A stretch of DNA of 64,000 bases from the NCBI RefSeq assembly GCF_900185715.1, contig NZ_FYAS01000006.1, positions 1 through 64,000 on the forward strand. Reading direction: 5' to 3'. This document shows, piece by piece, positions 1 through 64,000 of the stretch. The first letter of the stretch is position 1. The number at the start of each line of letters is the position of its first letter. The stretch is from Allobosea sp. CS1GBMeth4. GTDB taxonomy: Bacteria; Pseudomonadota; Alphaproteobacteria; Rhizobiales; Beijerinckiaceae. The notes under the pieces were generated by a model. The model did not search any database and was not told where the DNA came from. It was given only the letters and a program-made list of their open reading frames with translations. The position numbers and the translations under genes were made by a program.

Positions 1-1
1 C

Positions 2-637
2 GCCGAGGCCGAGCCGGCGCCGCCGCTGCGGCCGTCGAGCGCGCTCGCCGCCGCCGATGCCCAGGAGCGCCCGCATGACGGGCCTTTCCTCGCCGGTGCC
101 GCCGCCGCCGGCCGGCTCGCGCATCTGCTGTTGCAGCTTCTGCCCGAGGTGCCAGCGGAGCGGCGCGCCGGCACCGCCCGGGCTCTGGCCGAGGCGCGCG
201 GCGGCTCTCTGCCGGAAGAGCGTCGCACTGGACTTGTCGAGGATGCGCTGGCGCTCATCGCCGCGCCGGAATTCGGCGGGCTGTTCGGCCCCGGCAGCCT
301 GGCCGAGGTGCCGATCGCCGGGGAGATCACGCTCGCGGACGGCGCCGCCCGACCGGTGCAGGGCCGGATCGACCGGCTCGCCGTCGGTGCGGACGAGGTG
401 GTGATCGCCGATTTCAAGACGGCCGCCCGCCCCCCGCGGGACGCCGCCGCGCTGCCCGCCTCGACGCTGGCGCAGCTCGCGGTCTATCGCCGGCTGGTCG
501 GGGAGATCTATCCGGGCCGCCGCATCCGGGCGGTGGCGATCTACACGGCGGGCCTGAAGCCGCTCGAACCCGGCCCCGATCTGCTCGATGCCGCCCTGGC
601 GTCTATGACGGATCAGCCCCGCTTCACCGGACGGTGA
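2..637 (+). CDS. addA: AddA-type double-strand-break repair helicase/nuclease, C-terminal part
   Basis: This is the 3' end of a gene that enters from the left edge; about 211 residues are visible. They carry a RecB-family nuclease signature: an IDRL motif followed by DFKT (acidic residue and lysine of the D-(D/E)xK core) and then a QLAVYRRL helix, as in the last domain of alphaproteobacterial AddA. AddAB resects broken DNA for RecA-dependent repair. The helicase domains lie outside the window, so assignment rests on the nuclease domain and on the thioredoxin gene that follows, a common order in Hyphomicrobiales. A RecB-like exonuclease of another subfamily is the alternative. Confidence 0.8.
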
Positions 638-725
638 GCCAGCCTTGACCCTGTGCCCGCCCGTTCATAGCTTCGGCGATGAATGGCGGCGTTGTTGCCG
701 CGCGCGAATCGAAAGGCGGAAAGCC

Positions 726-1046
726 ATGGCGACGACCAAAGTGACCGATGCGAGCTTCGAGGCCGATGTCCTCAAATCCGCCGAGCCGGTGGTGGTCGAT
801 TTCTGGGCCGAATGGTGCGGCCCTTGCCGGATGATCGGCCCGGCGCTCGAGGAGATCGCCGGCGAGCTCAATGGCAAGGTCAAGATCGTCAAGATGAATG
901 TCGACGAGAACCAGCAGATCCCGGCCCAGTTCGGCATCCGCTCGATCCCGACGCTGATGCTGTTCAAGGACGGCAAGCTGGCCTCGCAGAAGGTCGGCGC
1001 CGCCCCCAAGAGCGATCTCTCGCGCTGGATTTCGGCCTCCGTCTGA
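726..1046 (+). CDS. trxA: Thioredoxin
   Basis: A 106-residue cytoplasmic thioredoxin, the normal length for the family. The redox-active WCGPC motif lies near residue 31, preceded by VVDFWAEW, and the cis-proline loop appears as [12 protein letters not shown]. It would reduce protein disulfides and feed ribonucleotide reductase, methionine sulfoxide reductase and PAPS reductase. The ATG at 726 is chosen because the fold begins there and a purine-rich GAAAGGCGGAAA stretch precedes it; the frame stays open further upstream but adds no thioredoxin sequence. It lies 88 bp after addA and ends just before a strong intrinsic terminator. Confidence 0.97.
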
Positions 1047-1069
1047 TCCGCTTAGGCGCGATTGCTTCG

Positions 1070-1102
1070 GGCCCCGCCTCTTCTGGAGGCGGGGCCTTTT
1101 TC
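1070..1102 (+). terminator. Rho-independent terminator of trxA
   Basis: A perfect 11-bp stem (GGCCCCGCCTC at 1070-1080 pairing with GAGGCGGGGCC at 1086-1096) with a five-base loop is followed at once by five T residues. It starts 23 bp after the trxA stop codon and is the clearest intrinsic terminator in the window. Confidence 0.93.
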
Positions 1103-1226
1103 ATGTCGGCCTCGGTCCGGACAGGCCGCGTCGGCGGCGCCGATCGCAATCCATCGCAGGGCGCTGAGCCTATTGATTCCGGCGTTCCGCTCCAGCCGGA
1201 ATGACGCGAGAGGTTGAAGGGCAACC

Positions 1227-1622
1227 TTACTTCGAGCGATTGTCGAGCGCGAAGGCGCCGGCGCCGGCGAAGACCAGATAGAAGAAGACGAAGCAGTAGA
1301 GGATCGCGGCATCGCCGCCGTTCAGCAGCGGATAGGCGCTGCGCGGCGCATGGAACACCCAGTAGGCATAGGCCATCTCGCCCGAGAGGATGAAGGCGAC
1401 GGGCCGCGTCCACAGGCCGATCAGGATCAGCAGGCCGCCGGCGGCCTCGAGGATCGCGCCGAACCAGAACAGCGTGAACAGCGCCGGCAATCCGCTCTGC
1501 GGCAGGGCCGGGAAGCCGAACAGCTTCTGCGTGCCGTGGAGGATGAAGATCAGCGCGGCCGCGATGCGCAGCAGTCCGAGCGCATGGGGCGCAAAGCGGT
1601 TGAGGGTGTTGAGAGCCTGCAT
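1227..1622 (-). CDS. DoxX family membrane protein
   Basis: A 131-residue protein with four hydrophobic segments, the usual size and topology of DoxX/DoxD-family inner-membrane proteins. Typical features are the first helix ending in FILHGTQKLFG, the GAILEAAGGLLILIGL helix and the FILSGEMAYAYW segment. Members are linked to oxidative-stress responses or quinone redox chemistry, but the exact role here is unknown. The ATG at 1622 is preferred because a GGAAGG ribosome-binding sequence precedes it; a longer frame from 1727 adds a low-complexity, non-membrane leader. The gene is convergent with trxA and divergent from the PBP gene. Confidence 0.88.
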   Translation of the reverse strand: MQALNTLNRFAPHALGLLRIAAALIFILHGTQKLFGFPALPQSGLPALFTLFWFGAILEAAGGLLILIGLWTRPVAFILSGEMAYAYWVFHAPRSAYPLLNGGDAAILYCFVFFYLVFAGAGAFALDNRSK

Positions 1623-1932
1623 GGGCAGCTGCCTTCCGTCCGGTGTCGAATTGGAAAATTTCGCTAAGTGATTGGGGTTGCAGGCGAAGAATGCCGTTCT
1701 TGCCGCGCTGGGCTTGTCTCTGCGCAAGAAGCGTCGATCAAGTCACGTTTTCGTTTGCGATGCCGCAAAATCGCCGGGCGGCAAATCCGCAACAGCCGGC
1801 CTTTCGTTCACCATTGTGGAAAAATCGCCGGAATCGGGCTTAACCACCCCTTAAAAGCGCCATGTTTGAATCCTGTCTGGACATCGTCGTGCTGCCGATC
1901 GCAGCACGGTGGCGGGGCCTGAACGGGGCGGG
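1623..1932. other. Intergenic region between doxX and the PBP1A gene
   Basis: This 310-bp divergent spacer must hold the promoters of both flanking genes. It is visibly richer in A/T than the coding sequence (1640-1860). The only structure seen is a small inverted repeat, TTTGCG/CGCAAA with a four-base spacer, at 1754-1769. No short gene or RNA is recognised. Confidence 0.5.
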
Positions 1933-4080
1933 ATGAACGACCGGTCGAGACGAGGCGGTGAGCGGCGCGAGCCGTCTTTCGAGCGTGCGCGCGACGACTA
2001 CGAGCGCGACGACGGCTATCTGCGCCTGTCTGCGGAGGACCGCCCCTATCGCGGAGGAAGGAACCCGGTGGCACCGCGCCAGCAACCGCGCCGCCAGCAG
2101 AACGAGCGCGGCAAGGGCCGCAAGCAGCGCCGCAGGCGCGGCTCCTTTCTCGGCCGGATCTTCTACTGGGGCGTCGTCCTTGGGCTCTGGGCCGTGCTCG
2201 GCCTCGGCGGCGTCATCGCCTATCACGCGGCGCAATTGCCGCCGATCGACCAGCTCACCGTGCCGAAGCGGCCGCCGAACATCGCCATTCTCGCCGCCGA
2301 CGGCACGCTGCTCGCCAATCGCGGCGAGACCGGCGGGCGCACCATCACCATCGGCGAGGTGCCGCCCTATCTGCCCAAGGCCTTCGTCGCGATCGAGGAC
2401 CGGCGCTTCTACGAGCATTTCGGCATCGATCCGATCGGCCTGACCCGCGCCGTCGTCAACAACCTGACCAGGCGCGGCGGCGTCCAGGGCGGCTCGACCC
2501 TGACCCAGCAGCTCGCCAAGAACCTGTTCCTGACCCAGGAGCGCACCGCCGCGCGCAAGATCCAGGAGGCGATCCTCTCGCTCTGGCTGGAACGGACCTA
2601 CACCAAGGACCAGATCCTCGAGCTCTACCTCAACCGGGTCTATTTCGGCTCGGGCGCCTATGGCGTCGAGGCGGCGGCTCAGCGCTATTTCAACAAATCG
2701 GCCCGCTCGGTCTCGGTCGCCGAGGCGGCGATGCTCGCCGGCCTGGTCCAGGCGCCCTCGCGGCTCGCGCCGAACCGCAATCCCGAGGCGGCGGAGAAGC
2801 GCGCCCAGCTGGTGATCTCGGCGATGGCCGAGCAGGGGCTGATCTCGCAGGCCACGGCCAAGACCGCGCTCGGGGCGCCGGCCGAGGTGCCGGAGCGCGT
2901 CGGCGCCGGCTCGGTCAACTACGCCGCCGACTATGTCATGGACGTGCTCGACGATTTCATCGGCGCGATCGAGGGCGACGTCACGGTCCTGACCACTGTC
3001 GACACCAGGCTGCAGTCCAGTGCCGAGACGATCCTGGTCGAGGCGCTCGCGGCGCAGGGAGGCAAGCTCAACGCCTCGCAGGGCGCGGTGGTCTCGCTGG
3101 CGCCGGACGGCGCGATCCGCGCGCTGATCGGCGGGCGCGACTACACCAAGAGCCAGTTCAACCGCGCCACGGCCGCGCATCGCCAGCCGGGCTCCTCCTT
3201 CAAGCCCTTCGTCTATCTCACCGCGATCGAGAAGGGCATGACGCCGGACACGATCCGCGACGATTCCCCGGTCTCGATCAAGGGCTGGGAGCCGGAGAAT
3301 TTCTCCCGCAGCTTCCGCGGCCCGGTGACGCTGCAGACCGCCTTTGCCCATTCGCTGAACACCGTCGTGGCACGCCTGATCCAGGAGGTGACGCCGCGCG
3401 AGGTCGTGCGCACGGCCCAGCGCCTCGGCATCAACTCGTCCTTGCAGGCCAATCCGTCGCTGTCGCTCGGCACCTCGGAAGTGACGCCGCTGGAGATGAG
3501 CGCGGCCTATGCCAGCTTCGCCAATGGCGGCCAGTCGGTGCTGCCCTATGTGATCCGCGAGGTCAAATCGACGAGCGGCAAGGTCATCTACGCCCGCAAG
3601 GCGAACAATTTCGGCCCGGTGATCCAGCCGCAGACGCTCGCGATGATGAATTCGATGTTCCATGCGGTGATGACCGGCGGCACCGGCAGCAAGGTCAGCA
3701 TTCCCGGCTGGGAGGTCGGCGGCAAGTCGGGCACGACGCAGGATTATCGCGACGCCTGGTTCGTCGGCTTCACCGGCCGCCTCGTCACCGCCGTCTGGGT
3801 CGGCAACGACGACAATTCGGCGATGAAGCGCGTCACCGGCTCCGGCCTGCCCGCCGAGATCTGGGGCAAGTACATGAAGGCCGCCCATGTCGGCCAGCAG
3901 CCGGTGCCGCTGCCGGGCGGGCTCTGGCAGTCGGCGCCGAAATCGATCTTCGACACGGGCGAGCCGGTCGCCGGCGTCGCGGCCTCGCCGCGGACCCAGC
4001 CCGCCGCCTCCGGCGATCGCGCCTGGACGCCGCCGCCGGCGCAGGAGAAGAACTTCTTCGAGCGCCTGTTCGGCGGGTAG
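1933..4080 (+). CDS. Penicillin-binding protein 1A (bifunctional transglycosylase/transpeptidase)
   Basis: About 715 residues. A basic, low-complexity cytoplasmic tail (about 1-70) is followed by one membrane anchor (about 75-100), then a GT51 glycosyltransferase domain with EDRRFYEHFG and GGSTLTQQLAKNLFL, and a class A transpeptidase domain with SSFKP (active-site Ser), SLN and KSGTT motifs. It polymerises and cross-links peptidoglycan at the outer face of the inner membrane. ATG 1933, preceded by a G-rich GGGGCGGG, is preferred to an in-frame GTG at 1909. The C-terminus ends in a short Pro-rich tail. Gene numbering (mrcA/ponA/pbpC) cannot be settled from sequence. Confidence 0.95.
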   Translation: MNDRSRRGGERREPSFERARDDYERDDGYLRLSAEDRPYRGGRNPVAPRQQPRRQQNERGKGRKQRRRRGSFLGRIFYWGVVLGLWAVLGLGGVIAYHAAQLPPIDQLTVPKRPPNIAILAADGTLLANRGETGGRTITIGEVPPYLPKAFVAIEDRRFYEHFGIDPIGLTRAVVNNLTRRGGVQGGSTLTQQLAKNLFLTQERTAARKIQEAILSLWLERTYTKDQILELYLNRVYFGSGAYGVEAAAQRYFNKSARSVSVAEAAMLAGLVQAPSRLAPNRNPEAAEKRAQLVISAMAEQGLISQATAKTALGAPAEVPERVGAGSVNYAADYVMDVLDDFIGAIEGDVTVLTTVDTRLQSSAETILVEALAAQGGKLNASQGAVVSLAPDGAIRALIGGRDYTKSQFNRATAAHRQPGSSFKPFVYLTAIEKGMTPDTIRDDSPVSIKGWEPENFSRSFRGPVTLQTAFAHSLNTVVARLIQEVTPREVVRTAQRLGINSSLQANPSLSLGTSEVTPLEMSAAYASFANGGQSVLPYVIREVKSTSGKVIYARKANNFGPVIQPQTLAMMNSMFHAVMTGGTGSKVSIPGWEVGGKSGTTQDYRDAWFVGFTGRLVTAVWVGNDDNSAMKRVTGSGLPAEIWGKYMKAAHVGQQPVPLPGGLWQSAPKSIFDTGEPVAGVAASPRTQPAASGDRAWTPPPAQEKNFFERLFGG

Positions 4081-4084
4081 CAGC

Positions 4085-4172
4085 CGTCATTGCGAGGAGC
4101 ATAGCGACGACGCAATCCAGGAGCGGCAGCGCGCTACGTCCCCTGGATCGCTTCGTTACGCTCGCAGTGACG
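4085..4172. repeat. Palindromic intergenic repeat, GTCATTGCGAG family, copy 1
   Basis: The 88-bp spacer between the convergent PBP and hrpB genes is an imperfect palindrome. CGTCATTGCGAG at the left end pairs, with one mismatch, with CTCGCAGTGACG at the right end, and an inner CAATCCAGG/CCTGGATCG pair lies between. Related copies are at 37516-37600 and 52104-52190. Repeats of this look are dispersed in rhizobial genomes; here it could also end transcription from both sides. Confidence 0.85.
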
Positions 4173-4181
4173 TTGTAGCTT

Positions 4182-6680
4182 CTACGTCCCGCGCGGCTTG
4201 GCCCGGGTCGTCGGGGGCGCGGCGGCCGGATCGTCCGGCCAGGGATGGCGCGGATAGCGTCCCTTCATCTCGGCTTTCACCGCGGCCCAGGAGCCGCGCC
4301 AGAAACCCGGCAGGTCGCGCGTCACCTGGATCGGCCGGTGCGCGGGCGACAGGAGCTCCAGCACCAGCGGCACGCGTCCGCCGGCGAGCGACGGGTGCTG
4401 CGCCAGCCCGAACAGTTCCTGCACCCGCACCGAGATCGTCGGCCCGGCCTCGGCGCCGTAGTCCACGGCGAGCTGGGAGCCGGTCGGTGCGGTGAAATGC
4501 GTCGGCGCCTCCGCGTCGAGCCGTCGCTTCAACTCCCAGGGTAGGAGGGTCGCCAGCGCCGCATCGAGGTCTCCCGGGGCGATCGCCGCCAGCGAGCTCC
4601 GTCCGACGATGTGCGGCGCGAGCCAGTCCCCGGCGGTTTCGGCGAGCCCGCGATCGGACAGGTCGGGCCAACCGCTCCCGTCTCCCTCCGCTGCCCGCAG
4701 GAAGCCGACGCGCTCGCGCAATTGCACCTGTCCCCTGCTCCAGGGCAGCAGATCGATGCCGAGCGCGGCGATCCCCCTCGCCAGCACTTCGGCATTCTCC
4801 GGCGAAGCCGCGACCGGCAAGGGCCGCTCGGCCAGCACCAGCGCCCCATAGGTCCGGGCGGCCCGCGCCCGCAGCGCGCGCGTCGGCCGGTCGAACACGG
4901 TCTCGCTGCGCTCCGTCAGCGCGATCCGGACCAGGCCGGAGGCGGCGAGCGCGGCGATCTCGGCTTCGCTGATCGCCGCGGCGCTGAGGATGCGGGCCTG
5001 CTGCGCGCTTCCCGTCATCTCGCCCACGACGAGATAGGGCTCGCGCGCCAGCCGCTGGCCCGGATCGAGCGCGGCGCCCCGGCCATTGGCGAGCAGATAC
5101 TGGCCCGAGCCGGGCTGGCGTGCCTTGGCGACGCGGTCGGGGAAGGCGAGGGCCAGGAGGAAGCCGGGCGAGAGCGGCTGGTCCCCCCCCGCCGATACCC
5201 TGCTCGCGGCCTGCCTCGCCCAGCCTTCGGCCAGGCGACGCATATCGCCGGCGCGGCCGCCGCGTTCGCGCCCGAAGCGTTCCAACCGCTCGGCGAGATC
5301 GATCGCCTCGCCGCCGAGCCCGCGCTCGACCAGCAGCCCGGCCAGGAGCGCGGCAGGCCCGGCCTGGCGATATGCGGCCGCGCCGACGACCATATGCGCC
5401 AGCCGCGGCGGCAACGGCAGCGCCTGCAGCGCCTTGCCGCCGGCTGTGATGCGCCCGTCGGGAGCGAGCGCGTCGAGGCTCTCCAGCAGCGCCCGCGCCT
5501 CCTTCAGCGCCGGCGCCGGCGGCGGATCGAGGAAGGCCAGCCGTGTCGGGTCGGACACGCCCCAGGCGGCGCAGTCGAGCAGGAGCGGGGCGAGATCGGC
5601 CGAGAGGATCTCCGGGCGGGCGAAAGCCTCGAGCGCGCCGTTGGCCGCCTCTTCCCAGAGCCGGTAGCAGATGCCGGGCTCGATGCGGCCGGCGCGGCCG
5701 CGGCGCTGGTCGCAGGCCGCCCGGCTGGCGCGCTGGGTGACGAGCCGGGTGACGCCGATATCGGGCTCGTAGAGCGGTACGCGGGCGAGGCCCGAATCGA
5801 TGACGACGCGCACGCCCTCGATCGTCAGCGAGGTCTCGGCGATCGAGGTCGCGAGCACGACCTTGCGTCTGCCCCTGGGCGCCGGCAGCACGGCGCGGTC
5901 CTGCGCCGCCTGATCCAGCGCGCCGTAGAGCGGCGCGATCTCGATCGCCGGATCGCGGATCGTCTCGCGCAGGCGCTCCTCGACCCGCCTGATCTCGCCT
6001 TGGCCCGGCAGGAAGACGAGCAGCGAGCCGCTCTGCTCGTTCAGCGCCTGCAGCACCGCCTGCGTGACCTGATCCTCGATCCGCTTCTGCGGATCGCGGC
6101 CGAGATAGCGCGTTTCGACCGGATGGGCCCGGCCCTCGCTCTCGATCACCGGGGCGTCGCCGAGCAGCCTCGCGACGCGCGCGCCGTCGAGCGTCGCCGA
6201 CATCACCAGGATGCGTAAGGTCTCGCGCAGCCCGGCCTGGGCATCGAGCGCCAGCGCCAGGCCGAAATCGGCGTCGAGCGAGCGCTCGTGGAACTCGTCG
6301 AACAGCACGGCGGCGACGCCGTCGAGCGCGGGATCGTCGAGGATCATCCGTGCGAAGACGCCCTCGGTGACGACCTCGACCCGCGTCTTCGGCCCGATCT
6401 TCGAGCCGAGTCGGACGCGCAGGCCGACCGTTTCGCCGACGCGCTCGCCCAGCGTCTGCGCCATGCGGCCGGCGGCGCCGCGTGCCGCCAGCCGCCGCGG
6501 CTCCAGCACGATCAGCTTGCCGCCTTTCGCCCAGGGCTCGTCGAGCAGGGCGAGCGGCACGCGCGTCGTCTTGCCGGCGCCGGGCGGGGCGACGAGCACG
6601 GCGTTCGGCCGCTCGCGCAGCGCCGCGGCGAGCGGAGCGAGAACGGCGTCGATCGGGAGGGGCGTGTCGAAAGCGCGCAT
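4182..6680 (-). CDS. hrpB: ATP-dependent helicase HrpB
   Basis: An 832-residue DEAH/RHA-type helicase, normal HrpB length. Seen in order: Walker A in PPGAGKTTRVPLALL (about residue 35), motif II as DEFHERS, motif III SATLDG, motif V-like ATSIAETSLTIEGV, and motif VI QRRGRAGRIEPG. The RHA (HA2) region and the HrpB C-terminal domain follow. HrpB proteins are widespread in proteobacteria but their RNA target is poorly defined. ATG 6680 is preferred because the conserved N-terminus starts there; the frame extends to 6740 with a non-conserved Ala/Pro leader. Its stop codon lies 10 bp from a palindromic repeat shared with the convergent PBP gene. Confidence 0.93.
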   Translation of the reverse strand: MRAFDTPLPIDAVLAPLAAALRERPNAVLVAPPGAGKTTRVPLALLDEPWAKGGKLIVLEPRRLAARGAAGRMAQTLGERVGETVGLRVRLGSKIGPKTRVEVVTEGVFARMILDDPALDGVAAVLFDEFHERSLDADFGLALALDAQAGLRETLRILVMSATLDGARVARLLGDAPVIESEGRAHPVETRYLGRDPQKRIEDQVTQAVLQALNEQSGSLLVFLPGQGEIRRVEERLRETIRDPAIEIAPLYGALDQAAQDRAVLPAPRGRRKVVLATSIAETSLTIEGVRVVIDSGLARVPLYEPDIGVTRLVTQRASRAACDQRRGRAGRIEPGICYRLWEEAANGALEAFARPEILSADLAPLLLDCAAWGVSDPTRLAFLDPPPAPALKEARALLESLDALAPDGRITAGGKALQALPLPPRLAHMVVGAAAYRQAGPAALLAGLLVERGLGGEAIDLAERLERFGRERGGRAGDMRRLAEGWARQAASRVSAGGDQPLSPGFLLALAFPDRVAKARQPGSGQYLLANGRGAALDPGQRLAREPYLVVGEMTGSAQQARILSAAAISEAEIAALAASGLVRIALTERSETVFDRPTRALRARAARTYGALVLAERPLPVAASPENAEVLARGIAALGIDLLPWSRGQVQLRERVGFLRAAEGDGSGWPDLSDRGLAETAGDWLAPHIVGRSSLAAIAPGDLDAALATLLPWELKRRLDAEAPTHFTAPTGSQLAVDYGAEAGPTISVRVQELFGLAQHPSLAGGRVPLVLELLSPAHRPIQVTRDLPGFWRGSWAAVKAEMKGRYPRHPWPDDPAAAPPTTRAKPRGT

Positions 6681-6760
6681 GCCGGCGCGATGTGGCGCAG
6701 GCGGCGGCGCGGCGCAAGCCGGCTCAGGCCGATCTCTCACCAGCCCTGCGCGGAAAAGGC

Positions 6761-6800
6761 CCCGTCATTCCGGGGCTCCCGCCTGCCCCGCAATGACGGG
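6761..6800. repeat. Short palindromic repeat, GTCATTCCGGGG family
   Basis: A 15-bp arm CCCGTCATTCCGGGG (6761-6775) faces CCCCGCAATGACGGG (6786-6800) across a ten-base loop, with a single mismatch. It separates the same-strand amidotransferase (upstream) and hrpB genes and matches the ends of the larger elements at 9332, 42496 and 52521. Confidence 0.75.
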
Positions 6801-6820
6801 AGTGGCTCCGAGGCGCCGTC

Positions 6821-7609
6821 TCAGGCCGCCTGCCGCAACCCGACCTCGAAGGGCATCATCTGGACCGTGCCGGCCCTGACCGACACCAGGCTGTTGCAGG
6901 GCAGGGCCTGCCAGCAGTCGCGGGCGGCGTCGACCGGCTCGGAGGCGATGACGACGGCGTCGCCGCGATCGCAGAGATAGAGCGTCGGCGGCCTGGCGTC
7001 GGAGGACCAGCGCACCGCATGGATCGTCTCGCCGTCGGCGAGCGCCGCGGCGCAGCGCAGGGGCTCGCGCACGCCGGCCTCGTGCATCAGCGCAAGCGCG
7101 TCGCCGAGCGCGCCGGCCAGGGCCTCCCCGGGCGTGGCGCCCTCGGCGATGCGCGCCAGCGCCAGCAGGAACAGCGCCTCGGAATCGGTGGTGCCGACGC
7201 GGGCTTCGTAGAGCGCGTCGGGGATCAGGCTCTCGAGCCTGCGCTTGATCAACGCATAGCCGCCGACCTGGCCGTTATGCATGAACAGGTGCCGGCCATG
7301 GACGAAGGGGTGGCAGTTCGCCCGCGTCGAGGCCGTGCCGGTGGCCGCTCGCACATGGGCGAAGAACAGGTGCGAGCGCACCAGGCGCGCGATCGAGAGC
7401 AGGTTCTCGTCAGACCAGGCCGGTCTGATCTCGCGGTACTGGCCGGGCTCGGCCCGCTCGCCATACCAGCCGACGCCGAAGCCGTCGCCATTGGTGCCGG
7501 TCTTGGCCTCCTCGGCATGCAGCGACTGGTGGATCAGCGAATGGCAGGGCGAGGCGATGAAGTCCTCGAGGAAGACGGGCGCGCCGGCATAGGCGAGGAA
7601 ACGGCACAT
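6821..7609 (-). CDS. Class II glutamine amidotransferase (EgtC/YafJ-like)
   Basis: 262 residues beginning MCRFLAYAG, so the catalytic N-terminal nucleophile is Cys2 after Met removal, the hallmark of Ntn-type glutaminase domains. Other family marks are NGDGFGVGWY, HVRAATGT, NCHPF and FMHNGQVGGY. The protein is a stand-alone glutaminase or gamma-glutamyl hydrolase fold, like YafJ or EgtC (the ergothioneine gamma-glutamyl amidohydrolase). No egtB or egtD is nearby, so an ergothioneine role is not supported by context. The substrate is unknown. The start codon is fixed by the required Cys2. Confidence 0.88.
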   Translation of the reverse strand: MCRFLAYAGAPVFLEDFIASPCHSLIHQSLHAEEAKTGTNGDGFGVGWYGERAEPGQYREIRPAWSDENLLSIARLVRSHLFFAHVRAATGTASTRANCHPFVHGRHLFMHNGQVGGYALIKRRLESLIPDALYEARVGTTDSEALFLLALARIAEGATPGEALAGALGDALALMHEAGVREPLRCAAALADGETIHAVRWSSDARPPTLYLCDRGDAVVIASEPVDAARDCWQALPCNSLVSVRAGTVQMMPFEVGLRQAA

Positions 7610-7907
7610 GATGGTCCCGAATCAGCCGCGGACGAGACGCCGCAAGGGAAAAATAGTCCACGAGGGTGAACGCCGGCATAATAATACATCTCTCCCAGGG
7701 GGCATCCGCACGAGCGGCGAGGCCGCGCCGCTCCGGCTCCAGCCCGAAAGATTGTCGGGACCGGGATCCTCGGTCTCGGGAACCCTCGTGACCATGGGCG
7801 CCTGGAGCGGCCGCGCGATTGCGGGCTGCACGCCCTTGCTATAACCGTCGCGACGAGGGTGGCGACGACGTCCCGCGGCAAGCGGGCAGGGAAGGGGCCG
7901 ATTTTTC

Positions 7908-9320
7908 ATGCTGACGAAGCTCGCCGGCGCGGCGCTCCTGTTCCTTCTCCTCCCCGAGGCCGCCTTCGCTGCCGGCGATATCGGCGGCGCGAGCATGGGC
8001 GTCGCCTGGGCCCTGCCCTTCGCCGGCATGCTGCTCTCGATCGCCCTCGGGCCGGTGCTGTTTCCGCATTTCTGGGAGCTGAACTACGGCAAGTTCGCGG
8101 CCTTCTGGGCCGTGCTTGTGGTGGTGCCGCTGCTTGTCTTCCGCGGCGTCGATCCGGCGCTCGGCGCGCTGCTGCACACGGCACTGCTCGAATACATCCC
8201 CTTCATCATCCTGCTCTTCGCGCTCTTCACCATCGCCGGCGGCATCCTCATCACCGGCAACCTGCACGGCACCCCGGCCACGAACACGGCGCTGCTCGCG
8301 ATCGGAACGCTGATGGCGAGCTTCGTCGGCACCACCGGCGCCTCGATCATCATGATCCGCCCGGTGCTGCGCGCCAACGACAACCGGCGCTTCAACGTCC
8401 ACGTCGTCGTCTTCTTCATCTTCCTGGTCTCGAATATCGGCGGCTCGCTGACGCCGCTCGGCGACCCGCCGCTCTTCCTCGGCTTCCTGCGCGGCGTCTC
8501 GTTCTTCTGGACGACGACGCATCTGCTGCCGGAGACGCTGTTCGCCGTCGCCGTCCTGCTGGCGCTGTTCTACGGGCTCGACACCTATTACTTCCGCAAG
8601 GAGGAGACCTATCCGCCGCTGCGCGACCCGACGCCGGATCGCGCCATCAAGCTGTTCGGCAAGGTCAACATCCTCCTGCTCGGCGGCGTCATCCTCGCCA
8701 TCCTGATGTCGGCGAACTGGAAGCCGGGCGTTGTCTTCGACATCTATGGGGTTCATGTCGAGCTGCAGAACCTCGTGCGCGACATCGTCCTGCTCGGACT
8801 CGCCGGGCTCTCGCTCGTCCTGACGCCGAAGCCGGTGCGCGCCGGCAACGAGTTTTCCTGGGGGCCGATCAAGGAGGTTGCCAAGCTCTTCGCCGGCATC
8901 TTCGCCTGCATCATCCCGGTCCTGGCCATGCTTCAGGCCGGGCGCGACGGCGCCTTCGCCCCGCTGGTGGCGCTGGTCAGCCATGCCGACGGCAGCGCCA
9001 ACAACCTCGCCTATTTCTGGCTGACCGGCGGCCTCTCCTCCTTCCTCGACAACGCCCCGACCTATCTCGTCTTCTTCGAGCTCGCCGGCGGCAATCCGCA
9101 GATGCTGATGACGGCCGGCGCCCTGACGCTGACCGCGATCTCGGCGGGCGCCGTCTTCATGGGCGCCAATACCTATATCGGCAACGCCCCCAACTTCATG
9201 GTCTACGCCATCGCCAAGGACCGGAAGGTCGCGATGCCGAGCTTCTTCGGCTACATGCTCTGGTCGGGCGCGATCCTGATCCCGCTCTTCCTGCTGCAGA
9301 CGCTGATCTTCTTCCGCTGA
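7908..9320 (+). CDS. Sodium:proton antiporter (NhaD-like / ion transporter superfamily)
   Basis: 470 residues with an N-terminal hydrophobic segment ending in AFA and about 11-12 membrane helices. The stretch GTTGASIIMIRPVLRANDN and the loop SNIGGSLTPLGDPPLFLGF are characteristic of NhaD-type antiporters within the ion-transporter superfamily, and the second half repeats FLDNAPTYLVFFE and AGAVFMGANTYIGNAPNFM. It probably exchanges Na+ or Li+ for protons across the inner membrane. ATG 7908 is preceded by GGGAAGGGGCC. Transcribed alone, between an amidotransferase on the other strand and a repeat-filled gap. Confidence 0.85.
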   Translation: MLTKLAGAALLFLLLPEAAFAAGDIGGASMGVAWALPFAGMLLSIALGPVLFPHFWELNYGKFAAFWAVLVVVPLLVFRGVDPALGALLHTALLEYIPFIILLFALFTIAGGILITGNLHGTPATNTALLAIGTLMASFVGTTGASIIMIRPVLRANDNRRFNVHVVVFFIFLVSNIGGSLTPLGDPPLFLGFLRGVSFFWTTTHLLPETLFAVAVLLALFYGLDTYYFRKEETYPPLRDPTPDRAIKLFGKVNILLLGGVILAILMSANWKPGVVFDIYGVHVELQNLVRDIVLLGLAGLSLVLTPKPVRAGNEFSWGPIKEVAKLFAGIFACIIPVLAMLQAGRDGAFAPLVALVSHADGSANNLAYFWLTGGLSSFLDNAPTYLVFFELAGGNPQMLMTAGALTLTAISAGAVFMGANTYIGNAPNFMVYAIAKDRKVAMPSFFGYMLWSGAILIPLFLLQTLIFFR

Positions 9321-9331
9321 GGCATCGGGCT

Positions 9332-9469
9332 GTCATTCCGGGGCTTCGCGCAGCGAAGAGCCCGGAACCCATATCCGCCGTCCCTGCCGAACAGGCGCAC
9401 GACCATCGCCTTCCCGGCCATCGTCGTGGCCATGGTTCCGGGCTCGGCCTGCGGCCGCCCCGGACTGAC
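9332..9469. repeat. Composite palindromic repeat, GTCATTCCGGGGC family, copy 1
   Basis: Outer arms GTCATTCCGGGGC (9332-9344) and GCCCCGGACTGAC (9457-9469) enclose inner arms around GAGCCCGGAACCCAT and ATGGTTCCGGGCTCG. It fills the spacer between the antiporter and efflux genes. Related copies lie at 42496-42705 and 52521-52667. Confidence 0.8.
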
Positions 9470-9531
9470 GGTGCGGTTCCGTCCTGGGCCGACATGGTCT
9501 AAACCGCGGCGATCGATCAGAGACCCTCGTC

Positions 9532-10728
9532 ATGACCTTGCGTCCCGATACCTTGGCGATGACCGCCGTCCTCGCCATGCTGACGGCGCTCGGCCCGCTC
9601 TCGACCGACTTCTATCTGCCCTCCCTGCCCGAGATCGTGCGGGTGATGGCGACCGACGTCTCGGGTGCACAGGCGACGCTGTCGGCCTTCCTGTTCGGCT
9701 TCGCCGCCGGCCAGATCGTCTGGGGCCCGCTCTCCGACCGGCTCGGCCGCAGCCCGGTGCTGATCGCCGGGCTGTGTCTGTTCAGCGTCACCACGCTCGC
9801 CTGCGCCTTCGCGCCGTCGATCGAGGCGCTGATCGGCGCCCGGTTCGCCCAGGCGGTCGGCGCCTCCGGGCCGATCGTGCTCGGCCGCGCCATGGTGCGC
9901 GACCTCTATGAAGGTCCGCGGGCCGGCCGCGAGCTCGCGCGCATGGGCACGATCATGGGGCTCGTGCCAGCGGTCGCACCGGTGCTCGGCGGCGTGCTCC
10001 AGACCGCTTTCGGCTGGCGCTCGACCTTCCTGGCCTCGCTGGTCTTCGCGCTCGCCATCCTCGCCGTCGTCATGACGATGCTGCCGGAGACCCTGCGGCA
10101 GCGCTCGCCCGAGCGCTTCTCGCTGCTCGCCATCGTCCGCGGTTTCCGCCTGCTGCTGCAGAACCGGGCCTACCGGATCTATGTCGCCCTGACCGCTCTG
10201 GCCTATGCCGGCCTGTTCGCCTTCATCTCCGGCTCGTCCTTCGTGCTGATGGGCGTCTACGGCCTGTCGGCGCCGGCCTATGGGCTCTCCTTCGGCTTCG
10301 GCGTGCTCGGCTACATCCTCGGCACGATCATCGCGCAGCGCCTGGTCGGCCGGCGCGGCCTCGACGGCGTCATCGCGCTCGGGGTGGCGTGCCTGGCCGG
10401 CGGCGGGCTCGCCATGCTGCTGGGCGTCGCCACCGGCCTCGGCGGGCCGCTCGGCGTCGTCGTGCCGATGGCGCTCTATGCCTGCGGCGTCGGCCTGACC
10501 ATGCCCCAGGCCCAGGCCTCGGCGATGATGCCGTTCCCGGACCGCGCCGGGGCGGCCTCCTCGCTGACCGGGCTCTGCCAGATGCTGCTCTCGGCCTGCG
10601 TCGGCCTGCTCGTCGGCCATCTGCTGAAGGGCAGCGCATTGCCCCTGCCCATCGTCATGGCGCTGATCGGCGTGGCGACGCTCGTCCTCTTTCACGCCAG
10701 CGCCGGAATCCGGGCCGGGAAGGTCTGA
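9532..10728 (+). CDS. Bcr/CflA family drug-resistance efflux transporter
   Basis: A 398-residue major facilitator with 12 predicted helices. The N-terminal GPLSTDFYLPSLPEI is the signature of the Bcr/CflA branch of proton-driven drug exporters, followed by GQIVWGPLSDRLGR (MFS motif A) between helices 2 and 3 and RFAQAVGASGPIVLGRAMVRD in helix 4. It likely exports bicyclomycin-, chloramphenicol- or sulfonamide-type compounds at the inner membrane; the substrate cannot be told. It is monocistronic and convergent with the DUF1194 gene, nine bases from its stop. Confidence 0.9.
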   Translation: MTLRPDTLAMTAVLAMLTALGPLSTDFYLPSLPEIVRVMATDVSGAQATLSAFLFGFAAGQIVWGPLSDRLGRSPVLIAGLCLFSVTTLACAFAPSIEALIGARFAQAVGASGPIVLGRAMVRDLYEGPRAGRELARMGTIMGLVPAVAPVLGGVLQTAFGWRSTFLASLVFALAILAVVMTMLPETLRQRSPERFSLLAIVRGFRLLLQNRAYRIYVALTALAYAGLFAFISGSSFVLMGVYGLSAPAYGLSFGFGVLGYILGTIIAQRLVGRRGLDGVIALGVACLAGGGLAMLLGVATGLGGPLGVVVPMALYACGVGLTMPQAQASAMMPFPDRAGAASSLTGLCQMLLSACVGLLVGHLLKGSALPLPIVMALIGVATLVLFHASAGIRAGKV

Positions 10729-10737
10729 TCCGGCCGC

Positions 10738-11550
10738 TCAATTCCCCATCCGGTCGCGCCATTGCCGCTCGCCCTGCAGGCAGGAGACGCGGGGAGGCTG
10801 CGCCTGCGCCCTCTGGATCAGGGGCTCGGCTCCCGCCGGCATCTCGGCGATCTCCCGGACCAGCTTGGTCCGGGTCGCGTCGGCGAATTGCTTGCGCTCG
10901 CGGATCGGGATCACGAAGGCGCCGACGCCGGTGACGACGCAGTCCTCGTAATAGACGTCGAGATTGTCGATGTCGAAATAGCTCGCCTGCTTCAGCATCA
11001 CCGGCAGGCCGTTGATGGCGACGCCCTTGTCGCGGGCGGCGTCGCGCGCCTGCGTCACCGGGCGACCGTCATTGTTGGCGCCGTCGCCCGAGATGTCGAT
11101 GACCCGGCGCATCGCCGCGACATTGCTGCTCTCGAGCAGGGCGAGGCCGAGATCGATCGCGCCCGAGATCGAGGTGCGCCGGCCGCGCCGCGTCGGGGCT
11201 TCGCCGAGCTCCTCGGCGAAGGCGAGCGCCGTTTGTGGGCTCTCGATGATCGTCCAGGGCCTGACGATGTGCTGGAAGTCGCCGCCCGCCCATTCGAAAT
11301 AGGTCACGGCGATCTTGCCGATCGCTCCCTTGGCGATCGCCTCGTGCAGCTCCTTCGACCGGAACGCCTCGATATAGCCGCTGCGCTGCAAAGCGAGCTC
11401 GTCGAGGTCCATCGAGTAGGAGACGTCGACCGCCAGCACCAGGGCGACGTCGACCTCCTCCTGCGGCGGGCTGGCCGGCTGCGCGTCGGGCGCCGAGGCC
11501 GGCCAGAGCCCGGCGGCGAGACAAAAGAGAGCGAACAGCCAGGGCCGCAT
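10738..11550 (-). CDS. DUF1194 secreted von Willebrand factor A-like protein
   Basis: 270 residues with an Ala-rich signal peptide of about 20-25 residues. The domain opens with DVALVLAVDVSYSMDLDE, where DVSYSMD supplies the MIDAS metal-binding residues (DxSxS), and continues with IDISGDGANNDGRP, both standard for DUF1194. The protein is probably periplasmic and binds a partner through the metal site; no biochemical role is established. ATG 11550 is chosen because GGAGG lies five bases upstream; an in-frame GTG two codons earlier would overlap this ribosome-binding site. No operon partner is seen. Confidence 0.88.
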   Translation of the reverse strand: MRPWLFALFCLAAGLWPASAPDAQPASPPQEEVDVALVLAVDVSYSMDLDELALQRSGYIEAFRSKELHEAIAKGAIGKIAVTYFEWAGGDFQHIVRPWTIIESPQTALAFAEELGEAPTRRGRRTSISGAIDLGLALLESSNVAAMRRVIDISGDGANNDGRPVTQARDAARDKGVAINGLPVMLKQASYFDIDNLDVYYEDCVVTGVGAFVIPIRERKQFADATRTKLVREIAEMPAGAEPLIQRAQAQPPRVSCLQGERQWRDRMGN

Positions 11551-11799
11551 CCTCACCTCCGTCGTCGGAGCCGGGTGCTTCGAGGGGAGGCTCCGCGCAT
11601 CCTCCTGAAAGCTCGATCCGCCTCCCGTCGAGACTCAGGACAGGAGCGCCGCGGAAAGCCGGCCGCCACCCATCCCGCCCTGCCGCCGAAGCGTGACGCC
11701 GGAACGAGACGGATCTCGGGACGACGGCAGGCCTCGGACGATCGTCGGCGAAGTCTGCGCCCAGTTTCGATCCGCGCCAAGCATGAAAGCTGTGCAGGC

Positions 11800-12438
11800 T
11801 CAGCGCTGCCGTCGGCTTTCCACGATGGCGAGCGCCGCCTGGAAGGCCTCCTCGACGCCGAGCGCCGACGTGTCGAGCAGGACGGCGTCCTCCGCGGCCT
11901 TGAGCGGCGCGTCGCCGCGGCCCGAGTCCCTGGCGTCGCGCCGGCGGATATCGGCCAGGATGCCGTCGAAGCTCGCAGTCTCGCCGCGGCCCGCCAGCTC
12001 CTTGTGGCGGCGCGCGGCACGGACCTCCGGGGTCGCGGTGACGAAGAGCTTCACCGTCGCGTCCGGACAGATCACCGTGCCGATGTCGCGTCCGTCGAGC
12101 ACGGCGCCGGCATCCGCCGCGGCGAAGCGGCGCTGCCGGTCGATCAGGGCCCGCCTGACGGCGGGGATCGCCGCCACCACCGAGGCCGCCTCGCCGATCG
12201 CGCGGCCGCGCAGCCGCGTCTCGTCGATGGCGGCATCGTCGAAGCCGGCGGCCGAGCTCGCGGCGGCCTGGGCATCGTCGAGTGGCTCGCCGGCGTCGAG
12301 CATGGTGCGGGCGACCATGCGGTAGAGCAGGCCGGTGTCGAGATAGGGCAGGCCGTAATGCGCGGCGAGCCGGCGCGCCAGCGTGCCCTTGCCGGAAGCC
12401 GCCGGCCCGTCGACGGCGATGACCAGCCGGTCGGCCAT
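11800..12438 (-). CDS. cmk: Cytidylate kinase
   Basis: A 212-residue (d)CMP kinase. The P-loop appears as DGPAASGKGTLARRLA at the N-terminus, then DTGLLYRMVAR (nucleotide-binding loop), the GRDIGTVICPDATVKLFVTAT segment and R-x-x-RD motifs around RRRDARDSGR. It phosphorylates CMP and dCMP for nucleotide synthesis. ATG 12438 gives the family start; an in-frame GTG at 12474 would add 12 Ala/Pro-rich residues. In many alphaproteobacteria cmk lies between aroA and rpsA; neither is adjacent here. Confidence 0.95.
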   Translation of the reverse strand: MADRLVIAVDGPAASGKGTLARRLAAHYGLPYLDTGLLYRMVARTMLDAGEPLDDAQAAASSAAGFDDAAIDETRLRGRAIGEAASVVAAIPAVRRALIDRQRRFAAADAGAVLDGRDIGTVICPDATVKLFVTATPEVRAARRHKELAGRGETASFDGILADIRRRDARDSGRGDAPLKAAEDAVLLDTSALGVEEAFQAALAIVESRRQR

Positions 12439-12714
12439 CTCGATCGGGGCGGCGGTCGGCTGCGGGGCTGGCACGGTTCGGGCCTCTCGTCACGGGCTGG
12501 AGCCGGATTCGATCAGGCCGGGTCGACCTGGTCGGGACGGGCTCGACGTCGAGGCAGACTTCTAAAGCACAGGACGCGCCGATGCGAAGCGGTTTTGCAG
12601 CGGGGGAGGCGGGCCCGCGCCATGGTCAAATCAGGATTTGACAGGGACGCCCGGCCCGACTAACGGACGCCCCTGCTTTTTTCGATCTCAGCACCAACTT
12701 GAAGGTCCGACGCC

Positions 12715-13110
12715 GTGGCGAAACCGGAACTTGGCACCAAGCGCGTTTGCCCGGTCACGGGACGCAAATTCTACGATCTGAACAAGGATCCGATCGTCTC
12801 GCCCTATACCGGCCAGTCCTATCCGCGCTCGCTGTTCGAGCCGCAGGCCAAGGCCGCGCCGGCGCCCAAGCCGAGCGACGAGGAGGACGAGGTCGACGTC
12901 GCCGACAGCGCGGTCGAGCTCGTCTCTCTCGACGACGCCGATGCGGAGGCGGCCGAGAAGGAGCCGGTGGTCACCAGCGACGACGACATCGAGATCGAGG
13001 ATGACGGCGTCGCCAACGACGACGACACCTTCCTAGAAGAGGACGAGGAAGGCGACGACGACGTCTCCGACCTGATCGACGGCGACATCGAGGGCGACGA
13101 GGACGCCTGA
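12715..13110 (+). CDS. FYDLN-acid domain protein (TIGR02300 family)
   Basis: 131 residues starting at GTG. The conserved part is N-terminal (ELGTKRVCPVTGRKFYDLNK, then YTGQSYP), a small possibly metal-binding motif that names the FYDLN-acid family. The rest is a strongly acidic low-complexity tail of Asp and Glu, typical of the family in Hyphomicrobiales. Function is unknown; an RNA-polymerase- or nucleic-acid-mimic role has not been shown. It lies just upstream of tRNA-Ala, a neighbourhood I believe to be common in this order, and so marks the ancestral left flank of the island. Confidence 0.92.
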   Translation: MAKPELGTKRVCPVTGRKFYDLNKDPIVSPYTGQSYPRSLFEPQAKAAPAPKPSDEEDEVDVADSAVELVSLDDADAEAAEKEPVVTSDDDIEIEDDGVANDDDTFLEEDEEGDDDVSDLIDGDIEGDEDA

Positions 13111-13289
13111 GCCGCGTCGAGATCGCGCTCCCCAAAAAAGCGCGACGAGAACGTGACATCAGTGCTTGTGTCTTGGCGCAAGCTTGCCTATAGAGCGCTT
13201 CGCCGCTGCGGCGGCGGGTGCGGACGGGCTCAGGAGAGCCTTCACGTCCGCGACGATTTCCGGCCTTTCCCCAAGAAGGCCGGCCGAGT

Positions 13290-13365
<76 letters not shown>

Positions 13366-13466
13366 TCTCCTTCTAAGTCGTTGATCTCCCGAAAAATCGT
13401 TTGATTGCAGCGGCTTGGCGTGCTGTTTGGTCCACATTGCTGGTCCACAACGCACAGCGAACCCTG

Positions 13467-15173
13467 ATGGCGCGCCGCTCCGAACACCTCCTCCTGCGTG
13501 GAAATATTTGGTGGCTCCGGGTCCGGGTGCCCGACGCGCTAAGGCCGATCATCGGCAAGGGGGAGATCAGACGCTCGCTTAAAACCTCCGACTCAGCCGA
13601 AGCCAAGCGCCTGGTTCGGATTGCAAGGATCAAGGTCGAGGCCGAGTTCGATGGTGCTCGCCATGCCCTCGCGCAGCGCCTTGCCGGGCAGGCCGGCAAG
13701 GCAAAACCGGTCGAACTCACTGAGGAACAGGTCTGGGCGCTGGCCACGCGCTGGTTTGTCGAGCAGGAGAAGCGCAACGCCAGCCGAGCCGTTGATCTCA
13801 ACGACGGGGATTTGATCCAGGCGCGGACCGAGGACCTCGCTTTTATCGAGCAGTGGGACGAGGTCTCGACCAGCGTTAACGCGGAGGTCGACAAGCTCCT
13901 CACCGAGGCGGGGATCGCCGAGGCGGTCGAGGGTCAGTCGGCGCCGTGGCGTGCGAAGCTGAACCGCGCCATTCACGCTGGGATGATCGAAAATCAGCGG
14001 CGCCTACTCAATCGCACCACCGGCGGAAGGGGCGTTGTCCTCGACCAGACATTCCACGGCCTCTCGGCTGCGACGACGTTGCAACCGGTTGCAATCTCGA
14101 CCGCCACGCTCTCCGACCTGATCAAGCGTTATGACCGCGATCCGAGCAAGCCGCGCCCCTCCCGCAAGACCGAGATGAAGCTCGATGCCCAGCGGCGGCT
14201 CTTCAAGGAGGTCATCGGCAAGAACACCCTGCTCACTGCCATCGACCGCGACAAGGCCCGCAAGCTCCTCGACATCTTGAAGGTGCTGCCAGCCAGCACG
14301 ACGAAGAAGTTCAAGGGCAAGACGGCGCTGGAGGTCGCGCGTACTGCCGAGGAAAAACGGCTTGCGCCCATGTCGGTCACGACGGCCAACAGCTACATGA
14401 GCGCCTTCGTCTCACTGCTCGACTATGCGGTGGCCGAGGGCTTGATCGAGAAGAACCCCGCTACGGGCCTGCGCCTCGCCAGCGATGGCGTGAAGCGGAA
14501 GGACAAGCGGCTGCCCTTCACTGTCGCTGATCTCAACGCCATTTTCGCAGCGCCGCTCTACAGCGGCTGTGTCAACGACGGGGCGGGGTATAGTCGGCCT
14601 GGACCCAATCGGCCGCGCAGGGGCCGCTTCTGGGTCCCGTTGGTCGCGCTCTATTCAGGAATGCGCCTCAACGAAATCTGCCAGCTCACAGAGGACGATA
14701 TTGCCATCGAGGACGGAACCGACATCATCCTGATCCGCGCCGACGAAGACGGCGTGAAGCGGGTGAAGACCGCAGCCGGTCACCGCTTCGTACCGATCCA
14801 CCCCGAGTTGAAGCGGCTCGGCTTCCTCGACCATGTCGCCGTCGTGAGGGCGAAGCAGCCGCCCGGGGCCCGTCTCTTCCCCGAGCTGTCGACGGCCAGC
14901 ACCGGCTACATCTCTGACAATTTCAGCAAGTGGTTCGCCAATTTCCTCGACAAGGTCGAGATCAAGGACGCCCGCAAGAACTTTCACTCGTTCCGCCATA
15001 CCTTCCGCGACGGCCTGCGCGAGGCGGAAATCCCGCAGGACCGTGTCCGGGAGCTGGGCGGCTGGTCCAGCGGCAGCACCGAGGACGACTATGGCTCCGG
15101 CACGAGGCCGAGCACGCTGGCGCGAGAGATCGCCAAGGTGACCTATCCCGGCTTGAAGCTTGATCATCTCTAA
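13467..15173 (+). CDS. Tyrosine-type site-specific integrase of the island
   Basis: 568 residues. The N-terminus (LLLRGNIWWLRVRVPDALR) resembles the DUF6538-type start of many tRNA-targeting integrases, followed by a SAM-like core-binding domain and a catalytic domain. Catalytic residues visible are Arg in ALYSGMRLNEI, His-x-x-Arg in HSFRHTF, a Trp in GGWSS in the second histidine region, and the nucleophile Tyr in EDDYGSG. It would join and excise the island at tRNA-Ala. ATG 13467 is chosen because the conserved start follows; the frame is open from 13401. Its TAA overlaps the TAG of the convergent reverse transcriptase gene by three bases. Confidence 0.94.
   Translation: MARRSEHLLLRGNIWWLRVRVPDALRPIIGKGEIRRSLKTSDSAEAKRLVRIARIKVEAEFDGARHALAQRLAGQAGKAKPVELTEEQVWALATRWFVEQEKRNASRAVDLNDGDLIQARTEDLAFIEQWDEVSTSVNAEVDKLLTEAGIAEAVEGQSAPWRAKLNRAIHAGMIENQRRLLNRTTGGRGVVLDQTFHGLSAATTLQPVAISTATLSDLIKRYDRDPSKPRPSRKTEMKLDAQRRLFKEVIGKNTLLTAIDRDKARKLLDILKVLPASTTKKFKGKTALEVARTAEEKRLAPMSVTTANSYMSAFVSLLDYAVAEGLIEKNPATGLRLASDGVKRKDKRLPFTVADLNAIFAAPLYSGCVNDGAGYSRPGPNRPRRGRFWVPLVALYSGMRLNEICQLTEDDIAIEDGTDIILIRADEDGVKRVKTAAGHRFVPIHPELKRLGFLDHVAVVRAKQPPGARLFPELSTASTGYISDNFSKWFANFLDKVEIKDARKNFHSFRHTFRDGLREAEIPQDRVRELGGWSSGSTEDDYGSGTRPSTLAREIAKVTYPGLKLDHL
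14079..14094. promoter_or_regulatory. 16-bp perfect palindrome inside the integrase gene
   Basis: TTGCAACCGGTTGCAA is self-complementary over all 16 bases. It shares its layout (TTGnAACCGGTTnCAA) with palindromes at 22056, 18193 and, more loosely, 16856, so it may be a member of an operator set. Being intragenic, it could also be chance. Confidence 0.4.
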
Positions 15174-16702
15174 GCAGGCGCACCGCCTTTCGTCGCCTCC
15201 AACAGTTGCTTTAAGCGCCGGATGGAGAAGCCTGCCGGGATCGTCAGAAGGCCGCCGCCCAGGCCATCCTTCGACGTGGGCAACCGTCTGGGAGAGCCTT
15301 CCCCGGTCCTGCGCCCTGTCGCACCTCGGGAACGCAGGCTCTGCTGTGTCTGTCTGATGGAGTAGTTTCGCGGCACCTGCATAACGTCGTCAGTCAGCGT
15401 TCCGGTGATCCTGGCTCGCACTCGCGTTCGGGCCGGCCCAAGCAGCACATTTTGCTCAAGCGCATCCTGCGGAGGGAGCTTACTGGCCAGGCGATGCATC
15501 GCTGAGCAGATCGGCGCTCGATTGCGCCAAGTCACGAATATCCGATCAAGCGTCCTGACGACCTCGACAATGTCATTGGATGCCGCTGAATAGGCCGAGA
15601 CCCAGCCTTCGACGTAGTGCTGCACGTCGACCAGGTAGAGGGCCTGGCGTGAGATCGAGGCCACTTTGGCGTGATGAAGCTTGGCGCGGACCGCCTCGAA
15701 GAAGTGCTCTTTTCGCTCTCTGTCGATTGAGATGACAGGGGCACCGGAACTCTTCCTGATCCGATAGCCGAGAAAGGTAATGCCCCGACCCAACGGGGTC
15801 GGAGCCGTCTTGATGTGCAGCGCAAGCGGACCAACCGGATGCTCCGAGAGCAACGTAGTCAGGGTTTGATGCGTCCGTTCCACGGCTTCCCGTGAAATGC
15901 CCAGGACGAGGAAGTTGTCGCAGTGATTGAACACCACGGCCTCATGCCCATGCGCGCTCTCCAGAGCCTCCAGCACCGGCCGGTTCAAGCTGTAGGCGAA
16001 GAGCGGGGAGGTGGACGCTCCCTGCGGAAGGCCCCGCGTCGTCAAAGTCCCAGTAGAAGAAGATGAGCCTGTGAGGGCTCTTCCCTTCCTGTCGGTGATC
16101 AGTCCCTTGTCCTCCTTTCCCTTGAGGGTCACGATCTGCTGGATCGCCCAGTTTGGCAGGTTCCACTCCGCCCTGAGAGCTTCCATGTTCTGGATGCTCT
16201 GGAAGCAGTTCTTGATGTCGAACTCTGCTGCGTAGCGATATTCGCCAGATGTCACGATGCTCCGGATGCGATCCATGAGCGCGGAGGGGCCGGAGCCCGT
16301 AACGCCGGACTGGTTTACGTGGAAGCACGCCAACGGCTCGAAGCTCAGCTTAACCCAGCGCTGCCGCGCGCGGTCGAGCACCGAGTAGTCGAACGTATCG
16401 CGAAACCGCCCACCGCCCTTGGGCTGTTGGATGACCCGTACTCGCTGATCGTCGTTATCGAAATCATCGATGCGGCTGACAAGCGTATCCAAGCTCGGCA
16501 ACCTGCCGCGCTCATACGGCGGCCAGCTCGCCAGCGCCTCATGGCAGGCCAGAACTTTCGCGGCATGCGAGAGGAACAGCTTCCTAGCGAGGCTCTTGGC
16601 GTCATAATGCCGCCCGGCTTCGACCGCTGCTCGGATGCGTTGCCGCATCTTGTTGACCTGGGCGCGGGCTTTCCCAACCGGTTCGGTCTCGCAGTTCGTC
16701 AT
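15170..16702 (-). CDS. Reverse transcriptase with variant catalytic motif C
   Basis: 510 residues. RT motif A is FDIKNCFQSI (Asp162), motif B is RGLPQGASTSPLFAY (223-237), and motif C, normally (F/Y)xDD, reads NHCDNFLV: the first metal-binding Asp (262) is kept but the second is Asn263. A thumb-like region with GRGITFLGYRIR follows; the last 100 residues are basic. No maturase X domain, HNH endonuclease, intron domain V or TR/VR pair is seen, so this is neither a clear group II intron nor a diversity-generating retroelement. A stand-alone defence RT (DRT-like) or an undescribed clade is possible. ATG 16702 is chosen because GAAGGA lies six bases upstream. It may be co-regulated by the XRE gene upstream. 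Confidence 0.85.
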   Translation of the reverse strand: MTNCETEPVGKARAQVNKMRQRIRAAVEAGRHYDAKSLARKLFLSHAAKVLACHEALASWPPYERGRLPSLDTLVSRIDDFDNDDQRVRVIQQPKGGGRFRDTFDYSVLDRARQRWVKLSFEPLACFHVNQSGVTGSGPSALMDRIRSIVTSGEYRYAAEFDIKNCFQSIQNMEALRAEWNLPNWAIQQIVTLKGKEDKGLITDRKGRALTGSSSSTGTLTTRGLPQGASTSPLFAYSLNRPVLEALESAHGHEAVVFNHCDNFLVLGISREAVERTHQTLTTLLSEHPVGPLALHIKTAPTPLGRGITFLGYRIRKSSGAPVISIDRERKEHFFEAVRAKLHHAKVASISRQALYLVDVQHYVEGWVSAYSAASNDIVEVVRTLDRIFVTWRNRAPICSAMHRLASKLPPQDALEQNVLLGPARTRVRARITGTLTDDVMQVPRNYSIRQTQQSLRSRGATGRRTGEGSPRRLPTSKDGLGGGLLTIPAGFSIRRLKQLLEATKGGAPA

Positions 16703-17156
16703 GCCGTTCCTTCGCTCGACGTGAATAGGTGCCACTGCCGGCACCGCTAGTGCGCGAAGGATGGCACCGCTTTTGAGGTCCGCAAGTGGCCCCCGAAGCC
16801 GCAAAATGGGAGATCAAACGACCGCCTATATGCTCGGCTTGAGCGAAGTCCATTTTGCACCCGGGTGCACTGCCGCACGCTGATGGACGACACCCCGTGG
16901 ACCATGGTCCGGTCTTCGGCATCGACCTTGTCATCACCGGAATTCGAGCGGCGCGAAGCCAGATCAGCGCTCTTTCGACATCTGCAACGGAGATCAACGC
17001 GTGGCGGGCGCATCGCCCGGATCATCGACCAAGACGCGGCAGAAGGACGACGCAGGTAACAGGATCAAGCAGAGATTATATCTGGTAGGTGCATTTCTAT
17101 GTCGAATTTTTGTAGTCTGCGACAATCCGCCACGCGCAGATCGGCTGCCCAAACGG
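16703..17156 (-). other. 454-bp gene-free region upstream of the reverse transcriptase
   Basis: No credible gene is found between the XRE gene and the reverse transcriptase start. Structures seen are a GGTGCC/GGCACC hairpin at 16728-16745 just before the RT start, a 14-bp palindrome at 16856-16869, and a 12-bp palindrome GGACCATGGTCC at 16899-16910. This is the position in which several bacterial reverse transcriptase systems encode their template RNA, so a structured non-coding RNA is plausible but not shown. Confidence 0.4.
16856..16869. promoter_or_regulatory. 14-bp palindrome TGCACCCGGGTGCA upstream of the reverse transcriptase
   Basis: A perfect palindrome, preceded by TT, about 150 bp upstream of the RT start. 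It resembles TTTGCACCCGGTTGCAAA at 18193-18210 in front of the second XRE gene, so both could be operators of an island-borne XRE repressor. Confidence 0.45.
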
Positions 17157-17564
17157 TCACGGCCCAGCGTTCGTAGCATTCGGCCGGCGCCGGGTGCGTG
17201 CAATGGGCTTCCCCCAACCATGTTTCGTCAGCGTCTCGAGCAGCGCTCTGAGCGTCTGCATCTGCGGATCGGTCAGCGCGCTGAGTTGGCGCATGATGGC
17301 GTTTTGGTCTGCGTAGCGCTGGCTTCTGGGGGCGCGGCTGAGATCGGCCAAGTTGTCCAGCAACTGCGAAGGCGGAACATTCAACGCGGCCGTAATCTTC
17401 AAGAGGGTAGCGAGCGACGGAGTTGCCTTTCCTCCCGCCTCATAGTTCGAGATGCTTTGCGCTGTAACGCCTACATGCCGACCGAGCTGCTTTTGGGTCA
17501 GGCCCCGGACCTGGCGCGCTTCTTTCAGCCGGTTACCGAGTTCGGCTGCGTGATCGGGGTTCAT
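17157..17564 (-). CDS. XRE-family transcriptional regulator 1
   Basis: 135 residues. A Cro/CI-type helix-turn-helix covers about residues 8-65: RLKEARQVRGLTQKQLGRHVGVTAQSISNYEAGGKATPS with the recognition helix at AQSISNYE. The C-terminal half (LSALTDPQMQTLRALLETL) is helical and may dimerise. ATG 17564 is used because the domain begins there. The gene reads towards the reverse transcriptase, 454 bp away, and follows a second XRE gene on the same strand, so it is a candidate regulator of the reverse transcriptase or of island excision. Confidence 0.88.
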   Translation of the reverse strand: MNPDHAAELGNRLKEARQVRGLTQKQLGRHVGVTAQSISNYEAGGKATPSLATLLKITAALNVPPSQLLDNLADLSRAPRSQRYADQNAIMRQLSALTDPQMQTLRALLETLTKHGWGKPIARTRRRPNATNAGP

Positions 17565-17712
17565 AACGTCACCGAGTTCCGCCTTTGATGATCGAGCGTC
17601 TGTAATCTGGGCGGATTTCTCTGAGGAAGTTCGCAGTGCTGACGCCAGCCTTACACTCACGGCAACGGATTGGGCTGATCTTCGACGAAACGGTGCGCCG
17701 ATCCTGCATTCC

Positions 17713-18045
17713 TCAAGAGCTCCGGCGGCGAACCGCTGCGATCAGGTCTATCGCCAGAGGCAGGTCGCGTTCCGGCAGGTCATGGCAGAGAGACCTCAGC
17801 CGCCAGTCCAGCTCCTGGCGCTCCGGAGACTTCGCCGGCGATTGTAGCTCCTCGACAAGTACGGCAGCGCTGATCGATAGGGCGCGGCAAATGTCGATCA
17901 GGGTGTCGAGCGAAGGGAGGTTGATCCCGCGCTCGATGTTCGAAATGCCATCGACTGACCGGCCGACCTTCTCCGCCAGTTCTTCCTGAGAGAGCTTCGC
18001 TTGCCGGCGGGCATCCCTCAGGCGCGCCGCGAGTGTCAATTTCAT
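17713..18045 (-). CDS. XRE-family transcriptional regulator 2
   Basis: 110 residues with an N-terminal helix-turn-helix (RLRDARRQAKLSQEELAEKVG, then SVDGISNIERG and LPSLDTLIDICRALSI) and a short C-terminal helix. ATG 18045 is taken; an in-frame ATG at 18057 adds four residues. It is divergent from the secreted-protein gene at 18283, and the intervening region holds the inverted repeat at 18193-18210, which suits an autoregulatory operator. It is not closely similar to regulator 1 outside the helix-turn-helix. Confidence 0.87.
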   Translation of the reverse strand: MKLTLAARLRDARRQAKLSQEELAEKVGRSVDGISNIERGINLPSLDTLIDICRALSISAAVLVEELQSPAKSPERQELDWRLRSLCHDLPERDLPLAIDLIAAVRRRSS

Positions 18046-18192
18046 GTCGCCCGCCATGGCGGGACACTGGGCGGCGCAATCGGGCTTGACCACGGATCAG
18101 ATTGCGCTAAGCATCGGTAAATTCCGTATTATAGTACGGATAATTTATGCCGAGCCCGAGATGCGCGGCTTAGTGTCAGTGCGGGCTATCTG

Positions 18193-18210
18193 TTTGCACC
18201 CGGTTGCAAA
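18193..18210. promoter_or_regulatory. Inverted repeat in the divergent XRE2/secreted-protein promoter region
   Basis: TTTGCACCCGGTTGCAAA has perfect six-base arms (TTTGCA/TGCAAA) around a CCCGGT centre. It lies 148 bp upstream of XRE2 and 73 bp upstream of the gene at 18283, a natural place for an operator. An A/T-rich stretch with a possible promoter (TAAATTCCGTATTATAGT) is at 18118-18135. Confidence 0.5.
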
Positions 18211-18282
18211 GCTGCATTTGCGTTGGCCGTGCGCCGGGAGCCAACCACGACACGTGAGCCCCAGAGAGGAAAGAGGGCAAGA

Positions 18283-18939
18283 GTGCGCCTAACGCTCATC
18301 GCCATCCTATGCGCTCTCACGGGCGGCGCACATGCACAATGTCCGGAAGTGCTGAGAGACGACGACGTGCAGGCCATCGGCCGCAGTGTCGGACGGGCCG
18401 AAGCAAGCGGCCTTTATCAAAGCACCAAAACGGTCGCCGAAGTCACTTCGAGCTTCGTCGCGGGGATGGACGACTTGCTACGACATGCTGGCGAACGCAC
18501 TGATATTGCGCGCAAGGAGCTTCGGCGGCTGCCGCCTGAAGCCTTAGCTGCTTGCTTTCCCCTGCTGCAGCCGATTTTGGCAAGGGCTCGCGAGGTCGAA
18601 GCGCGAGCCGAGAGCTCAGTAAGAGCAGAACGTGAGCGGCAGGAACTCCAGCGGCAGCAGCAGAACGCGGCTGAGGCCGGGCTAATGAACGAGGCATGGA
18701 TCACGAAGGCAAAGGCTGTGATCAGGGATCGCCTCAAAGATCCCCGCAGCGGTGAGTTCAGGAGCCTGCGAGTGAGCAAAACGGCCGGCGTGCCAGTCGT
18801 CTGCGGCGAAATCAGCTCAAGGAACAGCTTCGGCGGCCGCAATGGGTTCCAGCGAGTTATCTCTGCGGGCCGGCCAGACCTGACCTTTTTGGAAGAGGAG
18901 GTCCGCGACATGGACAGCGTCTGGCGAACGTTCTGCTGA
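18283..18939 (+). CDS. Secreted protein of unknown function
   Basis: 218 residues from a GTG start. A signal peptide (RLTLIAILCALTGGAHA, cleavage expected after AHA) is followed by a mainly helical region, a Glu/Gln/Arg-rich segment likely to form a coiled coil (about 110-145), and a C-terminal part with LKDPRSGEFRSLRV and VVCGEISSRNSFGGRNGFQR. That last pattern, a CGE motif followed by N-F-G-G and G-F, recurs in uncharacterised proteobacterial and phage-associated proteins. GTG 18283 is selected because it places the signal peptide at the N-terminus and is preceded by GAGAGGAAAGAGGG. The function is unknown. Confidence 0.7.
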   Translation: MRLTLIAILCALTGGAHAQCPEVLRDDDVQAIGRSVGRAEASGLYQSTKTVAEVTSSFVAGMDDLLRHAGERTDIARKELRRLPPEALAACFPLLQPILARAREVEARAESSVRAERERQELQRQQQNAAEAGLMNEAWITKAKAVIRDRLKDPRSGEFRSLRVSKTAGVPVVCGEISSRNSFGGRNGFQRVISAGRPDLTFLEEEVRDMDSVWRTFC

Positions 18940-19601
18940 CATTGCCGCGACCGCAGCTAGCGCTGCATGGCGGACCGAGGCAAGCGGAAGGAGCCAGCCA
19001 AGACTGCATGCAATCGCGCCAGCAGCCACGTCGAGCACGGTCATACGTGACCTTACCGGCCAAGCAAAGGCTTGGATGTTCCTTGGGGACTTGGGATGTG
19101 GTCTCGGCGGCTACTTCCAACGTCGTCAGTCAGACGATGGCATTCGCGATTAACCCTGTCGCCCCGTCGCCGCTCGCGAGGTTTGTGATGGCTTATGCAG
19201 AAATTCGTCGACGTCAACGGCGAGCTTGCTCGAAAGGACTTGCCTCGTTTGGAAGATTGCGGTCGTCCTCATCGTACCGCGCCCCTGCCGGTCATGCCCC
19301 TGGCTCTGCATGCTCGGTTAGGCTGTTCCAGCGGTGGATAAGAGCCCGACGGGTCGTCTTGGCACAGAGTTCCGCCTGGTGATCATGAATTCCGCTTATC
19401 GGGCCGTCGGCTTCTGGATGAGTATCCGCAGGACGTTACTGGCACCAGATAGTCTTGCCATGCTCCGGTTTCACGCACCACAGCTCCCAGTGCACAGTGC
19501 CGTTGCACTGTTGAGCAGAAGCGAAATCTCCGTCATGTTGTGACAGCTCACCGAGCGGCTTTCGCTGAACGGCTAGGGAGCGGTCGCAAGTCTGAACGCC
19601 A
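18940..19601. other. 662-bp region without a supported gene
   Basis: Short frames exist on both strands but none has a convincing start, domain or codon pattern. One antisense frame, 19436-19672, encodes a cysteine- and tryptophan-containing end (CNGTVHWELWCV) that looks more protein-like than the others and could be the remnant or the true end of a small gene. The segment may be decayed cargo. Confidence 0.45.
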
Positions 19602-21338
19602 ATGCTCTTTAACGACCTGCTCCTGAACGCGGGCATCGCTCCAGGTGATGTTCGCCTCCTTCGGCACCACACAAAACCTGGTCTGGGCGGGCAATCACTT
19701 CACGATCTGTGGAAAAGGGATCGAGACAAGTTTGATCTCTATCAGAGCACTCAAGAAGCTGGTCAGCCGCTGTTTCGTACGGGCAAAATCTGGGCATCGT
19801 TCGTATCTCCAGATCGGCGCAATTCTCTCTTCGTGGGTCTGTACGACGCGGAGTTCGTCGAAACGCGCATAGTCGATTGGAAGTGCCCCTATAGCAGCGA
19901 TACGCCAGGAGGCGGAAAGCCCGTTGATGTGTTTAAGATCTCTCTCCGACCAGAACTATCCGAACACATAGAAAAGCTCCGCGTCGTGTGGGATCCGCGA
20001 TCGATACGTACGTGGGCACGTTACGCGCACACAGCGCCATTCCCCGTGGTAGGAGCTGCTAAAAGTACCCGCGACACGGACGAAATCGAGTTGGTCGGTA
20101 AGATCGAGGATCTAGCTGAAAACCTTGCTCATCTCGAAGCAATCCGCGCCGATCCCCTTCATGCGGACCGACAAGCTTATCTGGGCTTTGTAGAACGGGG
20201 AACCTGCTTCCTTCCTTACCGTGTCGGCAGCCGCATCGCGTTCGCTCCATCGCGATTGCTCGGTTACAAACGGAATAACGTCAAGCGGCACGCCGCGAAC
20301 GACGGCAAGGACGGCCGCGAAACAAACGCTGCCATTTCCGACCTTCTGCACCATGACCCGAGGCAAGAAGCTCATCTGGAGCGAAGCTATCGCGCGTTTT
20401 GCGCATCGCTTGGCTTCGTACCCCGTTCAGCGGGGAGCTTCGGGCGTCCGCGTAAGTATTGGCGCCTCTTAGAGCAAGCTTCACTGTTGCCCGCACAGCG
20501 TGCTGTTCCGCATATCCGGCACTTCGAAGTCGGTCGTCTTTATTCCAGGGACGACGTGGCTGACTGTATTGGCTTAACCCCAGCACAACGGAAGGGAGCC
20601 TGGTTAACAGGCTACACGCGTGCCTCTGGCGAATTCTATCTGTTTGCTAACGTAGGGATCAGCGGCCGAACCGGGCACGACTATCCTAACAGGTGGGACG
20701 GCAAGGATTTCATCTGGTTCAGCAAGTCTGAAACCGCGCTTGGCCAGCGTGAAATTAATGACCTCCTCGGTGGTGACTACCCCGTTCACATATTCTGGCG
20801 TGCCGCCGATCGCGCGCCTTTCAGCTATGCGGGCTTGGGAGCTCCCATAGAGGTCAGCGACACAAAGCCAGTGCAGGTGCGCTGGACGTTTATGACTGTC
20901 GTTCCAACACATATTGGAGCGCCCTTGCCTCCCAGCTGGCGCCGAGGACCTCCACCCGTCGCCGGAAGCCACACTGTGGAGCGACTGGAAGGGCCAACTA
21001 GCGTCTATTTGCTGGTTCTCGAAGGACCGGTGGCGGCGGCATTTCCGGCCCTGGAGCCGGGGCACCGAATAGTGAAAGTAGGACTTTCGAATGATGTTGC
21101 TCGCCGCATCGAGGACCTTTCATCCGGCCTGCCACCGGGTTGCGCGCTCCGTTGGCGGCTTGTTACTGAGCGCCTGTTTCCTACCGGTCGAGAGGCCTAC
21201 GCGGTCGAGACAGCCGTGCTTGAGCAGCTTCGCTTTGGATGCAAGTGGATCGGCGGCGAGTTCGGTAAGGTTCCAGAAGCTGAATTGACGGCGCTGATCT
21301 CTAATGTGGAGCTACGAGCAAGCTCCGCAGGCATCTGA
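19602..21338 (+). CDS. Large GIY-YIG nuclease fusion protein
   Basis: 578 residues in several parts. The N-terminus (about 1-110) resembles a domain found in front of other GIY-YIG or HNH nucleases (RHHTKPGLGG, QSTQEAGQPLFRTGKIWASFV, NSLFVGLYDA). The middle (about 310-440) resembles the DUF3427-type module (GEFYLFANVGISG, FIWFSKSETA, VHIFWRAADR). The C-terminus (about 465-570) looks like a GIY-YIG nuclease of the T5orf172/MUG113 kind: VYLLVLEG, IVKVGLSNDVARRI with the catalytic Arg, AVETAVLEQL with the metal-binding Glu, and GEFGKV. It probably cuts DNA, plausibly in defence. The gene stands alone, 161 bp before the serine recombinase. Codon use is less GC-biased than the flanks. Confidence 0.65.
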   Translation: MLFNDLLLNAGIAPGDVRLLRHHTKPGLGGQSLHDLWKRDRDKFDLYQSTQEAGQPLFRTGKIWASFVSPDRRNSLFVGLYDAEFVETRIVDWKCPYSSDTPGGGKPVDVFKISLRPELSEHIEKLRVVWDPRSIRTWARYAHTAPFPVVGAAKSTRDTDEIELVGKIEDLAENLAHLEAIRADPLHADRQAYLGFVERGTCFLPYRVGSRIAFAPSRLLGYKRNNVKRHAANDGKDGRETNAAISDLLHHDPRQEAHLERSYRAFCASLGFVPRSAGSFGRPRKYWRLLEQASLLPAQRAVPHIRHFEVGRLYSRDDVADCIGLTPAQRKGAWLTGYTRASGEFYLFANVGISGRTGHDYPNRWDGKDFIWFSKSETALGQREINDLLGGDYPVHIFWRAADRAPFSYAGLGAPIEVSDTKPVQVRWTFMTVVPTHIGAPLPPSWRRGPPPVAGSHTVERLEGPTSVYLLVLEGPVAAAFPALEPGHRIVKVGLSNDVARRIEDLSSGLPPGCALRWRLVTERLFPTGREAYAVETAVLEQLRFGCKWIGGEFGKVPEAELTALISNVELRASSAGI

Positions 21339-21499
21339 CGCCTCCGGCCCCTGATGGTGAAGTGCCCACTTGCCGTTCCGGTAGACCTTGCCCCAGCGGG
21401 ATGGTGACGGTCTGCCAAAGGCGGTTCCGTTGAAGTTGTGTTTGACTTTTGGACCGATCGTTTCTAAGGTTTAAAGAGTCTAACGGAACGAACTGCGCT

Positions 21500-22054
21500 A
21501 TGTTGGTCGGATACGCGCGCACGAGCACGCTGGAGCAAGAAGCCGGGCTAGAGGCGCAGTTGCGCGATCTCCAACTGCAAGGCTGCGAGAGGATATTTCA
21601 GGAGCAGGCAAGCTCGGTCGGGCGTCGGTCAGAGCTGGAGCGCGCGCTTGAGTTCCTCCGCGAAGGCGACGTTTTGGTCGTGACCAAGCTCGACAGGCTC
21701 GCGCGTTCAGTCATTCACCTCGGCCAGATCATCCTGGCACTGGAAGCCAAAGGCGTCGGGTTGCGCATCCTTGCAATGGGCGTCGACACCAACACGCCGA
21801 CCGGCCGCCTCATGGTCAATGTGTTGGCGTCCGTCGCGCAGTTTGAGCGGGAGATGATGTTGGAGCGCCAGCGCGAGGGGGTCGCGAAGGCAAAGGCTGA
21901 AGGGAAGTATAAGGGACGAAAGCCCACGGCTCAGGCCAAGGCGAAGGAAATCGCCAAGCTGCGAGCTGAAGGTCGGAGCATGGGCGAGATCGCGACCGCT
22001 CTTGCCATAGGCAAGGCGTCGGTTCATCGGGTGTTGCGGGAGGCGGCCCGATAA
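21500..22054 (+). CDS. Serine recombinase (resolvase/invertase family)
   Basis: 184 residues with the small-serine-recombinase plan. The catalytic Ser is in VGYARTSTLEQE near residue 9, followed by LVVTKLDRLARSV and FEREMMLERQREGVAKAKAEGKYKGRKP, and a C-terminal Hin-type helix-turn-helix (GRSMGEIATALAIGKASVHRVL). It would resolve or invert DNA at a short site. ATG 21500 starts the domain. Inverted GGTTCCGTTGA/TAACGGAACG elements at 21422-21490 could form part of a recombination site. A perfect 16-bp palindrome begins two bases after its stop codon. It may belong to an older element nested in the island. Confidence 0.9.
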   Translation: MLVGYARTSTLEQEAGLEAQLRDLQLQGCERIFQEQASSVGRRSELERALEFLREGDVLVVTKLDRLARSVIHLGQIILALEAKGVGLRILAMGVDTNTPTGRLMVNVLASVAQFEREMMLERQREGVAKAKAEGKYKGRKPTAQAKAKEIAKLRAEGRSMGEIATALAIGKASVHRVLREAAR

Positions 22055-22055
22055 A

Positions 22056-22071
22056 TTGAAACCGGTTTCAA
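22056..22071. promoter_or_regulatory. 16-bp perfect palindrome upstream of vsr
   Basis: TTGAAACCGGTTTCAA lies between the recombinase stop and the vsr start, 43 bp before the latter. It shares the TTGnAACCGGTTnCAA form with the palindrome at 14079. It could be an operator or part of a terminator; no T-run follows on the + strand. Confidence 0.5.
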
Positions 22072-22114
22072 AAAGCGATCAAAGAGCAATTGCGCGACTG
22101 TTCGCCTTGCGCCA

Positions 22115-22570
22115 ATGGAGCCCGCCATATCTGTAGAGATAAAGGCCGAAAAGCCGACCGACCCCAAGCGCAGCGAATGGATGGGGCGCGTTCGCACGCA
22201 GGCAACGTCCGCCGAACAAAGGGTCGCATCGTGCTTGCGTTCCATGGGGCTGTCATATCGTCGGAACGTGCGCTCGTTGCCCGGCTCGCCGGACTTTGCG
22301 AACAAGAGCGGGGGGTGGGTTGTGTTCGTGAACGGATGCTTCTGGCATCATCACACGAACTGCCGCCGGGCTACTGTTCCGATGACGAACTCTTCCTTCT
22401 GGGCTGCCAAGTTCGCGTCCAACCGAGGTCGCGATGCCCGGGCGATCCGAAGCCTGCGAAAACGTAGCTTTCGGGTCGCTGTAATCTGGGAGTGCGAGAC
22501 CCGTAATCCGGCAGCGCTACGGTTGTTGATCTCAAGAGCCCTCAGCTCGGTGGGGAGTTCGAAACCCTAA
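22115..22570 (+). CDS. vsr: Very short patch repair endonuclease (Vsr-like)
   Basis: 151 residues. It follows the Vsr pattern closely: M-x-R-V-R-x-Q-x-T-S-x-E at the start, then YRRNVRSLPGSPDFA (catalytic Asp60), VVFVNGCFWHHH, TNSSFWAAKFASNRGRD and FRVAVIWECE. In Escherichia coli Vsr nicks T:G mismatches left by deamination of Dcm-methylated cytosine; the partner methyltransferase gene follows at 22884. Related Vsr-fold proteins can also serve as restriction nucleases. The zinc-binding residues appear only partly retained in the GCFWHHHTNC segment. The 313-bp gap to dcm argues for separate promoters. Confidence 0.92.
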   Translation: MEPAISVEIKAEKPTDPKRSEWMGRVRTQATSAEQRVASCLRSMGLSYRRNVRSLPGSPDFANKSGGWVVFVNGCFWHHHTNCRRATVPMTNSSFWAAKFASNRGRDARAIRSLRKRSFRVAVIWECETRNPAALRLLISRALSSVGSSKP

Positions 22571-22883
22571 ACCTTCGTTCAAGTTGCGTCAGCCGGCCCT
22601 TTCAACCTACAACTTCATCATAGCGGAAGGGTCTCCGCGCGGGCAGGCGAGGCTTGTCGCTCGGAGTGGCCTGACGGGCGGCCGGGGGGCTTCAAATGCA
22701 GTCGCGAGCAGGCGTGCTTGGTAGCACATGCTGTGTCCGTAGTCGGGCCAACACCGCCGCAGGCCCGCGTCAAAGATCGCGTCGCCCGCAATTGGGCTGC
22801 GCGCAAGGCAACGATTTCTTGCCAAATCAAAAATGACAATGCGCAACGTCTGTAGCCGAACGCGCTGATTCGGGCAAAATGAC
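22571..22883. other. 313-bp spacer between vsr and the methyltransferase gene
   Basis: No gene is recognised. An A/T-rich stretch (TTTCTTGCCAAATCAAAAATGACAA) at about 22813-22837 could supply the promoter of the four-gene operon that follows. No inverted repeat of the island operator type is seen here. Confidence 0.4.
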
Positions 22884-24002
22884 GTGAGCGCCGTGACTCT
22901 GAACTGTATCGATTTGTTCGCAGGGGCGGGCGGTTTTTCGCTGGCGGCGCGCCAGGCGGGCCTCAAAGTGCGACTGGCTGTCGAGCGTGATCGTCATGCG
23001 GCATCGACATATCGATACAACCTTTGCCAGGATGCCAGTGGGACAATCCTCCTAGAAGAGGATATTACGACGCCTGGCTTGGCCGACGTAATGGTAGCGG
23101 CGCTTCCGGATGGCGAGCGTTGCGATCTCCTGCTTGGGGGACCGCCGTGCCAGGGCTTCTCTACGCACAGGTTGAACAATTCCGGTGTCGGAGATGAGCG
23201 CAATGGGTTGGTGAACGTCTACTTCTCTTTCGTTCATCGCCTGCGACCGAGGGCGTTCCTGATGGAGAATGTCCCGGGTATGCTCTGGCCTCGCCACGCC
23301 GAACACGTCGCGGCTATCCGTGCGCACGCTCGCGAAACCGGATACCACCTCTACGACCCGATCACCATCGACGCGCGCGACTTCGGCATCCCCCAGCGCA
23401 GAAAGCGCGTCTTCATCCTGGGGGTTGATGCCGAAATCGACCGAGGTGGCTTCGCCTGGCCGCCGGTGCGAACTCACCGCTCTCCCGACGATACGGACGC
23501 CGACACAGCTCTGCCGTTTTGGGTCGCCTGCAAGGACGTGTTCGGCCCGGCGCTGGAAAACGATCCGAACGACGTCCACATGAACCACAATGCCGATCTG
23601 GTGGCTGCCTTCGAGAGGACGCCCAAGAACGGCGGAAGCAGAGCCGACTCGGGCAGGCAGCTGGACTGCCACCGCGAGCACGACGGGCACAGCGACGTTT
23701 ACGGGCGCATCAACCCGGCCTATCCCGCACCGACGATGACGACGGCGTGCATCAACCCCTCGAAGGGGCGGTTCGTGCATCCCACGCTCCCGCACGGTAT
23801 CACTGCGCGACAGGCCGCGCGCATCCAAACCTTTCCCGACGATTATGTCTTCAAAGGCGGTCTCATGGCGGCGGGTACGCAGATCGGCAACGCGGTGCCG
23901 GTAAAGCTCGGCGAGACGTTGATCCGGCATGTGACCAAGTTGCTCGAAAAGGGCGCCGATCGGCAGCCCGCGCGCGACCAAGAAGCCTTGGTATCGGCGT
24001 GA
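22884..24002 (+). CDS. DNA (cytosine-5) methyltransferase
   Basis: 372 residues from a GTG start. C5-methyltransferase motifs in order: I DLFAGAGGFS, IV GGPPCQGFS with nucleophile Cys89, VI ENVPGML, VIII QRRKRVFILG, a target-recognition region of about 100 residues, IX around YPAPTMTTACIN and HPTLPHGITARQAARIQTFPDDY, and X QIGNAVPVKL. It methylates cytosine in a short double-stranded site that cannot be predicted from sequence. Vsr upstream implies that deamination at this site is repaired. The last four bases (GTGA) overlap the start of the GHKL gene, so the two are translationally coupled. Confidence 0.95.
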   Translation: MSAVTLNCIDLFAGAGGFSLAARQAGLKVRLAVERDRHAASTYRYNLCQDASGTILLEEDITTPGLADVMVAALPDGERCDLLLGGPPCQGFSTHRLNNSGVGDERNGLVNVYFSFVHRLRPRAFLMENVPGMLWPRHAEHVAAIRAHARETGYHLYDPITIDARDFGIPQRRKRVFILGVDAEIDRGGFAWPPVRTHRSPDDTDADTALPFWVACKDVFGPALENDPNDVHMNHNADLVAAFERTPKNGGSRADSGRQLDCHREHDGHSDVYGRINPAYPAPTMTTACINPSKGRFVHPTLPHGITARQAARIQTFPDDYVFKGGLMAAGTQIGNAVPVKLGETLIRHVTKLLEKGADRQPARDQEALVSA

Positions 24003-26986
24003 TCGAGACCGCAAGCTTTCAGGCTCGGGCACGGACCGTCGACCATCTTGGCCGCGAACAGATCGCGGACACGCCAACCGCGATCTCGGAGCTATGGAAG
24101 AATTCGTTCGACGCCTACGCGCGTTCTGTCTCGCTGGAGATCTACGACGGCGCTTCTCCGGTCGCCGCGTTGCTCGACGACGGCCACGGCATGAGCAAGG
24201 CCGACTTCATCGACAAGTGGCTCGTGATCGGCACCGAGTCGAAGGTGGCCGGCACCCCGGTTCCGGTCGAGGACCGGAACGGGCTACCCGTTCGGCCCAA
24301 GCTCGGCCAGAAGGGTATTGGCAGGTTGTCCTGCGCCAACCTCGGTCCCTTGCTTTTGCTCGTCTCCAAACGGCGCAATTCGCCGTTCCTCGCCGCGCTT
24401 CTCGATTGGCGACTGTTTGAGAACCCCTTCCTGAACTTCTCCGACATCGCCGTCCCGCATCTCGAACTGGGTGAATTAAGCGATCTTTGGCCCACCCTTC
24501 CGGGTATGATCGAAGCTCTGCGCTCGAACGTGACGGGCGAAGGCAAAGATGCCGCCCATGCCGGCCGCATAGTGGCTGCTTGGGAGGCAATGGACGAACT
24601 CCACCGGCAGCAGGGCCGTGAGCGGGAAGAGGCGCCAAGCCTTCCACCCTCCCAGGTAATCCTGGATGCCTTGAAGGTACAGTCGATCGGACCTCGGCAC
24701 CTCGCCATGTGGCCAGTGAGCGACGGGTCGTCGGATCATGGCACGGCGATGCTAGTCGGCGACATCAACTACGATCTCACCGTTCAGATCTACAAGCCGG
24801 AAGGCGACGCGACAGCGAGTTCCGCTCGTGACAGGTTCTTCGAGACGCTTTCGAGTTTCGTAGATCCCTTCGTCGATCCGGCCAATCCGGCGACGATCGT
24901 GAAACGACCGGACTTCACCTATCAAGTCCGGGCTTGGACGGGCGATAAGCCGCATCAAGTCGTAGGCTTAGACAAGCAATTCGACCGTCGAGCTCTCGAC
25001 GGTATGGAGCATATCATCGACGGTTTCGTGGATGTCGATGGCAATTTCCAAGGTAAGATAAAGGCATTTGGAAGCTGGCTGGAGGAGACGGTAACGATCG
25101 AACCTCCATTGGATGTGAGACTCTCACGGAGGGCTGACGCGGATGTTGGCGTCTTCCACATCTACATCGCCGCGATGGAATTCGAGAAGCTCAACACCAC
25201 GCTTCCTCTCGCTGAATACACACGATATGAAGAACTTGCACAACGTTATTCGGGCTTCATGATCTTCCGTGACGGCCTGCGCGTGTTGCCTTATGGCCGA
25301 ACCGACAACGATTTCTTTGAAATTGAGCATCGTAGAAGCAAGCACGCGGGCCGCTATTTCTGGAACCATCGCCAGATGTTCGGCCGAATCGCAATCACAC
25401 GCGACGGCAATCCAAATTTGAAGGACAAGGCGGGACGCGAAGGCTTGCTGGACAACCGGGCGGCGAAGTCGCTGAAGGCGGTCGTTTCCAACATCCTCCT
25501 TGCGACGGCACGTCGATTTTTTGGTACCGACTCGACGATCCGTCAGGAGCAACTTCCCGAAATCCGTGCCGAGAACAAAGGACGGAAAGCCGCGGAGGAG
25601 AGAAAGAAGCTCCAACAGAAGCATGGTCGGAAGTTCCGCTCAATGCTCCGGAACCAAAGCGCCGCGGTACCGGCCTTACGAAAGGAAGTCGACGACTTCG
25701 TGGTCCGCATGCAGATCGCGAATGATCGGGACATACTCGAGGTCCAGCAGGCGCTCGAAGGGTACCGCGACCGCCTCGCCGACCTAAAGCTGCCTCCACG
25801 TCCGAAGGACCTCACGAGCTCGCTGGAAGAGCGATATGTTTCCTATCGCGACGGTGTGCAGTCGGTGCAGGCGACGCTGGCGAAGCTGGAAGAGACCCTC
25901 GAACGCGAGGTCGAACGCTTAAATCCGAAGAACCCGCGCGACCTCCTCGCCCGGCAGGTGGAGCGGCACGACGCCCAGGTGAAGGGCCGCATCCAGTCAT
26001 GGCGCAGAAGCATCGGCGCTCTGCAGCAATCGGAGTTCGACCGTCTGAAGAAGCTGTATGCGGAGCGGAACAAGGAGTTCTCCTCGGACAGCGGCCCGAT
26101 CCTGGCGAAGTTCGACCGCGGCGAAATCGACTACCCGACGGCGCGGCGCGCACTCGACGAGCTCAAGGATCGGCATGTTGAGACGAACGCCCAGATGTTC
26201 GAACCCTACGTCGCCGCGTTGGAAAACCTGAGTGAGAGCATCGACTTGGAGCACCTCGCGTCTTTCGGCGCGGACGAGAACCGCGAGCTCCGGACGGAGC
26301 TCGACCGCCTCAATTCACTGGCCCAACTTGGGATTGCGGTCGAGATCGCGGGCCATGAGATGCAAGACTATGAGGAAATGATCGGTGGCGGCCTGCGAGC
26401 TCTGCCGCCAGAAGTGGCCGAGACCCAAGCTGTACGCGATATCGCGTTCGGTTACGAGGGCTTGACCGACCAACTTCGTTTCCTGACGCCCCTGCGGTTG
26501 GCGGGAATGAGGATACAGCGATGGGTCACCGGCGCGGAGATCCACGAGTACCTCGCAAAGTTCTTCAAGCTTCAGCTCGCTCGCGGTGTGGTCAACTTGG
26601 AGGCCACGCCCGCGTTCACTGCGATGCGGGCCTTCGATCAGCCGTCGCGGCTCATGCCCGTCTTCATCAACCTCGTGAATAACTCGATCTACTGGCTGGG
26701 CAATCGGCCAAGCGGCGACCGCCGGATCGTCCTCGACGTAGTTGGCGATGACGTCGTCGTCTCCGACAACGGTCCCGGCGTCCGGCCCGAGGATCAGGAG
26801 AGTCTGTTTACGCTGTTCTTCACGCGGAAATCCGTCGGAGGCAGGGGCGTTGGCCTTTATCTCTGCAAGGCGAACCTCGCCGCTGGCGGCCACCGCATCC
26901 GCTATGTCCCGTCGCCGGAAGGCATGCCGCTGGCGGGAGCTAACTTCGCCATCACGTTCAAGGGGGCGCTGCCAAATGGCGATTGA
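23999..26986 (+). CDS. Dual GHKL ATPase: MORC/MutL-like domain plus histidine-kinase-like module
   Basis: 995 residues from GTG 23999, overlapping the methyltransferase stop. The N-terminal GHKL domain has the N-box ELWKNSFDAY (Glu31, Asn35), DDGHGM (60-65) and GQKGIG (103-108), the style of MORC, MutL and Hsp90. Residues about 520-760 are rich in charged heptads and likely a coiled coil. A second unit resembles a sensor kinase: an H-box-like AVEIAGHEMQDYE with His786, then N-box FINLVNNSIYWL (889-900), DNGPGV (923-928) and TRKSVGGRGVGLYL. No membrane segment or PAS domain is seen, so it acts in the cytoplasm. Downstream overlap with a receiver gene suggests phosphotransfer. Annotation as a plain histidine kinase would miss the first ATPase. 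Confidence 0.88.
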   Translation: MIETASFQARARTVDHLGREQIADTPTAISELWKNSFDAYARSVSLEIYDGASPVAALLDDGHGMSKADFIDKWLVIGTESKVAGTPVPVEDRNGLPVRPKLGQKGIGRLSCANLGPLLLLVSKRRNSPFLAALLDWRLFENPFLNFSDIAVPHLELGELSDLWPTLPGMIEALRSNVTGEGKDAAHAGRIVAAWEAMDELHRQQGREREEAPSLPPSQVILDALKVQSIGPRHLAMWPVSDGSSDHGTAMLVGDINYDLTVQIYKPEGDATASSARDRFFETLSSFVDPFVDPANPATIVKRPDFTYQVRAWTGDKPHQVVGLDKQFDRRALDGMEHIIDGFVDVDGNFQGKIKAFGSWLEETVTIEPPLDVRLSRRADADVGVFHIYIAAMEFEKLNTTLPLAEYTRYEELAQRYSGFMIFRDGLRVLPYGRTDNDFFEIEHRRSKHAGRYFWNHRQMFGRIAITRDGNPNLKDKAGREGLLDNRAAKSLKAVVSNILLATARRFFGTDSTIRQEQLPEIRAENKGRKAAEERKKLQQKHGRKFRSMLRNQSAAVPALRKEVDDFVVRMQIANDRDILEVQQALEGYRDRLADLKLPPRPKDLTSSLEERYVSYRDGVQSVQATLAKLEETLEREVERLNPKNPRDLLARQVERHDAQVKGRIQSWRRSIGALQQSEFDRLKKLYAERNKEFSSDSGPILAKFDRGEIDYPTARRALDELKDRHVETNAQMFEPYVAALENLSESIDLEHLASFGADENRELRTELDRLNSLAQLGIAVEIAGHEMQDYEEMIGGGLRALPPEVAETQAVRDIAFGYEGLTDQLRFLTPLRLAGMRIQRWVTGAEIHEYLAKFFKLQLARGVVNLEATPAFTAMRAFDQPSRLMPVFINLVNNSIYWLGNRPSGDRRIVLDVVGDDVVVSDNGPGVRPEDQESLFTLFFTRKSVGGRGVGLYLCKANLAAGGHRIRYVPSPEGMPLAGANFAITFKGALPNGD

Positions 26987-28829
26987 GAGCTACCAGGCGT
27001 TCATCGACGAGGCGTTCATCAAGCCTATCAGGTCCGTCCTCATAGTCGACGACGACTATCCGACTTTCGAGGAGATGCTCTCTGAAGGGGGCCCCTCGAA
27101 CAAGGATTGGCGCAACAACCGCGATCGCGTCCGAAAGGTCATCGCCAGCCTACGCGGCAATAATCGGAACCTTCTCGTCGACATCCACGACGGATCGAAC
27201 GTCGGCGTCAAGGACGAGATCGACACGGCTACGCACCTCCATCAATCCGATTTGCTGGTCCTTGACTTCCAGTTGGACAAGACGAAGGCCCGCGACGGTA
27301 CCATCGCCGTCAAGATTATCCGGCGCCTGATGACTAACCCCCACTTCAACCTGGTGGTCGTCCACACGAGCGAGGACCTCGACTATGTGTTCCCGCAGGT
27401 GTTGCTCGGCATGCTTCCGCCGGACGACGTCGTCCTGAACCAAGAGGAGATTGAGAAAGCGGAGGAGCTGATCGCCGCGCGCGAGGACGTCGATCCGGGG
27501 TTCGAGGCGCGCCTTGCCGATGGCTTCGCGGTCACTCAATACTTAGAGGTCCGACGGTTGGGGATGAACAAGTCCTGTCGGCCCTTCCTCAAAGGAGCGC
27601 CTCCCTTTGCGGCGCTCCATGCCGTCTGCCACTCGGCGGGCTGGCAGCTGGACGAGCTGAGGCTCATCTTCAAGTATTCTGTAGCGCGCGCCGCCAAGGC
27701 GCTGATGAGATACGAGGCCGAGCCCGGGCTTCCGGAGATCACTTGGTCGACCGGGGATGTGAAATGGGTCCGGAGTCAGTCAGTGTTCGTGGCCTTCGCG
27801 AGCAAGATCGAGGACGAACCGCCGATAACAGAACTCAGTCAGGCACTGGCGAATTGGCGGCCTGACCCGTCGAGACTGTACTTGGCTCGATTGCGGCATG
27901 AAATCGATGATCGTGGCACTGCTGAGCAAGCCACCGTTCTCGGCAACACGCATGCTTTGGCGGGATGGTATCATCGGATGCTGAATGCGGATGCCGTCGA
28001 CACACGTCGGCAGATCGAGCAGACAGTTGGAAGGCTTACCGAGAGCTTCATCGGCCCCGTGGCGGACAACGTCGCGGATTTTGCGGAGCGCTTGATCACC
28101 TTCGAGCGGAAGCAAGGGGATGCCGCCACAATCTGCAAGGACCACTTTAACATCGACCTGTCGACGGAAAGCAATCGTCACAAGGCGATGGGACAACACA
28201 ATTCCGTAGTCAGCACGAAGAAGCGCGAGGGTTGGCACCTCACGACGGGCCACATCTTCAGGTGCGAGGGTTTCCATTGGGTTTGCGCCTCGCCGGCCTG
28301 CGACATGGTGCCCTCGCAACTCTCTGCATTCCGGAAGAGGAGCTATCCAGGTTGCATGCCTTTCGCCGCCATTCGCCTGCAGCGGGTCTCGACATTGAAG
28401 ACTGCGGTCGAGATGGCAAACAGCGCCCGCGTGCTGTTCATGGAAGTCGAAGGCCAGTTGGAAGCCTTCTGCTTCAATGATCCCGCTGACGATGCATCGG
28501 CGCCTCAATGGACCTTGCTGTTTGCGGAGGGCGACGGTCGCTTCGCCAAAGACACGTTCGATTTCAATCTCGTCCATATGGGTCCGGGCGAAAGCGGTCT
28601 GATCGCCATACGCCAGAGCGCCACCGTAGTGAGCCAACTCCGCTACGAATATGCGCTGAACCTCGTGCAAAGGCTTGGCGTGTCCATGACGCGCATCGGC
28701 CTCGATTTCCAAGCGGCCCCCAAGGATAAGAAGGGCGCGCAGCCGGAGAAGAAGGGCGAGCTGGCGAAACCCGGAGCCGTCGCCAAGGCCGCCGCCGCCG
28801 TGGAAGCGCCGGCAGATCAGCAGGCTTGA
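26976..28829 (+). CDS. Receiver-domain protein with large uncharacterised C-terminal region
   Basis: 617 residues, start overlapping the GHKL gene by 11 bp. The N-terminal 150 residues look like a response-regulator receiver: RSVLIVDDDYPTF with acidic residues 25-27, LLVLDFQLD with the likely phospho-acceptor Asp97, and VVVHTSE with Thr131; the conserved Lys is not obvious. The receiver is stretched by an insert at about 33-85. The remaining 450 residues match no DNA-binding output domain I know; a segment HLTTGHIFRCEGFHWVCASPACDMVP is distinctive. The tail is Lys/Ala/Pro-rich. It is the expected partner of the kinase-like module encoded just upstream. Confidence 0.78.
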   Translation: MAIESYQAFIDEAFIKPIRSVLIVDDDYPTFEEMLSEGGPSNKDWRNNRDRVRKVIASLRGNNRNLLVDIHDGSNVGVKDEIDTATHLHQSDLLVLDFQLDKTKARDGTIAVKIIRRLMTNPHFNLVVVHTSEDLDYVFPQVLLGMLPPDDVVLNQEEIEKAEELIAAREDVDPGFEARLADGFAVTQYLEVRRLGMNKSCRPFLKGAPPFAALHAVCHSAGWQLDELRLIFKYSVARAAKALMRYEAEPGLPEITWSTGDVKWVRSQSVFVAFASKIEDEPPITELSQALANWRPDPSRLYLARLRHEIDDRGTAEQATVLGNTHALAGWYHRMLNADAVDTRRQIEQTVGRLTESFIGPVADNVADFAERLITFERKQGDAATICKDHFNIDLSTESNRHKAMGQHNSVVSTKKREGWHLTTGHIFRCEGFHWVCASPACDMVPSQLSAFRKRSYPGCMPFAAIRLQRVSTLKTAVEMANSARVLFMEVEGQLEAFCFNDPADDASAPQWTLLFAEGDGRFAKDTFDFNLVHMGPGESGLIAIRQSATVVSQLRYEYALNLVQRLGVSMTRIGLDFQAAPKDKKGAQPEKKGELAKPGAVAKAAAAVEAPADQQA

Positions 28830-28846
28830 AACGAGCTGGAGGTTTC

Positions 28847-29602
28847 GTGACGCAGCCAAGGCGAGACTGGGAGGTCTACGAACGGATGATCGCCCGGCTA
28901 CTGTCGGATCAGATCCGGACCGACTTATGCGTCACGCCGAACGCACGCATCGTCGGCCGGAAAAGTGGCCGCAGCCGTCAGATCGACGTTCTGATCGACG
29001 CCCGTCATGATAGCGACAGCTCGCGTCGCATCATCGTGGACGCGAAACGGCGGAAGCGGAAAGTCGACGTCACCGACGTCGAGGCGCTTCAGGGGCTGAT
29101 GGAGGACGTTGGCGCCACACACGGCTATCTCATCTGCCCTGTCGGCCACACCAAGGCGGCTGAGAGGCGGGCACAAATGTCCGTAACGATCGGACTGGTG
29201 CCGCTCGATCGCATCCAGGATTTTGACCCGGCAAACTGGCCGAAATGCATGAACTCGCGCTGCCGGCACGGCCGAGTATTCTGGACCGGCTATCCCGAAA
29301 TTTCCATGATGGGATTGCCAGTCGACCCTAAGGTGCCAGGCGGCCCGAGGAGGCTTTCGTTCATCCATCATGTCGGCAAATGCGATCGATGCGGTCGCTT
29401 CCATGTCCAATGCACGACCTGCAATGACATCCTCTCCCTGCCAGAGGACGACGATGACGACATCGGTCACCAATGCAGCTGCCGGCTACCTTGGTTTTGG
29501 ATCGCCTCGATCGAGACGGACGACCAGGGGAACAGGTCAGCGGAGCTGCACGGCGTTTGGGGCATTGATCAATACCTGACCGTAGACCGGAGGCCGTGTT
29601 AG
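28847..29602 (+). CDS. Mrr-like restriction endonuclease with cysteine-rich (zinc-ribbon-like) C-terminus
   Basis: 251 residues. The N-terminal half is a PD-(D/E)xK nuclease of the Mrr type: WEVYERMIARLL helix, RQIDVLID with Asp47, IIVDAKRRKRKV with Asp65 and Lys67, then DVEALQGLMEDVGATHGYLI. The C-terminal half carries cysteine pairs (CMNSRC, CDRCGR, CTTC, CSC) that could bind one or two zinc ions. Mrr-family enzymes cut DNA, often modified DNA, so this is the likely effector of the operon. GTG 28847 has GGAGG four bases upstream; a TTG at 28826 overlapping the previous stop is the alternative start. Last gene of the operon. Confidence 0.85.
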   Translation: MTQPRRDWEVYERMIARLLSDQIRTDLCVTPNARIVGRKSGRSRQIDVLIDARHDSDSSRRIIVDAKRRKRKVDVTDVEALQGLMEDVGATHGYLICPVGHTKAAERRAQMSVTIGLVPLDRIQDFDPANWPKCMNSRCRHGRVFWTGYPEISMMGLPVDPKVPGGPRRLSFIHHVGKCDRCGRFHVQCTTCNDILSLPEDDDDDIGHQCSCRLPWFWIASIETDDQGNRSAELHGVWGIDQYLTVDRRPC

Positions 29603-29750
29603 GCTCCGCCTAGGTCATGGACCAGCTTGCAACGCAGCTAAGGTCCGTTCTCTGGCAAAGAAGCACCGCTCGTTTTGGTACATAAATCCGGCTCATATTG
29701 GCGCTAGGTGCCTTTGTAAGTCGTTGAAAAATCCTGTTTTTGCTAGTCTG

Positions 29751-29775
29751 GGTTCTCGTCCGCCTGGCTCCACCA
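29751..29775 (+). repeat. Right attachment site of the island
   Basis: A 25-bp near copy of the tRNA-Ala 3' end (22/25, last 17 bp identical, ending CCACCA). It marks the right edge of the island; the three mismatches fall at positions 6-8, outside the likely crossover core. Confidence 0.85.
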
Positions 29776-29994
29776 AATCTCTCCGATTGAGCGAAGATCC
29801 GAACATCCGCCGGCGCCGGGCAGGCCGCTGCGCCGCTCGCATCTGCGGCTTCCGCTGCGGAGCGCGGGCTGTCCGTCGCGGCGGCGGATTCGCCGATGCG
29901 GCGGCGGACACTTCCCAGCGAATGCTCCTCTCGGCGGAACCCCCCTCGCGCTTGCCGGTTGGTTGACCATCGCAAGCAGCAGGGAGGATCTCCC

Positions 29995-31449
29995 ATGAGA
30001 CGATTCGCAGGAATCGCGGCCATCGCTTTTGCTGCCCAGTCAGGAATGGCATGGGCGCAGCCTGTCGGTGGTCCCCTGGACGAGAAGCCGAGGAGCCGGG
30101 CTGAACGCGCGGCGCCGGACGATTCGGCCCCGCGCTCTCCGGGCGAGCGCGCCGGTCCGCAGCAGCGCCTCGAGCGGCCGCCGGAAGCCCCGCGCGGCGC
30201 CCGGATGGAGGAGCTTCGCGGCGAGGAGCCGGAGCGACGCGGACCCCAGCGTCGCGAGCGCGAGCAGGCCCAGAAGGAGCGTGCGGACCAGGCTCCGGCG
30301 CCGCGCGCCCTGCAGGACCACCAGCGCGAGCAGCCCCGGCAGCGCGAACAGGCGCAGCGCGAGCGCCAGGACGAGCGTAACGGCCGCAAGGCCACCGAGC
30401 AGGCTCAGCCCGACGGCCGCGCTCCGCGTTCCCCCGAAACCGCCCAGCCGCAGCGGCCGGACAACCGCTCAGGCGCGCCGAGCACGGCGCAGCCGGCGCC
30501 GGGCCCGCAGGACCAGCAACAGCGCCCCGGCCTCAACGCCCAGCGCCCGGACGCGCCGCAGCCCGGCACCACCAACCCGCAGCCGGCGGAGAACCGCGCT
30601 GCGCCGGGCGCGCAGCCGACGGGTACCGCCCGGGCGGAGTCGGACAATCAGCGTATCGCCGACACGGTTCGCCAGCGCGTGGAGCGCAACGAGGTCCGGC
30701 CCGTCCAGAACCTCGGCGTCTCCGTTTCGGTCGGGGCCGAGCTGCCGTCGCGCGTGCAGCTCCAGCCCCTGCCTAGCGAGATCGCTGCCATCCGGCCGCA
30801 ATACCGCGACTATCGCTACACGGTGTCCGATCGGGAGATCGTCATCGTCGATCCGCGCAGCCGGCGCATCGTCGAGGTGATCGAGCGCGACGGCGGCAGG
30901 GCTGGAACGACCGATGTCTATGCGGTGTTCGAGCACCGGCGCGATATCAGGCGCTGGCAGCGGCCGTCGACCGTCGTCTTCCGCGAGGGCGTCGTCCTGC
31001 CGGCCGGCGCGCCCTTCTACGATCTCCCGCCCGAATTGATCGAGCGCCATCCGGATTGGCGCGGCTATCAATACGTCATGGCGGAGAGCGAGGAGGTCGC
31101 GATCGTCGAGCCGCGGACCCGCCGCATCGTCGAGGTCGTCGACAAGAACGCGGCCCGCTCGGCTTCCGCAGCCCCCGCCAGCACCGGGGCGATCTCCAAC
31201 CCGGCGGCCGCGGCCGGAGACCGGCACGAGATCGCCCGGATGATCCTGGCGGGTGCCCGGCCGGGCGAGATGCAGGGCATCGAGGGCCTGAAGGGCGCGG
31301 TCCTGCCGCCGCAGATCACCCTGCGGCCGCTGCCGCCCGAGGCCGAGCAGCAGGACCAGCAGCTGCGCGGCTACCAGTACGCGCTCATCGGTGACGATGT
31401 CCTGATCGTCGACCCGCAGAACCGCCAGGTCGTCGACGTCATCGAATGA
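29995..31449 (+). CDS. Secreted DUF1236 repeat protein
   Basis: 484 residues. After a signal peptide (IAAIAFAAQSGMAWA) comes a disordered stretch of about 200 residues made of Arg, Gln, Pro, Ala and Glu. The C-terminal half holds three copies of a DUF1236-type unit of about 55-60 residues, each ending in a pattern like YRYTVSDREIVIVDPRSRRIVEVIE. DUF1236 proteins are common in Hyphomicrobiales and thought to act in the periplasm or envelope; function is unknown. ATG 29995 follows AGGGAGGA. It is the first chromosomal gene to the right of the island and is convergent with the ABC binding-protein gene. Confidence 0.85.
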   Translation: MRRFAGIAAIAFAAQSGMAWAQPVGGPLDEKPRSRAERAAPDDSAPRSPGERAGPQQRLERPPEAPRGARMEELRGEEPERRGPQRREREQAQKERADQAPAPRALQDHQREQPRQREQAQRERQDERNGRKATEQAQPDGRAPRSPETAQPQRPDNRSGAPSTAQPAPGPQDQQQRPGLNAQRPDAPQPGTTNPQPAENRAAPGAQPTGTARAESDNQRIADTVRQRVERNEVRPVQNLGVSVSVGAELPSRVQLQPLPSEIAAIRPQYRDYRYTVSDREIVIVDPRSRRIVEVIERDGGRAGTTDVYAVFEHRRDIRRWQRPSTVVFREGVVLPAGAPFYDLPPELIERHPDWRGYQYVMAESEEVAIVEPRTRRIVEVVDKNAARSASAAPASTGAISNPAAAAGDRHEIARMILAGARPGEMQGIEGLKGAVLPPQITLRPLPPEAEQQDQQLRGYQYALIGDDVLIVDPQNRQVVDVIE

Positions 31450-31510
31450 CCACCCGCGCCCGTGGCGGCCGACGAGCCGCCGCGGGCGCTCGCCGGCGAA
31501 TCGCCTGCGA

Positions 31511-31554
31511 GATCACGCTGCATTCGGACGCAATCGTCCAGATGCAGCGTGATC
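31511..31554. terminator. Large stem-loop between convergent genes
   Basis: GATCACGCTGCAT (31511-31523) pairs perfectly with ATGCAGCGTGATC (31542-31554); inside, GGACG and CGTCC form a second stem around CAAT. It separates two convergent genes and could end both transcripts, although no T-run follows. The sequence style also resembles dispersed rhizobial palindromes. Confidence 0.55.
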
Positions 31555-31577
31555 GATTCCAAGAGTTTGGGCATGCT

Positions 31578-32786
31578 CTAGCGTTTGATCGCCGGGCAGG
31601 CGCTCTGGGCCAGCGGCCGGAAGGCCTGCTCGCCCGGTATCGTGGCGACGAGGTCGTAGAGGTCCCATTCGCTGCGCGACTGCGCCGGCGTCTTCACCTG
31701 GAAGACGTAGAAATCGTGCACCATGCGGCCGTCCTCCCGCAGCCTGGCGTTGCGGACGACCTCGTCCTCGATCGGCAGCTCCCGCATCCTGGCGATCACC
31801 GTTCTGGCGTCGTCCGACTTCGCGGCCGCGACCGCCTTGAGATAGTGCCGCACCGAGGAATAGACGCCGGCCTGGATCGCGGAGGGTACAGCTCCGTGAG
31901 CCGTCTTGAAGCGCTCGGAGAAGGCGCGGGTGCGCTCGTCCAGGTTCCAGTAGAATCCCTCGGTCAGGATCGTGCCCTGCGCCGAGGCGAGGCCGACGCT
32001 CTTCACGTCCATCGCGGTCAGGAAGAAGGCGACCAGCTTCTGCCTGTCCTGGCCGATGCCGAAATCCCGCGCCGTCTTGATTCCGGCGACGGTGTCGCCG
32101 CCGGCGTTGGCGAGTGCGATCAGGTCGGCGCCCGAGCCCTGCGCCGTGAGCAGCTGCGACGACAGGTCGACGGCCGGGAAGGCGTGCCGGACTGAGCCGG
32201 CATAGGTGCCGCCCTTGGCGGTGACGAGCGTCTTGGCATCGGCTTCGAGCTGGTGGCCGAGCGCGTAATCGGCGGTGACCAGATACCATTTCGTGCCAGG
32301 CTTGGTCAGATGGTTGGCGATCCCGGCGACCTGGACATAGGTGTCCCACATCCACTGGACGATATGGTCGGGCTGGCAGGCGTCGCCGGTCAGGCGCGCC
32401 GTGCCGCCGGGGAAGAGGCCGACCCGGTTCTTGTCCTTCAGCAGCGGCGGGATGGCGAGCTGCAGCGAAGCGTTCGACATGTCGGCGAGCACGTCGACGC
32501 CCTGCCGGTCGATCCATTCGCGGGCGATCGCCGAGCCGATATCGGCCTTGTTCTGATGATCGGCCGAGACGATCTCGACCGTCATGCCCGCGCATTCCGC
32601 CTTCAGGCAATCGTCGACCGCCAGGCGCGCCGCGGTGATCGAGCCCTTGCCGGTGATGTCGGAATAGACGCCCGACATGTCGGTCAGCACCCCGATCCTG
32701 ACGGCGCCGCCCGAGATCTCGGCGGCGGCGGGCAGGGCGCCGAGCCATGCGGCGGCAATGGCGAGCGCCGGAACCAGTCCCTTCAT
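31578..32786 (-). CDS. ABC transporter substrate-binding protein (branched-chain amino acid/urea type)
   Basis: 402 residues with a clear signal peptide ending in AAAE. The mature part is a periplasmic binding protein of the Leu/Ile/Val-binding class: VRIGVLTDMSGVYSDITGKGS, an ADHQNKADIGSAIAREWID segment and DVLADMSNASLQLAI. It captures a small amide, amino acid or aromatic acid outside the membrane. No permease or ATPase gene lies near, so it must share a transporter encoded elsewhere. Its ATG overlaps the stop codon of the SMP-30 gene by four bases, and GGGAGGAGG precedes it, so it is the third gene of the cyclase operon. Confidence 0.9.
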   Translation of the reverse strand: MKGLVPALAIAAAWLGALPAAAEISGGAVRIGVLTDMSGVYSDITGKGSITAARLAVDDCLKAECAGMTVEIVSADHQNKADIGSAIAREWIDRQGVDVLADMSNASLQLAIPPLLKDKNRVGLFPGGTARLTGDACQPDHIVQWMWDTYVQVAGIANHLTKPGTKWYLVTADYALGHQLEADAKTLVTAKGGTYAGSVRHAFPAVDLSSQLLTAQGSGADLIALANAGGDTVAGIKTARDFGIGQDRQKLVAFFLTAMDVKSVGLASAQGTILTEGFYWNLDERTRAFSERFKTAHGAVPSAIQAGVYSSVRHYLKAVAAAKSDDARTVIARMRELPIEDEVVRNARLREDGRMVHDFYVFQVKTPAQSRSEWDLYDLVATIPGEQAFRPLAQSACPAIKR

Positions 32787-33847
32787 CTGACCTCCTCCCA
32801 TGATGTCGTTCGTCCTTGCTGGCGGTCGTGCCAGTGCGCCATCGGCAGGCCGGCGACCGGCGATCTGAAGCAGGGGATGCGGCTGCCGCGCAGGCTGCCG
32901 ATATGGACGGTGCGAAGATCGGGCCCGCCGAAGGTGATGCTGGCGAACCAGGGCGCGATCGTGCCGCCGCAGGCGAGCATCAGCTCCGGCGTCGCCTCGC
33001 CTCGGGCGAAGGCGGCCATCAGCGCCTTGCCGGCCGCGCTGCCGCGATCGTCGTCGAGCAGGATGCGCAAATCGCCCTGCGGCGTGATCGCGAAGACGCG
33101 GTCGATCATCACATGCGTGCCCCAGAGATTGCCATGCGCATCGAAGGCGATGCCGTCGATGAAGGCGCCGTGGTCGCGCGGGCCGAAGGTCTCGCGTCCG
33201 GTCAGGCTGCCGTCGGGCGCAACGCGCAGCCGCGTCACCCGGCAGGCGCAGGTCTCGGCGACGTAGAGCCATTCCTCCCTGGCATCGAGCCGGATCTCGT
33301 TGGTGAAGGCGAAGCCGTCGGCGACGATGCGCAGCCGCCCGCGATCATAGAGCGCGACATAGCCGTCGCGGACATGCGGGCTCATCGCCCGCATCCAGTT
33401 CGTCGTCCGCGTCGAGACCGTGAGCCAGATCCGGTCCTTGCTGTCGCGCAGCACGAAATTGATCTTGCCGATCGCCTGCCCGTCGATCGCGTCGACCAGC
33501 ACGCGCGTCTCGCCCGAGCGGGTCATCACCTCCAGCCGGTCGGTGCCGAAATTCGAGATCAGGATGTCGCCGTTGCGGGCGAAGGCGAGGCCGTTCGGCA
33601 AGGTGCCGGAGACGAAGCGCGTCTCCTCGTCCCCGGCCTCGGCGAAGTCGCGGCTCGCCGTCTGCGCGATCAGGCTCTGCGTCCCGTCCGGACGGATATG
33701 GACCACGCCGCCGCGCGCATCGGCGCTCCACAGCGAGCCGTCCGGCTCGGCGAGGATGCATTCCGGCCGCTGCAGGCCCTCGCCCGCGTAAAGGATCGCT
33801 TCGGGGTCGATGCTGAAGCCGTCGAGCGGGTTGGGGCGATGCCACAT
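32783..33847 (-). CDS. SMP-30/gluconolactonase family hydrolase
   Basis: 354 residues folding as a six-bladed beta-propeller of the SMP-30/gluconolactonase/LRE family. Visible family marks are RPECILAEPDGSLWSADARGG, TLPNGLAFARNGDILISNFG and NEIRLDAREEWLYVAETCACRVTRL. Members are metal-dependent lactonases; the substrate here is not predictable. It lies between the cyclase and binding-protein genes, 15 bp after the former and overlapping the latter, so all three probably serve one catabolic route. Confidence 0.88.
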   Translation of the reverse strand: MWHRPNPLDGFSIDPEAILYAGEGLQRPECILAEPDGSLWSADARGGVVHIRPDGTQSLIAQTASRDFAEAGDEETRFVSGTLPNGLAFARNGDILISNFGTDRLEVMTRSGETRVLVDAIDGQAIGKINFVLRDSKDRIWLTVSTRTTNWMRAMSPHVRDGYVALYDRGRLRIVADGFAFTNEIRLDAREEWLYVAETCACRVTRLRVAPDGSLTGRETFGPRDHGAFIDGIAFDAHGNLWGTHVMIDRVFAITPQGDLRILLDDDRGSAAGKALMAAFARGEATPELMLACGGTIAPWFASITFGGPDLRTVHIGSLRGSRIPCFRSPVAGLPMAHWHDRQQGRTTSWEEVR

Positions 33848-33862
33848 GGTGCGTCGTCGCCC

Positions 33863-34642
33863 TCAGCCCGGCAGGATCGCCACGGCCCGCGTCCAGCCGG
33901 CCGAGCCGTCGCGGACCTTCACCGGCAGGCAGCTGATCGTGAAGCCGGTCGCCGGCAGCGCCTCGAGATTGTGCAGCTTCTCGATCTGGCAGTAGCCGGC
34001 CTCGCGCCCGGCCTTGTGGCCCTCCCAGATCAGCGAGGCGTCGCCCGTCTCCGCGAAGCGGCGGGCGGTGTGGCTGAACGGCGCATCCCAGCTCCAGCCA
34101 TCGGTGCCGACCACCTTGATGCCCTGCCGGACCAGATGCAGCGTCGCCTCGCGGCCGAAGCCGCAGCCGGAATCGACATAGTCGGCCGCGCCATAGCGTG
34201 CGCCGGCCCGCGTGTTGGCGACGACGATCTCCAGCGGGCTCAAGCTGTGGCCGATCCGCGCGAGCTCGGCATCGATCTCCGCAGGGGTGACGACATGGCC
34301 GTCGGGCAGATGGCGGAAATCGAGCTTCACCCCCGGTCGCAGGAACCAGTCGAGAGGGCATTCGTCGATCCTCAGCGCCGGCGCCCCGCCATCCTGGGTC
34401 GGGTGGTAGTGCCAGGGCGCGTCGACATGGGTGCCGTTATGGGTCGAGATCGTCGCGAGCTCGACCGCCCAGCCCATGCCGTCCGGAAGCTGGTCCGGAC
34501 GCAGGCCCGGAAACGCCGCCGCGATGTCCTTCGCCGTCGCCTCATGCGTGCGATAGTCGATCCTGACCTTCTGAAAAGGCGGATCGGCCGGGACGTCGTT
34601 CTCGAGCGGAATCGACAGGTCGACGAGGCGGCCTGGCAGCAT
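33863..34642 (-). CDS. Cyclase family protein (kynurenine formamidase/isatin hydrolase-like)
   Basis: 259 residues with the metal-binding motif HNGTHVDAPWHYHP (HxGTHxDxPxH) that defines the cyclase/KynB-like family; further conserved are VDLSIPLENDVPADPP and TDGWSWDAPF. Known members hydrolyse N-formylkynurenine, isatin or cyclic esters and amides. It is the first gene of a three-gene operon facing a divergent TetR gene, with a palindrome between them. The substrate is unknown; an aromatic or cyclic amide would fit the neighbouring catabolic genes. Confidence 0.87.
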   Translation of the reverse strand: MLPGRLVDLSIPLENDVPADPPFQKVRIDYRTHEATAKDIAAAFPGLRPDQLPDGMGWAVELATISTHNGTHVDAPWHYHPTQDGGAPALRIDECPLDWFLRPGVKLDFRHLPDGHVVTPAEIDAELARIGHSLSPLEIVVANTRAGARYGAADYVDSGCGFGREATLHLVRQGIKVVGTDGWSWDAPFSHTARRFAETGDASLIWEGHKAGREAGYCQIEKLHNLEALPATGFTISCLPVKVRDGSAGWTRAVAILPG

Positions 34643-34683
34643 GCCGGTTGTCCTCCCTGAATCGCTTTCGTGGTCCGCGTTTT

Positions 34684-34695
34684 GGACGAACGTCC
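34684..34695. promoter_or_regulatory. Probable TetR operator in the cyclase/TetR divergent promoter
   Basis: GGACGAACGTCC is an inverted repeat with five-base arms around AA, 42 bp upstream of the cyclase start and 64 bp upstream of the TetR gene. It is the only clear palindrome in the 116-bp spacer. Confidence 0.6.
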
Positions 34696-34758
34696 GACCT
34701 ATAGCAGACCCGCCGCTTTCTGATAAGAGCGGATCGGCAAGGATTTCCGGAGGGCACG

Positions 34759-35403
34759 ATGTCCGCGATGCCGACGCGCGACCGCATTCTCGACGCCGCC
34801 GAACGGCTCTTCGCCGAGCGCGGCGGCGCCGACGGCGCCTCGATGCGCGATCTCGCGGCGGCCGCCGGCGTGCGGCTCTCGCAGCTGAGCTATCATTTCG
34901 GCTCGAAGGAGGCGCTCTACCGCGCCGTCTTCGCCCGCCGGGCGGATGCTCTCGCCCTGGCGCGCGCCCAGGCGCTCGGCGCGGCCCTGGCCCGGCCGAC
35001 GCTGGAGATCGGCGGGATCGTCGCCGCCTTCATCGGCCCCTCCGTCCGCCAGCGCTTCACCGAAGGCGTCCAGGGCGCGGCCTTCGCCATGATGACCGCC
35101 CGCGAGGCGGTCGATCCGCGCGAGGCGGCGCGCGGCGTCCTCGCCGAGCATTTCGACCCGACGGCGCGGCAGTTCCTCGCCGCACTGGGCAGGCTCTACC
35201 CGCAGGCGAAGGTCGGCGCGCTGGTCGACGCCTATCTGTTCATGGTCGGTGCGCTCGTCATGACCATGGCCGCGGGCGACCGTGCCATGCGGCTCGACGC
35301 GGGGCGCGATTCCGTCCCGGTGGCGGAGAATGCCGACCTCCTCCTGCAACGGCTGACCGGCTTCTGCGCCGCCGGGATCGACGGCCTGCTGCGGGGCCGC
35401 TGA
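34759..35403 (+). CDS. TetR/AcrR family transcriptional regulator
   Basis: 214 residues. The N-terminal TetR helix-turn-helix is plain: RDRILDAAERLFAERGGADGASMRDLAAAAGVRLSQLSYHFGSKEALYRAVF, with the recognition helix at SQLSYHFGSKE. The rest is a helical ligand-binding and dimerisation domain. CGGAGGGC precedes ATG 34759. It is divergent from the cyclase-SMP30-binding protein operon and most likely represses it and itself through the palindrome at 34684. Confidence 0.92.
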   Translation: MSAMPTRDRILDAAERLFAERGGADGASMRDLAAAAGVRLSQLSYHFGSKEALYRAVFARRADALALARAQALGAALARPTLEIGGIVAAFIGPSVRQRFTEGVQGAAFAMMTAREAVDPREAARGVLAEHFDPTARQFLAALGRLYPQAKVGALVDAYLFMVGALVMTMAAGDRAMRLDAGRDSVPVAENADLLLQRLTGFCAAGIDGLLRGR

Positions 35404-35493
35404 GCCGGATCATCCAGGCCGCAGACCGCCTTGGCGCGGGTCGGCGAGCTGCTCTTCACCGGCGGCATGCGCAAGTCCCGGAAAGACGGCGCT

Positions 35494-36738
35494 CTACCGA
35501 TCCGCCCGGGCCACCACGGTGTGCAGCAGCACGTTGAGGCCGGGCTCGAGATCGTCGGGTGTGCACAGTTCCTGGTTGTTGTGGGTGATGCCGTCCTTGC
35601 ACGGTGCGAAGATCATCGTCGCCGGCGCATGCCGGGCGACGAAATAGGCGTCGTGCCCGGCCTGGCTCAGGATGTCGCGCGTGCGGTAGCCGAGGGCCTG
35701 TGAGGTGGCGCGGACCTGCCCGATCAGCTCCTCGGCGAACATATTGCCGCCCCAGCTCCAGACATCGAGGATCTCGGCCGTGCAGCCGGCCCGCGCCGCC
35801 GCCTCCTGCACCGCGCGGCGCACCCGCTCGGCCATGACCGCGGCCGTTTCCGGGTCGGCATGGCGGACATCGCAGGTCGCCTGCGCCCAGTCGGAGAGGA
35901 TGCCGGGCTTGTTCGGCCAAGCCACCAGGCGTGAGGCGGTCGCCTTGCCGCCGCTGCCGGCGTGCTCCCAGCCGAGATCGTCGACCGCGGTCAGCAGGCG
36001 CGCCGCGGCGACGAGCGCGTTCCGGCGGCGCTCCATCGGCCAGGGGCCGGTATGGGCGGTCTCGCCGCGGAACTCGACCAGCATGCCGGTGCTGGAAAAC
36101 CCGCCGGTGACCACGCCGACCTGCATGCCCTCGCGGTCGAGGATCGGCCCCTGCTCGATATGGAATTCGACATAGGCGTCGAACGGATGCGGCGCCGTCG
36201 CCATCGTGCCGCGATAGCCGATCCGGTCGAGCTCCTCGCCGATCGTCCTGCCGTCGTCGTCGCGGCGCGCCAGCGCCCAGTCGAGCGCATAGGCGCCGAT
36301 GAAGCAGCCCGAGCCGACCATGGGCGGCGAGAAGCGCCCGCCCTCCTCATTGGTCCAGTCGACGATCTCCAGCGGCCTCCTGGTGCGGTGGCCGAGCTGG
36401 TCGAGCGTGCGGCAGACCTCCAGCGCGCCGAGGACGCCGGCGATGCCGTCGAACCGGCCGCCATTCACCTGCGTGTCGAGATGGCTGCCCATCACCACCG
36501 GCGGCAGGCTGTCGTCCTGCCCGGCCCGGCGCGCGAAGATGTTGCCGATCCCGTCGATGCGCACGCTCATCCCAGCCTGCCGGCACCACGCGACGAAGAG
36601 ATCGCGCACCGCTCTGTCGGCGTCGCCGAGCGCCAGCCGCGACAGCCCGCCCGGCCGGCCGACGCCGATTTCGGCCGAGCGCTCGATCGTCGTCCAGAAG
36701 CGCCCGATATCGATGCGCGCGGTCGCTGGCAGGCCCAT
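35494..36738 (-). CDS. M20-family hydantoinase/carbamoylase-type amidase
   Basis: 414 residues of the Zn-dependent M20 N-carbamoyl-L-amino-acid hydrolase/beta-ureidopropionase/allantoate amidohydrolase family. Metal ligands and catalytic residues appear in GSHLDTQVNGGRFDG, DWTNEEGGRF, EFHIEQGP and SQAGHDAYF; the dimerisation domain lies at about 210-325. These enzymes hydrolyse carbamoyl or related linear amides. GGAGG precedes ATG 36738. It is divergent from marR and shares the spacer containing operator 37026, so it may be part of the nicotinate regulon, although no carbamoyl intermediate is known in that pathway. Substrate unknown. Confidence 0.88.
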   Translation of the reverse strand: MGLPATARIDIGRFWTTIERSAEIGVGRPGGLSRLALGDADRAVRDLFVAWCRQAGMSVRIDGIGNIFARRAGQDDSLPPVVMGSHLDTQVNGGRFDGIAGVLGALEVCRTLDQLGHRTRRPLEIVDWTNEEGGRFSPPMVGSGCFIGAYALDWALARRDDDGRTIGEELDRIGYRGTMATAPHPFDAYVEFHIEQGPILDREGMQVGVVTGGFSSTGMLVEFRGETAHTGPWPMERRRNALVAAARLLTAVDDLGWEHAGSGGKATASRLVAWPNKPGILSDWAQATCDVRHADPETAAVMAERVRRAVQEAAARAGCTAEILDVWSWGGNMFAEELIGQVRATSQALGYRTRDILSQAGHDAYFVARHAPATMIFAPCKDGITHNNQELCTPDDLEPGLNVLLHTVVARADR

Positions 36739-37052
36739 GGATTCCTCCGGTTGCGCGGCGCGGTGCCGCTTCGCGGGATGACAATCGAGGGGCCGGCCGG
36801 GCCCTGGCAAATCGATATTGGTGATGGATCCGCCCGCTCCCGGCGGAGGGCGGCAGCGCGGGTTCCGCCATGCCGCAGCCGGACTCGACCGGCGAGACGC
36901 TGCGTCGGCTGACGCGGGATCTGCAGGAAATCGTCCGGATCCGGAGAACGCGACCGATTCCGACGGCATTGACCCTGCTCGGCGCGAAAACCGCTGTCGC
37001 TTCCTCGCGGCATGCTCTACGAATATCGTTCGTATACGAACGAGGATCAGCA
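36739..37052. other. Divergent spacer between the carbamoylase and marR genes
   Basis: This 314-bp region carries promoters for both genes and the 18-bp operator at 37026-37043. No other palindrome or small gene is recognised in it. Confidence 0.5.
37026..37043. promoter_or_regulatory. MarR-type operator 1 (upstream of marR)
   Basis: TCGTTCGTATACGAACGA is a perfect 18-bp palindrome whose end touches the GAGG ribosome-binding site of marR, nine bases from its ATG. It is the best example of a motif found again at 40651, 40929, 49389 and 50858. Position indicates autorepression. Confidence 0.85.
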
Positions 37053-37508
37053 ATGCCGCGACCGAGCCGCGTGGTTGAGGCGACCGAGCCTGCCGAGGAA
37101 GCCTATGATCTCGCCGAGCAGGTCGGTTTCATCATGCGCCAGGCGGCGCAGCGCCATGTCTCGATCTTCAACGAGATCATGGGCAACGACCTGACGCCGA
37201 CGCAATGGGCGGTGCTGGCGCGGCTCTATCAGGATGGTGGCTCCTCGCAGAACCTGCTCGGCCGCCAGACGGCGATGGACGCCGCCACGATCAAGGGCGT
37301 GGTCGACCGGCTGCTCAAGCGCAAGCTGGTGCAGACCAAGCCCGACCCCGAGGATGGCCGCCGCGTCATCGTCGAGCTCACCCAGGCCGGCGCCGACTAC
37401 ACCCGCGCGCTCCTGCCCAGGGCGGCGACCGTGACCAAGGTGACGCTGGCGCCGCTCGCGACCAACCAGCGCGCCACGCTGATCGCGCTGCTCAAGCAGC
37501 TGCGTTGA
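37053..37508 (+). CDS. MarR family regulator, probable nicotinate-catabolism repressor
   Basis: 151 residues of the winged-helix MarR family: LTPTQWAVLARLYQ, then NLLGRQTAMDAATIKGVVDRLLKRKLV (helix-turn-helix) and PDPEDGRRVIVELTQAG (wing). NicR of Pseudomonas putida, a MarR protein that answers to 6-hydroxynicotinate, controls nicotinate degradation there, and the same logic fits here because five similar palindromes precede marR and the nicotinate genes. ATG 37053 is fixed by GAGGATC upstream. The ligand is inferred from context. Confidence 0.9.
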   Translation: MPRPSRVVEATEPAEEAYDLAEQVGFIMRQAAQRHVSIFNEIMGNDLTPTQWAVLARLYQDGGSSQNLLGRQTAMDAATIKGVVDRLLKRKLVQTKPDPEDGRRVIVELTQAGADYTRALLPRAATVTKVTLAPLATNQRATLIALLKQLR

Positions 37509-37515
37509 GGTCTCG

Positions 37516-37600
37516 GTCATTGCGAGCGCAGCGAAGCAATCCAGGGGCGGCAGAGCGGACCCTTCTGGCTTGCTTCGTCGCCGGCGCTCCTCGCAATGAC
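37516..37600. repeat. Palindromic repeat, GTCATTGCGAG family, copy 2
   Basis: Perfect outer arms GTCATTGCGAG and CTCGCAATGAC with inner GAAGCAATCCAG and CTTGCTTCG elements. It occupies the gap between the convergent marR and kinase/phosphorylase genes. Confidence 0.85.
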
Positions 37601-37617
37601 GGGTACCTCCGCCGCGC

Positions 37618-39774
37618 CTACCCGATCACATAGCAGTCGCAGCTCTCCGCCAGAGCCCTCGCCTCCTCGAGGTCGCCCGAGGCGCTGGCATGGATGGCGA
37701 ACAGCGGATCGCCCACCGCGACGGCATCGCCGAGATGGCGGCGCAGATCGATGCCCGCCGCCTTGTCGAACGGCGCTCCGGCCCGCCGGGCGATGCCGGC
37801 GACCGCCCAGCCGTCGATCTCCGTGACCACCCCCGACCTCGGCGCGCGCACCGTATGGACGAGCAGGCCGGGCGCGACCGGCGGCTCGCGCCGGCCCTGC
37901 GCATCGATGATCCGCTCGAAGGCGGCCCGCGCCGCGCCGGAGCGCAGCAGCTCCCGGGCCCGCTCGCGCCCGGCCGCGACCGAGCCGAGTGCCGGGTCCC
38001 AGGCGAGGATACGGCCGGCGAAGAACAGCGCCTTCTCGACCAGGTCGGCCGGCGCCTGCGGGTCGTTGTCGAGCACCCAGCCGACATCGCGGCATTCCAG
38101 CGCCGGGCCGATGCCGCGCCCGATCGGCGCCCTGCCATCGGTCGGGAAGGCCTGCACCACGAGGCCGAGCCCGGCGCCGACGGTCTCGAACAGCTGCGCG
38201 AGCTCGGCGGCCTCGGCCTCGCTCTTCAGCTTGGCGCGCGGGCCATAGGGCAGGTCGACGATGACGTGGGTCGAGCCCGCCGTCGCCTTCTTCGACAGGA
38301 TCGATGCCACCGACCAGCGGTTCGAATCGATGCCGAGCGGCCGGGTGATCGCGTTCATCACGTCGTCGACCACGGAGTGGTTCAGCCGCCCGTTCCAGGC
38401 GATCGAGCCGCGCGCGGCCTCGACGCAGGCGCGCAGCTCCTCCGGGTTCAGCTCGACGCGGGCGAGCGCCTCCATCGCATCGGCCGTGCCCGCCGCCGAG
38501 GTGATGGCGCGCGAGGAGGTCTTCGGCATCAGGAAGGCGCCGTGCGCCGCGACGATCGGCACGACGATCAGCGTGATCCGGCTGCCGGGAATGCCGCCCA
38601 TCGAGTGCTTGTCGACGACGATCCTGTCGGGCCAGCTGATCGTCGGGGCGAAGCGGGTGCGCACCCGCGCCAGCGCGACGACCTCCTCGTCGGAGAGCTT
38701 CTGCGTCGCCGCGACCAGGAAGGCCGCGACCTCGCCGTCCGGATAGCGCGCCTCGACAATGTCACGGATCAGCGTGTGGTACTGCTCCTCGCTGAGCTCG
38801 CCGCCCTGGATCTTGCGCGTCAGCGCGGCGCGGCTCTCCGGCGAGGGCGTGCGCCTGATCGTGACCTCGCTGCCTTCCGGCAGGCCGAGCTCGTCGAAGG
38901 CCTCCGCCGAGAGGCCGATCTCGTCGCCGGCGAGCAGCGCGGGCGAATCGACGACCTGCACGTCCGAGCGGATGCTGGCGCTGGAGCATGTTCCCCAAAA
39001 GTGGGAACCACTTTTGGGGTCAGACCATGCTCCGGCATTCTGAGTTGGCGCGAATTCTGCTCGTTCAGCCGATTTCGGCTGAACGGAAAGCGCGCCGACG
39101 CCCGAAATCTCGATCCGGCCCGGCCCGAGATAGTCGAAGCCGTTGACGATCTCGCCCCTGGCCGGGAGATAGGCGCAATGCGCCCGCCCGGCGAAGAGCG
39201 GCAGGCGGCGCAGCCGCATCGTGTTGGCGGCGGCCTCGACCGCGGCGACGAAGCGCTCGATTCCGATCTCGACGCTCTCGTCATTGCAGATCGTCGCCGC
39301 CCTGACCCCGTGGGGGCGTGGCTCGACCGTGCGCGACAGCCGCCTTTCGATCGCCTCGCCGCTCTCGCGCCCGCGCCCGGCGATGCGGGCGGCGAGCACG
39401 TCGGGCGGCGCGGTGACCTCGACGACGACGAAGCGCGGCAGGCGGGCGGCGAGCGCCGCGATCGTGGCGCGGGAGCCGTTGGCGATGACGTTGCGCCCGG
39501 TCTCGACCAGGCGCCTTAGCTCGGCCGGCAGGCCGTAGCGCAGGCCGTGGGCGCCCCAGGTGATCAGGAAATCGCCCTTGGCCTCGCGGGCGGCGAAGGC
39601 CTCTTCCGTCGCCGCCTCGTGATCCTCGCCGGGCGAGCCGGCCGGGCGGGTGACGACGCGCCGCGCGAAGACGTAGCGGCCGGTCGGTTCCAGCAGCTTG
39701 CGGGCGCCGTCGATCAGCGAGTCCTTGCCGGCCCCGCTCGGGCCGACGACGAGGAAGAAGGTACCGGGCCGCAT
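37618..39774 (-). CDS. Fusion of ribose-1,5-bisphosphate kinase (PhnN) and nucleoside-monophosphate phosphorylase
   Basis: 718 residues in one frame. Residues 1-186 are PhnN-like, with a P-loop GPSGAGKDS (11-19) and RRVVTRPAG; PhnN phosphorylates ribose 1,5-bisphosphate to PRPP. From about 187 the chain is a thymidine-phosphorylase-family enzyme of the archaeal AMP-phosphorylase kind, with an extra N-terminal domain and the motifs [12 protein letters not shown] and [19 protein letters not shown]; such enzymes release a base from NMP and give ribose 1,5-bisphosphate. One protein could thus turn NMP into base plus PRPP. A 34-codon palindromic repeat sits in frame at residues 231-264. It lies seven bases after nadC. 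An internal start at 39216 for a separate phosphorylase cannot be excluded. Confidence 0.82.
38983..39084. repeat. Palindromic repeat element inserted in frame within the phosphorylase gene
   Basis: 102 bp, exactly 34 codons. Outer arms GGAGCATG/CATGCTCC enclose the perfect 12-bp stem CCCCAAAAGTGG/CCACTTTTGGGG (38993-39019), and a second stem GTTCAGCCGA/TCGGCTGAAC ends at 39084. The first half matches the well-known dispersed rhizobial palindrome of the GGAGCATG...CATGCTCC type. The reading frame is kept. Confidence 0.85.
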
Positions 39775-39781
39775 CTCCGGC

Positions 39782-40615
39782 TCAGGCTTCGTCGAGGCCG
39801 ATATCCACCGCCGGCGCCGACTGGGTGATCTTGCTGGTCGAGATGTAGTCGACGCCGGTCCGGGCGATCGGGCCGATCGTGTCGATGGTGATGCCGCCGG
39901 AGGCCTCGACTTTGGCGCGGCCGGCGATCAGGCCGACGGCCTCGGTCATGTCGGCGACCGACATGTTGTCGAGCATGATCACGTCGGCGCCGGCCCTGGC
40001 GGCTTCCTCGACCTGGCCGAGATTGTCGCACTCGACCTCGAGCTTGGTCAGCACCGGCAGCTTCCTGCGGGCGCGCTCGACCGCGGCGGTGATGCTGCCG
40101 CAGACGGCGATGTGGTTGTCCTTGATCATCACGCCATTGTCGAGGCCGAGGCGGTGGTTGAGGCCGCCGCCGCAGCTCACCGCGTGCTTCTCCATCATCC
40201 GCAGGCCGGGCGTGGTCTTGCGGGTGTCGATCAGGCGCGCCTTCGTCCCGGCGATGGCGGCGGCGTAGCGCGCCGTTTCGTTGGCGATGCCGGAGAGGCG
40301 CTGGGCGATGTTGAGCGCGGTGCGCTCGGCGGTGAGCACGCTGCGGGCGGCGCCCTCGATCTCGATCAGGATCGCGCCCTTCTCGACCCTGTCGCCGTCC
40401 TTGACGCGCAGGGTCACCTTGAGCTCGGGATCGTAGCGCTTGAACACCCGGGCCGCGACCTCGATGCCGGCGACGATCATCGGCTCGCGGGCGTTCATCT
40501 GGAACCGGCCGGTCTCGCCGGGCTCGATCATCACCTGGACGGTGAGGTCGCAGGCGCCGATGTCCTCGATCAGCCAGTGGTCGATCAGGCGGTCCGTGGC
40601 GAAGCTGTCATACAT
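39782..40615 (-). CDS. nadC: Nicotinate-nucleotide pyrophosphorylase (quinolinate phosphoribosyltransferase)
   Basis: 277 residues, full family length. Substrate-binding residues are all visible: [41 protein letters not shown], then LEVECDN and LDNMS of the barrel. The enzyme joins quinolinate and PRPP to nicotinate mononucleotide with loss of CO2. nadA and nadB, its usual partners in NAD synthesis, are absent. Instead it heads an operon with the PRPP-forming fusion protein and has a MarR-type operator 36 bp upstream, so a catabolic or salvage role is suspected. A molybdenum-linked ModD-type homologue is less likely given the complete quinolinate site. Confidence 0.93.
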
Positions 40616-40650
40616 CGAAGGCTCTCACTTCCGCCTCGGCGGTTCGAAAT

Positions 40651-40668
40651 ATGTTTGTATGCAAACAA
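40651..40668. promoter_or_regulatory. MarR-type operator 2 (upstream of nadC)
   Basis: ATGTTTGTATGCAAACAA: arms TGTTTG/CAAACA are perfect, with an asymmetric centre. It is the most divergent of the five sites and lies 36 bp upstream of the nadC start. Confidence 0.65.
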
Positions 40669-40787
40669 TAGCAGCGAGAAAATTCGGCTGTCAATGCGCC
40701 ATCGAGGCCGTGCGTGCAACCGGCAATCGCGTCATGCGCAGGTCATCTGCGGCGCGTAGAATAGCCGTCCGAAGCGGCGCTCGATAA

Positions 40788-40801
40788 TCTTGCATGCAAG
40801 A
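40788..40801. promoter_or_regulatory. Second palindrome type between nadC and the reductase gene
   Basis: TCTTGCATGCAAGA is a perfect 14-bp palindrome in the middle of the 364-bp divergent spacer. It differs from the MarR-type motif and looks more like a GntR-type operator; no gntR gene is in the window. Confidence 0.5.
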
Positions 40802-40928
40802 ATCCGTGCCCTCGCCTCGGCTCGGGCCAGCGGCGCCCGGGGGGCGGGCAGATCCGTGGCCCGGCCTCGGTCTGGCGGGCGCCGCTGCGCCTCCGCCGTC
40901 TTGACTCGGGATGGCAGGCGCGCCAGTA

Positions 40929-40946
40929 TCGTTTGTACACAAACAA
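40929..40946. promoter_or_regulatory. MarR-type operator 3 (upstream of 6-hydroxynicotinate reductase)
   Basis: TCGTTTGTACACAAACAA, arms GTTTGT/ACAAAC around AC, 33 bp before the reductase ATG. Confidence 0.75.
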
Positions 40947-40979
40947 AACGAATTGCCCGCTCCGCGGCGAGGATCAAGC

Positions 40980-42464
40980 ATGGCGCTGGACGAAGCGAGC
41001 CCGGTCGCGGACGACAAGATCCGCTGCGATGCCTGCCCGGTGATGTGCTTCATCAAGCCGGGCGCCGTCGGCGCCTGCGACCGCTACGGCAATGTCGCCG
41101 GCGAACTGGTGCGGATGGAGCCGCATATCGTGCTCGAGCGCACGCTGGCGCATGGCGGCGAGGTCGTTCCCTTCGCCGGTGCTCGCGAATGGGACGGCGA
41201 GATCGTGCATCAGCCGGGCACCTTCATCACCGCGATCGGCGCCGGCACCACCTATCCCGACTACAAGCCGGCGCCGTTCATCGTCTCGTCCGAGGTCGAC
41301 GGCGTCGACATGGTCACCGTCGTGACCGAGGGCATCTTCAGCTATTGCGGCGTCAAGGTGAAGATCGACACCGACCGCTTCCTCGGCCCCGAGCAGGCGA
41401 CGGTGCGCGTCGAGGGCGAGGCGATCGGCCACGTCACCACCGGCGAATACGGCTCCCAGATGCTCTCGCTCGGCGGCGTCCATCATCTCACCGGCGGCTC
41501 GAAGAAGGAGGGGCGCGTCACCTGCGACGCGCTGCTCCAGCTCAGCAACGGCAAGGCGGTCGAACTCGTGATCGACGGCGGCGAGACCGTGATCGTGCAG
41601 GCCGGCAAGCCGCCGATCGTCAACGGCATTCCCGAGAGCCGCATGCGCGTCGGCTGCGGCTCGGCGACGATCGGCATCTTCGCCAAGCAATGGCACGGCA
41701 AGGTCGACGAGGTCGTGGTCGTCGACGACCACATCACCGGCGTGCTCTCCGAGCACCAGGCCGGCAAGCTGCTCGGCATGCCGGCGACCGGCATCAAGCT
41801 GAAGGGCCGTCGCTCGACGCCGGGCCGCTATTTCCAGGTGGCGCAGCCCGGCACCGGCTGGGGCGGCACCAATATCAGCGACCCGCTCACGATTCTCGGG
41901 CCCTTCGACCCCAAGGTCGCCTGGCCCGGGCTGCGCCTGCTGATGGTTTCGACCACCGGCGAGCACGCCGCCTATTACGAGCTCGACGAGGCCCTCCTGC
42001 CGGTCGAGCGCGCGATGCCGCAGCCGCTGGTCGAGCCGGTCGAGCGCATCGCCGAGAATTGCGAGCCGGCGCTCTCGACCGTGCTGTTCGTCGGCGGCGC
42101 CGGCGGTTCGTTGCGCGCCGGCGTCACCGAGAACCCGGTCCGGCTGACCCGCTCGGTCAAGGACGCGCTGACCTATGTCAGCTGCGGCGGCGCGCCGGTC
42201 TATATCTGGCCGGGCGGCGGCATCACCTTCATGGTCGATGTCACGCGTCTGCCCGAGAACGCCTTCGGCTATGTGCCGACGCCGGCGCTGGTCGCGCCGC
42301 TCGAATTCACCATGACCAAAGCCGACTATGAGGCGCTCGGCGGCCATATGGACGCGATCCAGCCGCTGGCGGCGCTGAAGGGCGGCGGCCGCCTGCGCCT
42401 GCCGCAGCGCCCGGACAACCCCTGGCCGCTGGCGCCGGAGCCGCCGCGCCGCTCGCTGGGGTAG
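40980..42464 (+). CDS. hnr: 6-hydroxynicotinate reductase
   Basis: 494 residues. A cysteine cluster C16-x2-C19-x3-C23-x9-C33 at the N-terminus can hold an iron-sulfur cluster, and the body resembles Eubacterium barkeri Hnr, which reduces 6-hydroxynicotinate to 1,4,5,6-tetrahydro-6-oxonicotinate with ferredoxin electrons and contains covalently bound flavin. A segment GGSLRAGVTENPVRLTRSV (Thr383) resembles the Ser/Thr-containing loops modified by ApbE-type flavin transferases; that match is my inference. ATG 40980 follows GAGGATC. It is divergent from nadC and followed by UPF0280 and two PF06684 genes. Together with the enamidase it indicates the reductive nicotinate pathway. Confidence 0.85.
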   Translation: MALDEASPVADDKIRCDACPVMCFIKPGAVGACDRYGNVAGELVRMEPHIVLERTLAHGGEVVPFAGAREWDGEIVHQPGTFITAIGAGTTYPDYKPAPFIVSSEVDGVDMVTVVTEGIFSYCGVKVKIDTDRFLGPEQATVRVEGEAIGHVTTGEYGSQMLSLGGVHHLTGGSKKEGRVTCDALLQLSNGKAVELVIDGGETVIVQAGKPPIVNGIPESRMRVGCGSATIGIFAKQWHGKVDEVVVVDDHITGVLSEHQAGKLLGMPATGIKLKGRRSTPGRYFQVAQPGTGWGGTNISDPLTILGPFDPKVAWPGLRLLMVSTTGEHAAYYELDEALLPVERAMPQPLVEPVERIAENCEPALSTVLFVGGAGGSLRAGVTENPVRLTRSVKDALTYVSCGGAPVYIWPGGGITFMVDVTRLPENAFGYVPTPALVAPLEFTMTKADYEALGGHMDAIQPLAALKGGGRLRLPQRPDNPWPLAPEPPRRSLG

Positions 42465-42495
42465 GGCGATGTCGGTCATGCACGGAAGCTCACCC

Positions 42496-42705
42496 GTCAT
42501 TCCGGGGCAGGCCGCAGGCCTGAGCCCGGAACCCATGACCACAATCTTTCCGTCATGGTCGGGCTTGTCCCGACTATCCACGCCTTCGCTGGTCGAGTGG
42601 GGTGCTCGGGATGTGGATGCTCGCCACAAGGGCGAGCATGACGAGCTGGAACGGTGTCGTATTCATGGGTTCCGGGCTCTTCGCTGCGCGAAGCCCCGGA
42701 AAGAC
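42496..42705. repeat. Composite palindromic repeat, GTCATTCCGGGGC family, copy 2
   Basis: Arms GTCATTCCGGGGC and GCCCCGGAAAGAC at the ends, with inner GAGCCCGGAACCCATGA and ATTCATGGGTTCCGGGCTC. It fills the 276-bp gap between the reductase and the UPF0280 gene, which may therefore have its own promoter close to 42741 or be read through. Confidence 0.8.
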
Positions 42706-42740
42706 GCTACAGTTCCGCGCCTGCATGGCGAGGCCTAGCG

Positions 42741-43631
42741 ATGCGCTTCGAGGCCCCTTCCGCGCGGGTACTGCCGGATGGCCGGCGCCTGCTGTTGCAG
42801 CAGGGGCCGATCGACCTCGTCATCGAGGCCGTCGGCGAGCCGGACGCGGTCAAGGCCGCGCGTGAGGCCGCCATCCGACGCTTCGACGGCCTGCTGGCCG
42901 AGCTCTGCGGCGAGCTGCCCCTGCTGCGTAGGCCGGTCAGCCGGACGAGCCCGGTTCCGCTCGGCCAGGTCGCCCGGCGCATGCATGCGGCGGTCGGCCC
43001 CTTCGCCACCAGCGGCTTCATCACGCCGATGGCCGCCGTCGCCGGCGCGGTGGCGCAGGAGATCCTCGGCGTGATGAGCCGGGCCGCGCCGCTCCGGCGC
43101 GCCTATGTCAACAATGGCGGCGACATCGCCCTGTATCTGTCTGCCGGCGAGCAGTTCCGCATCGGGCTGATGAAACGGCCCGACCGGCCGGAATTCTTCG
43201 CCACGGCGACGATCCGGCCTGAGGACGGCGTCGCCGGCATCGCGACCTCCGGCTATCCCGGCCGCAGCTTCTCGCTCGGGATCGCCGAGGCTGTGACGGT
43301 GCTGGCGCCCACCGCCGCCATGGCCGATGCCGCCGCGACCGTGATCGCCAATGCGATCGACCTGCCCGGCCACCCGGCGGTCGAGCGCCTGCCGGCCAGC
43401 GCGATCCAGAGCGACAGCGATCTCGGCGAGCGGCTGGTCACCCGCGAGGTCGGTCCGCTGACACCGGACGAAATCGAAACCGCGCTCGCGGCCGGCCTCG
43501 CCGAGGCGGAGCGCCTGCGCGAAGCCGGCCTGATCGTCTCGGCCGCCATGCATCTCCAGGGCGTGAGCCGCGCGCTGGAGAGCCCTATGATTTTTCAAGA
43601 AAAGCCTGAGAGGAGACTGGCCCGTGCCTGA
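42741..43631 (+). CDS. UPF0280 family protein (ApbE-related)
   Basis: 296 residues of UPF0280, a family structurally related to the flavin transferase ApbE. Visible conserved parts are VGPFATSGFITPMAAVAGAVAQEIL, RRAYVNNGGDIALYL and IATSGYPGRSFSLGIAEAVTVLAP, the equivalents of ApbE's Gly-Gly-Asp and Thr-Ser-Gly blocks. Function is unproven. Placed directly after a reductase whose characterised homologue carries covalent flavin, it may be the enzyme that attaches it. ATG 42741 starts the conserved sequence. Its stop overlaps the next gene by eight bases. Confidence 0.88.
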   Translation: MRFEAPSARVLPDGRRLLLQQGPIDLVIEAVGEPDAVKAAREAAIRRFDGLLAELCGELPLLRRPVSRTSPVPLGQVARRMHAAVGPFATSGFITPMAAVAGAVAQEILGVMSRAAPLRRAYVNNGGDIALYLSAGEQFRIGLMKRPDRPEFFATATIRPEDGVAGIATSGYPGRSFSLGIAEAVTVLAPTAAMADAAATVIANAIDLPGHPAVERLPASAIQSDSDLGERLVTREVGPLTPDEIETALAAGLAEAERLREAGLIVSAAMHLQGVSRALESPMIFQEKPERRLARA

Positions 43632-44208
43632 GATCGCCGTCCGAAAATACGCCGTGACCGTGGAGGAGATCTTCCATGAGGGCGGCCCGGCCGCTTCGGT
43701 GCCGCTGAAGCGCGGCGCGGCGCTGGCCGTGATCGCCAACCCCTATGCCGGCCGTTATGTCGAGGACATCCAGGGCTTCATGGATGATCTCAAGCCCTTC
43801 GGTCTGCAGATGGCGCAGCGCCTGCTCGCGGCGATGGGCGGCGACGCCAGGGCGATCCAGGGCTACGGCAAGGGTGCCATCGTCGGCGCCGCCGGCGAGC
43901 TCGAGCACGGCGCGCTCTGGCATGTGCCGGGCGGCTACGCCATGCGCGAGCTGCTCGGCGACGCCAAGGCGATCGTGCCCTCGACCAAGAAGGTCGGCGG
44001 GCCCGGCACGCGGCTCGACATCCCCGTCACCCATGTCAACGCGTCTTACGTCCGCAGCCATTTCGACGCCTTCGAGATCGGCATCGCCGATGCGCCCAGG
44101 GCCGACGAATTGCTGCTCGCGCTGGTGATGACGACGGGCCCCCGCATCCATGCCCGCGTCGGCGGCCTCAAGGCGAGCGAGATCAAGGGCGAGGACGGCC
44201 TGCGATGA
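43624..44208 (+). CDS. PF06684 (amino acid synthesis family, DUF1185) protein, copy 1
   Basis: 194 residues from GTG 43624, overlapping the UPF0280 gene. Conserved blocks are AVIANPYAGRYVEDI, GYGKGAIVGAAGELEHGALWH, YVRSHFDAFEIGIADAPRADE and the end GGLKASEIKGEDGLR. The family name derives from an old report of an amino-acid synthesis role; the reaction is not established. The next gene is its paralogue. Translation coupling with UPF0280 and the reductase operon points to a role in handling nicotinate ring-reduction products or the reductase itself. Confidence 0.85.
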   Translation: MPEIAVRKYAVTVEEIFHEGGPAASVPLKRGAALAVIANPYAGRYVEDIQGFMDDLKPFGLQMAQRLLAAMGGDARAIQGYGKGAIVGAAGELEHGALWHVPGGYAMRELLGDAKAIVPSTKKVGGPGTRLDIPVTHVNASYVRSHFDAFEIGIADAPRADELLLALVMTTGPRIHARVGGLKASEIKGEDGLR

Positions 44209-44789
44209 AAGCGAGGATCCGCAAGATCGTCACCGTCCTCGACGAGACCCATAGCGAGCTCGGCCGCACCGTCTCGCCGCCGATCAGGCGCGCCGCCGCG
44301 GTCGCCGTGATCGCCAACCCCTTCGCCGGCAGCTATCAGGACGACCTCTCCGAGCTGATCGAGATCGGCGAGGAGCTCGGCGGCCTGCTCGGTCGCCATG
44401 CGCTCGCCGCGCTCGGCATCGACGGCGAGGCGGTCCAGGGCTATGGCAAGGCCGCCGCCGTCGGCGAGGACGGCGAGCTCGAGCACGCCGCCGCGATCCT
44501 GCATCCCAAGCTCGGCGCGCCCCTGCGCAAGCTGCTGGGCAAGGCGCCGGCGCTGATCCCGTCCTCGAAGAAGCGCGGCTCGCTCGGCGTCGTGCTCGAC
44601 ATTCCGCTCGGCCACAAGGCGGCGGCCTATGTCCGCAGCCATTTCGACGGCATGGAGGTCAGGGTCTCGGATGCCCCCCGCGCCGGCGAGATCGTCGTCG
44701 CGGTGGCGCTGACGAGCGGCGGCCGGCCCCTGCCGCGCGTCGGCGGGCTCACCCATGCCGAGGCGAAGGGCGAGGACGGGCTGCGATAA
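44205..44789 (+). CDS. PF06684 (amino acid synthesis family, DUF1185) protein, copy 2
   Basis: 194 residues, the same length as copy 1 and sharing the same blocks: AVIANPFAGSYQDDL, GYGKAAAVGEDGELEHAAAI, YVRSHFDGMEVRVSDAPRAGE and GGLTHAEAKGEDGLR. The ATG overlaps the stop of copy 1 (ATGA). The pair is a tandem duplication that has diverged clearly, so the two may form a heteromer. The function is unknown. Confidence 0.85.
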   Translation: MKARIRKIVTVLDETHSELGRTVSPPIRRAAAVAVIANPFAGSYQDDLSELIEIGEELGGLLGRHALAALGIDGEAVQGYGKAAAVGEDGELEHAAAILHPKLGAPLRKLLGKAPALIPSSKKRGSLGVVLDIPLGHKAAAYVRSHFDGMEVRVSDAPRAGEIVVAVALTSGGRPLPRVGGLTHAEAKGEDGLR

Positions 44790-45299
44790 GATTCTTATTG
44801 CTCCGACCATGACGAGAAGGCGCGGGGAATCCTTCTCCCGTGTGGATTCCTCTGCGAAACACGGCTCGCTCGAGCTCCGCCCTTCCCCCTTGCGGGGAAG
44901 GGTATGGGGATGGGGGGCGAATGACGGGGTGACCGGCGAATTGCAGCAGCGAAACGGCACGATTGGCGTCCAATTCGCTCTGGCTTTGCGCCCCCCACCC
45001 CTACCCCTCCCCACCAGGGGGAGGGGCTTCCAGCGCCTTTCCAGCTTTCGCAGAGGAGTCCGTGTGGAAGAAGGGCAAGGATGAGGGCCTGCCTACGCGC
45101 AGAATGCGCAGCGGCAGCCGCTTCGCCCCAACAATCCGCGGCGGTCCCTCACCCCTGCCCCTCTCCCATCCGGGAGAGGGATTCTGCGTTGCGAGTCCGC
45201 GCCCTACCGTGCAGCCTTCCGCGCTCTAGAGCCGGATCCGATCAGATTGGATCAATCTGACCGGTGAATCCGTCTCTCACTTTTAGCTTGGAGACCGTT
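44790..45299. repeat. Repeat-filled intergenic region
   Basis: About 510 bp without a gene between convergent units. It holds GC-skewed inverted elements typical of rhizobial spacers: CCTTCCCCCTTGCGGGGAAGG near 44880-44901, CCCTCCCCACCAGGGGGAGGG near 45005-45025 and CCCCTCTCCCATCCGGGAGAGGG near 45158-45180. The first two could act as terminators. No coding potential is recognised. Confidence 0.7.
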
Positions 45300-45343
45300 T
45301 TACCGATCAGCTTGCGGTGCACGCCGATCGGAACGGGCTCTAG
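45224..45343. repeat. GAGCCGGATCCGATCAGATTG-family palindromic element at the 3' end of the dehydrogenase gene
   Basis: The ends CTCTAGAGCC and GGGCTCTAGCC are inverted, and the interior contains GATCAGATTGGATCAATCTGA and GAGACCGTTTTACCGATCAG. A related copy is at 56425-56477. The nicotinate dehydrogenase stop codon (45300-45302) and its last dozen codons fall inside it. Confidence 0.75.
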
Positions 45344-48300
45344 CCACCGCCGCCTCGATCCCCTCCCAGGCCGGCTTCTCCGGCGCGAAGCGCCCGCGCA
45401 GATAGGCCGTCAGCTCGGCGAGCTGCCGGTCGTCGAGGGCCGTCGCGAAGGAGGGCATCGAGCCGATGCCGTGCTGGCCGCCTTCGAGCAGCATGTTGAC
45501 GAGGTTGGTCGGCCGCGCCGCGTGCAGCTTCGTCGACAGGCCGAGCGCCGGGCCCGCATTGACGAGCGGGACGGCACGGCCGGTCTCGTGGCAGGCGGCG
45601 CAGGCGCCCTCGTAGAGGCGCGCGATCGCCGACGTCGCCGGGTTGGCGGCGGAGGCCGTCATCGCGTCGATGCGCATCGCCCGCCCGGCGGCGTCGGCCT
45701 CCGGCAGCTGTTCGCTCAGCGAGGCCAGGTAGACGGCCATCGCCCGGATATCGGCGTCGGGCAACTCCTTCAGCTCGGCGATCACCGACGCCATCGGCCC
45801 GGAAGCGTTGCCGTGACGAGGCGAGCTGCCGTTGCGCAGATAGGCGTAGAGCCCGGCCTCGCTCCAGGGCATCGGGCCGGCCGCGCGCCCGGCGAGCGCC
45901 GGCGCCTCCCAGCCCTCCGCCTCGCCCCCGGCGAGATAGGCGCTGCCGCCCTTTTCGGCGCCGAGCGCGTTGCGGGGCGTATGGCAGGCGCCGCAATGGC
46001 CGAGCCCGTCGACCAGATAGCGCCCGCGATTCCATTGGGCCGAGCGCGTGGGCTCGGGCGTCGGCACGCTCCCGCGGTTGAACAGCAGGTTCCAGCCGGC
46101 CATCAGCGGGCGCAGGTTGAAGGGGAAGGTCAGCCGGCTCGGCTCGTTCTCGCGGCGCACCGCCGGCTGCGACATCAGGAAGGCGTAGAGTGCCTGCAGG
46201 TCGGCCTCGCTCGCCCTGGCGAAGCTCGGATAGGGGAAGGCCGGATAGAGATGGCGGCCGTCGCGGTTCAGCCCGGCGCGCATCGCCCGTTCGAAGGCGG
46301 CATAGGACCAGCCGCCGATGCCGGTCTCCGGATCGGGCGTGATGTTGGTGGTCGTCACCGTGCCGAACGGCGTCTCCAGGGCGAGGCCGCCGGCATAGGG
46401 CACGCCGTTCCTGGCCGTGTGGCAGCTGGCGCAGGCGCCGAGCGCCGCCAGCTGCCGGCCGCGCTCGATCGTCGCCGCCGACCAGGCCGAGGGGTCCGGC
46501 CGGGCGACGGGCGCGATCGAAGGTGCGATCGCGAGCGAGACCGCGGCGAAGCTCGCGGCGCCAGCCAGGGCCGCGCCGAGCCTGCTCCACCAGGGCAGGC
46601 GTCTTGCCGGCTCGCGGGCCGGCGGTTTCGGCAGCGCGGTGCCGTTGAGGCCGGCGAGCACCCGCTCCGGCGTCAGCGGCAATTCGCGGAAGCGCACCCC
46701 GGTCGCATCAAAGACGGCGTTCACGATGGCGGCCGCGCTGGGAACGGAAGCCGACTCGCCCGCGCCCATCGGCGGCAGATGCTGGCGGTCCATCAGCATG
46801 ACGTCGATCGCGGGCAGTTCCGGGAAGGTCAGCACCGGATAGGAGCCCCAGTCGCGGCTGGCGACGGCGGTCGTCTGCGAGAAGGTCACCTCCTCGCGCA
46901 GCACCCGGCTGGTCGATTGCAGCACATTGCCGTGGATCTGGTGCGTCACCCCGGCGGGGTTGACCATCATGCCGGTGTCCTGGCCGACGGTGACCCGGCT
47001 GACCGTGACCTCCCCCGTCGTGCGGTTGACCGCGACATCGGCGACCCAGGCCGCCCAGGCCGCGCCGACCCCCGGCCAGCTGCCATGGACATAGCGCGCC
47101 TGGGCGAAGCCGCGGCCGCGCAGCATTTCGCCGTCCTGCTCCATGCGCGGGCCGACATGCGGCTGCCAGTTCGCCCGCTCGGCCGTCGCCCGCACCAGCT
47201 CGGCGGCGCGCTCGTCATTGATGTGGCGCAGGCGGAATTCGACCGGATCGACCCCGGCCTCGTGCGCGAGCTCGTCGATATAGCTCTCATGGGCGAACAC
47301 GTTCGGCATCGCCGAGACGCCGCGCAGCCAGGACGCCCGCACGATCGGCGGCATGTCATAGGCCGTCAGCCGCATGTTTTCGTAAGTGTAGGACGGCACC
47401 GCGGTGCGGTCGCCCATTCTGAGCGTCGCCGGCTGGTTCGGGACGCGCCCGGTCAGCAGCAGCGCCAGGGTCGGCGCGGCGTTGGACGGGTACCAGGTGT
47501 GGAAATCGTAGGCTTTCAGCGCGCCGCCCGGCCCGAGCCCGCCCTTGATCTCGATCAGCTGGGCCGCGCCCTTCGGCTCCCAGAGATGCTCCTGCTCTCG
47601 GGTGAGCTGGACGCGGACCGGCGCACCGACCGCGCGCGAGAGCAGCACGGCGTCGGCGACGACGTCGTCGGCGCAGTTGCGGCCATAGCAGCCCGCGGCC
47701 TCGAAGCGGATCACGTCGATCCGCTCCTTCGGCAGGCCGGTCAGCACGGCGAGATCGCTCTGCAGCGGATAGGGGTTCTGGCTGCCGGTCCAGACGGTGA
47801 TGCCGTCCTCGCGCACATCGGCGACGGCGCAGGACGGGCCGAGCGAGCCGTGCATGTGGTAGGGCCAGACATAAGTTCGGTCGAGCCGCCTCTCCAGGCT
47901 CTCCAGCGCGCCGTCGACATCGCCCTCCTCGGCGAGCAGGCGCGGCGTCGAGGGGTGCGCGCGCAGCGCCTGGCCGAGATCGGAGAGGTCTGGCGGCGTG
48001 AACGCGCGCCATTGCGTCTTGAGCTTCAGCGCAGCTTCCGCCGCCTGCTCCTCGCGCTCGGCGACGATGCCGATGAAATCGCCCTCGACCACGATCGCGC
48101 GGATGCCGGGCACGTCTGCGATCGAATCGCGCTCGACGCCGAGCAAGCTCCTGCCGACGAAATCGCCGGCGTCCATGCCGGCATAGGGCGGGCGGACCAC
48201 CCGTCCGTGCAGCATGCCGGGAACGCGGACATCATGGACGTAGGCGAAGCTGCCGGTGACCTTGGCCGGGATGTCGACCCGGGCGACCGAGCGGCCGACC

Positions 48301-48842
48301 AGTCTGTGCCGCTCCGCCTGCTTGAACTCGGCGCTCTCCGCCAGCGGCAGCAGGATGCGTTCGTTGGCGAGCAGCGTCGCGAGCCCGATCGCGGGGGCGG
48401 TCTCGCCCTTGCGCGCGATCACGCCGTCCTCGAGCGCGAGCTCGTCCTCGTCGCAGCTCAGCGCCGCGGCCGCGAGCGCGATCAGCCTGGCCCGGATCTG
48501 CGTCGCCGCGATCCGCATCGCGACCGAGGTGACCTGGATCGTCTCGCTGGCGATGGTCGGGCCCTGGTCCGGCGTATCGGCGGTGTCGCCGAGCACCATC
48601 TCGACGGCGCCGAAGGGAAAATCGAGCTCCTCCGCCACCATCTGCGCCAGCGCGGTGCGGATGCCGGTGCCGAGGTCGACATGGCCGCTGAAGGCGAGGA
48701 CGCGGCCTTCCGCCGTCAGGCAGACATGCAGATCGAGCCCGTCCTCGGATGTGGCGTCGGCGGCCGCGCCCTTGCGCGGCGCCACCACGGCGATGACCCC
48801 GGCGCGCTTCAGCAGCGTTTTGCGTGAGAGCGGCTCGCTCAT
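45300..48842 (-). CDS. nicB: Nicotinate dehydrogenase large subunit (molybdopterin domain fused to three cytochrome c domains)
   Basis: 1180 residues, close to the length of NicB of Pseudomonas putida. Residues about 1-740 are the xanthine-oxidase-family molybdopterin-binding part (GHVDLGTGIRTALAQMVAEEL, TGSFAYVHDVRVPGMLHGR, GVGAAWAAWVADV, MGAGESASVPSAAA). After a membrane helix (about 760-790) come three haem c sites, CASCH, CGACH and CAACH. It hydroxylates nicotinate at C6 with water and passes electrons through cytochrome c to the respiratory chain. ATG 48842 overlaps the small-subunit stop (ATGA). The last 12-13 residues are encoded by a palindromic repeat and are unlikely to be conserved. 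Confidence 0.9.
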   Translation of the reverse strand: MSEPLSRKTLLKRAGVIAVVAPRKGAAADATSEDGLDLHVCLTAEGRVLAFSGHVDLGTGIRTALAQMVAEELDFPFGAVEMVLGDTADTPDQGPTIASETIQVTSVAMRIAATQIRARLIALAAAALSCDEDELALEDGVIARKGETAPAIGLATLLANERILLPLAESAEFKQAERHRLVGRSVARVDIPAKVTGSFAYVHDVRVPGMLHGRVVRPPYAGMDAGDFVGRSLLGVERDSIADVPGIRAIVVEGDFIGIVAEREEQAAEAALKLKTQWRAFTPPDLSDLGQALRAHPSTPRLLAEEGDVDGALESLERRLDRTYVWPYHMHGSLGPSCAVADVREDGITVWTGSQNPYPLQSDLAVLTGLPKERIDVIRFEAAGCYGRNCADDVVADAVLLSRAVGAPVRVQLTREQEHLWEPKGAAQLIEIKGGLGPGGALKAYDFHTWYPSNAAPTLALLLTGRVPNQPATLRMGDRTAVPSYTYENMRLTAYDMPPIVRASWLRGVSAMPNVFAHESYIDELAHEAGVDPVEFRLRHINDERAAELVRATAERANWQPHVGPRMEQDGEMLRGRGFAQARYVHGSWPGVGAAWAAWVADVAVNRTTGEVTVSRVTVGQDTGMMVNPAGVTHQIHGNVLQSTSRVLREEVTFSQTTAVASRDWGSYPVLTFPELPAIDVMLMDRQHLPPMGAGESASVPSAAAIVNAVFDATGVRFRELPLTPERVLAGLNGTALPKPPAREPARRLPWWSRLGAALAGAASFAAVSLAIAPSIAPVARPDPSAWSAATIERGRQLAALGACASCHTARNGVPYAGGLALETPFGTVTTTNITPDPETGIGGWSYAAFERAMRAGLNRDGRHLYPAFPYPSFARASEADLQALYAFLMSQPAVRRENEPSRLTFPFNLRPLMAGWNLLFNRGSVPTPEPTRSAQWNRGRYLVDGLGHCGACHTPRNALGAEKGGSAYLAGGEAEGWEAPALAGRAAGPMPWSEAGLYAYLRNGSSPRHGNASGPMASVIAELKELPDADIRAMAVYLASLSEQLPEADAAGRAMRIDAMTASAANPATSAIARLYEGACAACHETGRAVPLVNAGPALGLSTKLHAARPTNLVNMLLEGGQHGIGSMPSFATALDDRQLAELTAYLRGRFAPEKPAWEGIEAAVARARSDRRAPQADR

Positions 48843-49330
48843 GGCGCCGCCATGTCCCGCCGCCTGCGCTCGGCTGCGAGCAGCACCGCCCTGACGATCT
48901 CGACATGGGTGCCGCAACGGCAGAGATTGTGCCGCAGCGCCTCGCGCACCTCCGCCTCGCTCGGGTCGGGCCTGGCGTCGAGGAAGGCCTTCGCCGCCAT
49001 CACCATGCCGGAGATGCAATAGCCGCACTGCGCCGCCTGCGCGTCGATGAAGGCCTGCTGCAGCGGGTGCGGCGCTTCGACGCTGCCCAGCCCCTCCAGC
49101 GTGACGATGTCGCGTCCTTCCGCCAGCCTGACCGGCAGGGCGCAGGCGCGCGCCGGCTGTCCGTCGACCAGCACCGTGCAGGCGCCGCATTCGCCGAGGC
49201 CGCAGCCGAATTTCGGGCTGTTGAGCGAAAGGTCGTTGCGCAGGAAGAACAGCAGCGGCGTCCGGGCTTCGCCCTCGACCTCATGGCTCGCGCCGTTGAC
49301 GCGAAGCGTAAAGCGCTTCGTCGTCCTCAT
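48839..49330 (-). CDS. nicA: Nicotinate dehydrogenase small subunit (two [2Fe-2S])
   Basis: 163 residues of the CoxS/XdhA-type iron-sulfur family. The plant-ferredoxin-like cluster is ligated by CGLGECGACTVLVDGQPARAC and the second by CGYCISGMVMAA and CRCGTH. It relays electrons from the molybdenum site of NicB to its haems. ATG 49330 is used because the fold starts there; a longer frame to 49480 would run over the operator and repeat. A MarR-type operator lies 59 bp upstream. Together with nicB this forms the first step of the pathway, nicotinate to 6-hydroxynicotinate. Confidence 0.92.
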   Translation of the reverse strand: MRTTKRFTLRVNGASHEVEGEARTPLLFFLRNDLSLNSPKFGCGLGECGACTVLVDGQPARACALPVRLAEGRDIVTLEGLGSVEAPHPLQQAFIDAQAAQCGYCISGMVMAAKAFLDARPDPSEAEVREALRHNLCRCGTHVEIVRAVLLAAERRRRDMAAP

Positions 49331-49388
49331 GGCTCGCCCAGGCAGGGCGAAGCGCGTCTGATCGTGCTGATCGTCACGGCCACCGAGA

Positions 49389-49406
49389 TCGTTCGTATAC
49401 GAATGA
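49389..49406. promoter_or_regulatory. MarR-type operator 4 (upstream of nicAB)
   Basis: TCGTTCGTATACGAATGA, 17 of 18 positions as in operator 1, 59 bp before the nicA start. Confidence 0.82.
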
Positions 49407-49451
49407 GAATAGTGACAAACCGGAGCGCGCCGCAAGCGGGATTTCCAAGTG

Positions 49452-49561
49452 CCCGTCATGCTCGGGCTTGACCCGAGCATGACGGGCCGGTGGGGCTCCA
49501 GCCTGCGGCTTCTCGTCCTGAGATTCCCGGGACTGCGCTGCGCTCCGCCCGGGAATGACGG
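49452..49561. repeat. Palindromic repeat pair between nicA and the enamidase gene
   Basis: CCCGTCATGCTCGGG (49452-49466) pairs perfectly with CCCGAGCATGACGGG (49472-49486); a second unit with GATTCCCGGGA and CGCCCGGGAATGAC follows to 49561. It may end the enamidase transcript. Confidence 0.75.
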
Positions 49562-49572
49562 CTAGGCCAGGT

Positions 49573-50769
49573 TCAGTGCTGGACCGACGGAAGCTTCTCC
49601 GCCGGCGGCGTGTTGCGGCTGATGCCGCTGCGCACGATGCCGTCGATCACGATCATGCCGATGCCCGGCAGGTCGCCGAGCTGGATCGAGTCGAGGAAGT
49701 TCGTCCCGGCGGAATGCTGGGCCTTGTCCATGAAGACGAAGTCGGCTGAGCGGCCGACCTCGATCAGCCCGCAATCGAGGCTGCGCATGCGGGCGGTGTT
49801 GCCGGTGGCGAAGCAGAAGGCGATCTCCGCCGGGACGTCGCCGAGCGAGGACAGCATCGAGACCATGCGGATGATGCCGAGCGGCTGCACGCCGGAGCCG
49901 GCCGGCCCGTCCGTCCCCAGGATGACGCGCTGCAGCTCGCCCATCTCGCGGGCGACGCGCAGCGTGTAGAGCGCGGCGCGCTCATTGCCGTTATGGACCA
50001 GTTCGAGCCCGCGCTTGCAGCCTTCGCAGATGCAGCGGATCTCCTTGTCCGGCAGAGCGGTGTGGCCGCCATTGATGTGGCCGACCACGTCGGTGTCGGC
50101 CTCCAGCACCACGTCGGCGCCGATCAGCCCGGAGCCCGGGATCGAGGGGCCGCCGGTGTGGATGGTCGACTGGATGCCGTATTTCCGCGCCCAGGCCACC
50201 ATCTCCTTCGCCCGCGCCCCGTCCTTGACCCCGCCCAGGCCGACCTCGCCGAGCAGCTTCACGCCGGCGTCGGCGAGGTCCTTGAAGTCCTGCTCGACCA
50301 TGCCGGGCTCGATCACCGGCGCGCCGGCATGGATCTTGACCCCGCCGGGGCGGAAGGCGGTGAAGGCGCGCTGCGCGTAGATGGCCATCGCCTTCAGCCC
50401 GACAATGTCCTTGGGCCGGCCGGGCGTGTGCACCTCGCCGGCCGAGATCATGGTGGTGACGCCGCCATGCATGGTCGAGTCGATCCAGCCGAGCTGGTTC
50501 TGGCGCGGCGTCCAGTCGCCGGCGACCGGGTGGACATGGCTGTCGATCAGCCCGGGCGAGAGCACCGTGCCGTTGGCGTCGATGACGGTGCCAGCGCCTT
50601 CGGCGTCGAGATCCTTGAAACGGCCGACAGCGGCGATCCGGCCGCCGATCGCGACGAGGGTGTCGGCGTCCAGGATCGGGCGCTCGATGTCGCCGGAGAG
50701 CATCAGGCCGATATTCTTCACCACCAGCTTGTGGGTGCTGCTGACCGTCGCCGCCTGCTGTTCAGCCAT
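49573..50769 (-). CDS. Enamidase (1,4,5,6-tetrahydro-6-oxonicotinate hydrolase)
   Basis: 398 residues of the amidohydrolase superfamily. Metal ligands: GLIDSHVHP (HxH), HTGGPSIPG and GHINGGHTALPD (His), and ILGTDGPAGSG (Asp). Overall it resembles Eubacterium barkeri enamidase, a binuclear Fe-Zn enzyme that opens 1,4,5,6-tetrahydro-6-oxonicotinate to ammonia and 2-formylglutarate. The assignment is strengthened by 6-hydroxynicotinate reductase in the same cluster. ATG 50769 is preferred; the frame extends to 50856 without conserved sequence. It is divergent from the ferredoxin gene, with operator 5 between them. Confidence 0.87.
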   Translation of the reverse strand: MAEQQAATVSSTHKLVVKNIGLMLSGDIERPILDADTLVAIGGRIAAVGRFKDLDAEGAGTVIDANGTVLSPGLIDSHVHPVAGDWTPRQNQLGWIDSTMHGGVTTMISAGEVHTPGRPKDIVGLKAMAIYAQRAFTAFRPGGVKIHAGAPVIEPGMVEQDFKDLADAGVKLLGEVGLGGVKDGARAKEMVAWARKYGIQSTIHTGGPSIPGSGLIGADVVLEADTDVVGHINGGHTALPDKEIRCICEGCKRGLELVHNGNERAALYTLRVAREMGELQRVILGTDGPAGSGVQPLGIIRMVSMLSSLGDVPAEIAFCFATGNTARMRSLDCGLIEVGRSADFVFMDKAQHSAGTNFLDSIQLGDLPGIGMIVIDGIVRSGISRNTPPAEKLPSVQH

Positions 50770-50857
50770 CGTATCCGCCCTGTCGCCCGTTGCTGGAAAT
50801 CCGCCGCCATCCTCATCGCCGCAAGCCCGATTGACAAGCGTGGCGGGAAGCGCCATA

Positions 50858-50875
50858 TCGTTTGTATACGAATGA
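50858..50875. promoter_or_regulatory. MarR-type operator 5 (between enamidase and ferredoxin genes)
   Basis: TCGTTTGTATACGAATGA lies 89 bp upstream of the enamidase and 47 bp upstream of the ferredoxin start, so one site can control both directions. Confidence 0.82.
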
Positions 50876-50921
50876 ATTTCTGCCTTGTCCGAACCCGGCT
50901 GTCAAGCAGCGAGGATCGCGC

Positions 50922-51251
50922 ATGCCTTACGCCGTCACGAGCGCCTGCATCCGCTGCAAATACATGGATTGCGTCGAGGTCTGCCCGGTCGACTGCTTCT
51001 ATGAGGGCGAGAACATGCTGGTCATCCATCCGGACGAGTGCATCGACTGCGGCGTCTGCGAGCCCGAATGCCCGGCCGAGGCGATCGTCGCCGACGGCGC
51101 CGACGGGGCAGAGCCCTGGCTGGTGCTGAATGCGCGCCTGGCGCCGCTCTGGCCGAACATCACCCGGAAGGGCGAGCCGCCGGCCGATGCCGACGATTGG
51201 AAGGGAATACCGGACAAGATCGCCCTGCTTTCCGAACGCCCGGCATTGTGA
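50922..51251 (+). CDS. fdxA: Seven-iron ferredoxin (FdxA type)
   Basis: 109 residues. Cysteines in [21 protein letters not shown] and [12 protein letters not shown] can bind one [3Fe-4S] and one [4Fe-4S] cluster, and the C-terminal extension ([17 protein letters not shown]) is characteristic of FdxA. It is a soluble low-potential electron carrier. ATG 50922 follows GAGGATCG. Its place behind operator 5 and before a ferredoxin reductase suggests that it delivers electrons to 6-hydroxynicotinate reductase, which is ferredoxin-dependent in Eubacterium barkeri. Confidence 0.93.
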
Positions 51252-51310
51252 TATCTGGCGGCCGGCATCCGATAATCTACTTTTCGCTAGACTATCTGAG
51301 GATCGACGAG

Positions 51311-52084
51311 ATGAGCAATTTCTACGAAGAGCGCGTGCTCTCCGTCCATCACTGGACCGATACGCTCTTCAGCTTCACGACGACCCGCGATCAGAGCTTC
51401 CGCTTCAAGAACGGCCAGTTCACCATGATCGGGATCAAGGTCGGCGAGAAGCCGCTCCTGCGCGCCTACAGCGTGGTCAGCACCAATTACGACGAGAACC
51501 TCGAGTTCTTCTCGATCAAGGTTCCTGACGGCCCGCTCACCTCGCGCCTGCAGAATCTCCAGGTCGGCGACCCGATCATCATCGGCAAGAAGGCGACGGG
51601 CACGCTGGTGCTCGACAACCTCAAGGACGGCAGGCGGCTGTTCCTGCTCGGCACCGGCACGGGGCTGGCGCCCTTCCTGTCGCTGATCCGCGATCCCGAG
51701 ACCTATGAGCGCTACGAGAAGGTCGTGCTCGTGCATGGCTGCCGCCAGGTCGCCGAGCTCGCCTATGGCGAGCGCATCACCAAGGACCTGCCGAACGACG
51801 AATTCCTCGGCGAGATGATCCGCAACCAGCTCGTCTACTACCCGACCGTGACGCGCGAGCCCTTCCGCAATCGCGGCCGCATCACCGACCTGATCACCTC
51901 GGGCCAGCTCTTCAGCGATCTCGACCTCGCGCCGTTCGATGCCGAGGGAGACCGTTTCATGCTCTGCGGCAGCCCGCAGATGCTGGTCGACCTCAAGCGG
52001 ATCTTCGACGAGCGCGGTCTCGCGGAGGGCAACCAGGGCGAGCCCGGCGACTACGTCATCGAAAAGGCCTTCGTCGAGCGCTGA
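51311..52084 (+). CDS. fpr: Ferredoxin-NADP(+) reductase
   Basis: 257 residues of the bacterial Fpr type. FAD binding by LRAYSVVST, NADP binding by LLGTGTGLAPFLSLIRDP, and FMLCGSPQML near the end. It moves electrons between NADPH and ferredoxin. The gene starts 59 bp after fdxA on the same strand. In this context it would run in the direction NADPH to ferredoxin to nicotinate-ring reduction, allowing an aerobe to power a reductive step. The two genes may also serve other pathways. Confidence 0.93.
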   Translation: MSNFYEERVLSVHHWTDTLFSFTTTRDQSFRFKNGQFTMIGIKVGEKPLLRAYSVVSTNYDENLEFFSIKVPDGPLTSRLQNLQVGDPIIIGKKATGTLVLDNLKDGRRLFLLGTGTGLAPFLSLIRDPETYERYEKVVLVHGCRQVAELAYGERITKDLPNDEFLGEMIRNQLVYYPTVTREPFRNRGRITDLITSGQLFSDLDLAPFDAEGDRFMLCGSPQMLVDLKRIFDERGLAEGNQGEPGDYVIEKAFVER

Positions 52085-52103
52085 GGCGTAAGACTGCGCT
52101 TTC

Positions 52104-52190
52104 CGTCAGTGCGAGGAGCGTAGCGACGAAGCAGTCCAGGGGCCGTCGGGCGAGCCCCGCCTGGATCGCTTCGCTGCGCTCGCGATGACG
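52104..52190. repeat. Palindromic repeat, GTCATTGCGAG family, copy 3
   Basis: Arms CGTCAGTGCGAG and CTCGCGATGACG with inner GAAGCAGTCCAGG/CCTGGATCGCTTC; same architecture as copies 1 and 2. Confidence 0.85.
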
Positions 52191-52262
52191 GCGTTGAGCT
52201 TTGCCGAACGCATCGCGGCCTGCTACCTGTCCGGCACATCACCGCAAGCGACGAGCAGTGCC

Positions 52263-52505
52263 ATGACCGACACCCTGCCAGACCGGCTCTCCGCCAATCC
52301 GAACAGCCCCTATTACAACGAGGAGCTGCTGGCGAAGGACATCGGTGTCCGCTTCAAGGGCGTCGACAAGACCAATGTCGAGGAATACTGCGTCAGCGAG
52401 GGCTGGGTCCGCCTCACCGCCGGCAATGCCAAGGACCGCCACGGCAATCCGATGACGGTGAAGCTCAAGGGCACGGTCGAGCCCTATTTCCGCAATGCCG
52501 AGTGA
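52263..52505 (+). CDS. DUF3297 family protein
   Basis: 80 residues. The conserved start LPDRLSANPNSPYYNEELL and the middle KDIGVRFKGVDKTNVEEYCVSEGWVRL are diagnostic for DUF3297, small cytoplasmic proteins of proteobacteria without known role. ATG 52263 is chosen because the family begins there; an in-frame ATG at 52185 would lie in the repeat. It stands alone between two palindromic repeats. Confidence 0.85.
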   Translation: MTDTLPDRLSANPNSPYYNEELLAKDIGVRFKGVDKTNVEEYCVSEGWVRLTAGNAKDRHGNPMTVKLKGTVEPYFRNAE

Positions 52506-52520
52506 GGAGGCATCCCCATC

Positions 52521-52667
52521 GTCATTCCCGGGCAGGCCGTAGGCCTGAGCCCGGATTCCATGAACGCGACGCCGGCTTCATTGGAGGGCGGAGTGCGCGG
52601 GGGATCATCTTCGGCCTGTCGTGTTCATGGATTCCGGGCTCGCCGCTGCGCGGCGCCCCGGAAAGAC
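52521..52667. repeat. Composite palindromic repeat, GTCATTCCGGGGC family, copy 3
   Basis: Arms GTCATTCCCGGGC and GCCCCGGAAAGAC, inner GAGCCCGGATTCCATGA and GTTCATGGATTCCGGGCTC. It separates the convergent DUF3297 and GNAT genes. Confidence 0.8.
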
Positions 52668-52683
52668 GGTGCGGCCGCGGCCG

Positions 52684-53217
52684 CTAACCCAGCTGCTTGT
52701 AGAAGAAGGTCGAGCCGCAGTCGCGCCCGTCCGGCATCAGCGCATAGCGCGGGATGGTGCCGAGCTCGGTCCAGCCCAGGCGATTGTAGAGGCGCCGCGC
52801 CGCCCCCGCCTCGTCGGTGTCCAGCACGAGGAGGTCGCGCCCCAGCGCCAGCGCGGCGGCCTCCGCCGCGCGCATCAGCGCTTCGCCGATGCCGCGCCGC
52901 CGGGCCCGCGAATGCACCAGCACCTTGGCGATCTCGGCCCGGTGCGGCTGGTTCGGCTTGCCGACCGGATGGAGCTGCGCCGTGCCGACGATGCCGCTCC
53001 GGTCGCGGGCGATGAAGAGCAGGATGCGCCCGGCAGCGACCTCCGCTGCGACGTCGCGCCAGAAGCGCTCGAGATCGGCGGCGCTGTTCCAGTCCATGAA
53101 GCCGACCGAAGCGCCGTTGGCCACGGCGTCGCGCAGGATCTCCGTCAGGGCCGGGATCGCAGCCCTCGCTTCCTCGCCGTCGAGCCGTTCGATCGCCGTC
53201 ATGCCCGTCTCCGTCAT
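52684..53217 (-). CDS. GNAT family N-acetyltransferase
   Basis: 177 residues. The acetyl-CoA-binding motif A is EIAKVLVHSRARRRGIGEALMRAAE (V-x3-R-x-R-G-I-G), followed by LLVLDTDEAGAARRLYNRLGW of motif B. The substrate is not predictable. A second in-frame ATG five codons downstream is possible. It is divergent from lepA. Confidence 0.88.
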   Translation of the reverse strand: MTETGMTAIERLDGEEARAAIPALTEILRDAVANGASVGFMDWNSAADLERFWRDVAAEVAAGRILLFIARDRSGIVGTAQLHPVGKPNQPHRAEIAKVLVHSRARRRGIGEALMRAAEAAALALGRDLLVLDTDEAGAARRLYNRLGWTELGTIPRYALMPDGRDCGSTFFYKQLG

Positions 53218-53360
53218 CGCTCAGTCTCCCGATCGCCGCTCTGGCGGTCCGTTCCATTAAGCAAGATTTATTCCATCATAGTGGATAGCGGTGGCGCGGT
53301 CTCGCGCGGCGATGCCACCACACCCTTGGCGCAGGGGGCGCGCACTGCTATGGCGCGCGC

Positions 53361-55166
<1,806 letters not shown>

Positions 55167-55224
55167 GCGAAAGCGCGTCGGGCTCGTTACCGTGCGTTAG
55201 CCATTGTCGGCTAGGCTGCCCGGC

Positions 55225-56376
55225 ATGCTTCGGCCGCGCGCAAAGCCCGATCCGCTTCACCCGAGCACGCGGCGCGAGCTCGTCGGCCTGCTCTATACGG
55301 CCTTTCCGCAGGTCGCAGCGATCACCTTGACCTCGGTGATCGGCGCGGTCGTGCTCGCAGCGGCGAGCGGCGACCCCGGCTATGCCGCGATCAGCCTCCT
55401 GATCGCGCTCACGGCGGGTGTGCGGCTGCTGAAATTGCGTCGCTTTCCGCGTGGACAGGCGTTGTCCGACGAGGCCGTGATCGCGTGGGAGCGGGCCTAT
55501 GGGCTCTGCTCCAGCCTGTTCGCCGTGGCGCTGGGGGCGCTGTCCTTCCGTGCCCTGCAGCTCGGCGACGGCCCCGGCGCCTGGATCGCCTTCGGCCTCG
55601 CCATGTCCTTCTGCGTCGGCATGGTCTCGCGCGCCGCGGTCCGTCCCTGGATCGTGCTGCTCACCGGCGCCTGCCTGCTGGCGCCGATCGTCGTCGCCGG
55701 CTTCATGCGGCCCGAGCTGCCCTACCGGGTCGGCGCCGCGATGCTGCTGTTCTTCTGGGTGACGATGCGGGAGGCCTCGCGCCATCTCAGCACGGCCTTC
55801 ATCGAGCGGCTGGACGCCAAGCGGGCGCTCGCCCACCAGGCGCATCACGATTTCCTGACCGGCCTGCCCAACCGCGCCGCCTTCCTCGCCGAGCTCGACC
55901 GGCTGCGGGACGCCGCGAACGGTTTTGCGCTCGTCGCCGTCGATCTCGACCGCTTCAAGCCCGTGAACGATCAGTGCGGGCACCACGCCGGCGACGAGGT
56001 GCTGCGCCAGGTCGCCGGCCGGCTGCGGACGCTGACGCGCGCCGGCGGCTTCCCGGCGCGGCTGGGCGGCGACGAGTTCATGCTGCTGCTGCCCTTCGGC
56101 ACGCCGCAGGCCGAGGCCGATGCCGCGATGCTGCTCGCCCGGCGCGCCGTGGCGAGCCTCGCCAAGCCCTTCGATCTCGACGAGTTCTCGGTCACCATCG
56201 GCGCCAGTGCCGGCATTCTCCTGGTCGATGGCGGCGACGCCCGCGATGGCCTCTCGCTGGTCGAGCAGGTCGACCGCGCCCTCTACGCCGCCAAGCAGGC
56301 GGGGGGTGGCCGCTGGGCCTGGGCGAGCGTCGCCGACGGCCCTCCGAACGGACCGTCGGACCGGCGCGCCGCCTGA
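55225..56376 (+). CDS. Membrane-bound diguanylate cyclase (GGDEF protein)
   Basis: 383 residues. About five membrane helices occupy residues 20-185, followed by a GGDEF domain with HDFLTGLPNRAAFL, DLDRFKPVNDQCGH and an intact RLGGDEFMLLL active site. No EAL domain is present, so it makes cyclic di-GMP. An RxxD inhibitory site is not evident in front of the GGDEF motif. ATG 55225 is taken; a TTG at 55204 is the other option. The 58-bp spacer after lepA suggests possible readthrough. Confidence 0.9.
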   Translation: MLRPRAKPDPLHPSTRRELVGLLYTAFPQVAAITLTSVIGAVVLAAASGDPGYAAISLLIALTAGVRLLKLRRFPRGQALSDEAVIAWERAYGLCSSLFAVALGALSFRALQLGDGPGAWIAFGLAMSFCVGMVSRAAVRPWIVLLTGACLLAPIVVAGFMRPELPYRVGAAMLLFFWVTMREASRHLSTAFIERLDAKRALAHQAHHDFLTGLPNRAAFLAELDRLRDAANGFALVAVDLDRFKPVNDQCGHHAGDEVLRQVAGRLRTLTRAGGFPARLGGDEFMLLLPFGTPQAEADAAMLLARRAVASLAKPFDLDEFSVTIGASAGILLVDGGDARDGLSLVEQVDRALYAAKQAGGGRWAWASVADGPPNGPSDRRAA

Positions 56377-56424
56377 AGCATGGTCCGAGCGACCGGGCCG
56401 ACGCCGCGGCCCGGATGCGCTCTT

Positions 56425-56477
56425 GGAGCCGGATCCGATCAGATTGAATCAATCTGATCGGTAAAACGGTCTCTAGA
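56425..56477. repeat. GAGCCGGATCCGATCAGATTG-family palindromic repeat
   Basis: CCGATCAGATTG (56435-56446) pairs perfectly with CAATCTGATCGG (56450-56461) across AAT; flanks GGAGCCGGAT and AAACGGTCTCTAGAG match the element at 45224-45343. It lies between convergent genes and contains the stop codon of the HAD gene. Confidence 0.8.
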
Positions 56478-57099
56478 GATTCGCGCCGAGCGCCCGCAGC
56501 TGCGCCCTGAGGTCGATCGGCTCGACGAAATGGACGGCCTCCATGCCGACGGAGCGCGCGGCGTCGACGTTCCTGGCGCTGTCGTCGACGAAGATGCAGT
56601 CCTGCGCCGCGAGTCCGTAACGCCGCAGCAGCACCTGGTAGATCGCTGGATCCGGCTTGAGCAGCCGCTCATGCGCCGAGACGATCACCCCGTCGAAGCT
56701 CTGCAGGAAGGGGAAGCGGATCAGGCATTCCGCCCATTTCTCGCGCGAGAAATTGGTGATGGCGAAGACCTGCTCGCCCCTCGCCTTGAGCTCCGCCAGA
56801 GTCGCGACGCTGTCCTCGATCGTCGCCGGCACCGTCTCGTGCCAGCGCTCGTCATAGGCGCGGATCTCGGCTTCCCATTCGGGATGCGCCGCGACCAGGA
56901 TCGCCACCGCCTCCGCCCATGGCCGGCCGCGATCCTGCTCGATGTTCCAGGCGGCGGTGCAGACGTTCTTCAGGAACCAGTCGCGCTTCGCCTCGTCGGG
57001 AATGAGCGACCGGTAGAGATGGAAAGGGTCCCAGCGCAGCAGGACATTGCCGACATCGAACACGACCTTGCGATTCTCGGGCAAGACAGGCTTCTCCAT
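56473..57099 (-). CDS. HAD-superfamily hydrolase
   Basis: 208 residues. HAD motif I is VVFDVGNVLLRWD (nucleophile Asp, second Asp replaced by Gly as in the epoxide-hydrolase/YihX-like branch), motif II is ITNFSRE, motif III the Lys in RLLKPDPAIY, and motif IV FVDDSARN. Close relatives act as sugar phosphatases or haloacid dehalogenases. The stop codon TAG comes from a palindromic repeat, so the C-terminus (LRALGANL) may differ from relatives. Confidence 0.88.
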   Translation of the reverse strand: MEKPVLPENRKVVFDVGNVLLRWDPFHLYRSLIPDEAKRDWFLKNVCTAAWNIEQDRGRPWAEAVAILVAAHPEWEAEIRAYDERWHETVPATIEDSVATLAELKARGEQVFAITNFSREKWAECLIRFPFLQSFDGVIVSAHERLLKPDPAIYQVLLRRYGLAAQDCIFVDDSARNVDAARSVGMEAVHFVEPIDLRAQLRALGANL

Positions 57100-57210
57100 T
57101 CCTCTGCTGCGACCCGGCCGACGCGACTCACGTCCTTGTGCGCGGCCGTGCGTAACCTTCGCAGCGATTCTGGCGTATTCGCGTAAGCGATCGACAGCAA
57201 GGCAGAGCTC

Positions 57211-58098
57211 ATGACTTCGGCAGGACCAGGCGGCTATTGGCCGTGGAACGATCGGCAGGGGCGCTTCTCCGCGCTACGCGCCGGCTGCTTCGCGCTCGTG
57301 CTCGTCCCGGCCCTGATCCTCGCTCTTCAGGCCTGGACCCATCAGCTCGGCTCCAAGCCCTGGACGCAGGCCGTGCACGACACCGGCACCTGGGCCCTGC
57401 GCATCCTTGTCCTGACCCTGGCGGTGACGCCGCTGCGCCGCATCCTCGACTGGAACAGGCTGATCGGCATCCGGCGCATGCTCGGCCTGTCGGTGCTCGC
57501 CTACGGCCTCGGTCATCTTTCGCTCTACTGCATCGATCTCGCCTTCGATTGGGGGCTGATCCTCTCCGAGATCGTCAAGCGCGTCTATCTCGTCGTCGGC
57601 ATCACCGCGCTCATCGGCCTCGTCGCGCTCGGCATCACCTCGACCGACGGCATGATCCGCCGCCTCGGCTCGGCCCGCTGGCAGCGCCTGCACAACCTCG
57701 TCTACCCGATCGCCTGCCTCGGCCTGTTCCATTTCGCGCTGCAGTCGAAGATCGACGTCACCCAGCCGGTGCTGCTCGCCGGCCTGTTCGCGCTGCTGAT
57801 GGCCTATCGCGGGCTCAACCGGCTCGGCATCCCCCTGGGCTTCGGCTCCCTGGCGCTGACCGCGCTCGCGGCCGGCCTCGCCACCGCCCTGGCGGAAACC
57901 GCGTGGTACGCCTTCGCGACGGGGGCTTCCGCCTGGCTGATCTTCCAGGCCAATGCCGATATCGTCGTCTATCAGGACTGGACGGCGCTGCGGCCCGGCC
58001 ATTGGGTCGCGCTCGTCGGGCTCGCCCTCGCCGTTCTGCATCTCATCCGCAGGCCGGAGCCGAGGCCGTCAGGGCTGCGTCGCCATGCGCGGGCTTGA
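57211..58098 (+). CDS. msrQ: Protein-methionine-sulfoxide reductase haem-binding subunit MsrQ
   Basis: 295 residues with about six to eight membrane helices and the ferric-reductase-like core: LGLSVLAYGLGHLSLY, RRLGSARWQRLHNLVYPIACLGLFHF (haem-ligand histidines). MsrQ passes electrons from the respiratory chain to periplasmic MsrP, which repairs oxidised methionine. The usual partner msrP is not adjacent in this window. The C-terminal third is longer than in Escherichia coli MsrQ and adds two further hydrophobic segments. Confidence 0.88.
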   Translation: MTSAGPGGYWPWNDRQGRFSALRAGCFALVLVPALILALQAWTHQLGSKPWTQAVHDTGTWALRILVLTLAVTPLRRILDWNRLIGIRRMLGLSVLAYGLGHLSLYCIDLAFDWGLILSEIVKRVYLVVGITALIGLVALGITSTDGMIRRLGSARWQRLHNLVYPIACLGLFHFALQSKIDVTQPVLLAGLFALLMAYRGLNRLGIPLGFGSLALTALAAGLATALAETAWYAFATGASAWLIFQANADIVVYQDWTALRPGHWVALVGLALAVLHLIRRPEPRPSGLRRHARA

Positions 58099-58294
58099 CC
58101 CGCGGCCCTCGAACGCTTCGGCCCGGCCATATCCGCCAGGGTCGCCGAGCTTGCGCTCGCCAAGCGGATGCGCAAGGCGCGCGCACTGGCGGCGTGCTCT
58201 GCCGGCATGCGAAGAAGAGGCGGCCGCGAGCTTCCGATGACGCGCGCGAGCCTTGCAGCGGGCCGCCGGAACAAGCGCCCGGTACCGACCGAGG

Positions 58295-59512
58295 TCAGTC
58301 CGGTGGATCGTCGAAGTCGATCAATGTGCCGGCCTCGGTCGAGAGCCGGAGCCAGCGAACGACGTCCCGCAGCGCGGCCAGACGGGAGCGCCCGGCGGTC
58401 CGGGCAGCCTTGTAGATCGCCGATTGACGATGGGCGGAGGTCCCGCGCGCGCAGATCACCTCCTGGATATGCCTGATCTCGTTTTCGCAGCCGAGCGCGG
58501 CCGCGTCTGCGGCGACGAGATCCAGCATGCTCGACACCTCCTGTCGGAACGGCTTCGCCTCGCCGCTCTCGGGCTCGAGGAATGTGCCGTCGCTGCCGTA
58601 CCGCAATGCACGCCAGAGGTTCTCGTCGATCAGCGCCCGGTCGGTCGAGCTCAGTCCGTTCTCGCTCTGGTCGTTCAGGCATAGATGCCGGACGAGACAG
58701 CGATAGAGCGAGGCGATGGCGAGCGTATCGTCCACACAGGTGCAGCAATCGCTGACGCGCAATTCAAGTGTCGGGTGCCTCAGCGAAGGTCGCAGATACC
58801 ACCAGACATAGCTCGCATCCGGTATGATCCCTCCCTGCACCAGCGTCGCGACATAGGCCTCGTACTCGTCCATCGATCGAAACGGCTCCGGCAGGCCCGA
58901 CCGGGGCAGCATCCGGTTGAGCGCGGTTCGATAGCTCTTCAGGCCGCTGTCCTCGCCCTCCCAGAAGGGCGAGGAGGTCGAGAGCGCCAGCAGCACCGGC
59001 AGATAGCGGATCATGCGGTACATGATCTCGACGCGGCGCTGCCGGTCCGGCACCTCGACATGGACGTGCAGGCCGGACACCGCGTTCGACAGGCCGATCA
59101 GCTTGAGATCGGCGATCACCCTCTCATAGCGCCGCTTGCGCGTGCGCTGCAGCTGGTGCCGCCGCGCGAACGGATGGGTTCCCGCGGCAATGATCCCGAA
59201 GCCGAACTCGCCGGCGATCTCGGCGATGCCGCGCCTGTAGGAGACGAGGTCCTCCCGCGCCTCCCGGACCGAAACATGCGGCCGTGTCGCGATCTCCACC
59301 TGGCATTGGAGCAGCTCGGTCATGACGTGCTCGCCGAACCGGCGCGCCAGAGCCTTGAACAGCCCCGAAGGAAGCTCCCGCGCGATGCCGCCATGCTTGC
59401 GATCGACGACGAAATATTCCTCTTCGATGCCAAAACTATAGGTCGGCCCGTCCGCCGGAGGGCGAGAAGCCGGGCTCTCGGTTTCCGCGTCTTCGGCGGT
59501 CTCCAGGGTCAT
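58295..59512 (-). CDS. Carboxylate-amine ligase (YbdK-like, glutamate-cysteine ligase family 2)
   Basis: 405 residues of the GCS2 family: SFGIEEEYFVVDRKHGG at the ATP/metal site, ELLQCQVEIATRPH, GLHVHVEVPDRQRRV, PTLELRVSDCCTCVDD. YbdK has weak glutamate-cysteine ligase activity; the physiological product in most bacteria is unknown. ATG 59512 is used; the frame is open to 59674 but that part is not conserved. No partner such as an alpha-E or circularly permuted ATP-grasp gene is adjacent. Confidence 0.88.
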   Translation of the reverse strand: MTLETAEDAETESPASRPPADGPTYSFGIEEEYFVVDRKHGGIARELPSGLFKALARRFGEHVMTELLQCQVEIATRPHVSVREAREDLVSYRRGIAEIAGEFGFGIIAAGTHPFARRHQLQRTRKRRYERVIADLKLIGLSNAVSGLHVHVEVPDRQRRVEIMYRMIRYLPVLLALSTSSPFWEGEDSGLKSYRTALNRMLPRSGLPEPFRSMDEYEAYVATLVQGGIIPDASYVWWYLRPSLRHPTLELRVSDCCTCVDDTLAIASLYRCLVRHLCLNDQSENGLSSTDRALIDENLWRALRYGSDGTFLEPESGEAKPFRQEVSSMLDLVAADAAALGCENEIRHIQEVICARGTSAHRQSAIYKAARTAGRSRLAALRDVVRWLRLSTEAGTLIDFDDPPD

Positions 59513-59695
59513 CGCGATCTCGGCAGGCTTGCTTCGTGCCCCAGCCACTCGCTGGAAACTCCACAACTCGCCGGTCGTGTCCTCGTTCCGCCGGGGCGCA
59601 GGTCGCGCTGACGGATTGGGGGGATCGCCCTCCGGGCACCGCGCCACATCTGTGGCCGACGCTTCGCCCGGCATCAGCGACGGGCGGGGAACGCC

Positions 59696-60505
59696 TCACC
59701 TTTTCTCGATCGGCGCGAAGCGGTAGCGGATCGTCCTGGCTTCGAAGAGCTCGGCACCGAGCTGGGATGCGCTGTCGAGATCGAACAGGGCGAGATTGAA
59801 GCCGTTCGCCCCGAAGGCACTCTTGTAGACCACACCGTCATAGCCTTCGCAGCGAAAAAGCTCGGCGAGAAGCTGGGTGGCGGCATAGTCGGCGACATCG
59901 TCGCTCGCCAGCACCGGGAAGGAGAAGGCCCGGTCGATATGCGCCCACACGGCGGCCTCGCGCCGCTCGGCTTCGGTCCGGTCCTTCTGCCCGGGATGAA
60001 CCAGCGAGCAGTCGACGACGGACAGCGCCTTCCTGGTCTCGAACTGGCCCAGGGTGATCGTCGAGCCGATCCAGGGCCTGACCTCCGACATCGCCGTCTC
60101 CGGCGTCGTCGCCAGATAGAGGCAGGGGATGCCCTTGGCGTTGACGCGGCCTTCGGGCGCCCGGTCCTCCAGCGGCACCATGCGCTCGGGCTGATGCGGG
60201 CGCGGCAGCCTGTCGCGCCCGTCGCCGTCCTCGCTCCAGCGATGGCCGAGCTGGGCACGCCAGAAGCGCGAGCCCGCGGCGATCGTGCGCAACCTCGTCC
60301 TGCAGCTCGCCGCGACGGCCCTGACGAACCGTTCCGATCGGCGCGACCTGAAATAGCGCCGATCGAGCGAGATCTCCCGCCGGAAGGCGAGGAAATCGTC
60401 CGCGGACGTGAAGGCCGCGGCTCTCGCTTCTGCTTTTCCGTCACCCATGCGTCGCACGCCGGCTGTGGACGGCACGGCGGCGAACGGCACCGTGACCTCC
60501 GTCAT
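59696..60505 (-). CDS. RES-domain protein (NAD+ phosphorylase family)
   Basis: 269 residues. The RES domain covers about residues 75-260, with Arg in SRFWRAQLGH, Glu in LATTPETAMSEVRPW and Ser in DGVVYKSAFGANGFNLALF, the three conserved polar residues for which the family is named. RES proteins degrade NAD+ as toxins, usually next to an Xre/MbcA antitoxin. No antitoxin gene is seen on either side, and the N-terminal extension of about 75 residues is unlike the short toxins. It may be a non-toxin RES enzyme. Confidence 0.82.
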   Translation of the reverse strand: MTEVTVPFAAVPSTAGVRRMGDGKAEARAAAFTSADDFLAFRREISLDRRYFRSRRSERFVRAVAASCRTRLRTIAAGSRFWRAQLGHRWSEDGDGRDRLPRPHQPERMVPLEDRAPEGRVNAKGIPCLYLATTPETAMSEVRPWIGSTITLGQFETRKALSVVDCSLVHPGQKDRTEAERREAAVWAHIDRAFSFPVLASDDVADYAATQLLAELFRCEGYDGVVYKSAFGANGFNLALFDLDSASQLGAELFEARTIRYRFAPIEKR

Positions 60506-60678
60506 GGGCTGGAAACCTGCCGGGGCTTCGGCTGTTCCGGATCGTCACGAACCTTCGTGGCTCGGTTGCCCGCGATACGATCGTTCGCGAGCCGTCGCGG
60601 GACGGCGTCACGGTGAGCTGCACCGGCGTGGCATCGGGGTGTTCCGCGTCGGATAGTCCGTGATGTCGGCGCCGGCAC

Positions 60679-62076
60679 TCATCCGATCGCCTTCGGCGGC
60701 TCGGCACTGCAAACCTTCATGCCTTGCAGGACGTAGGCCGCCCTCAGGCAGTAATCCTCGCGCCAGGGCGAAGCGATCAGCTGCACGCCGATCGGCAGCC
60801 CGCTGCCGGAGACCGGCACGGCCGCGACCGGCAGGCCGACGCAGGAAATCGGCTGGGTGAAGATCCCGAGGCTCGGGCGCAGCGGCAGGAGTTCCCCTCG
60901 CACGTCCAGCGTCTTCTGTCCGATCGGCGGTGCCGGGCAGGGCGTCGCTGGGGCGATGATCAGGTCCACCTCCTCGAAGACCTGCATCATCGCGTCGTGG
61001 AACCAGCGTCGCGCCCGCTGCGCCTGGATGTACCAGCCCGCCGGCAGCATCGCCCCGGCGAGGAAGCGGTCGCGCGTGTCGGGATCGAAATCGTCGGCCC
61101 GCTCCCGCAAGCGCGCGAGATGGAGGGCCGCACTTTCGGCATTGGTGATCAGGAAGGCCGCCGCCCGCGCGACCGGCGCACCCTCCAGCGCCACGGTCCG
61201 CGTCGCGGCGAGTGCGCGAGCCACCGCGCCGACGGCGGCGGCGGCCTCCGGCAGGCCGTCGGTGGCGAAATGCCCGCCCGCTACGGCGATCCGCAGGTCC
61301 GCCACGCCCTGCGCCAGCCGCGCCGAGACCGGCTCGACCGGTCGCGGCGTGCAGGCCGGGTCGTCCGTGTCCGCCCCCTGCAGCAGATCGTAGGCGAGGG
61401 CCAGATCGGTGACGTCGCGCGCGAAGGGCCCGAGATGGTCGAGCGAATCGCAGAACGGAAAGCTGCGCGTCCGCGGCAGGCGGCCATAGGTCGGTTTCAG
61501 GCCGAACACGCCGCAGAGCGAGGACGGCACGCGGATCGAGCCGTTGGTATCCGAGCCCAGCGAGATCGGTGCCATGCCGGCCGCCGTCGCCGCGGCGGAG
61601 CCGGACGAGGAACCGCCGGCCATGCGCGAGAGGTCATGGGGATTGCGGCAAGGGCCGTCATGGGCGTTCTCGCCGGTGAAATCATAGGCGTATTCGCCCA
61701 TGTTCAGCCCGCCGATCAGCACGGCTCCGGCCGCCGTCAGGCGTTCGATCAGCACGGCGTCGCGCCGGGCAGGGGGCCGCTCGCGGTTGATCTTCGAGCC
61801 GGCCCGCGTCGGCAGGCCCGCGATGTCGAACAGATTCTTCGCGGCGAAGGGCACGCCGGCGAGTGGGCCGAGCGGCTCGCCGGCGGCGCGGGCCCTGTCG
61901 ATCGCGGCGGCCTGGGCGAGCGCGCGCGTGGCCGTCACATCGGTGAAGGCGTTGATCTCGCTATCGATCCGGCCGATCCGGTCGAGGAAAGTGCGGAGCA
62001 CGGCCTCGGCACTGATCGTACCTGACCGGACCTGCGCCGCGATCCGATGCGCCGGGGCGAAGACGTCGATGCTCAC
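60679..62076 (-). CDS. AtzE family amidohydrolase (amidase signature)
   Basis: 465 residues of the amidase-signature family, starting at a GTG that overlaps the AtzG-like stop. The Ser-cisSer-Lys triad is visible in PFAAKNLFD (Lys) and GGSSSGSAAATAAG, DTNGSIRVPSSLCG. AtzE with its small partner AtzG forms the 1-carboxybiuret hydrolase of cyanuric acid breakdown; other AtzEG pairs act on related ureido acids. Clustering with a nucleobase-type permease and an isochorismatase-like hydrolase supports a role in degrading a nitrogen-rich heterocycle. Confidence 0.88.
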   Translation of the reverse strand: MSIDVFAPAHRIAAQVRSGTISAEAVLRTFLDRIGRIDSEINAFTDVTATRALAQAAAIDRARAAGEPLGPLAGVPFAAKNLFDIAGLPTRAGSKINRERPPARRDAVLIERLTAAGAVLIGGLNMGEYAYDFTGENAHDGPCRNPHDLSRMAGGSSSGSAAATAAGMAPISLGSDTNGSIRVPSSLCGVFGLKPTYGRLPRTRSFPFCDSLDHLGPFARDVTDLALAYDLLQGADTDDPACTPRPVEPVSARLAQGVADLRIAVAGGHFATDGLPEAAAAVGAVARALAATRTVALEGAPVARAAAFLITNAESAALHLARLRERADDFDPDTRDRFLAGAMLPAGWYIQAQRARRWFHDAMMQVFEEVDLIIAPATPCPAPPIGQKTLDVRGELLPLRPSLGIFTQPISCVGLPVAAVPVSGSGLPIGVQLIASPWREDYCLRAAYVLQGMKVCSAEPPKAIG

Positions 62077-62288
62077 GCCGTCACCTCCCGCCCGGGCCGG
62101 AAGACCGGCGCGAGCTCGAGCACGTCCTCGGCGATCGGCGCCGCCTGCACGATCTTCGCCATCGCCTCCGCCGCGGCCAGGAACCGGATCACGCCCTCGC
62201 GCTGCTCCGCCGTGATCGCGAGCCCGAGCGCCGGCGCCATCGCATCGAGATGGGCAGCCGGGTCGAACGCCTGCTTCGCCTCGCTCAT
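62073..62288 (-). CDS. AtzG-like small subunit (DUF4089)
   Basis: 71 residues with the DUF4089 pattern: FDPAAHLDAMAPALGLAITAEQREGVIRFLAAAEAMAKIV and a C-terminal ELAPVFRPG that in AtzG inserts into the amidase. It overlaps both neighbours by four bases (ATGA with the permease and GTGA with atzE), a strong sign of tight coupling. It is easily missed because of its size. Confidence 0.88.
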   Translation of the reverse strand: MSEAKQAFDPAAHLDAMAPALGLAITAEQREGVIRFLAAAEAMAKIVQAAPIAEDVLELAPVFRPGREVTA

Positions 62289-63898
62289 TCCGCCGGCTCC
62301 AGCCGGGCAGGCGGCGCGCTCGCGATCGTCTCCGGCGCCCGCTCGCCCGCGAGCTGACGGGCGCAGAGCCAGAGGAAGCCGGCGACCATGGCATAGCCCA
62401 GGCTGAGCGAGGGCGTGACGCCGAGCCCCTTGCCGACTCCGACGGCCTCGCCATGCATCAGCCCGAAATAGGTCAGCACCGCGCCGGCGGCGGCGAAGGC
62501 GGCGGCGTTGAGGAACTGCTTCTCGATCACGAAGACGGCGATGGCGCCGAGGACGAGGCCGGAGAGGATGGCGCCGCCGCCCATCAGCTCGAGCCCGCGA
62601 TAGAGCACGCCCATGCTGGCCATCTTGTCGAGGCCGACCGCCGCCGCACTGGTGCCCGCGGCGCCGAGCGCGCCGTCGACCAGCACCTTGGCCCAGGCCG
62701 CGAGATGAGGCGTCAGCGCCAGCACGATGGCGGGGGCGTGGCTGGCCGGCGTGGTCTGGAAGGCCTGCGCGCCGATCAGCATGCCGATATAGAGCAGGAT
62801 CGGCGAGATCGCGACGATCGGCACCAGCGCCAGCAGCAGCGCGACGACCCCGAACCAGCACAGCGCGGCGACGATCACCCCGGTCGCTGCCGAGTAGCCG
62901 ATGCGTCCTCCCATCGCCTTCCAGCCGGGATGGCCGATATACACCGCGTTGATGAAAGGGTTGCCCATCAGGCAGCCGATCAGCGAGACGGCGCCGTCGG
63001 CCGTCAGGACCCGCGTCGTCGGATAGTGATCGCCGGCGGCTTCCGCGCTCTCGACATTGTCCATCGCTTCGACGAGGTCGTAGATGCCGAAGGGGATGGC
63101 CGTCACCAGGACGATGCCGAGATAGCTGAAGCCCGAGAAGACGTGGTCGAAGGCCGGCAGCGGCAGCGCGAAGCCGAAATTGGCGAAGGCGGCGCCGAGC
63201 CCGGCGAGGCTCAGGCCGCCGACGTCGAGCCCGAGCAGCGCCGCGCCCCACGCCACGGCCATGCCGAAGGCGATGGCGACCAGCCCGGCCGGAATCCCGC
63301 GCGGATAGCGCAGGCCGCCGAACCAGCTCACCATGATGATGGCGAGGCAGGTCAGGCCGATCGCCGGCGTCAGGAAGATCTCCAGCGCCGGCCGCATCGA
63401 GATGAAGGCGATCGAGACGCCGGCGAACGTGCCCAGCAGGGCTGCGCGCGGCGTGATCTTGCGGACGACGGGGGCGATGAAGCCTCCGATCATCAGGATG
63501 AAGCTCTGGAAGAAGACCCAGACCAGGCCGGCCTCCCAACCCTTGACCGGGTCGCCCGTCATGCTCGCGATCGGCAGCATGATCACGAAGGTGACGACGA
63601 ACATGTGCGGCACGCTGATGCCGGACGGCAGCGCGCAGACATCGTCGCGGCCGGTCTGCTTCGCCAGCTTCCAGGCGAGCCAGGCGTAATAGCCGGTCGA
63701 GAGCAGCATCATCAGCCCGAGCGCCGGCAGGATGCGGCCGAAGACGATCTGGCCCGGCATCTTCAGCACGAACTGCAACAGGCCGGTCAGCACGAGGAGG
63801 TTGACCAGGATATTGGTGCCGAAGCCGAACAGCCCGTTCCAGTCGCCCGGCGTCCAGAGCCTCGGCGAGGCCGTCTTCATAGCCGTCGTCGTCGCCAT
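62285..63898 (-). CDS. NCS2-type xanthine/uracil-like permease
   Basis: 537 residues with about 12-14 membrane helices. The AzgA/NCS2-like pattern is seen in SGISVPHMFVVTFVIMLPIA, FGIYDLVEAMDNVESAE and LIGCLMGNPFINAVYIGHPG. It probably imports a purine, pyrimidine or a similar heterocycle by proton symport. GGAGGGGGAG lies directly before ATG 63898. It is the second visible gene of an operon ending in atzG and atzE. Confidence 0.83.
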   Translation of the reverse strand: MATTTAMKTASPRLWTPGDWNGLFGFGTNILVNLLVLTGLLQFVLKMPGQIVFGRILPALGLMMLLSTGYYAWLAWKLAKQTGRDDVCALPSGISVPHMFVVTFVIMLPIASMTGDPVKGWEAGLVWVFFQSFILMIGGFIAPVVRKITPRAALLGTFAGVSIAFISMRPALEIFLTPAIGLTCLAIIMVSWFGGLRYPRGIPAGLVAIAFGMAVAWGAALLGLDVGGLSLAGLGAAFANFGFALPLPAFDHVFSGFSYLGIVLVTAIPFGIYDLVEAMDNVESAEAAGDHYPTTRVLTADGAVSLIGCLMGNPFINAVYIGHPGWKAMGGRIGYSAATGVIVAALCWFGVVALLLALVPIVAISPILLYIGMLIGAQAFQTTPASHAPAIVLALTPHLAAWAKVLVDGALGAAGTSAAAVGLDKMASMGVLYRGLELMGGGAILSGLVLGAIAVFVIEKQFLNAAAFAAAGAVLTYFGLMHGEAVGVGKGLGVTPSLSLGYAMVAGFLWLCARQLAGERAPETIASAPPARLEPAE

Positions 63899-63913
63899 CT
63901 CCCCCTCCTCTCG

Positions 63914-64000
63914 TCAGGCCGCCCGGTCCGGCACGCCGAGGGCCGCCAGCACCGCATCCGTCGTCGAAACCCAGCCGAAGATCCCGCCCTGGGCCGCGAT
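63914..64000 (-). CDS. Isochorismatase-like cysteine hydrolase, C-terminal fragment
   Basis: The last 28 residues of a gene that continues past the right edge. The segment GGIFGWVSTTDAVLAAL is typical of the C-terminus of isochorismatase-family cysteine hydrolases such as biuret hydrolase or ureidoacrylate amidohydrolase. It stops 15 bp before the permease start and so heads, or belongs to, the AtzEG operon. The catalytic residues are outside the window. Confidence 0.6.
   Translation of the reverse strand: MAAQGGIFGWVSTTDAVLAALGVPDRAA

Follow-up and report, generated by a model that had tools for sequence, protein, structure and literature searches.

Beside the gene for a 6-hydroxynicotinate reductase (Hnr), the window (the whole stretch of 64,000 nucleotides that was analyzed) encodes a protein of the UPF0280 family, and the question raised by this locus is what such a protein does for the reductase. 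Hnr of Eubacterium barkeri is said to contain covalently bound flavin. The sequence-only reading proposed UPF0280, as a relative of the flavin transferase ApbE, as a candidate for attaching FMN to Hnr, with Thr383 as the possible acceptor.

The Hnr and UPF0280 genes and their cluster

The hnr gene occupies positions 40,980–42,464 of the forward strand (494 aa), from an ATG at 40,980 to a stop codon ending at 42,464; an alternative in-frame ATG lies upstream, at 40,911. The protein was assigned by its reading frame, residues, homologues and cluster context: it is homologous to annotated 6-hydroxynicotinate reductases (63–74% identity with 26 plasmid-borne homologues, many of them so annotated, and 42% with a clostridial homologue) and lies in a nicotinate-type cluster, the E. 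barkeri enzyme being linked to it through relatives only. On two of the related plasmids, hnr is found within gene clusters. The nearest described counterparts are Hnr of E. barkeri and the nicotinate cluster of Azorhizobium/Bradyrhizobium. Near the N-terminus, Cys16, Cys19, Cys23 and Cys33 (CxxCxxxC...C; 41,025–41,078, forward strand) are invariant in 17/17 sequences and, judging from this motif, are presumed ligands of an iron-sulfur cluster, probably of the [4Fe-4S] type. Both clostridial Hnr proteins start with 4Fe-4S ferredoxin domains, whereas Hnr of the window has the single four-cysteine motif, and its cluster includes a ferredoxin-NADP reductase-like gene. The structural model of Hnr (pLDDT 76) gave no Foldseek match at E ≤ 0.001; its best Z in the VIA comparison was 4.5, to the C-terminal barrel of GcvT over residues 123–210, a hint that excludes no family, and a sub-threshold Pfam GCV_T_C match overlaps part of the same region.

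UPF0280 follows at 42,741–43,631 on the same strand, its most likely start being the ATG at 42,741 and its stop codon ending at 43,631, and it scores 391.4 bits against NCBIfam NF003322 (cut-off 290). Both genes are real, adjacent and codirectional, as had been read from the sequence. The gap between them (276 nt) is wider than in most relatives and harbors an inverted repeat (42,495–42,706; arms 42,495–42,538 and 42,663–42,706), the 44-nt arms of which are 80% complementary; partial similar stretches occur on 19 plasmid records.

Two AA_synth (PF06684) genes come next on the forward strand, at 43,624–44,208, overlapping the 3' end of UPF0280, and at 44,205–44,789; AA_synth genes accompany the clusters examined. 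On the reverse strand are a nicotinate dehydrogenase-like molybdopterin subunit with cytochrome c domains (45,300–49,190), whose substrate is suggested by the cluster, the [2Fe-2S] subunit of the dehydrogenase (48,839–49,480), and an amidohydrolase (49,573–50,856) that is, by its context, a candidate enamidase. A ferredoxin-NADP reductase-like flavoprotein, which may be the electron donor, is encoded on the forward strand at 51,038–52,084, and two related clusters also carry a gene annotated ferredoxin--NADP reductase.

Partners of UPF0280 across genomes

Counting how often the two genes occur together had been suggested as a check of the proposal. In a set of 240 genomes from the class to which the window belongs, Hnr was detected in 38 and UPF0280 in the identical 38, a coincidence with a chance of 10^-44 if the genomes were independent, which they are not. 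UPF0280 lies at most about 520 nt downstream of Hnr in 54 of 60 Hnr loci, and it adjoins Hnr in all 26 of the Hnr-bearing plasmids found. Since the genome sets are identical and the genes adjacent in most loci, the association is far beyond chance, and UPF0280 is almost certainly a dedicated partner of Hnr. A tblastn search among pattern matches found no relatives of either protein on viral contigs.

A pattern scan of genome contigs returned 25 loci, 14 of them with Hnr and none of these 14 titled as a clostridium; clostridial genomes were instead found by class searches centered on G472, to which the Oscillospiraceae locus L097 belongs. In one clostridial search, 18 of the 20 matches covered the N-terminal cysteine motif only and were left uncounted. 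In the clostridial nicotinate cluster, UPF0280 adjoins hnr in the company of molybdopterin dehydrogenase subunits, an amidohydrolase, a hydroxyisobutyrate dehydrogenase-like protein and AA_synth genes. Another clostridial Hnr-like gene, L108, stands without an adjacent UPF0280.

Among 196 other clostridial genomes, UPF0280 accompanies DUF39, a protein of homocysteine synthesis, in 27 of 27 cases. It is situated downstream of DUF39, and a two-motif ferredoxin ORF adjoins or is fused to DUF39 in all 27 loci. UPF0280 thus serves two systems, both ferredoxin-linked, since its partner is Hnr in some genomes and DUF39 in others. The second system is known from the work of Rauch (2014, 2016, 2017), as reported in PMC5764234: genetics places COG2122 (UPF0280) in homocysteine synthesis together with DUF39 and NIL/ferredoxin, and Desulfovibrio vulgaris requires it to make homocysteine. 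The expectation that flavin transfer would give UPF0280 a function overlooked this described role of COG2122. The COG2122 protein of a methanogen, MA1715, has been called a sulfur-trafficking protein. The remaining published background comes from PMC3511419, PMC9431491, PMC12934955, PMC8906456, PMC5655446 and PMC12068725.

The COG2122/UPF0280/DUF375 proteins of the homocysteine pathway (DVU1097, PDB 2o34; DvMF_0044; MA1715) belong to the same family as UPF0280 of the window: 2o34 matches the UPF0280 profile with E 3e-32 and the window model with Z 19.6. Both types are strict companions of a ferredoxin-linked enzyme and differ in which one, DUF39 with its ferredoxin or Hnr. A tree of 18 Hnr-type and 27 DUF39-type sequences separates the two with a value of 100/100, a bootstrap that is not settled, the branch of the clostridial L134 being long.

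Homology between Hnr and DUF39 was considered as a simple reason for the common partner and rejected, as a whole-alignment hhalign comparison matched the ferredoxin segments only. Compared core against core, Hnr did not group with the DUF39/HcyBio (PF01837) superfamily (hhalign 0.1%, E 0.42; reversed control E 0.53), although the alignments were shallow and a remote link is possible. The best weak match, which is not significant, overlays the GGAGGS..AGVT loop of Hnr on the GGAQGY..EGTQ loop of DUF39.

Relationship of UPF0280 to ApbE

The kinship with ApbE assumed in the sequence-only reading was borne out by profile, by fold over the full length of the protein, and by metal-site motifs. Comparison of the UPF0280 and ApbE profiles gave 96.4% (E 1e-9; reversed control 0.1%), and Pfam ApbE scored above its cut-off in only 1 of the 22 UPF0280 proteins scanned, the clostridial member, and below it in the other 21. 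The UPF0280 model aligned with ApbE chains at Z 14.2–16.9 over 205–222 residues, the next unrelated fold reaching 7.8. The highest-scoring chains were those of Treponema pallidum Ftp (Z 16.6–16.9), Z gaps below 1 counting as ties.

Conservation was assessed in 67 sequences, 40 Hnr-type and 27 DUF39-type. The motifs of the ApbE metal site are retained: GGD in 67, Ser173 of the ATSG motif (43,248–43,250, forward strand) in 66, and, within the ADAxAT motif (43,326–43,340, forward strand), Asp199 in 67 and Thr203 in 65; Ala101 is kept in 65. Ser173 was equated with Ser257 of FmnB, and Asp199 and Thr203 with Asp301 and Thr305, which are described as Mg ligands of FmnB. These FmnB equivalences were assigned by motif, and the alignment with ApbE is by profile. 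UPF0280 thus shares with ApbE/Ftp/FmnB (PF02424) the full-length fold and the GGD, ATSG and ADAxAT motifs, but mostly falls below Pfam detection and differs in the catalytic histidine. This residue (His257 of Vibrio cholerae ApbE, His273 of FmnB) was not found in UPF0280, its segment being a gap in the profile alignment; a shortened loop with Ser181 (43,272–43,274, forward strand; 66/67) takes its place, and no histidine column is common to the Hnr-type and DUF39-type proteins in the 67 sequences. In V. cholerae the histidine is described as essential, the H257G variant being inactive.

At the positions of the FAD-contacting Asp184 and Lys190 of FmnB, placed by spacing just outside the aligned stretch, UPF0280 has Thr, Ser or Gly (98) and Ala104. 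Asp is also missing from the Asp184 position in the ApbE sequence L163. According to one published account, the homology of COG2122 seemingly stops short of the flavin-binding region.

Half of the Hnr genomes (19 of 38) yielded no canonical ApbE, and 15 of these have a completeness of 90% or more and a contamination of no more than 5%. Canonical ApbE therefore cannot be the general flavinylating agent of Hnr, and in those 19 genomes attachment of the flavin would need a different agent. The window genome has two ApbE genes, and the clostridial G743 has one besides UPF0280.

Function of UPF0280 and competing explanations

We give even weight, for and against, to the view that UPF0280, as a dedicated enzyme of the ApbE superfamily, matures Hnr in the cytosol, most likely transferring FMN covalently. 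Its Mg-diphosphate site would act on FAD, and one of the Ser or Thr residues of Hnr, probably within a conserved loop, would receive the FMN, giving a covalent flavin that could relay electrons from the Fe-S clusters of Hnr to 6-hydroxynicotinate. The loop follows the pattern GGS-x-R-x-G-x-(T/C)-x-x-P-x-x-(L/I)-T and offers three candidate acceptors on the forward strand: Ser377 in the GGS-x-R segment (42,108–42,110; Ser in 17/17), Thr383 (42,126–42,128) and Thr390 (42,147–42,149; Thr in 17/17). The RAGVTENP segment with Thr383 (codon ACC), favored in the sequence-only reading, is present in Hnr. Thr383 is nonetheless not a universal acceptor, since it is Thr in 16 of 17 sequences and Cys in L134, the Hnr of the clostridial nicotinate cluster. 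ApbE flavinylation is described for extracytosolic electron transfer, whereas Hnr is probably cytosolic.

The flavin-transferase proposal thus survives in part: UPF0280 is a dedicated partner and an ApbE relative with metal-site motifs, but the catalytic histidine is absent, a COG2122 role was already published, and Thr383 is not universal. Of the mechanisms considered, flavin transfer leads, but it is unproven and competes with the published sulfur-trafficking view. More tentatively, and with doubt prevailing, UPF0280/COG2122 may be a cytosolic, His-less branch of ApbE that puts covalent FMN on both Hnr and DUF39/HcyBio (L-aspartate semialdehyde sulfurtransferase), partners without detectable kinship; the flavin of DUF39 would pass electrons from the NIL/ferredoxin partner to a thioaldehyde, and the role in sulfur trafficking would be indirect. 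Were the cofactor covalent FMN, this would suggest how DUF39 performs its reduction; the flavin transferases would gain a cytosolic member whose catalytic apparatus differs, and a large family that is so far uncharacterized could be annotated. In the literature searched, COG2122 and 6-hydroxynicotinate reductase occur and the name UPF0280 was not found, nor was a paper joining three or more of the subjects flavinylation, ApbE, nicotinate, homocysteine, UPF0280 and DUF375.

The assembly of Fe-S clusters is normally the task of the ISC and SUF systems. This weighs against the alternative, which we consider unlikely, that UPF0280 traffics sulfur or Fe-S, bringing sulfide or persulfide to the Fe-S sites of Hnr, in line with the proposal made for MA1715/COG2122 and DUF39 (L-ASST). 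That view draws, in the publications, on the sulfide-dependent phenotype of MA1715 mutants and a cysteine persulfide of DUF39, and both partners involve Fe-S proteins (cysteine motifs or ferredoxin domains in Hnr, the ferredoxin ORF beside DUF39). The DUF39-type proteins carry Cys171 in 27/27 and His178 in 26/27, but the Hnr-type proteins have Ala171 and Arg178 (each 39/40) and no conserved cysteine, position 171 being Cys in 1/40 and the fullest cysteine column reaching 10/40. Moreover, the residues that are conserved belong to a Mg-phosphate site, and nicotinate reduction requires no sulfur transfer. Since UPF0280 strictly accompanies Hnr as well as DUF39, and Hnr moves no sulfur, the sulfur-trafficking reading is weakened and a shared cofactor is indicated.

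Less probable again, UPF0280 would act as an FAD pyrophosphatase or as a chaperone of FMN, supplying Hnr without a covalent bond, comparable to the flavin-trafficking protein of T. pallidum. Loss of the histidine with retention of the metal site would fit lost transfer and retained metal-dependent hydrolysis, and Ftp, whose chains score highest among ApbE by fold, is described as an FAD pyrophosphatase; its structure titles, however, call it bifunctional, with FMN transferase as well as FAD pyrophosphatase activity, a supplier of FMN dedicated to one enzyme would be unusual, and the flavin of E. barkeri Hnr is reportedly covalent. Finally, it is improbable that UPF0280 has no maturation role and is instead a subunit of a complex with Hnr or catalyzes a catabolic step in nicotinate breakdown: it does lie amid pathway enzymes of a catabolic cluster, and AA_synth genes likewise accompany the clusters examined, but its strict companionship with DUF39 is with a biosynthetic pathway, and its occurrence in both contexts favors a shared auxiliary role over a shared nicotinate reaction.

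Hnr and UPF0280 as a gene pair

The partnership between UPF0280 and 6-hydroxynicotinate reductase (Hnr) is close to certain. In the window, hnr (40980-42464, + strand) is followed by the UPF0280 gene (42741-43631, + strand; NCBIfam NF003322, 391 bits against a cut-off of 290). The sequence-only reading had proposed UPF0280 as a candidate flavin transferase for Hnr, with a co-occurrence count as a check. Among 240 genomes of the window's class, Hnr was detected in 38 and UPF0280 in the identical 38 (neither in 202); the searches used single-sequence queries with a threshold of E 0.001, which could let a very distant UPF0280 escape.

Adjacency was analyzed in 60 Hnr loci with flanking DNA (repeats of the same genome combined by hand, and the Hnr-like locus L108, described below, excluded). 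UPF0280 was located downstream of Hnr, on the same strand and within about 520 nt, in 54 loci, and 4-5 kb upstream in two others (L091 and L102); it was not seen in four, where the downstream DNA left amounted to 11 (L089), 0 (L093), 397 (L104) and 119 (L105) bases. Among 72,556 plasmid records, Hnr occurred on 26, and judging from match coordinates UPF0280 adjoins it on all 26. The L105 gene (75-1673, - strand; 913 bits) is very close to Hnr of the window's class, on a contig labelled Acidobacteria, reflecting either transfer or a wrongly binned contig. The Hydrogenophaga BPS33 plasmid (L080), the only sequence searched in that case, carries the one UPF0280 encountered without a known partner (7914-8846, close to IS1071, of which the plasmid has four copies); Rieske and PDR/VanB oxidoreductase genes lie beside it, and the plasmid gave no Hnr match.

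The gap between hnr and UPF0280 contains an inverted repeat with 44-nt arms (42495-42706), and about one third of the gap is similar to parts of 19 plasmid records, all but one from Rhizobium; these parts are without annotated genes among the 10 matches listed. Two AA_synth (PF06684) paralogues follow UPF0280 (43624-44789), as on plasmids L081 and L082, while the clostridial cluster L134 has one; they are possibly a pathway enzyme. Beside nadC, a single ORF (37618-39774, - strand) combines PhnN (ribose 1,5-bisphosphokinase; TIGR02322, 185.6 bits, cut-off 156) with a thymidine/AMP phosphorylase-like protein (NF003338, 590 bits, cut-off 434), a possible fused ribose-phosphate enzyme.

G472 is an Oscillospiraceae genome, and its class was therefore taken as Clostridia; of 391 genomes in that class, two (G743 and G844) have real Hnr. 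In G743, UPF0280 abuts or overlaps hnr, in a cluster with molybdopterin dehydrogenase subunits, an FAD-binding and a [2Fe-2S] subunit, an amidohydrolase, a hydroxyisobutyrate dehydrogenase-like gene and a single AA_synth gene, which we read as a nicotinate cluster like that of E. barkeri. In G844, the Hnr-like gene (L108, 923-2449) follows methylaspartate ammonia-lyase rather than nicotinate genes and has no adjacent UPF0280, which lies on a different contig in a DUF39 - UPF0280 - MTHFR group. The L108 protein may be a paralogue, perhaps a reductase for another substrate.

DUF39 as a second partner

A single ApbE-like protein with two alternative partners, Hnr and DUF39, is a new element beyond the sequence-only reading. 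In this clostridial class 196 genomes were searched; DUF39 (PF01837) was detected in 27, and UPF0280 in the identical 27, downstream of DUF39 in 26 loci and on a different contig in the remaining one. In all 27 loci, DUF39 is followed by an ORF carrying two ferredoxin motifs or, in L153, fused with it. This pattern agrees with published genetics: fitness of COG2122 (UPF0280) and DUF39 in Desulfovibrio vulgaris is correlated at r = 0.98 (PMC5764234), and MA1715 is termed a sulfur-trafficking protein (PMC12068725). Neither the window genome nor the other three Hnr genomes examined for it (G475, G479 and G480) gave a DUF39 match, and their UPF0280 is therefore not working for homocysteine. All 65 UPF0280 genomes of both samples also have Hnr or DUF39. 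In the UPF0280 tree, 18 Hnr-type and 27 DUF39-type sequences were separate (100/100), with the bootstrap unsettled and the clostridial Hnr-type branch very long.

Relation of UPF0280 to ApbE

The proposed kinship of UPF0280 with ApbE was upheld by profile (96.4% against 21 ApbE sequences, E 1e-9, 96 columns; reversed control, 0.1%) and by fold. The predicted model (pLDDT 92.4) matched the UPF0280-family structure 2o34 at Z 19.6. For ApbE, Ftp and FmnB chains, Z was 14.2-16.9 across 205-222 residues, and the next fold reached 7.8. Of 22 UPF0280 members scanned, the clostridial one passed the Pfam ApbE cut-off (27.9 versus 25.6 bits) and 21 gave no match.

The metal-site signature is common to both families: the motifs in which the metal ligands named for FmnB (PMC8906456) lie are retained in nearly all of 67 UPF0280 sequences, with Ala101 in 65, GGD in 67, Ser173 in 66, Asp199 in 67 and Thr203 in 65; residues were equated with those of FmnB by motif. 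In contrast, the catalytic His and its segment occur only in ApbE and are missing from UPF0280 in the alignment, with Ser181 near that place; in V. cholerae ApbE, H257G is described as abolishing transfer (PMC5655446). With motifs kept and the His missing, UPF0280 is a branch of its own, in which the metal-site signature is intact and catalysis is altered. Since one tested defining feature of ApbE is lacking, it is not to be classed with the ApbE transferases, though it may work like one.

Proposed flavin transfer and candidate acceptors

Flavin transfer by UPF0280 is the best of several readings and is directly testable. Covalent or delivered flavin would suit both partners, because both are ferredoxin-linked reductive enzymes, UPF0280 shares its fold with flavin transferases, and covalent flavin is reportedly present in E. 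barkeri Hnr. Against it stand the missing catalytic His, the sulfur phenotype published for COG2122, the presence of Cys171 in DUF39-type UPF0280, and the lack, in the limited literature covered, of any report of measured flavin in DUF39 or in Hnr of the window's class. ApbE-independent flavin linkage via His or Cys of Hnr is possible. No canonical ApbE was found in 19 of the 38 Hnr genomes, including the single-contig G197 and G203, and this enzyme therefore cannot serve as the general agent. Sulfur delivery fits Hnr poorly, because Hnr-type UPF0280 has no conserved Cys (fullest column, 10 of 40) and no sulfur is transferred in nicotinate reduction.

For flavin transfer by UPF0280, the acceptor had been suggested to be Thr383 of Hnr, in RAGVTENP; the residues named lie where they were placed (Thr383 is ACC, 42126-42128). 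Thr is retained at this position in all 30 Hnr loci of the window's class and in 16 of 17 diverse rows; the exception is Hnr of the clostridial nicotinate cluster, which has Cys. Ser377, Thr390, His251, His259, Cys226 and Cys361 are invariant in 17 of 17 rows, and the candidate acceptors to weigh on sequence grounds should include Ser377 and Thr390 besides Thr383. Residues 123-210 of the window Hnr weakly resemble the GcvT C-terminal barrel (Pfam 16.7 bits, below the cut-off; fold Z 4.5).
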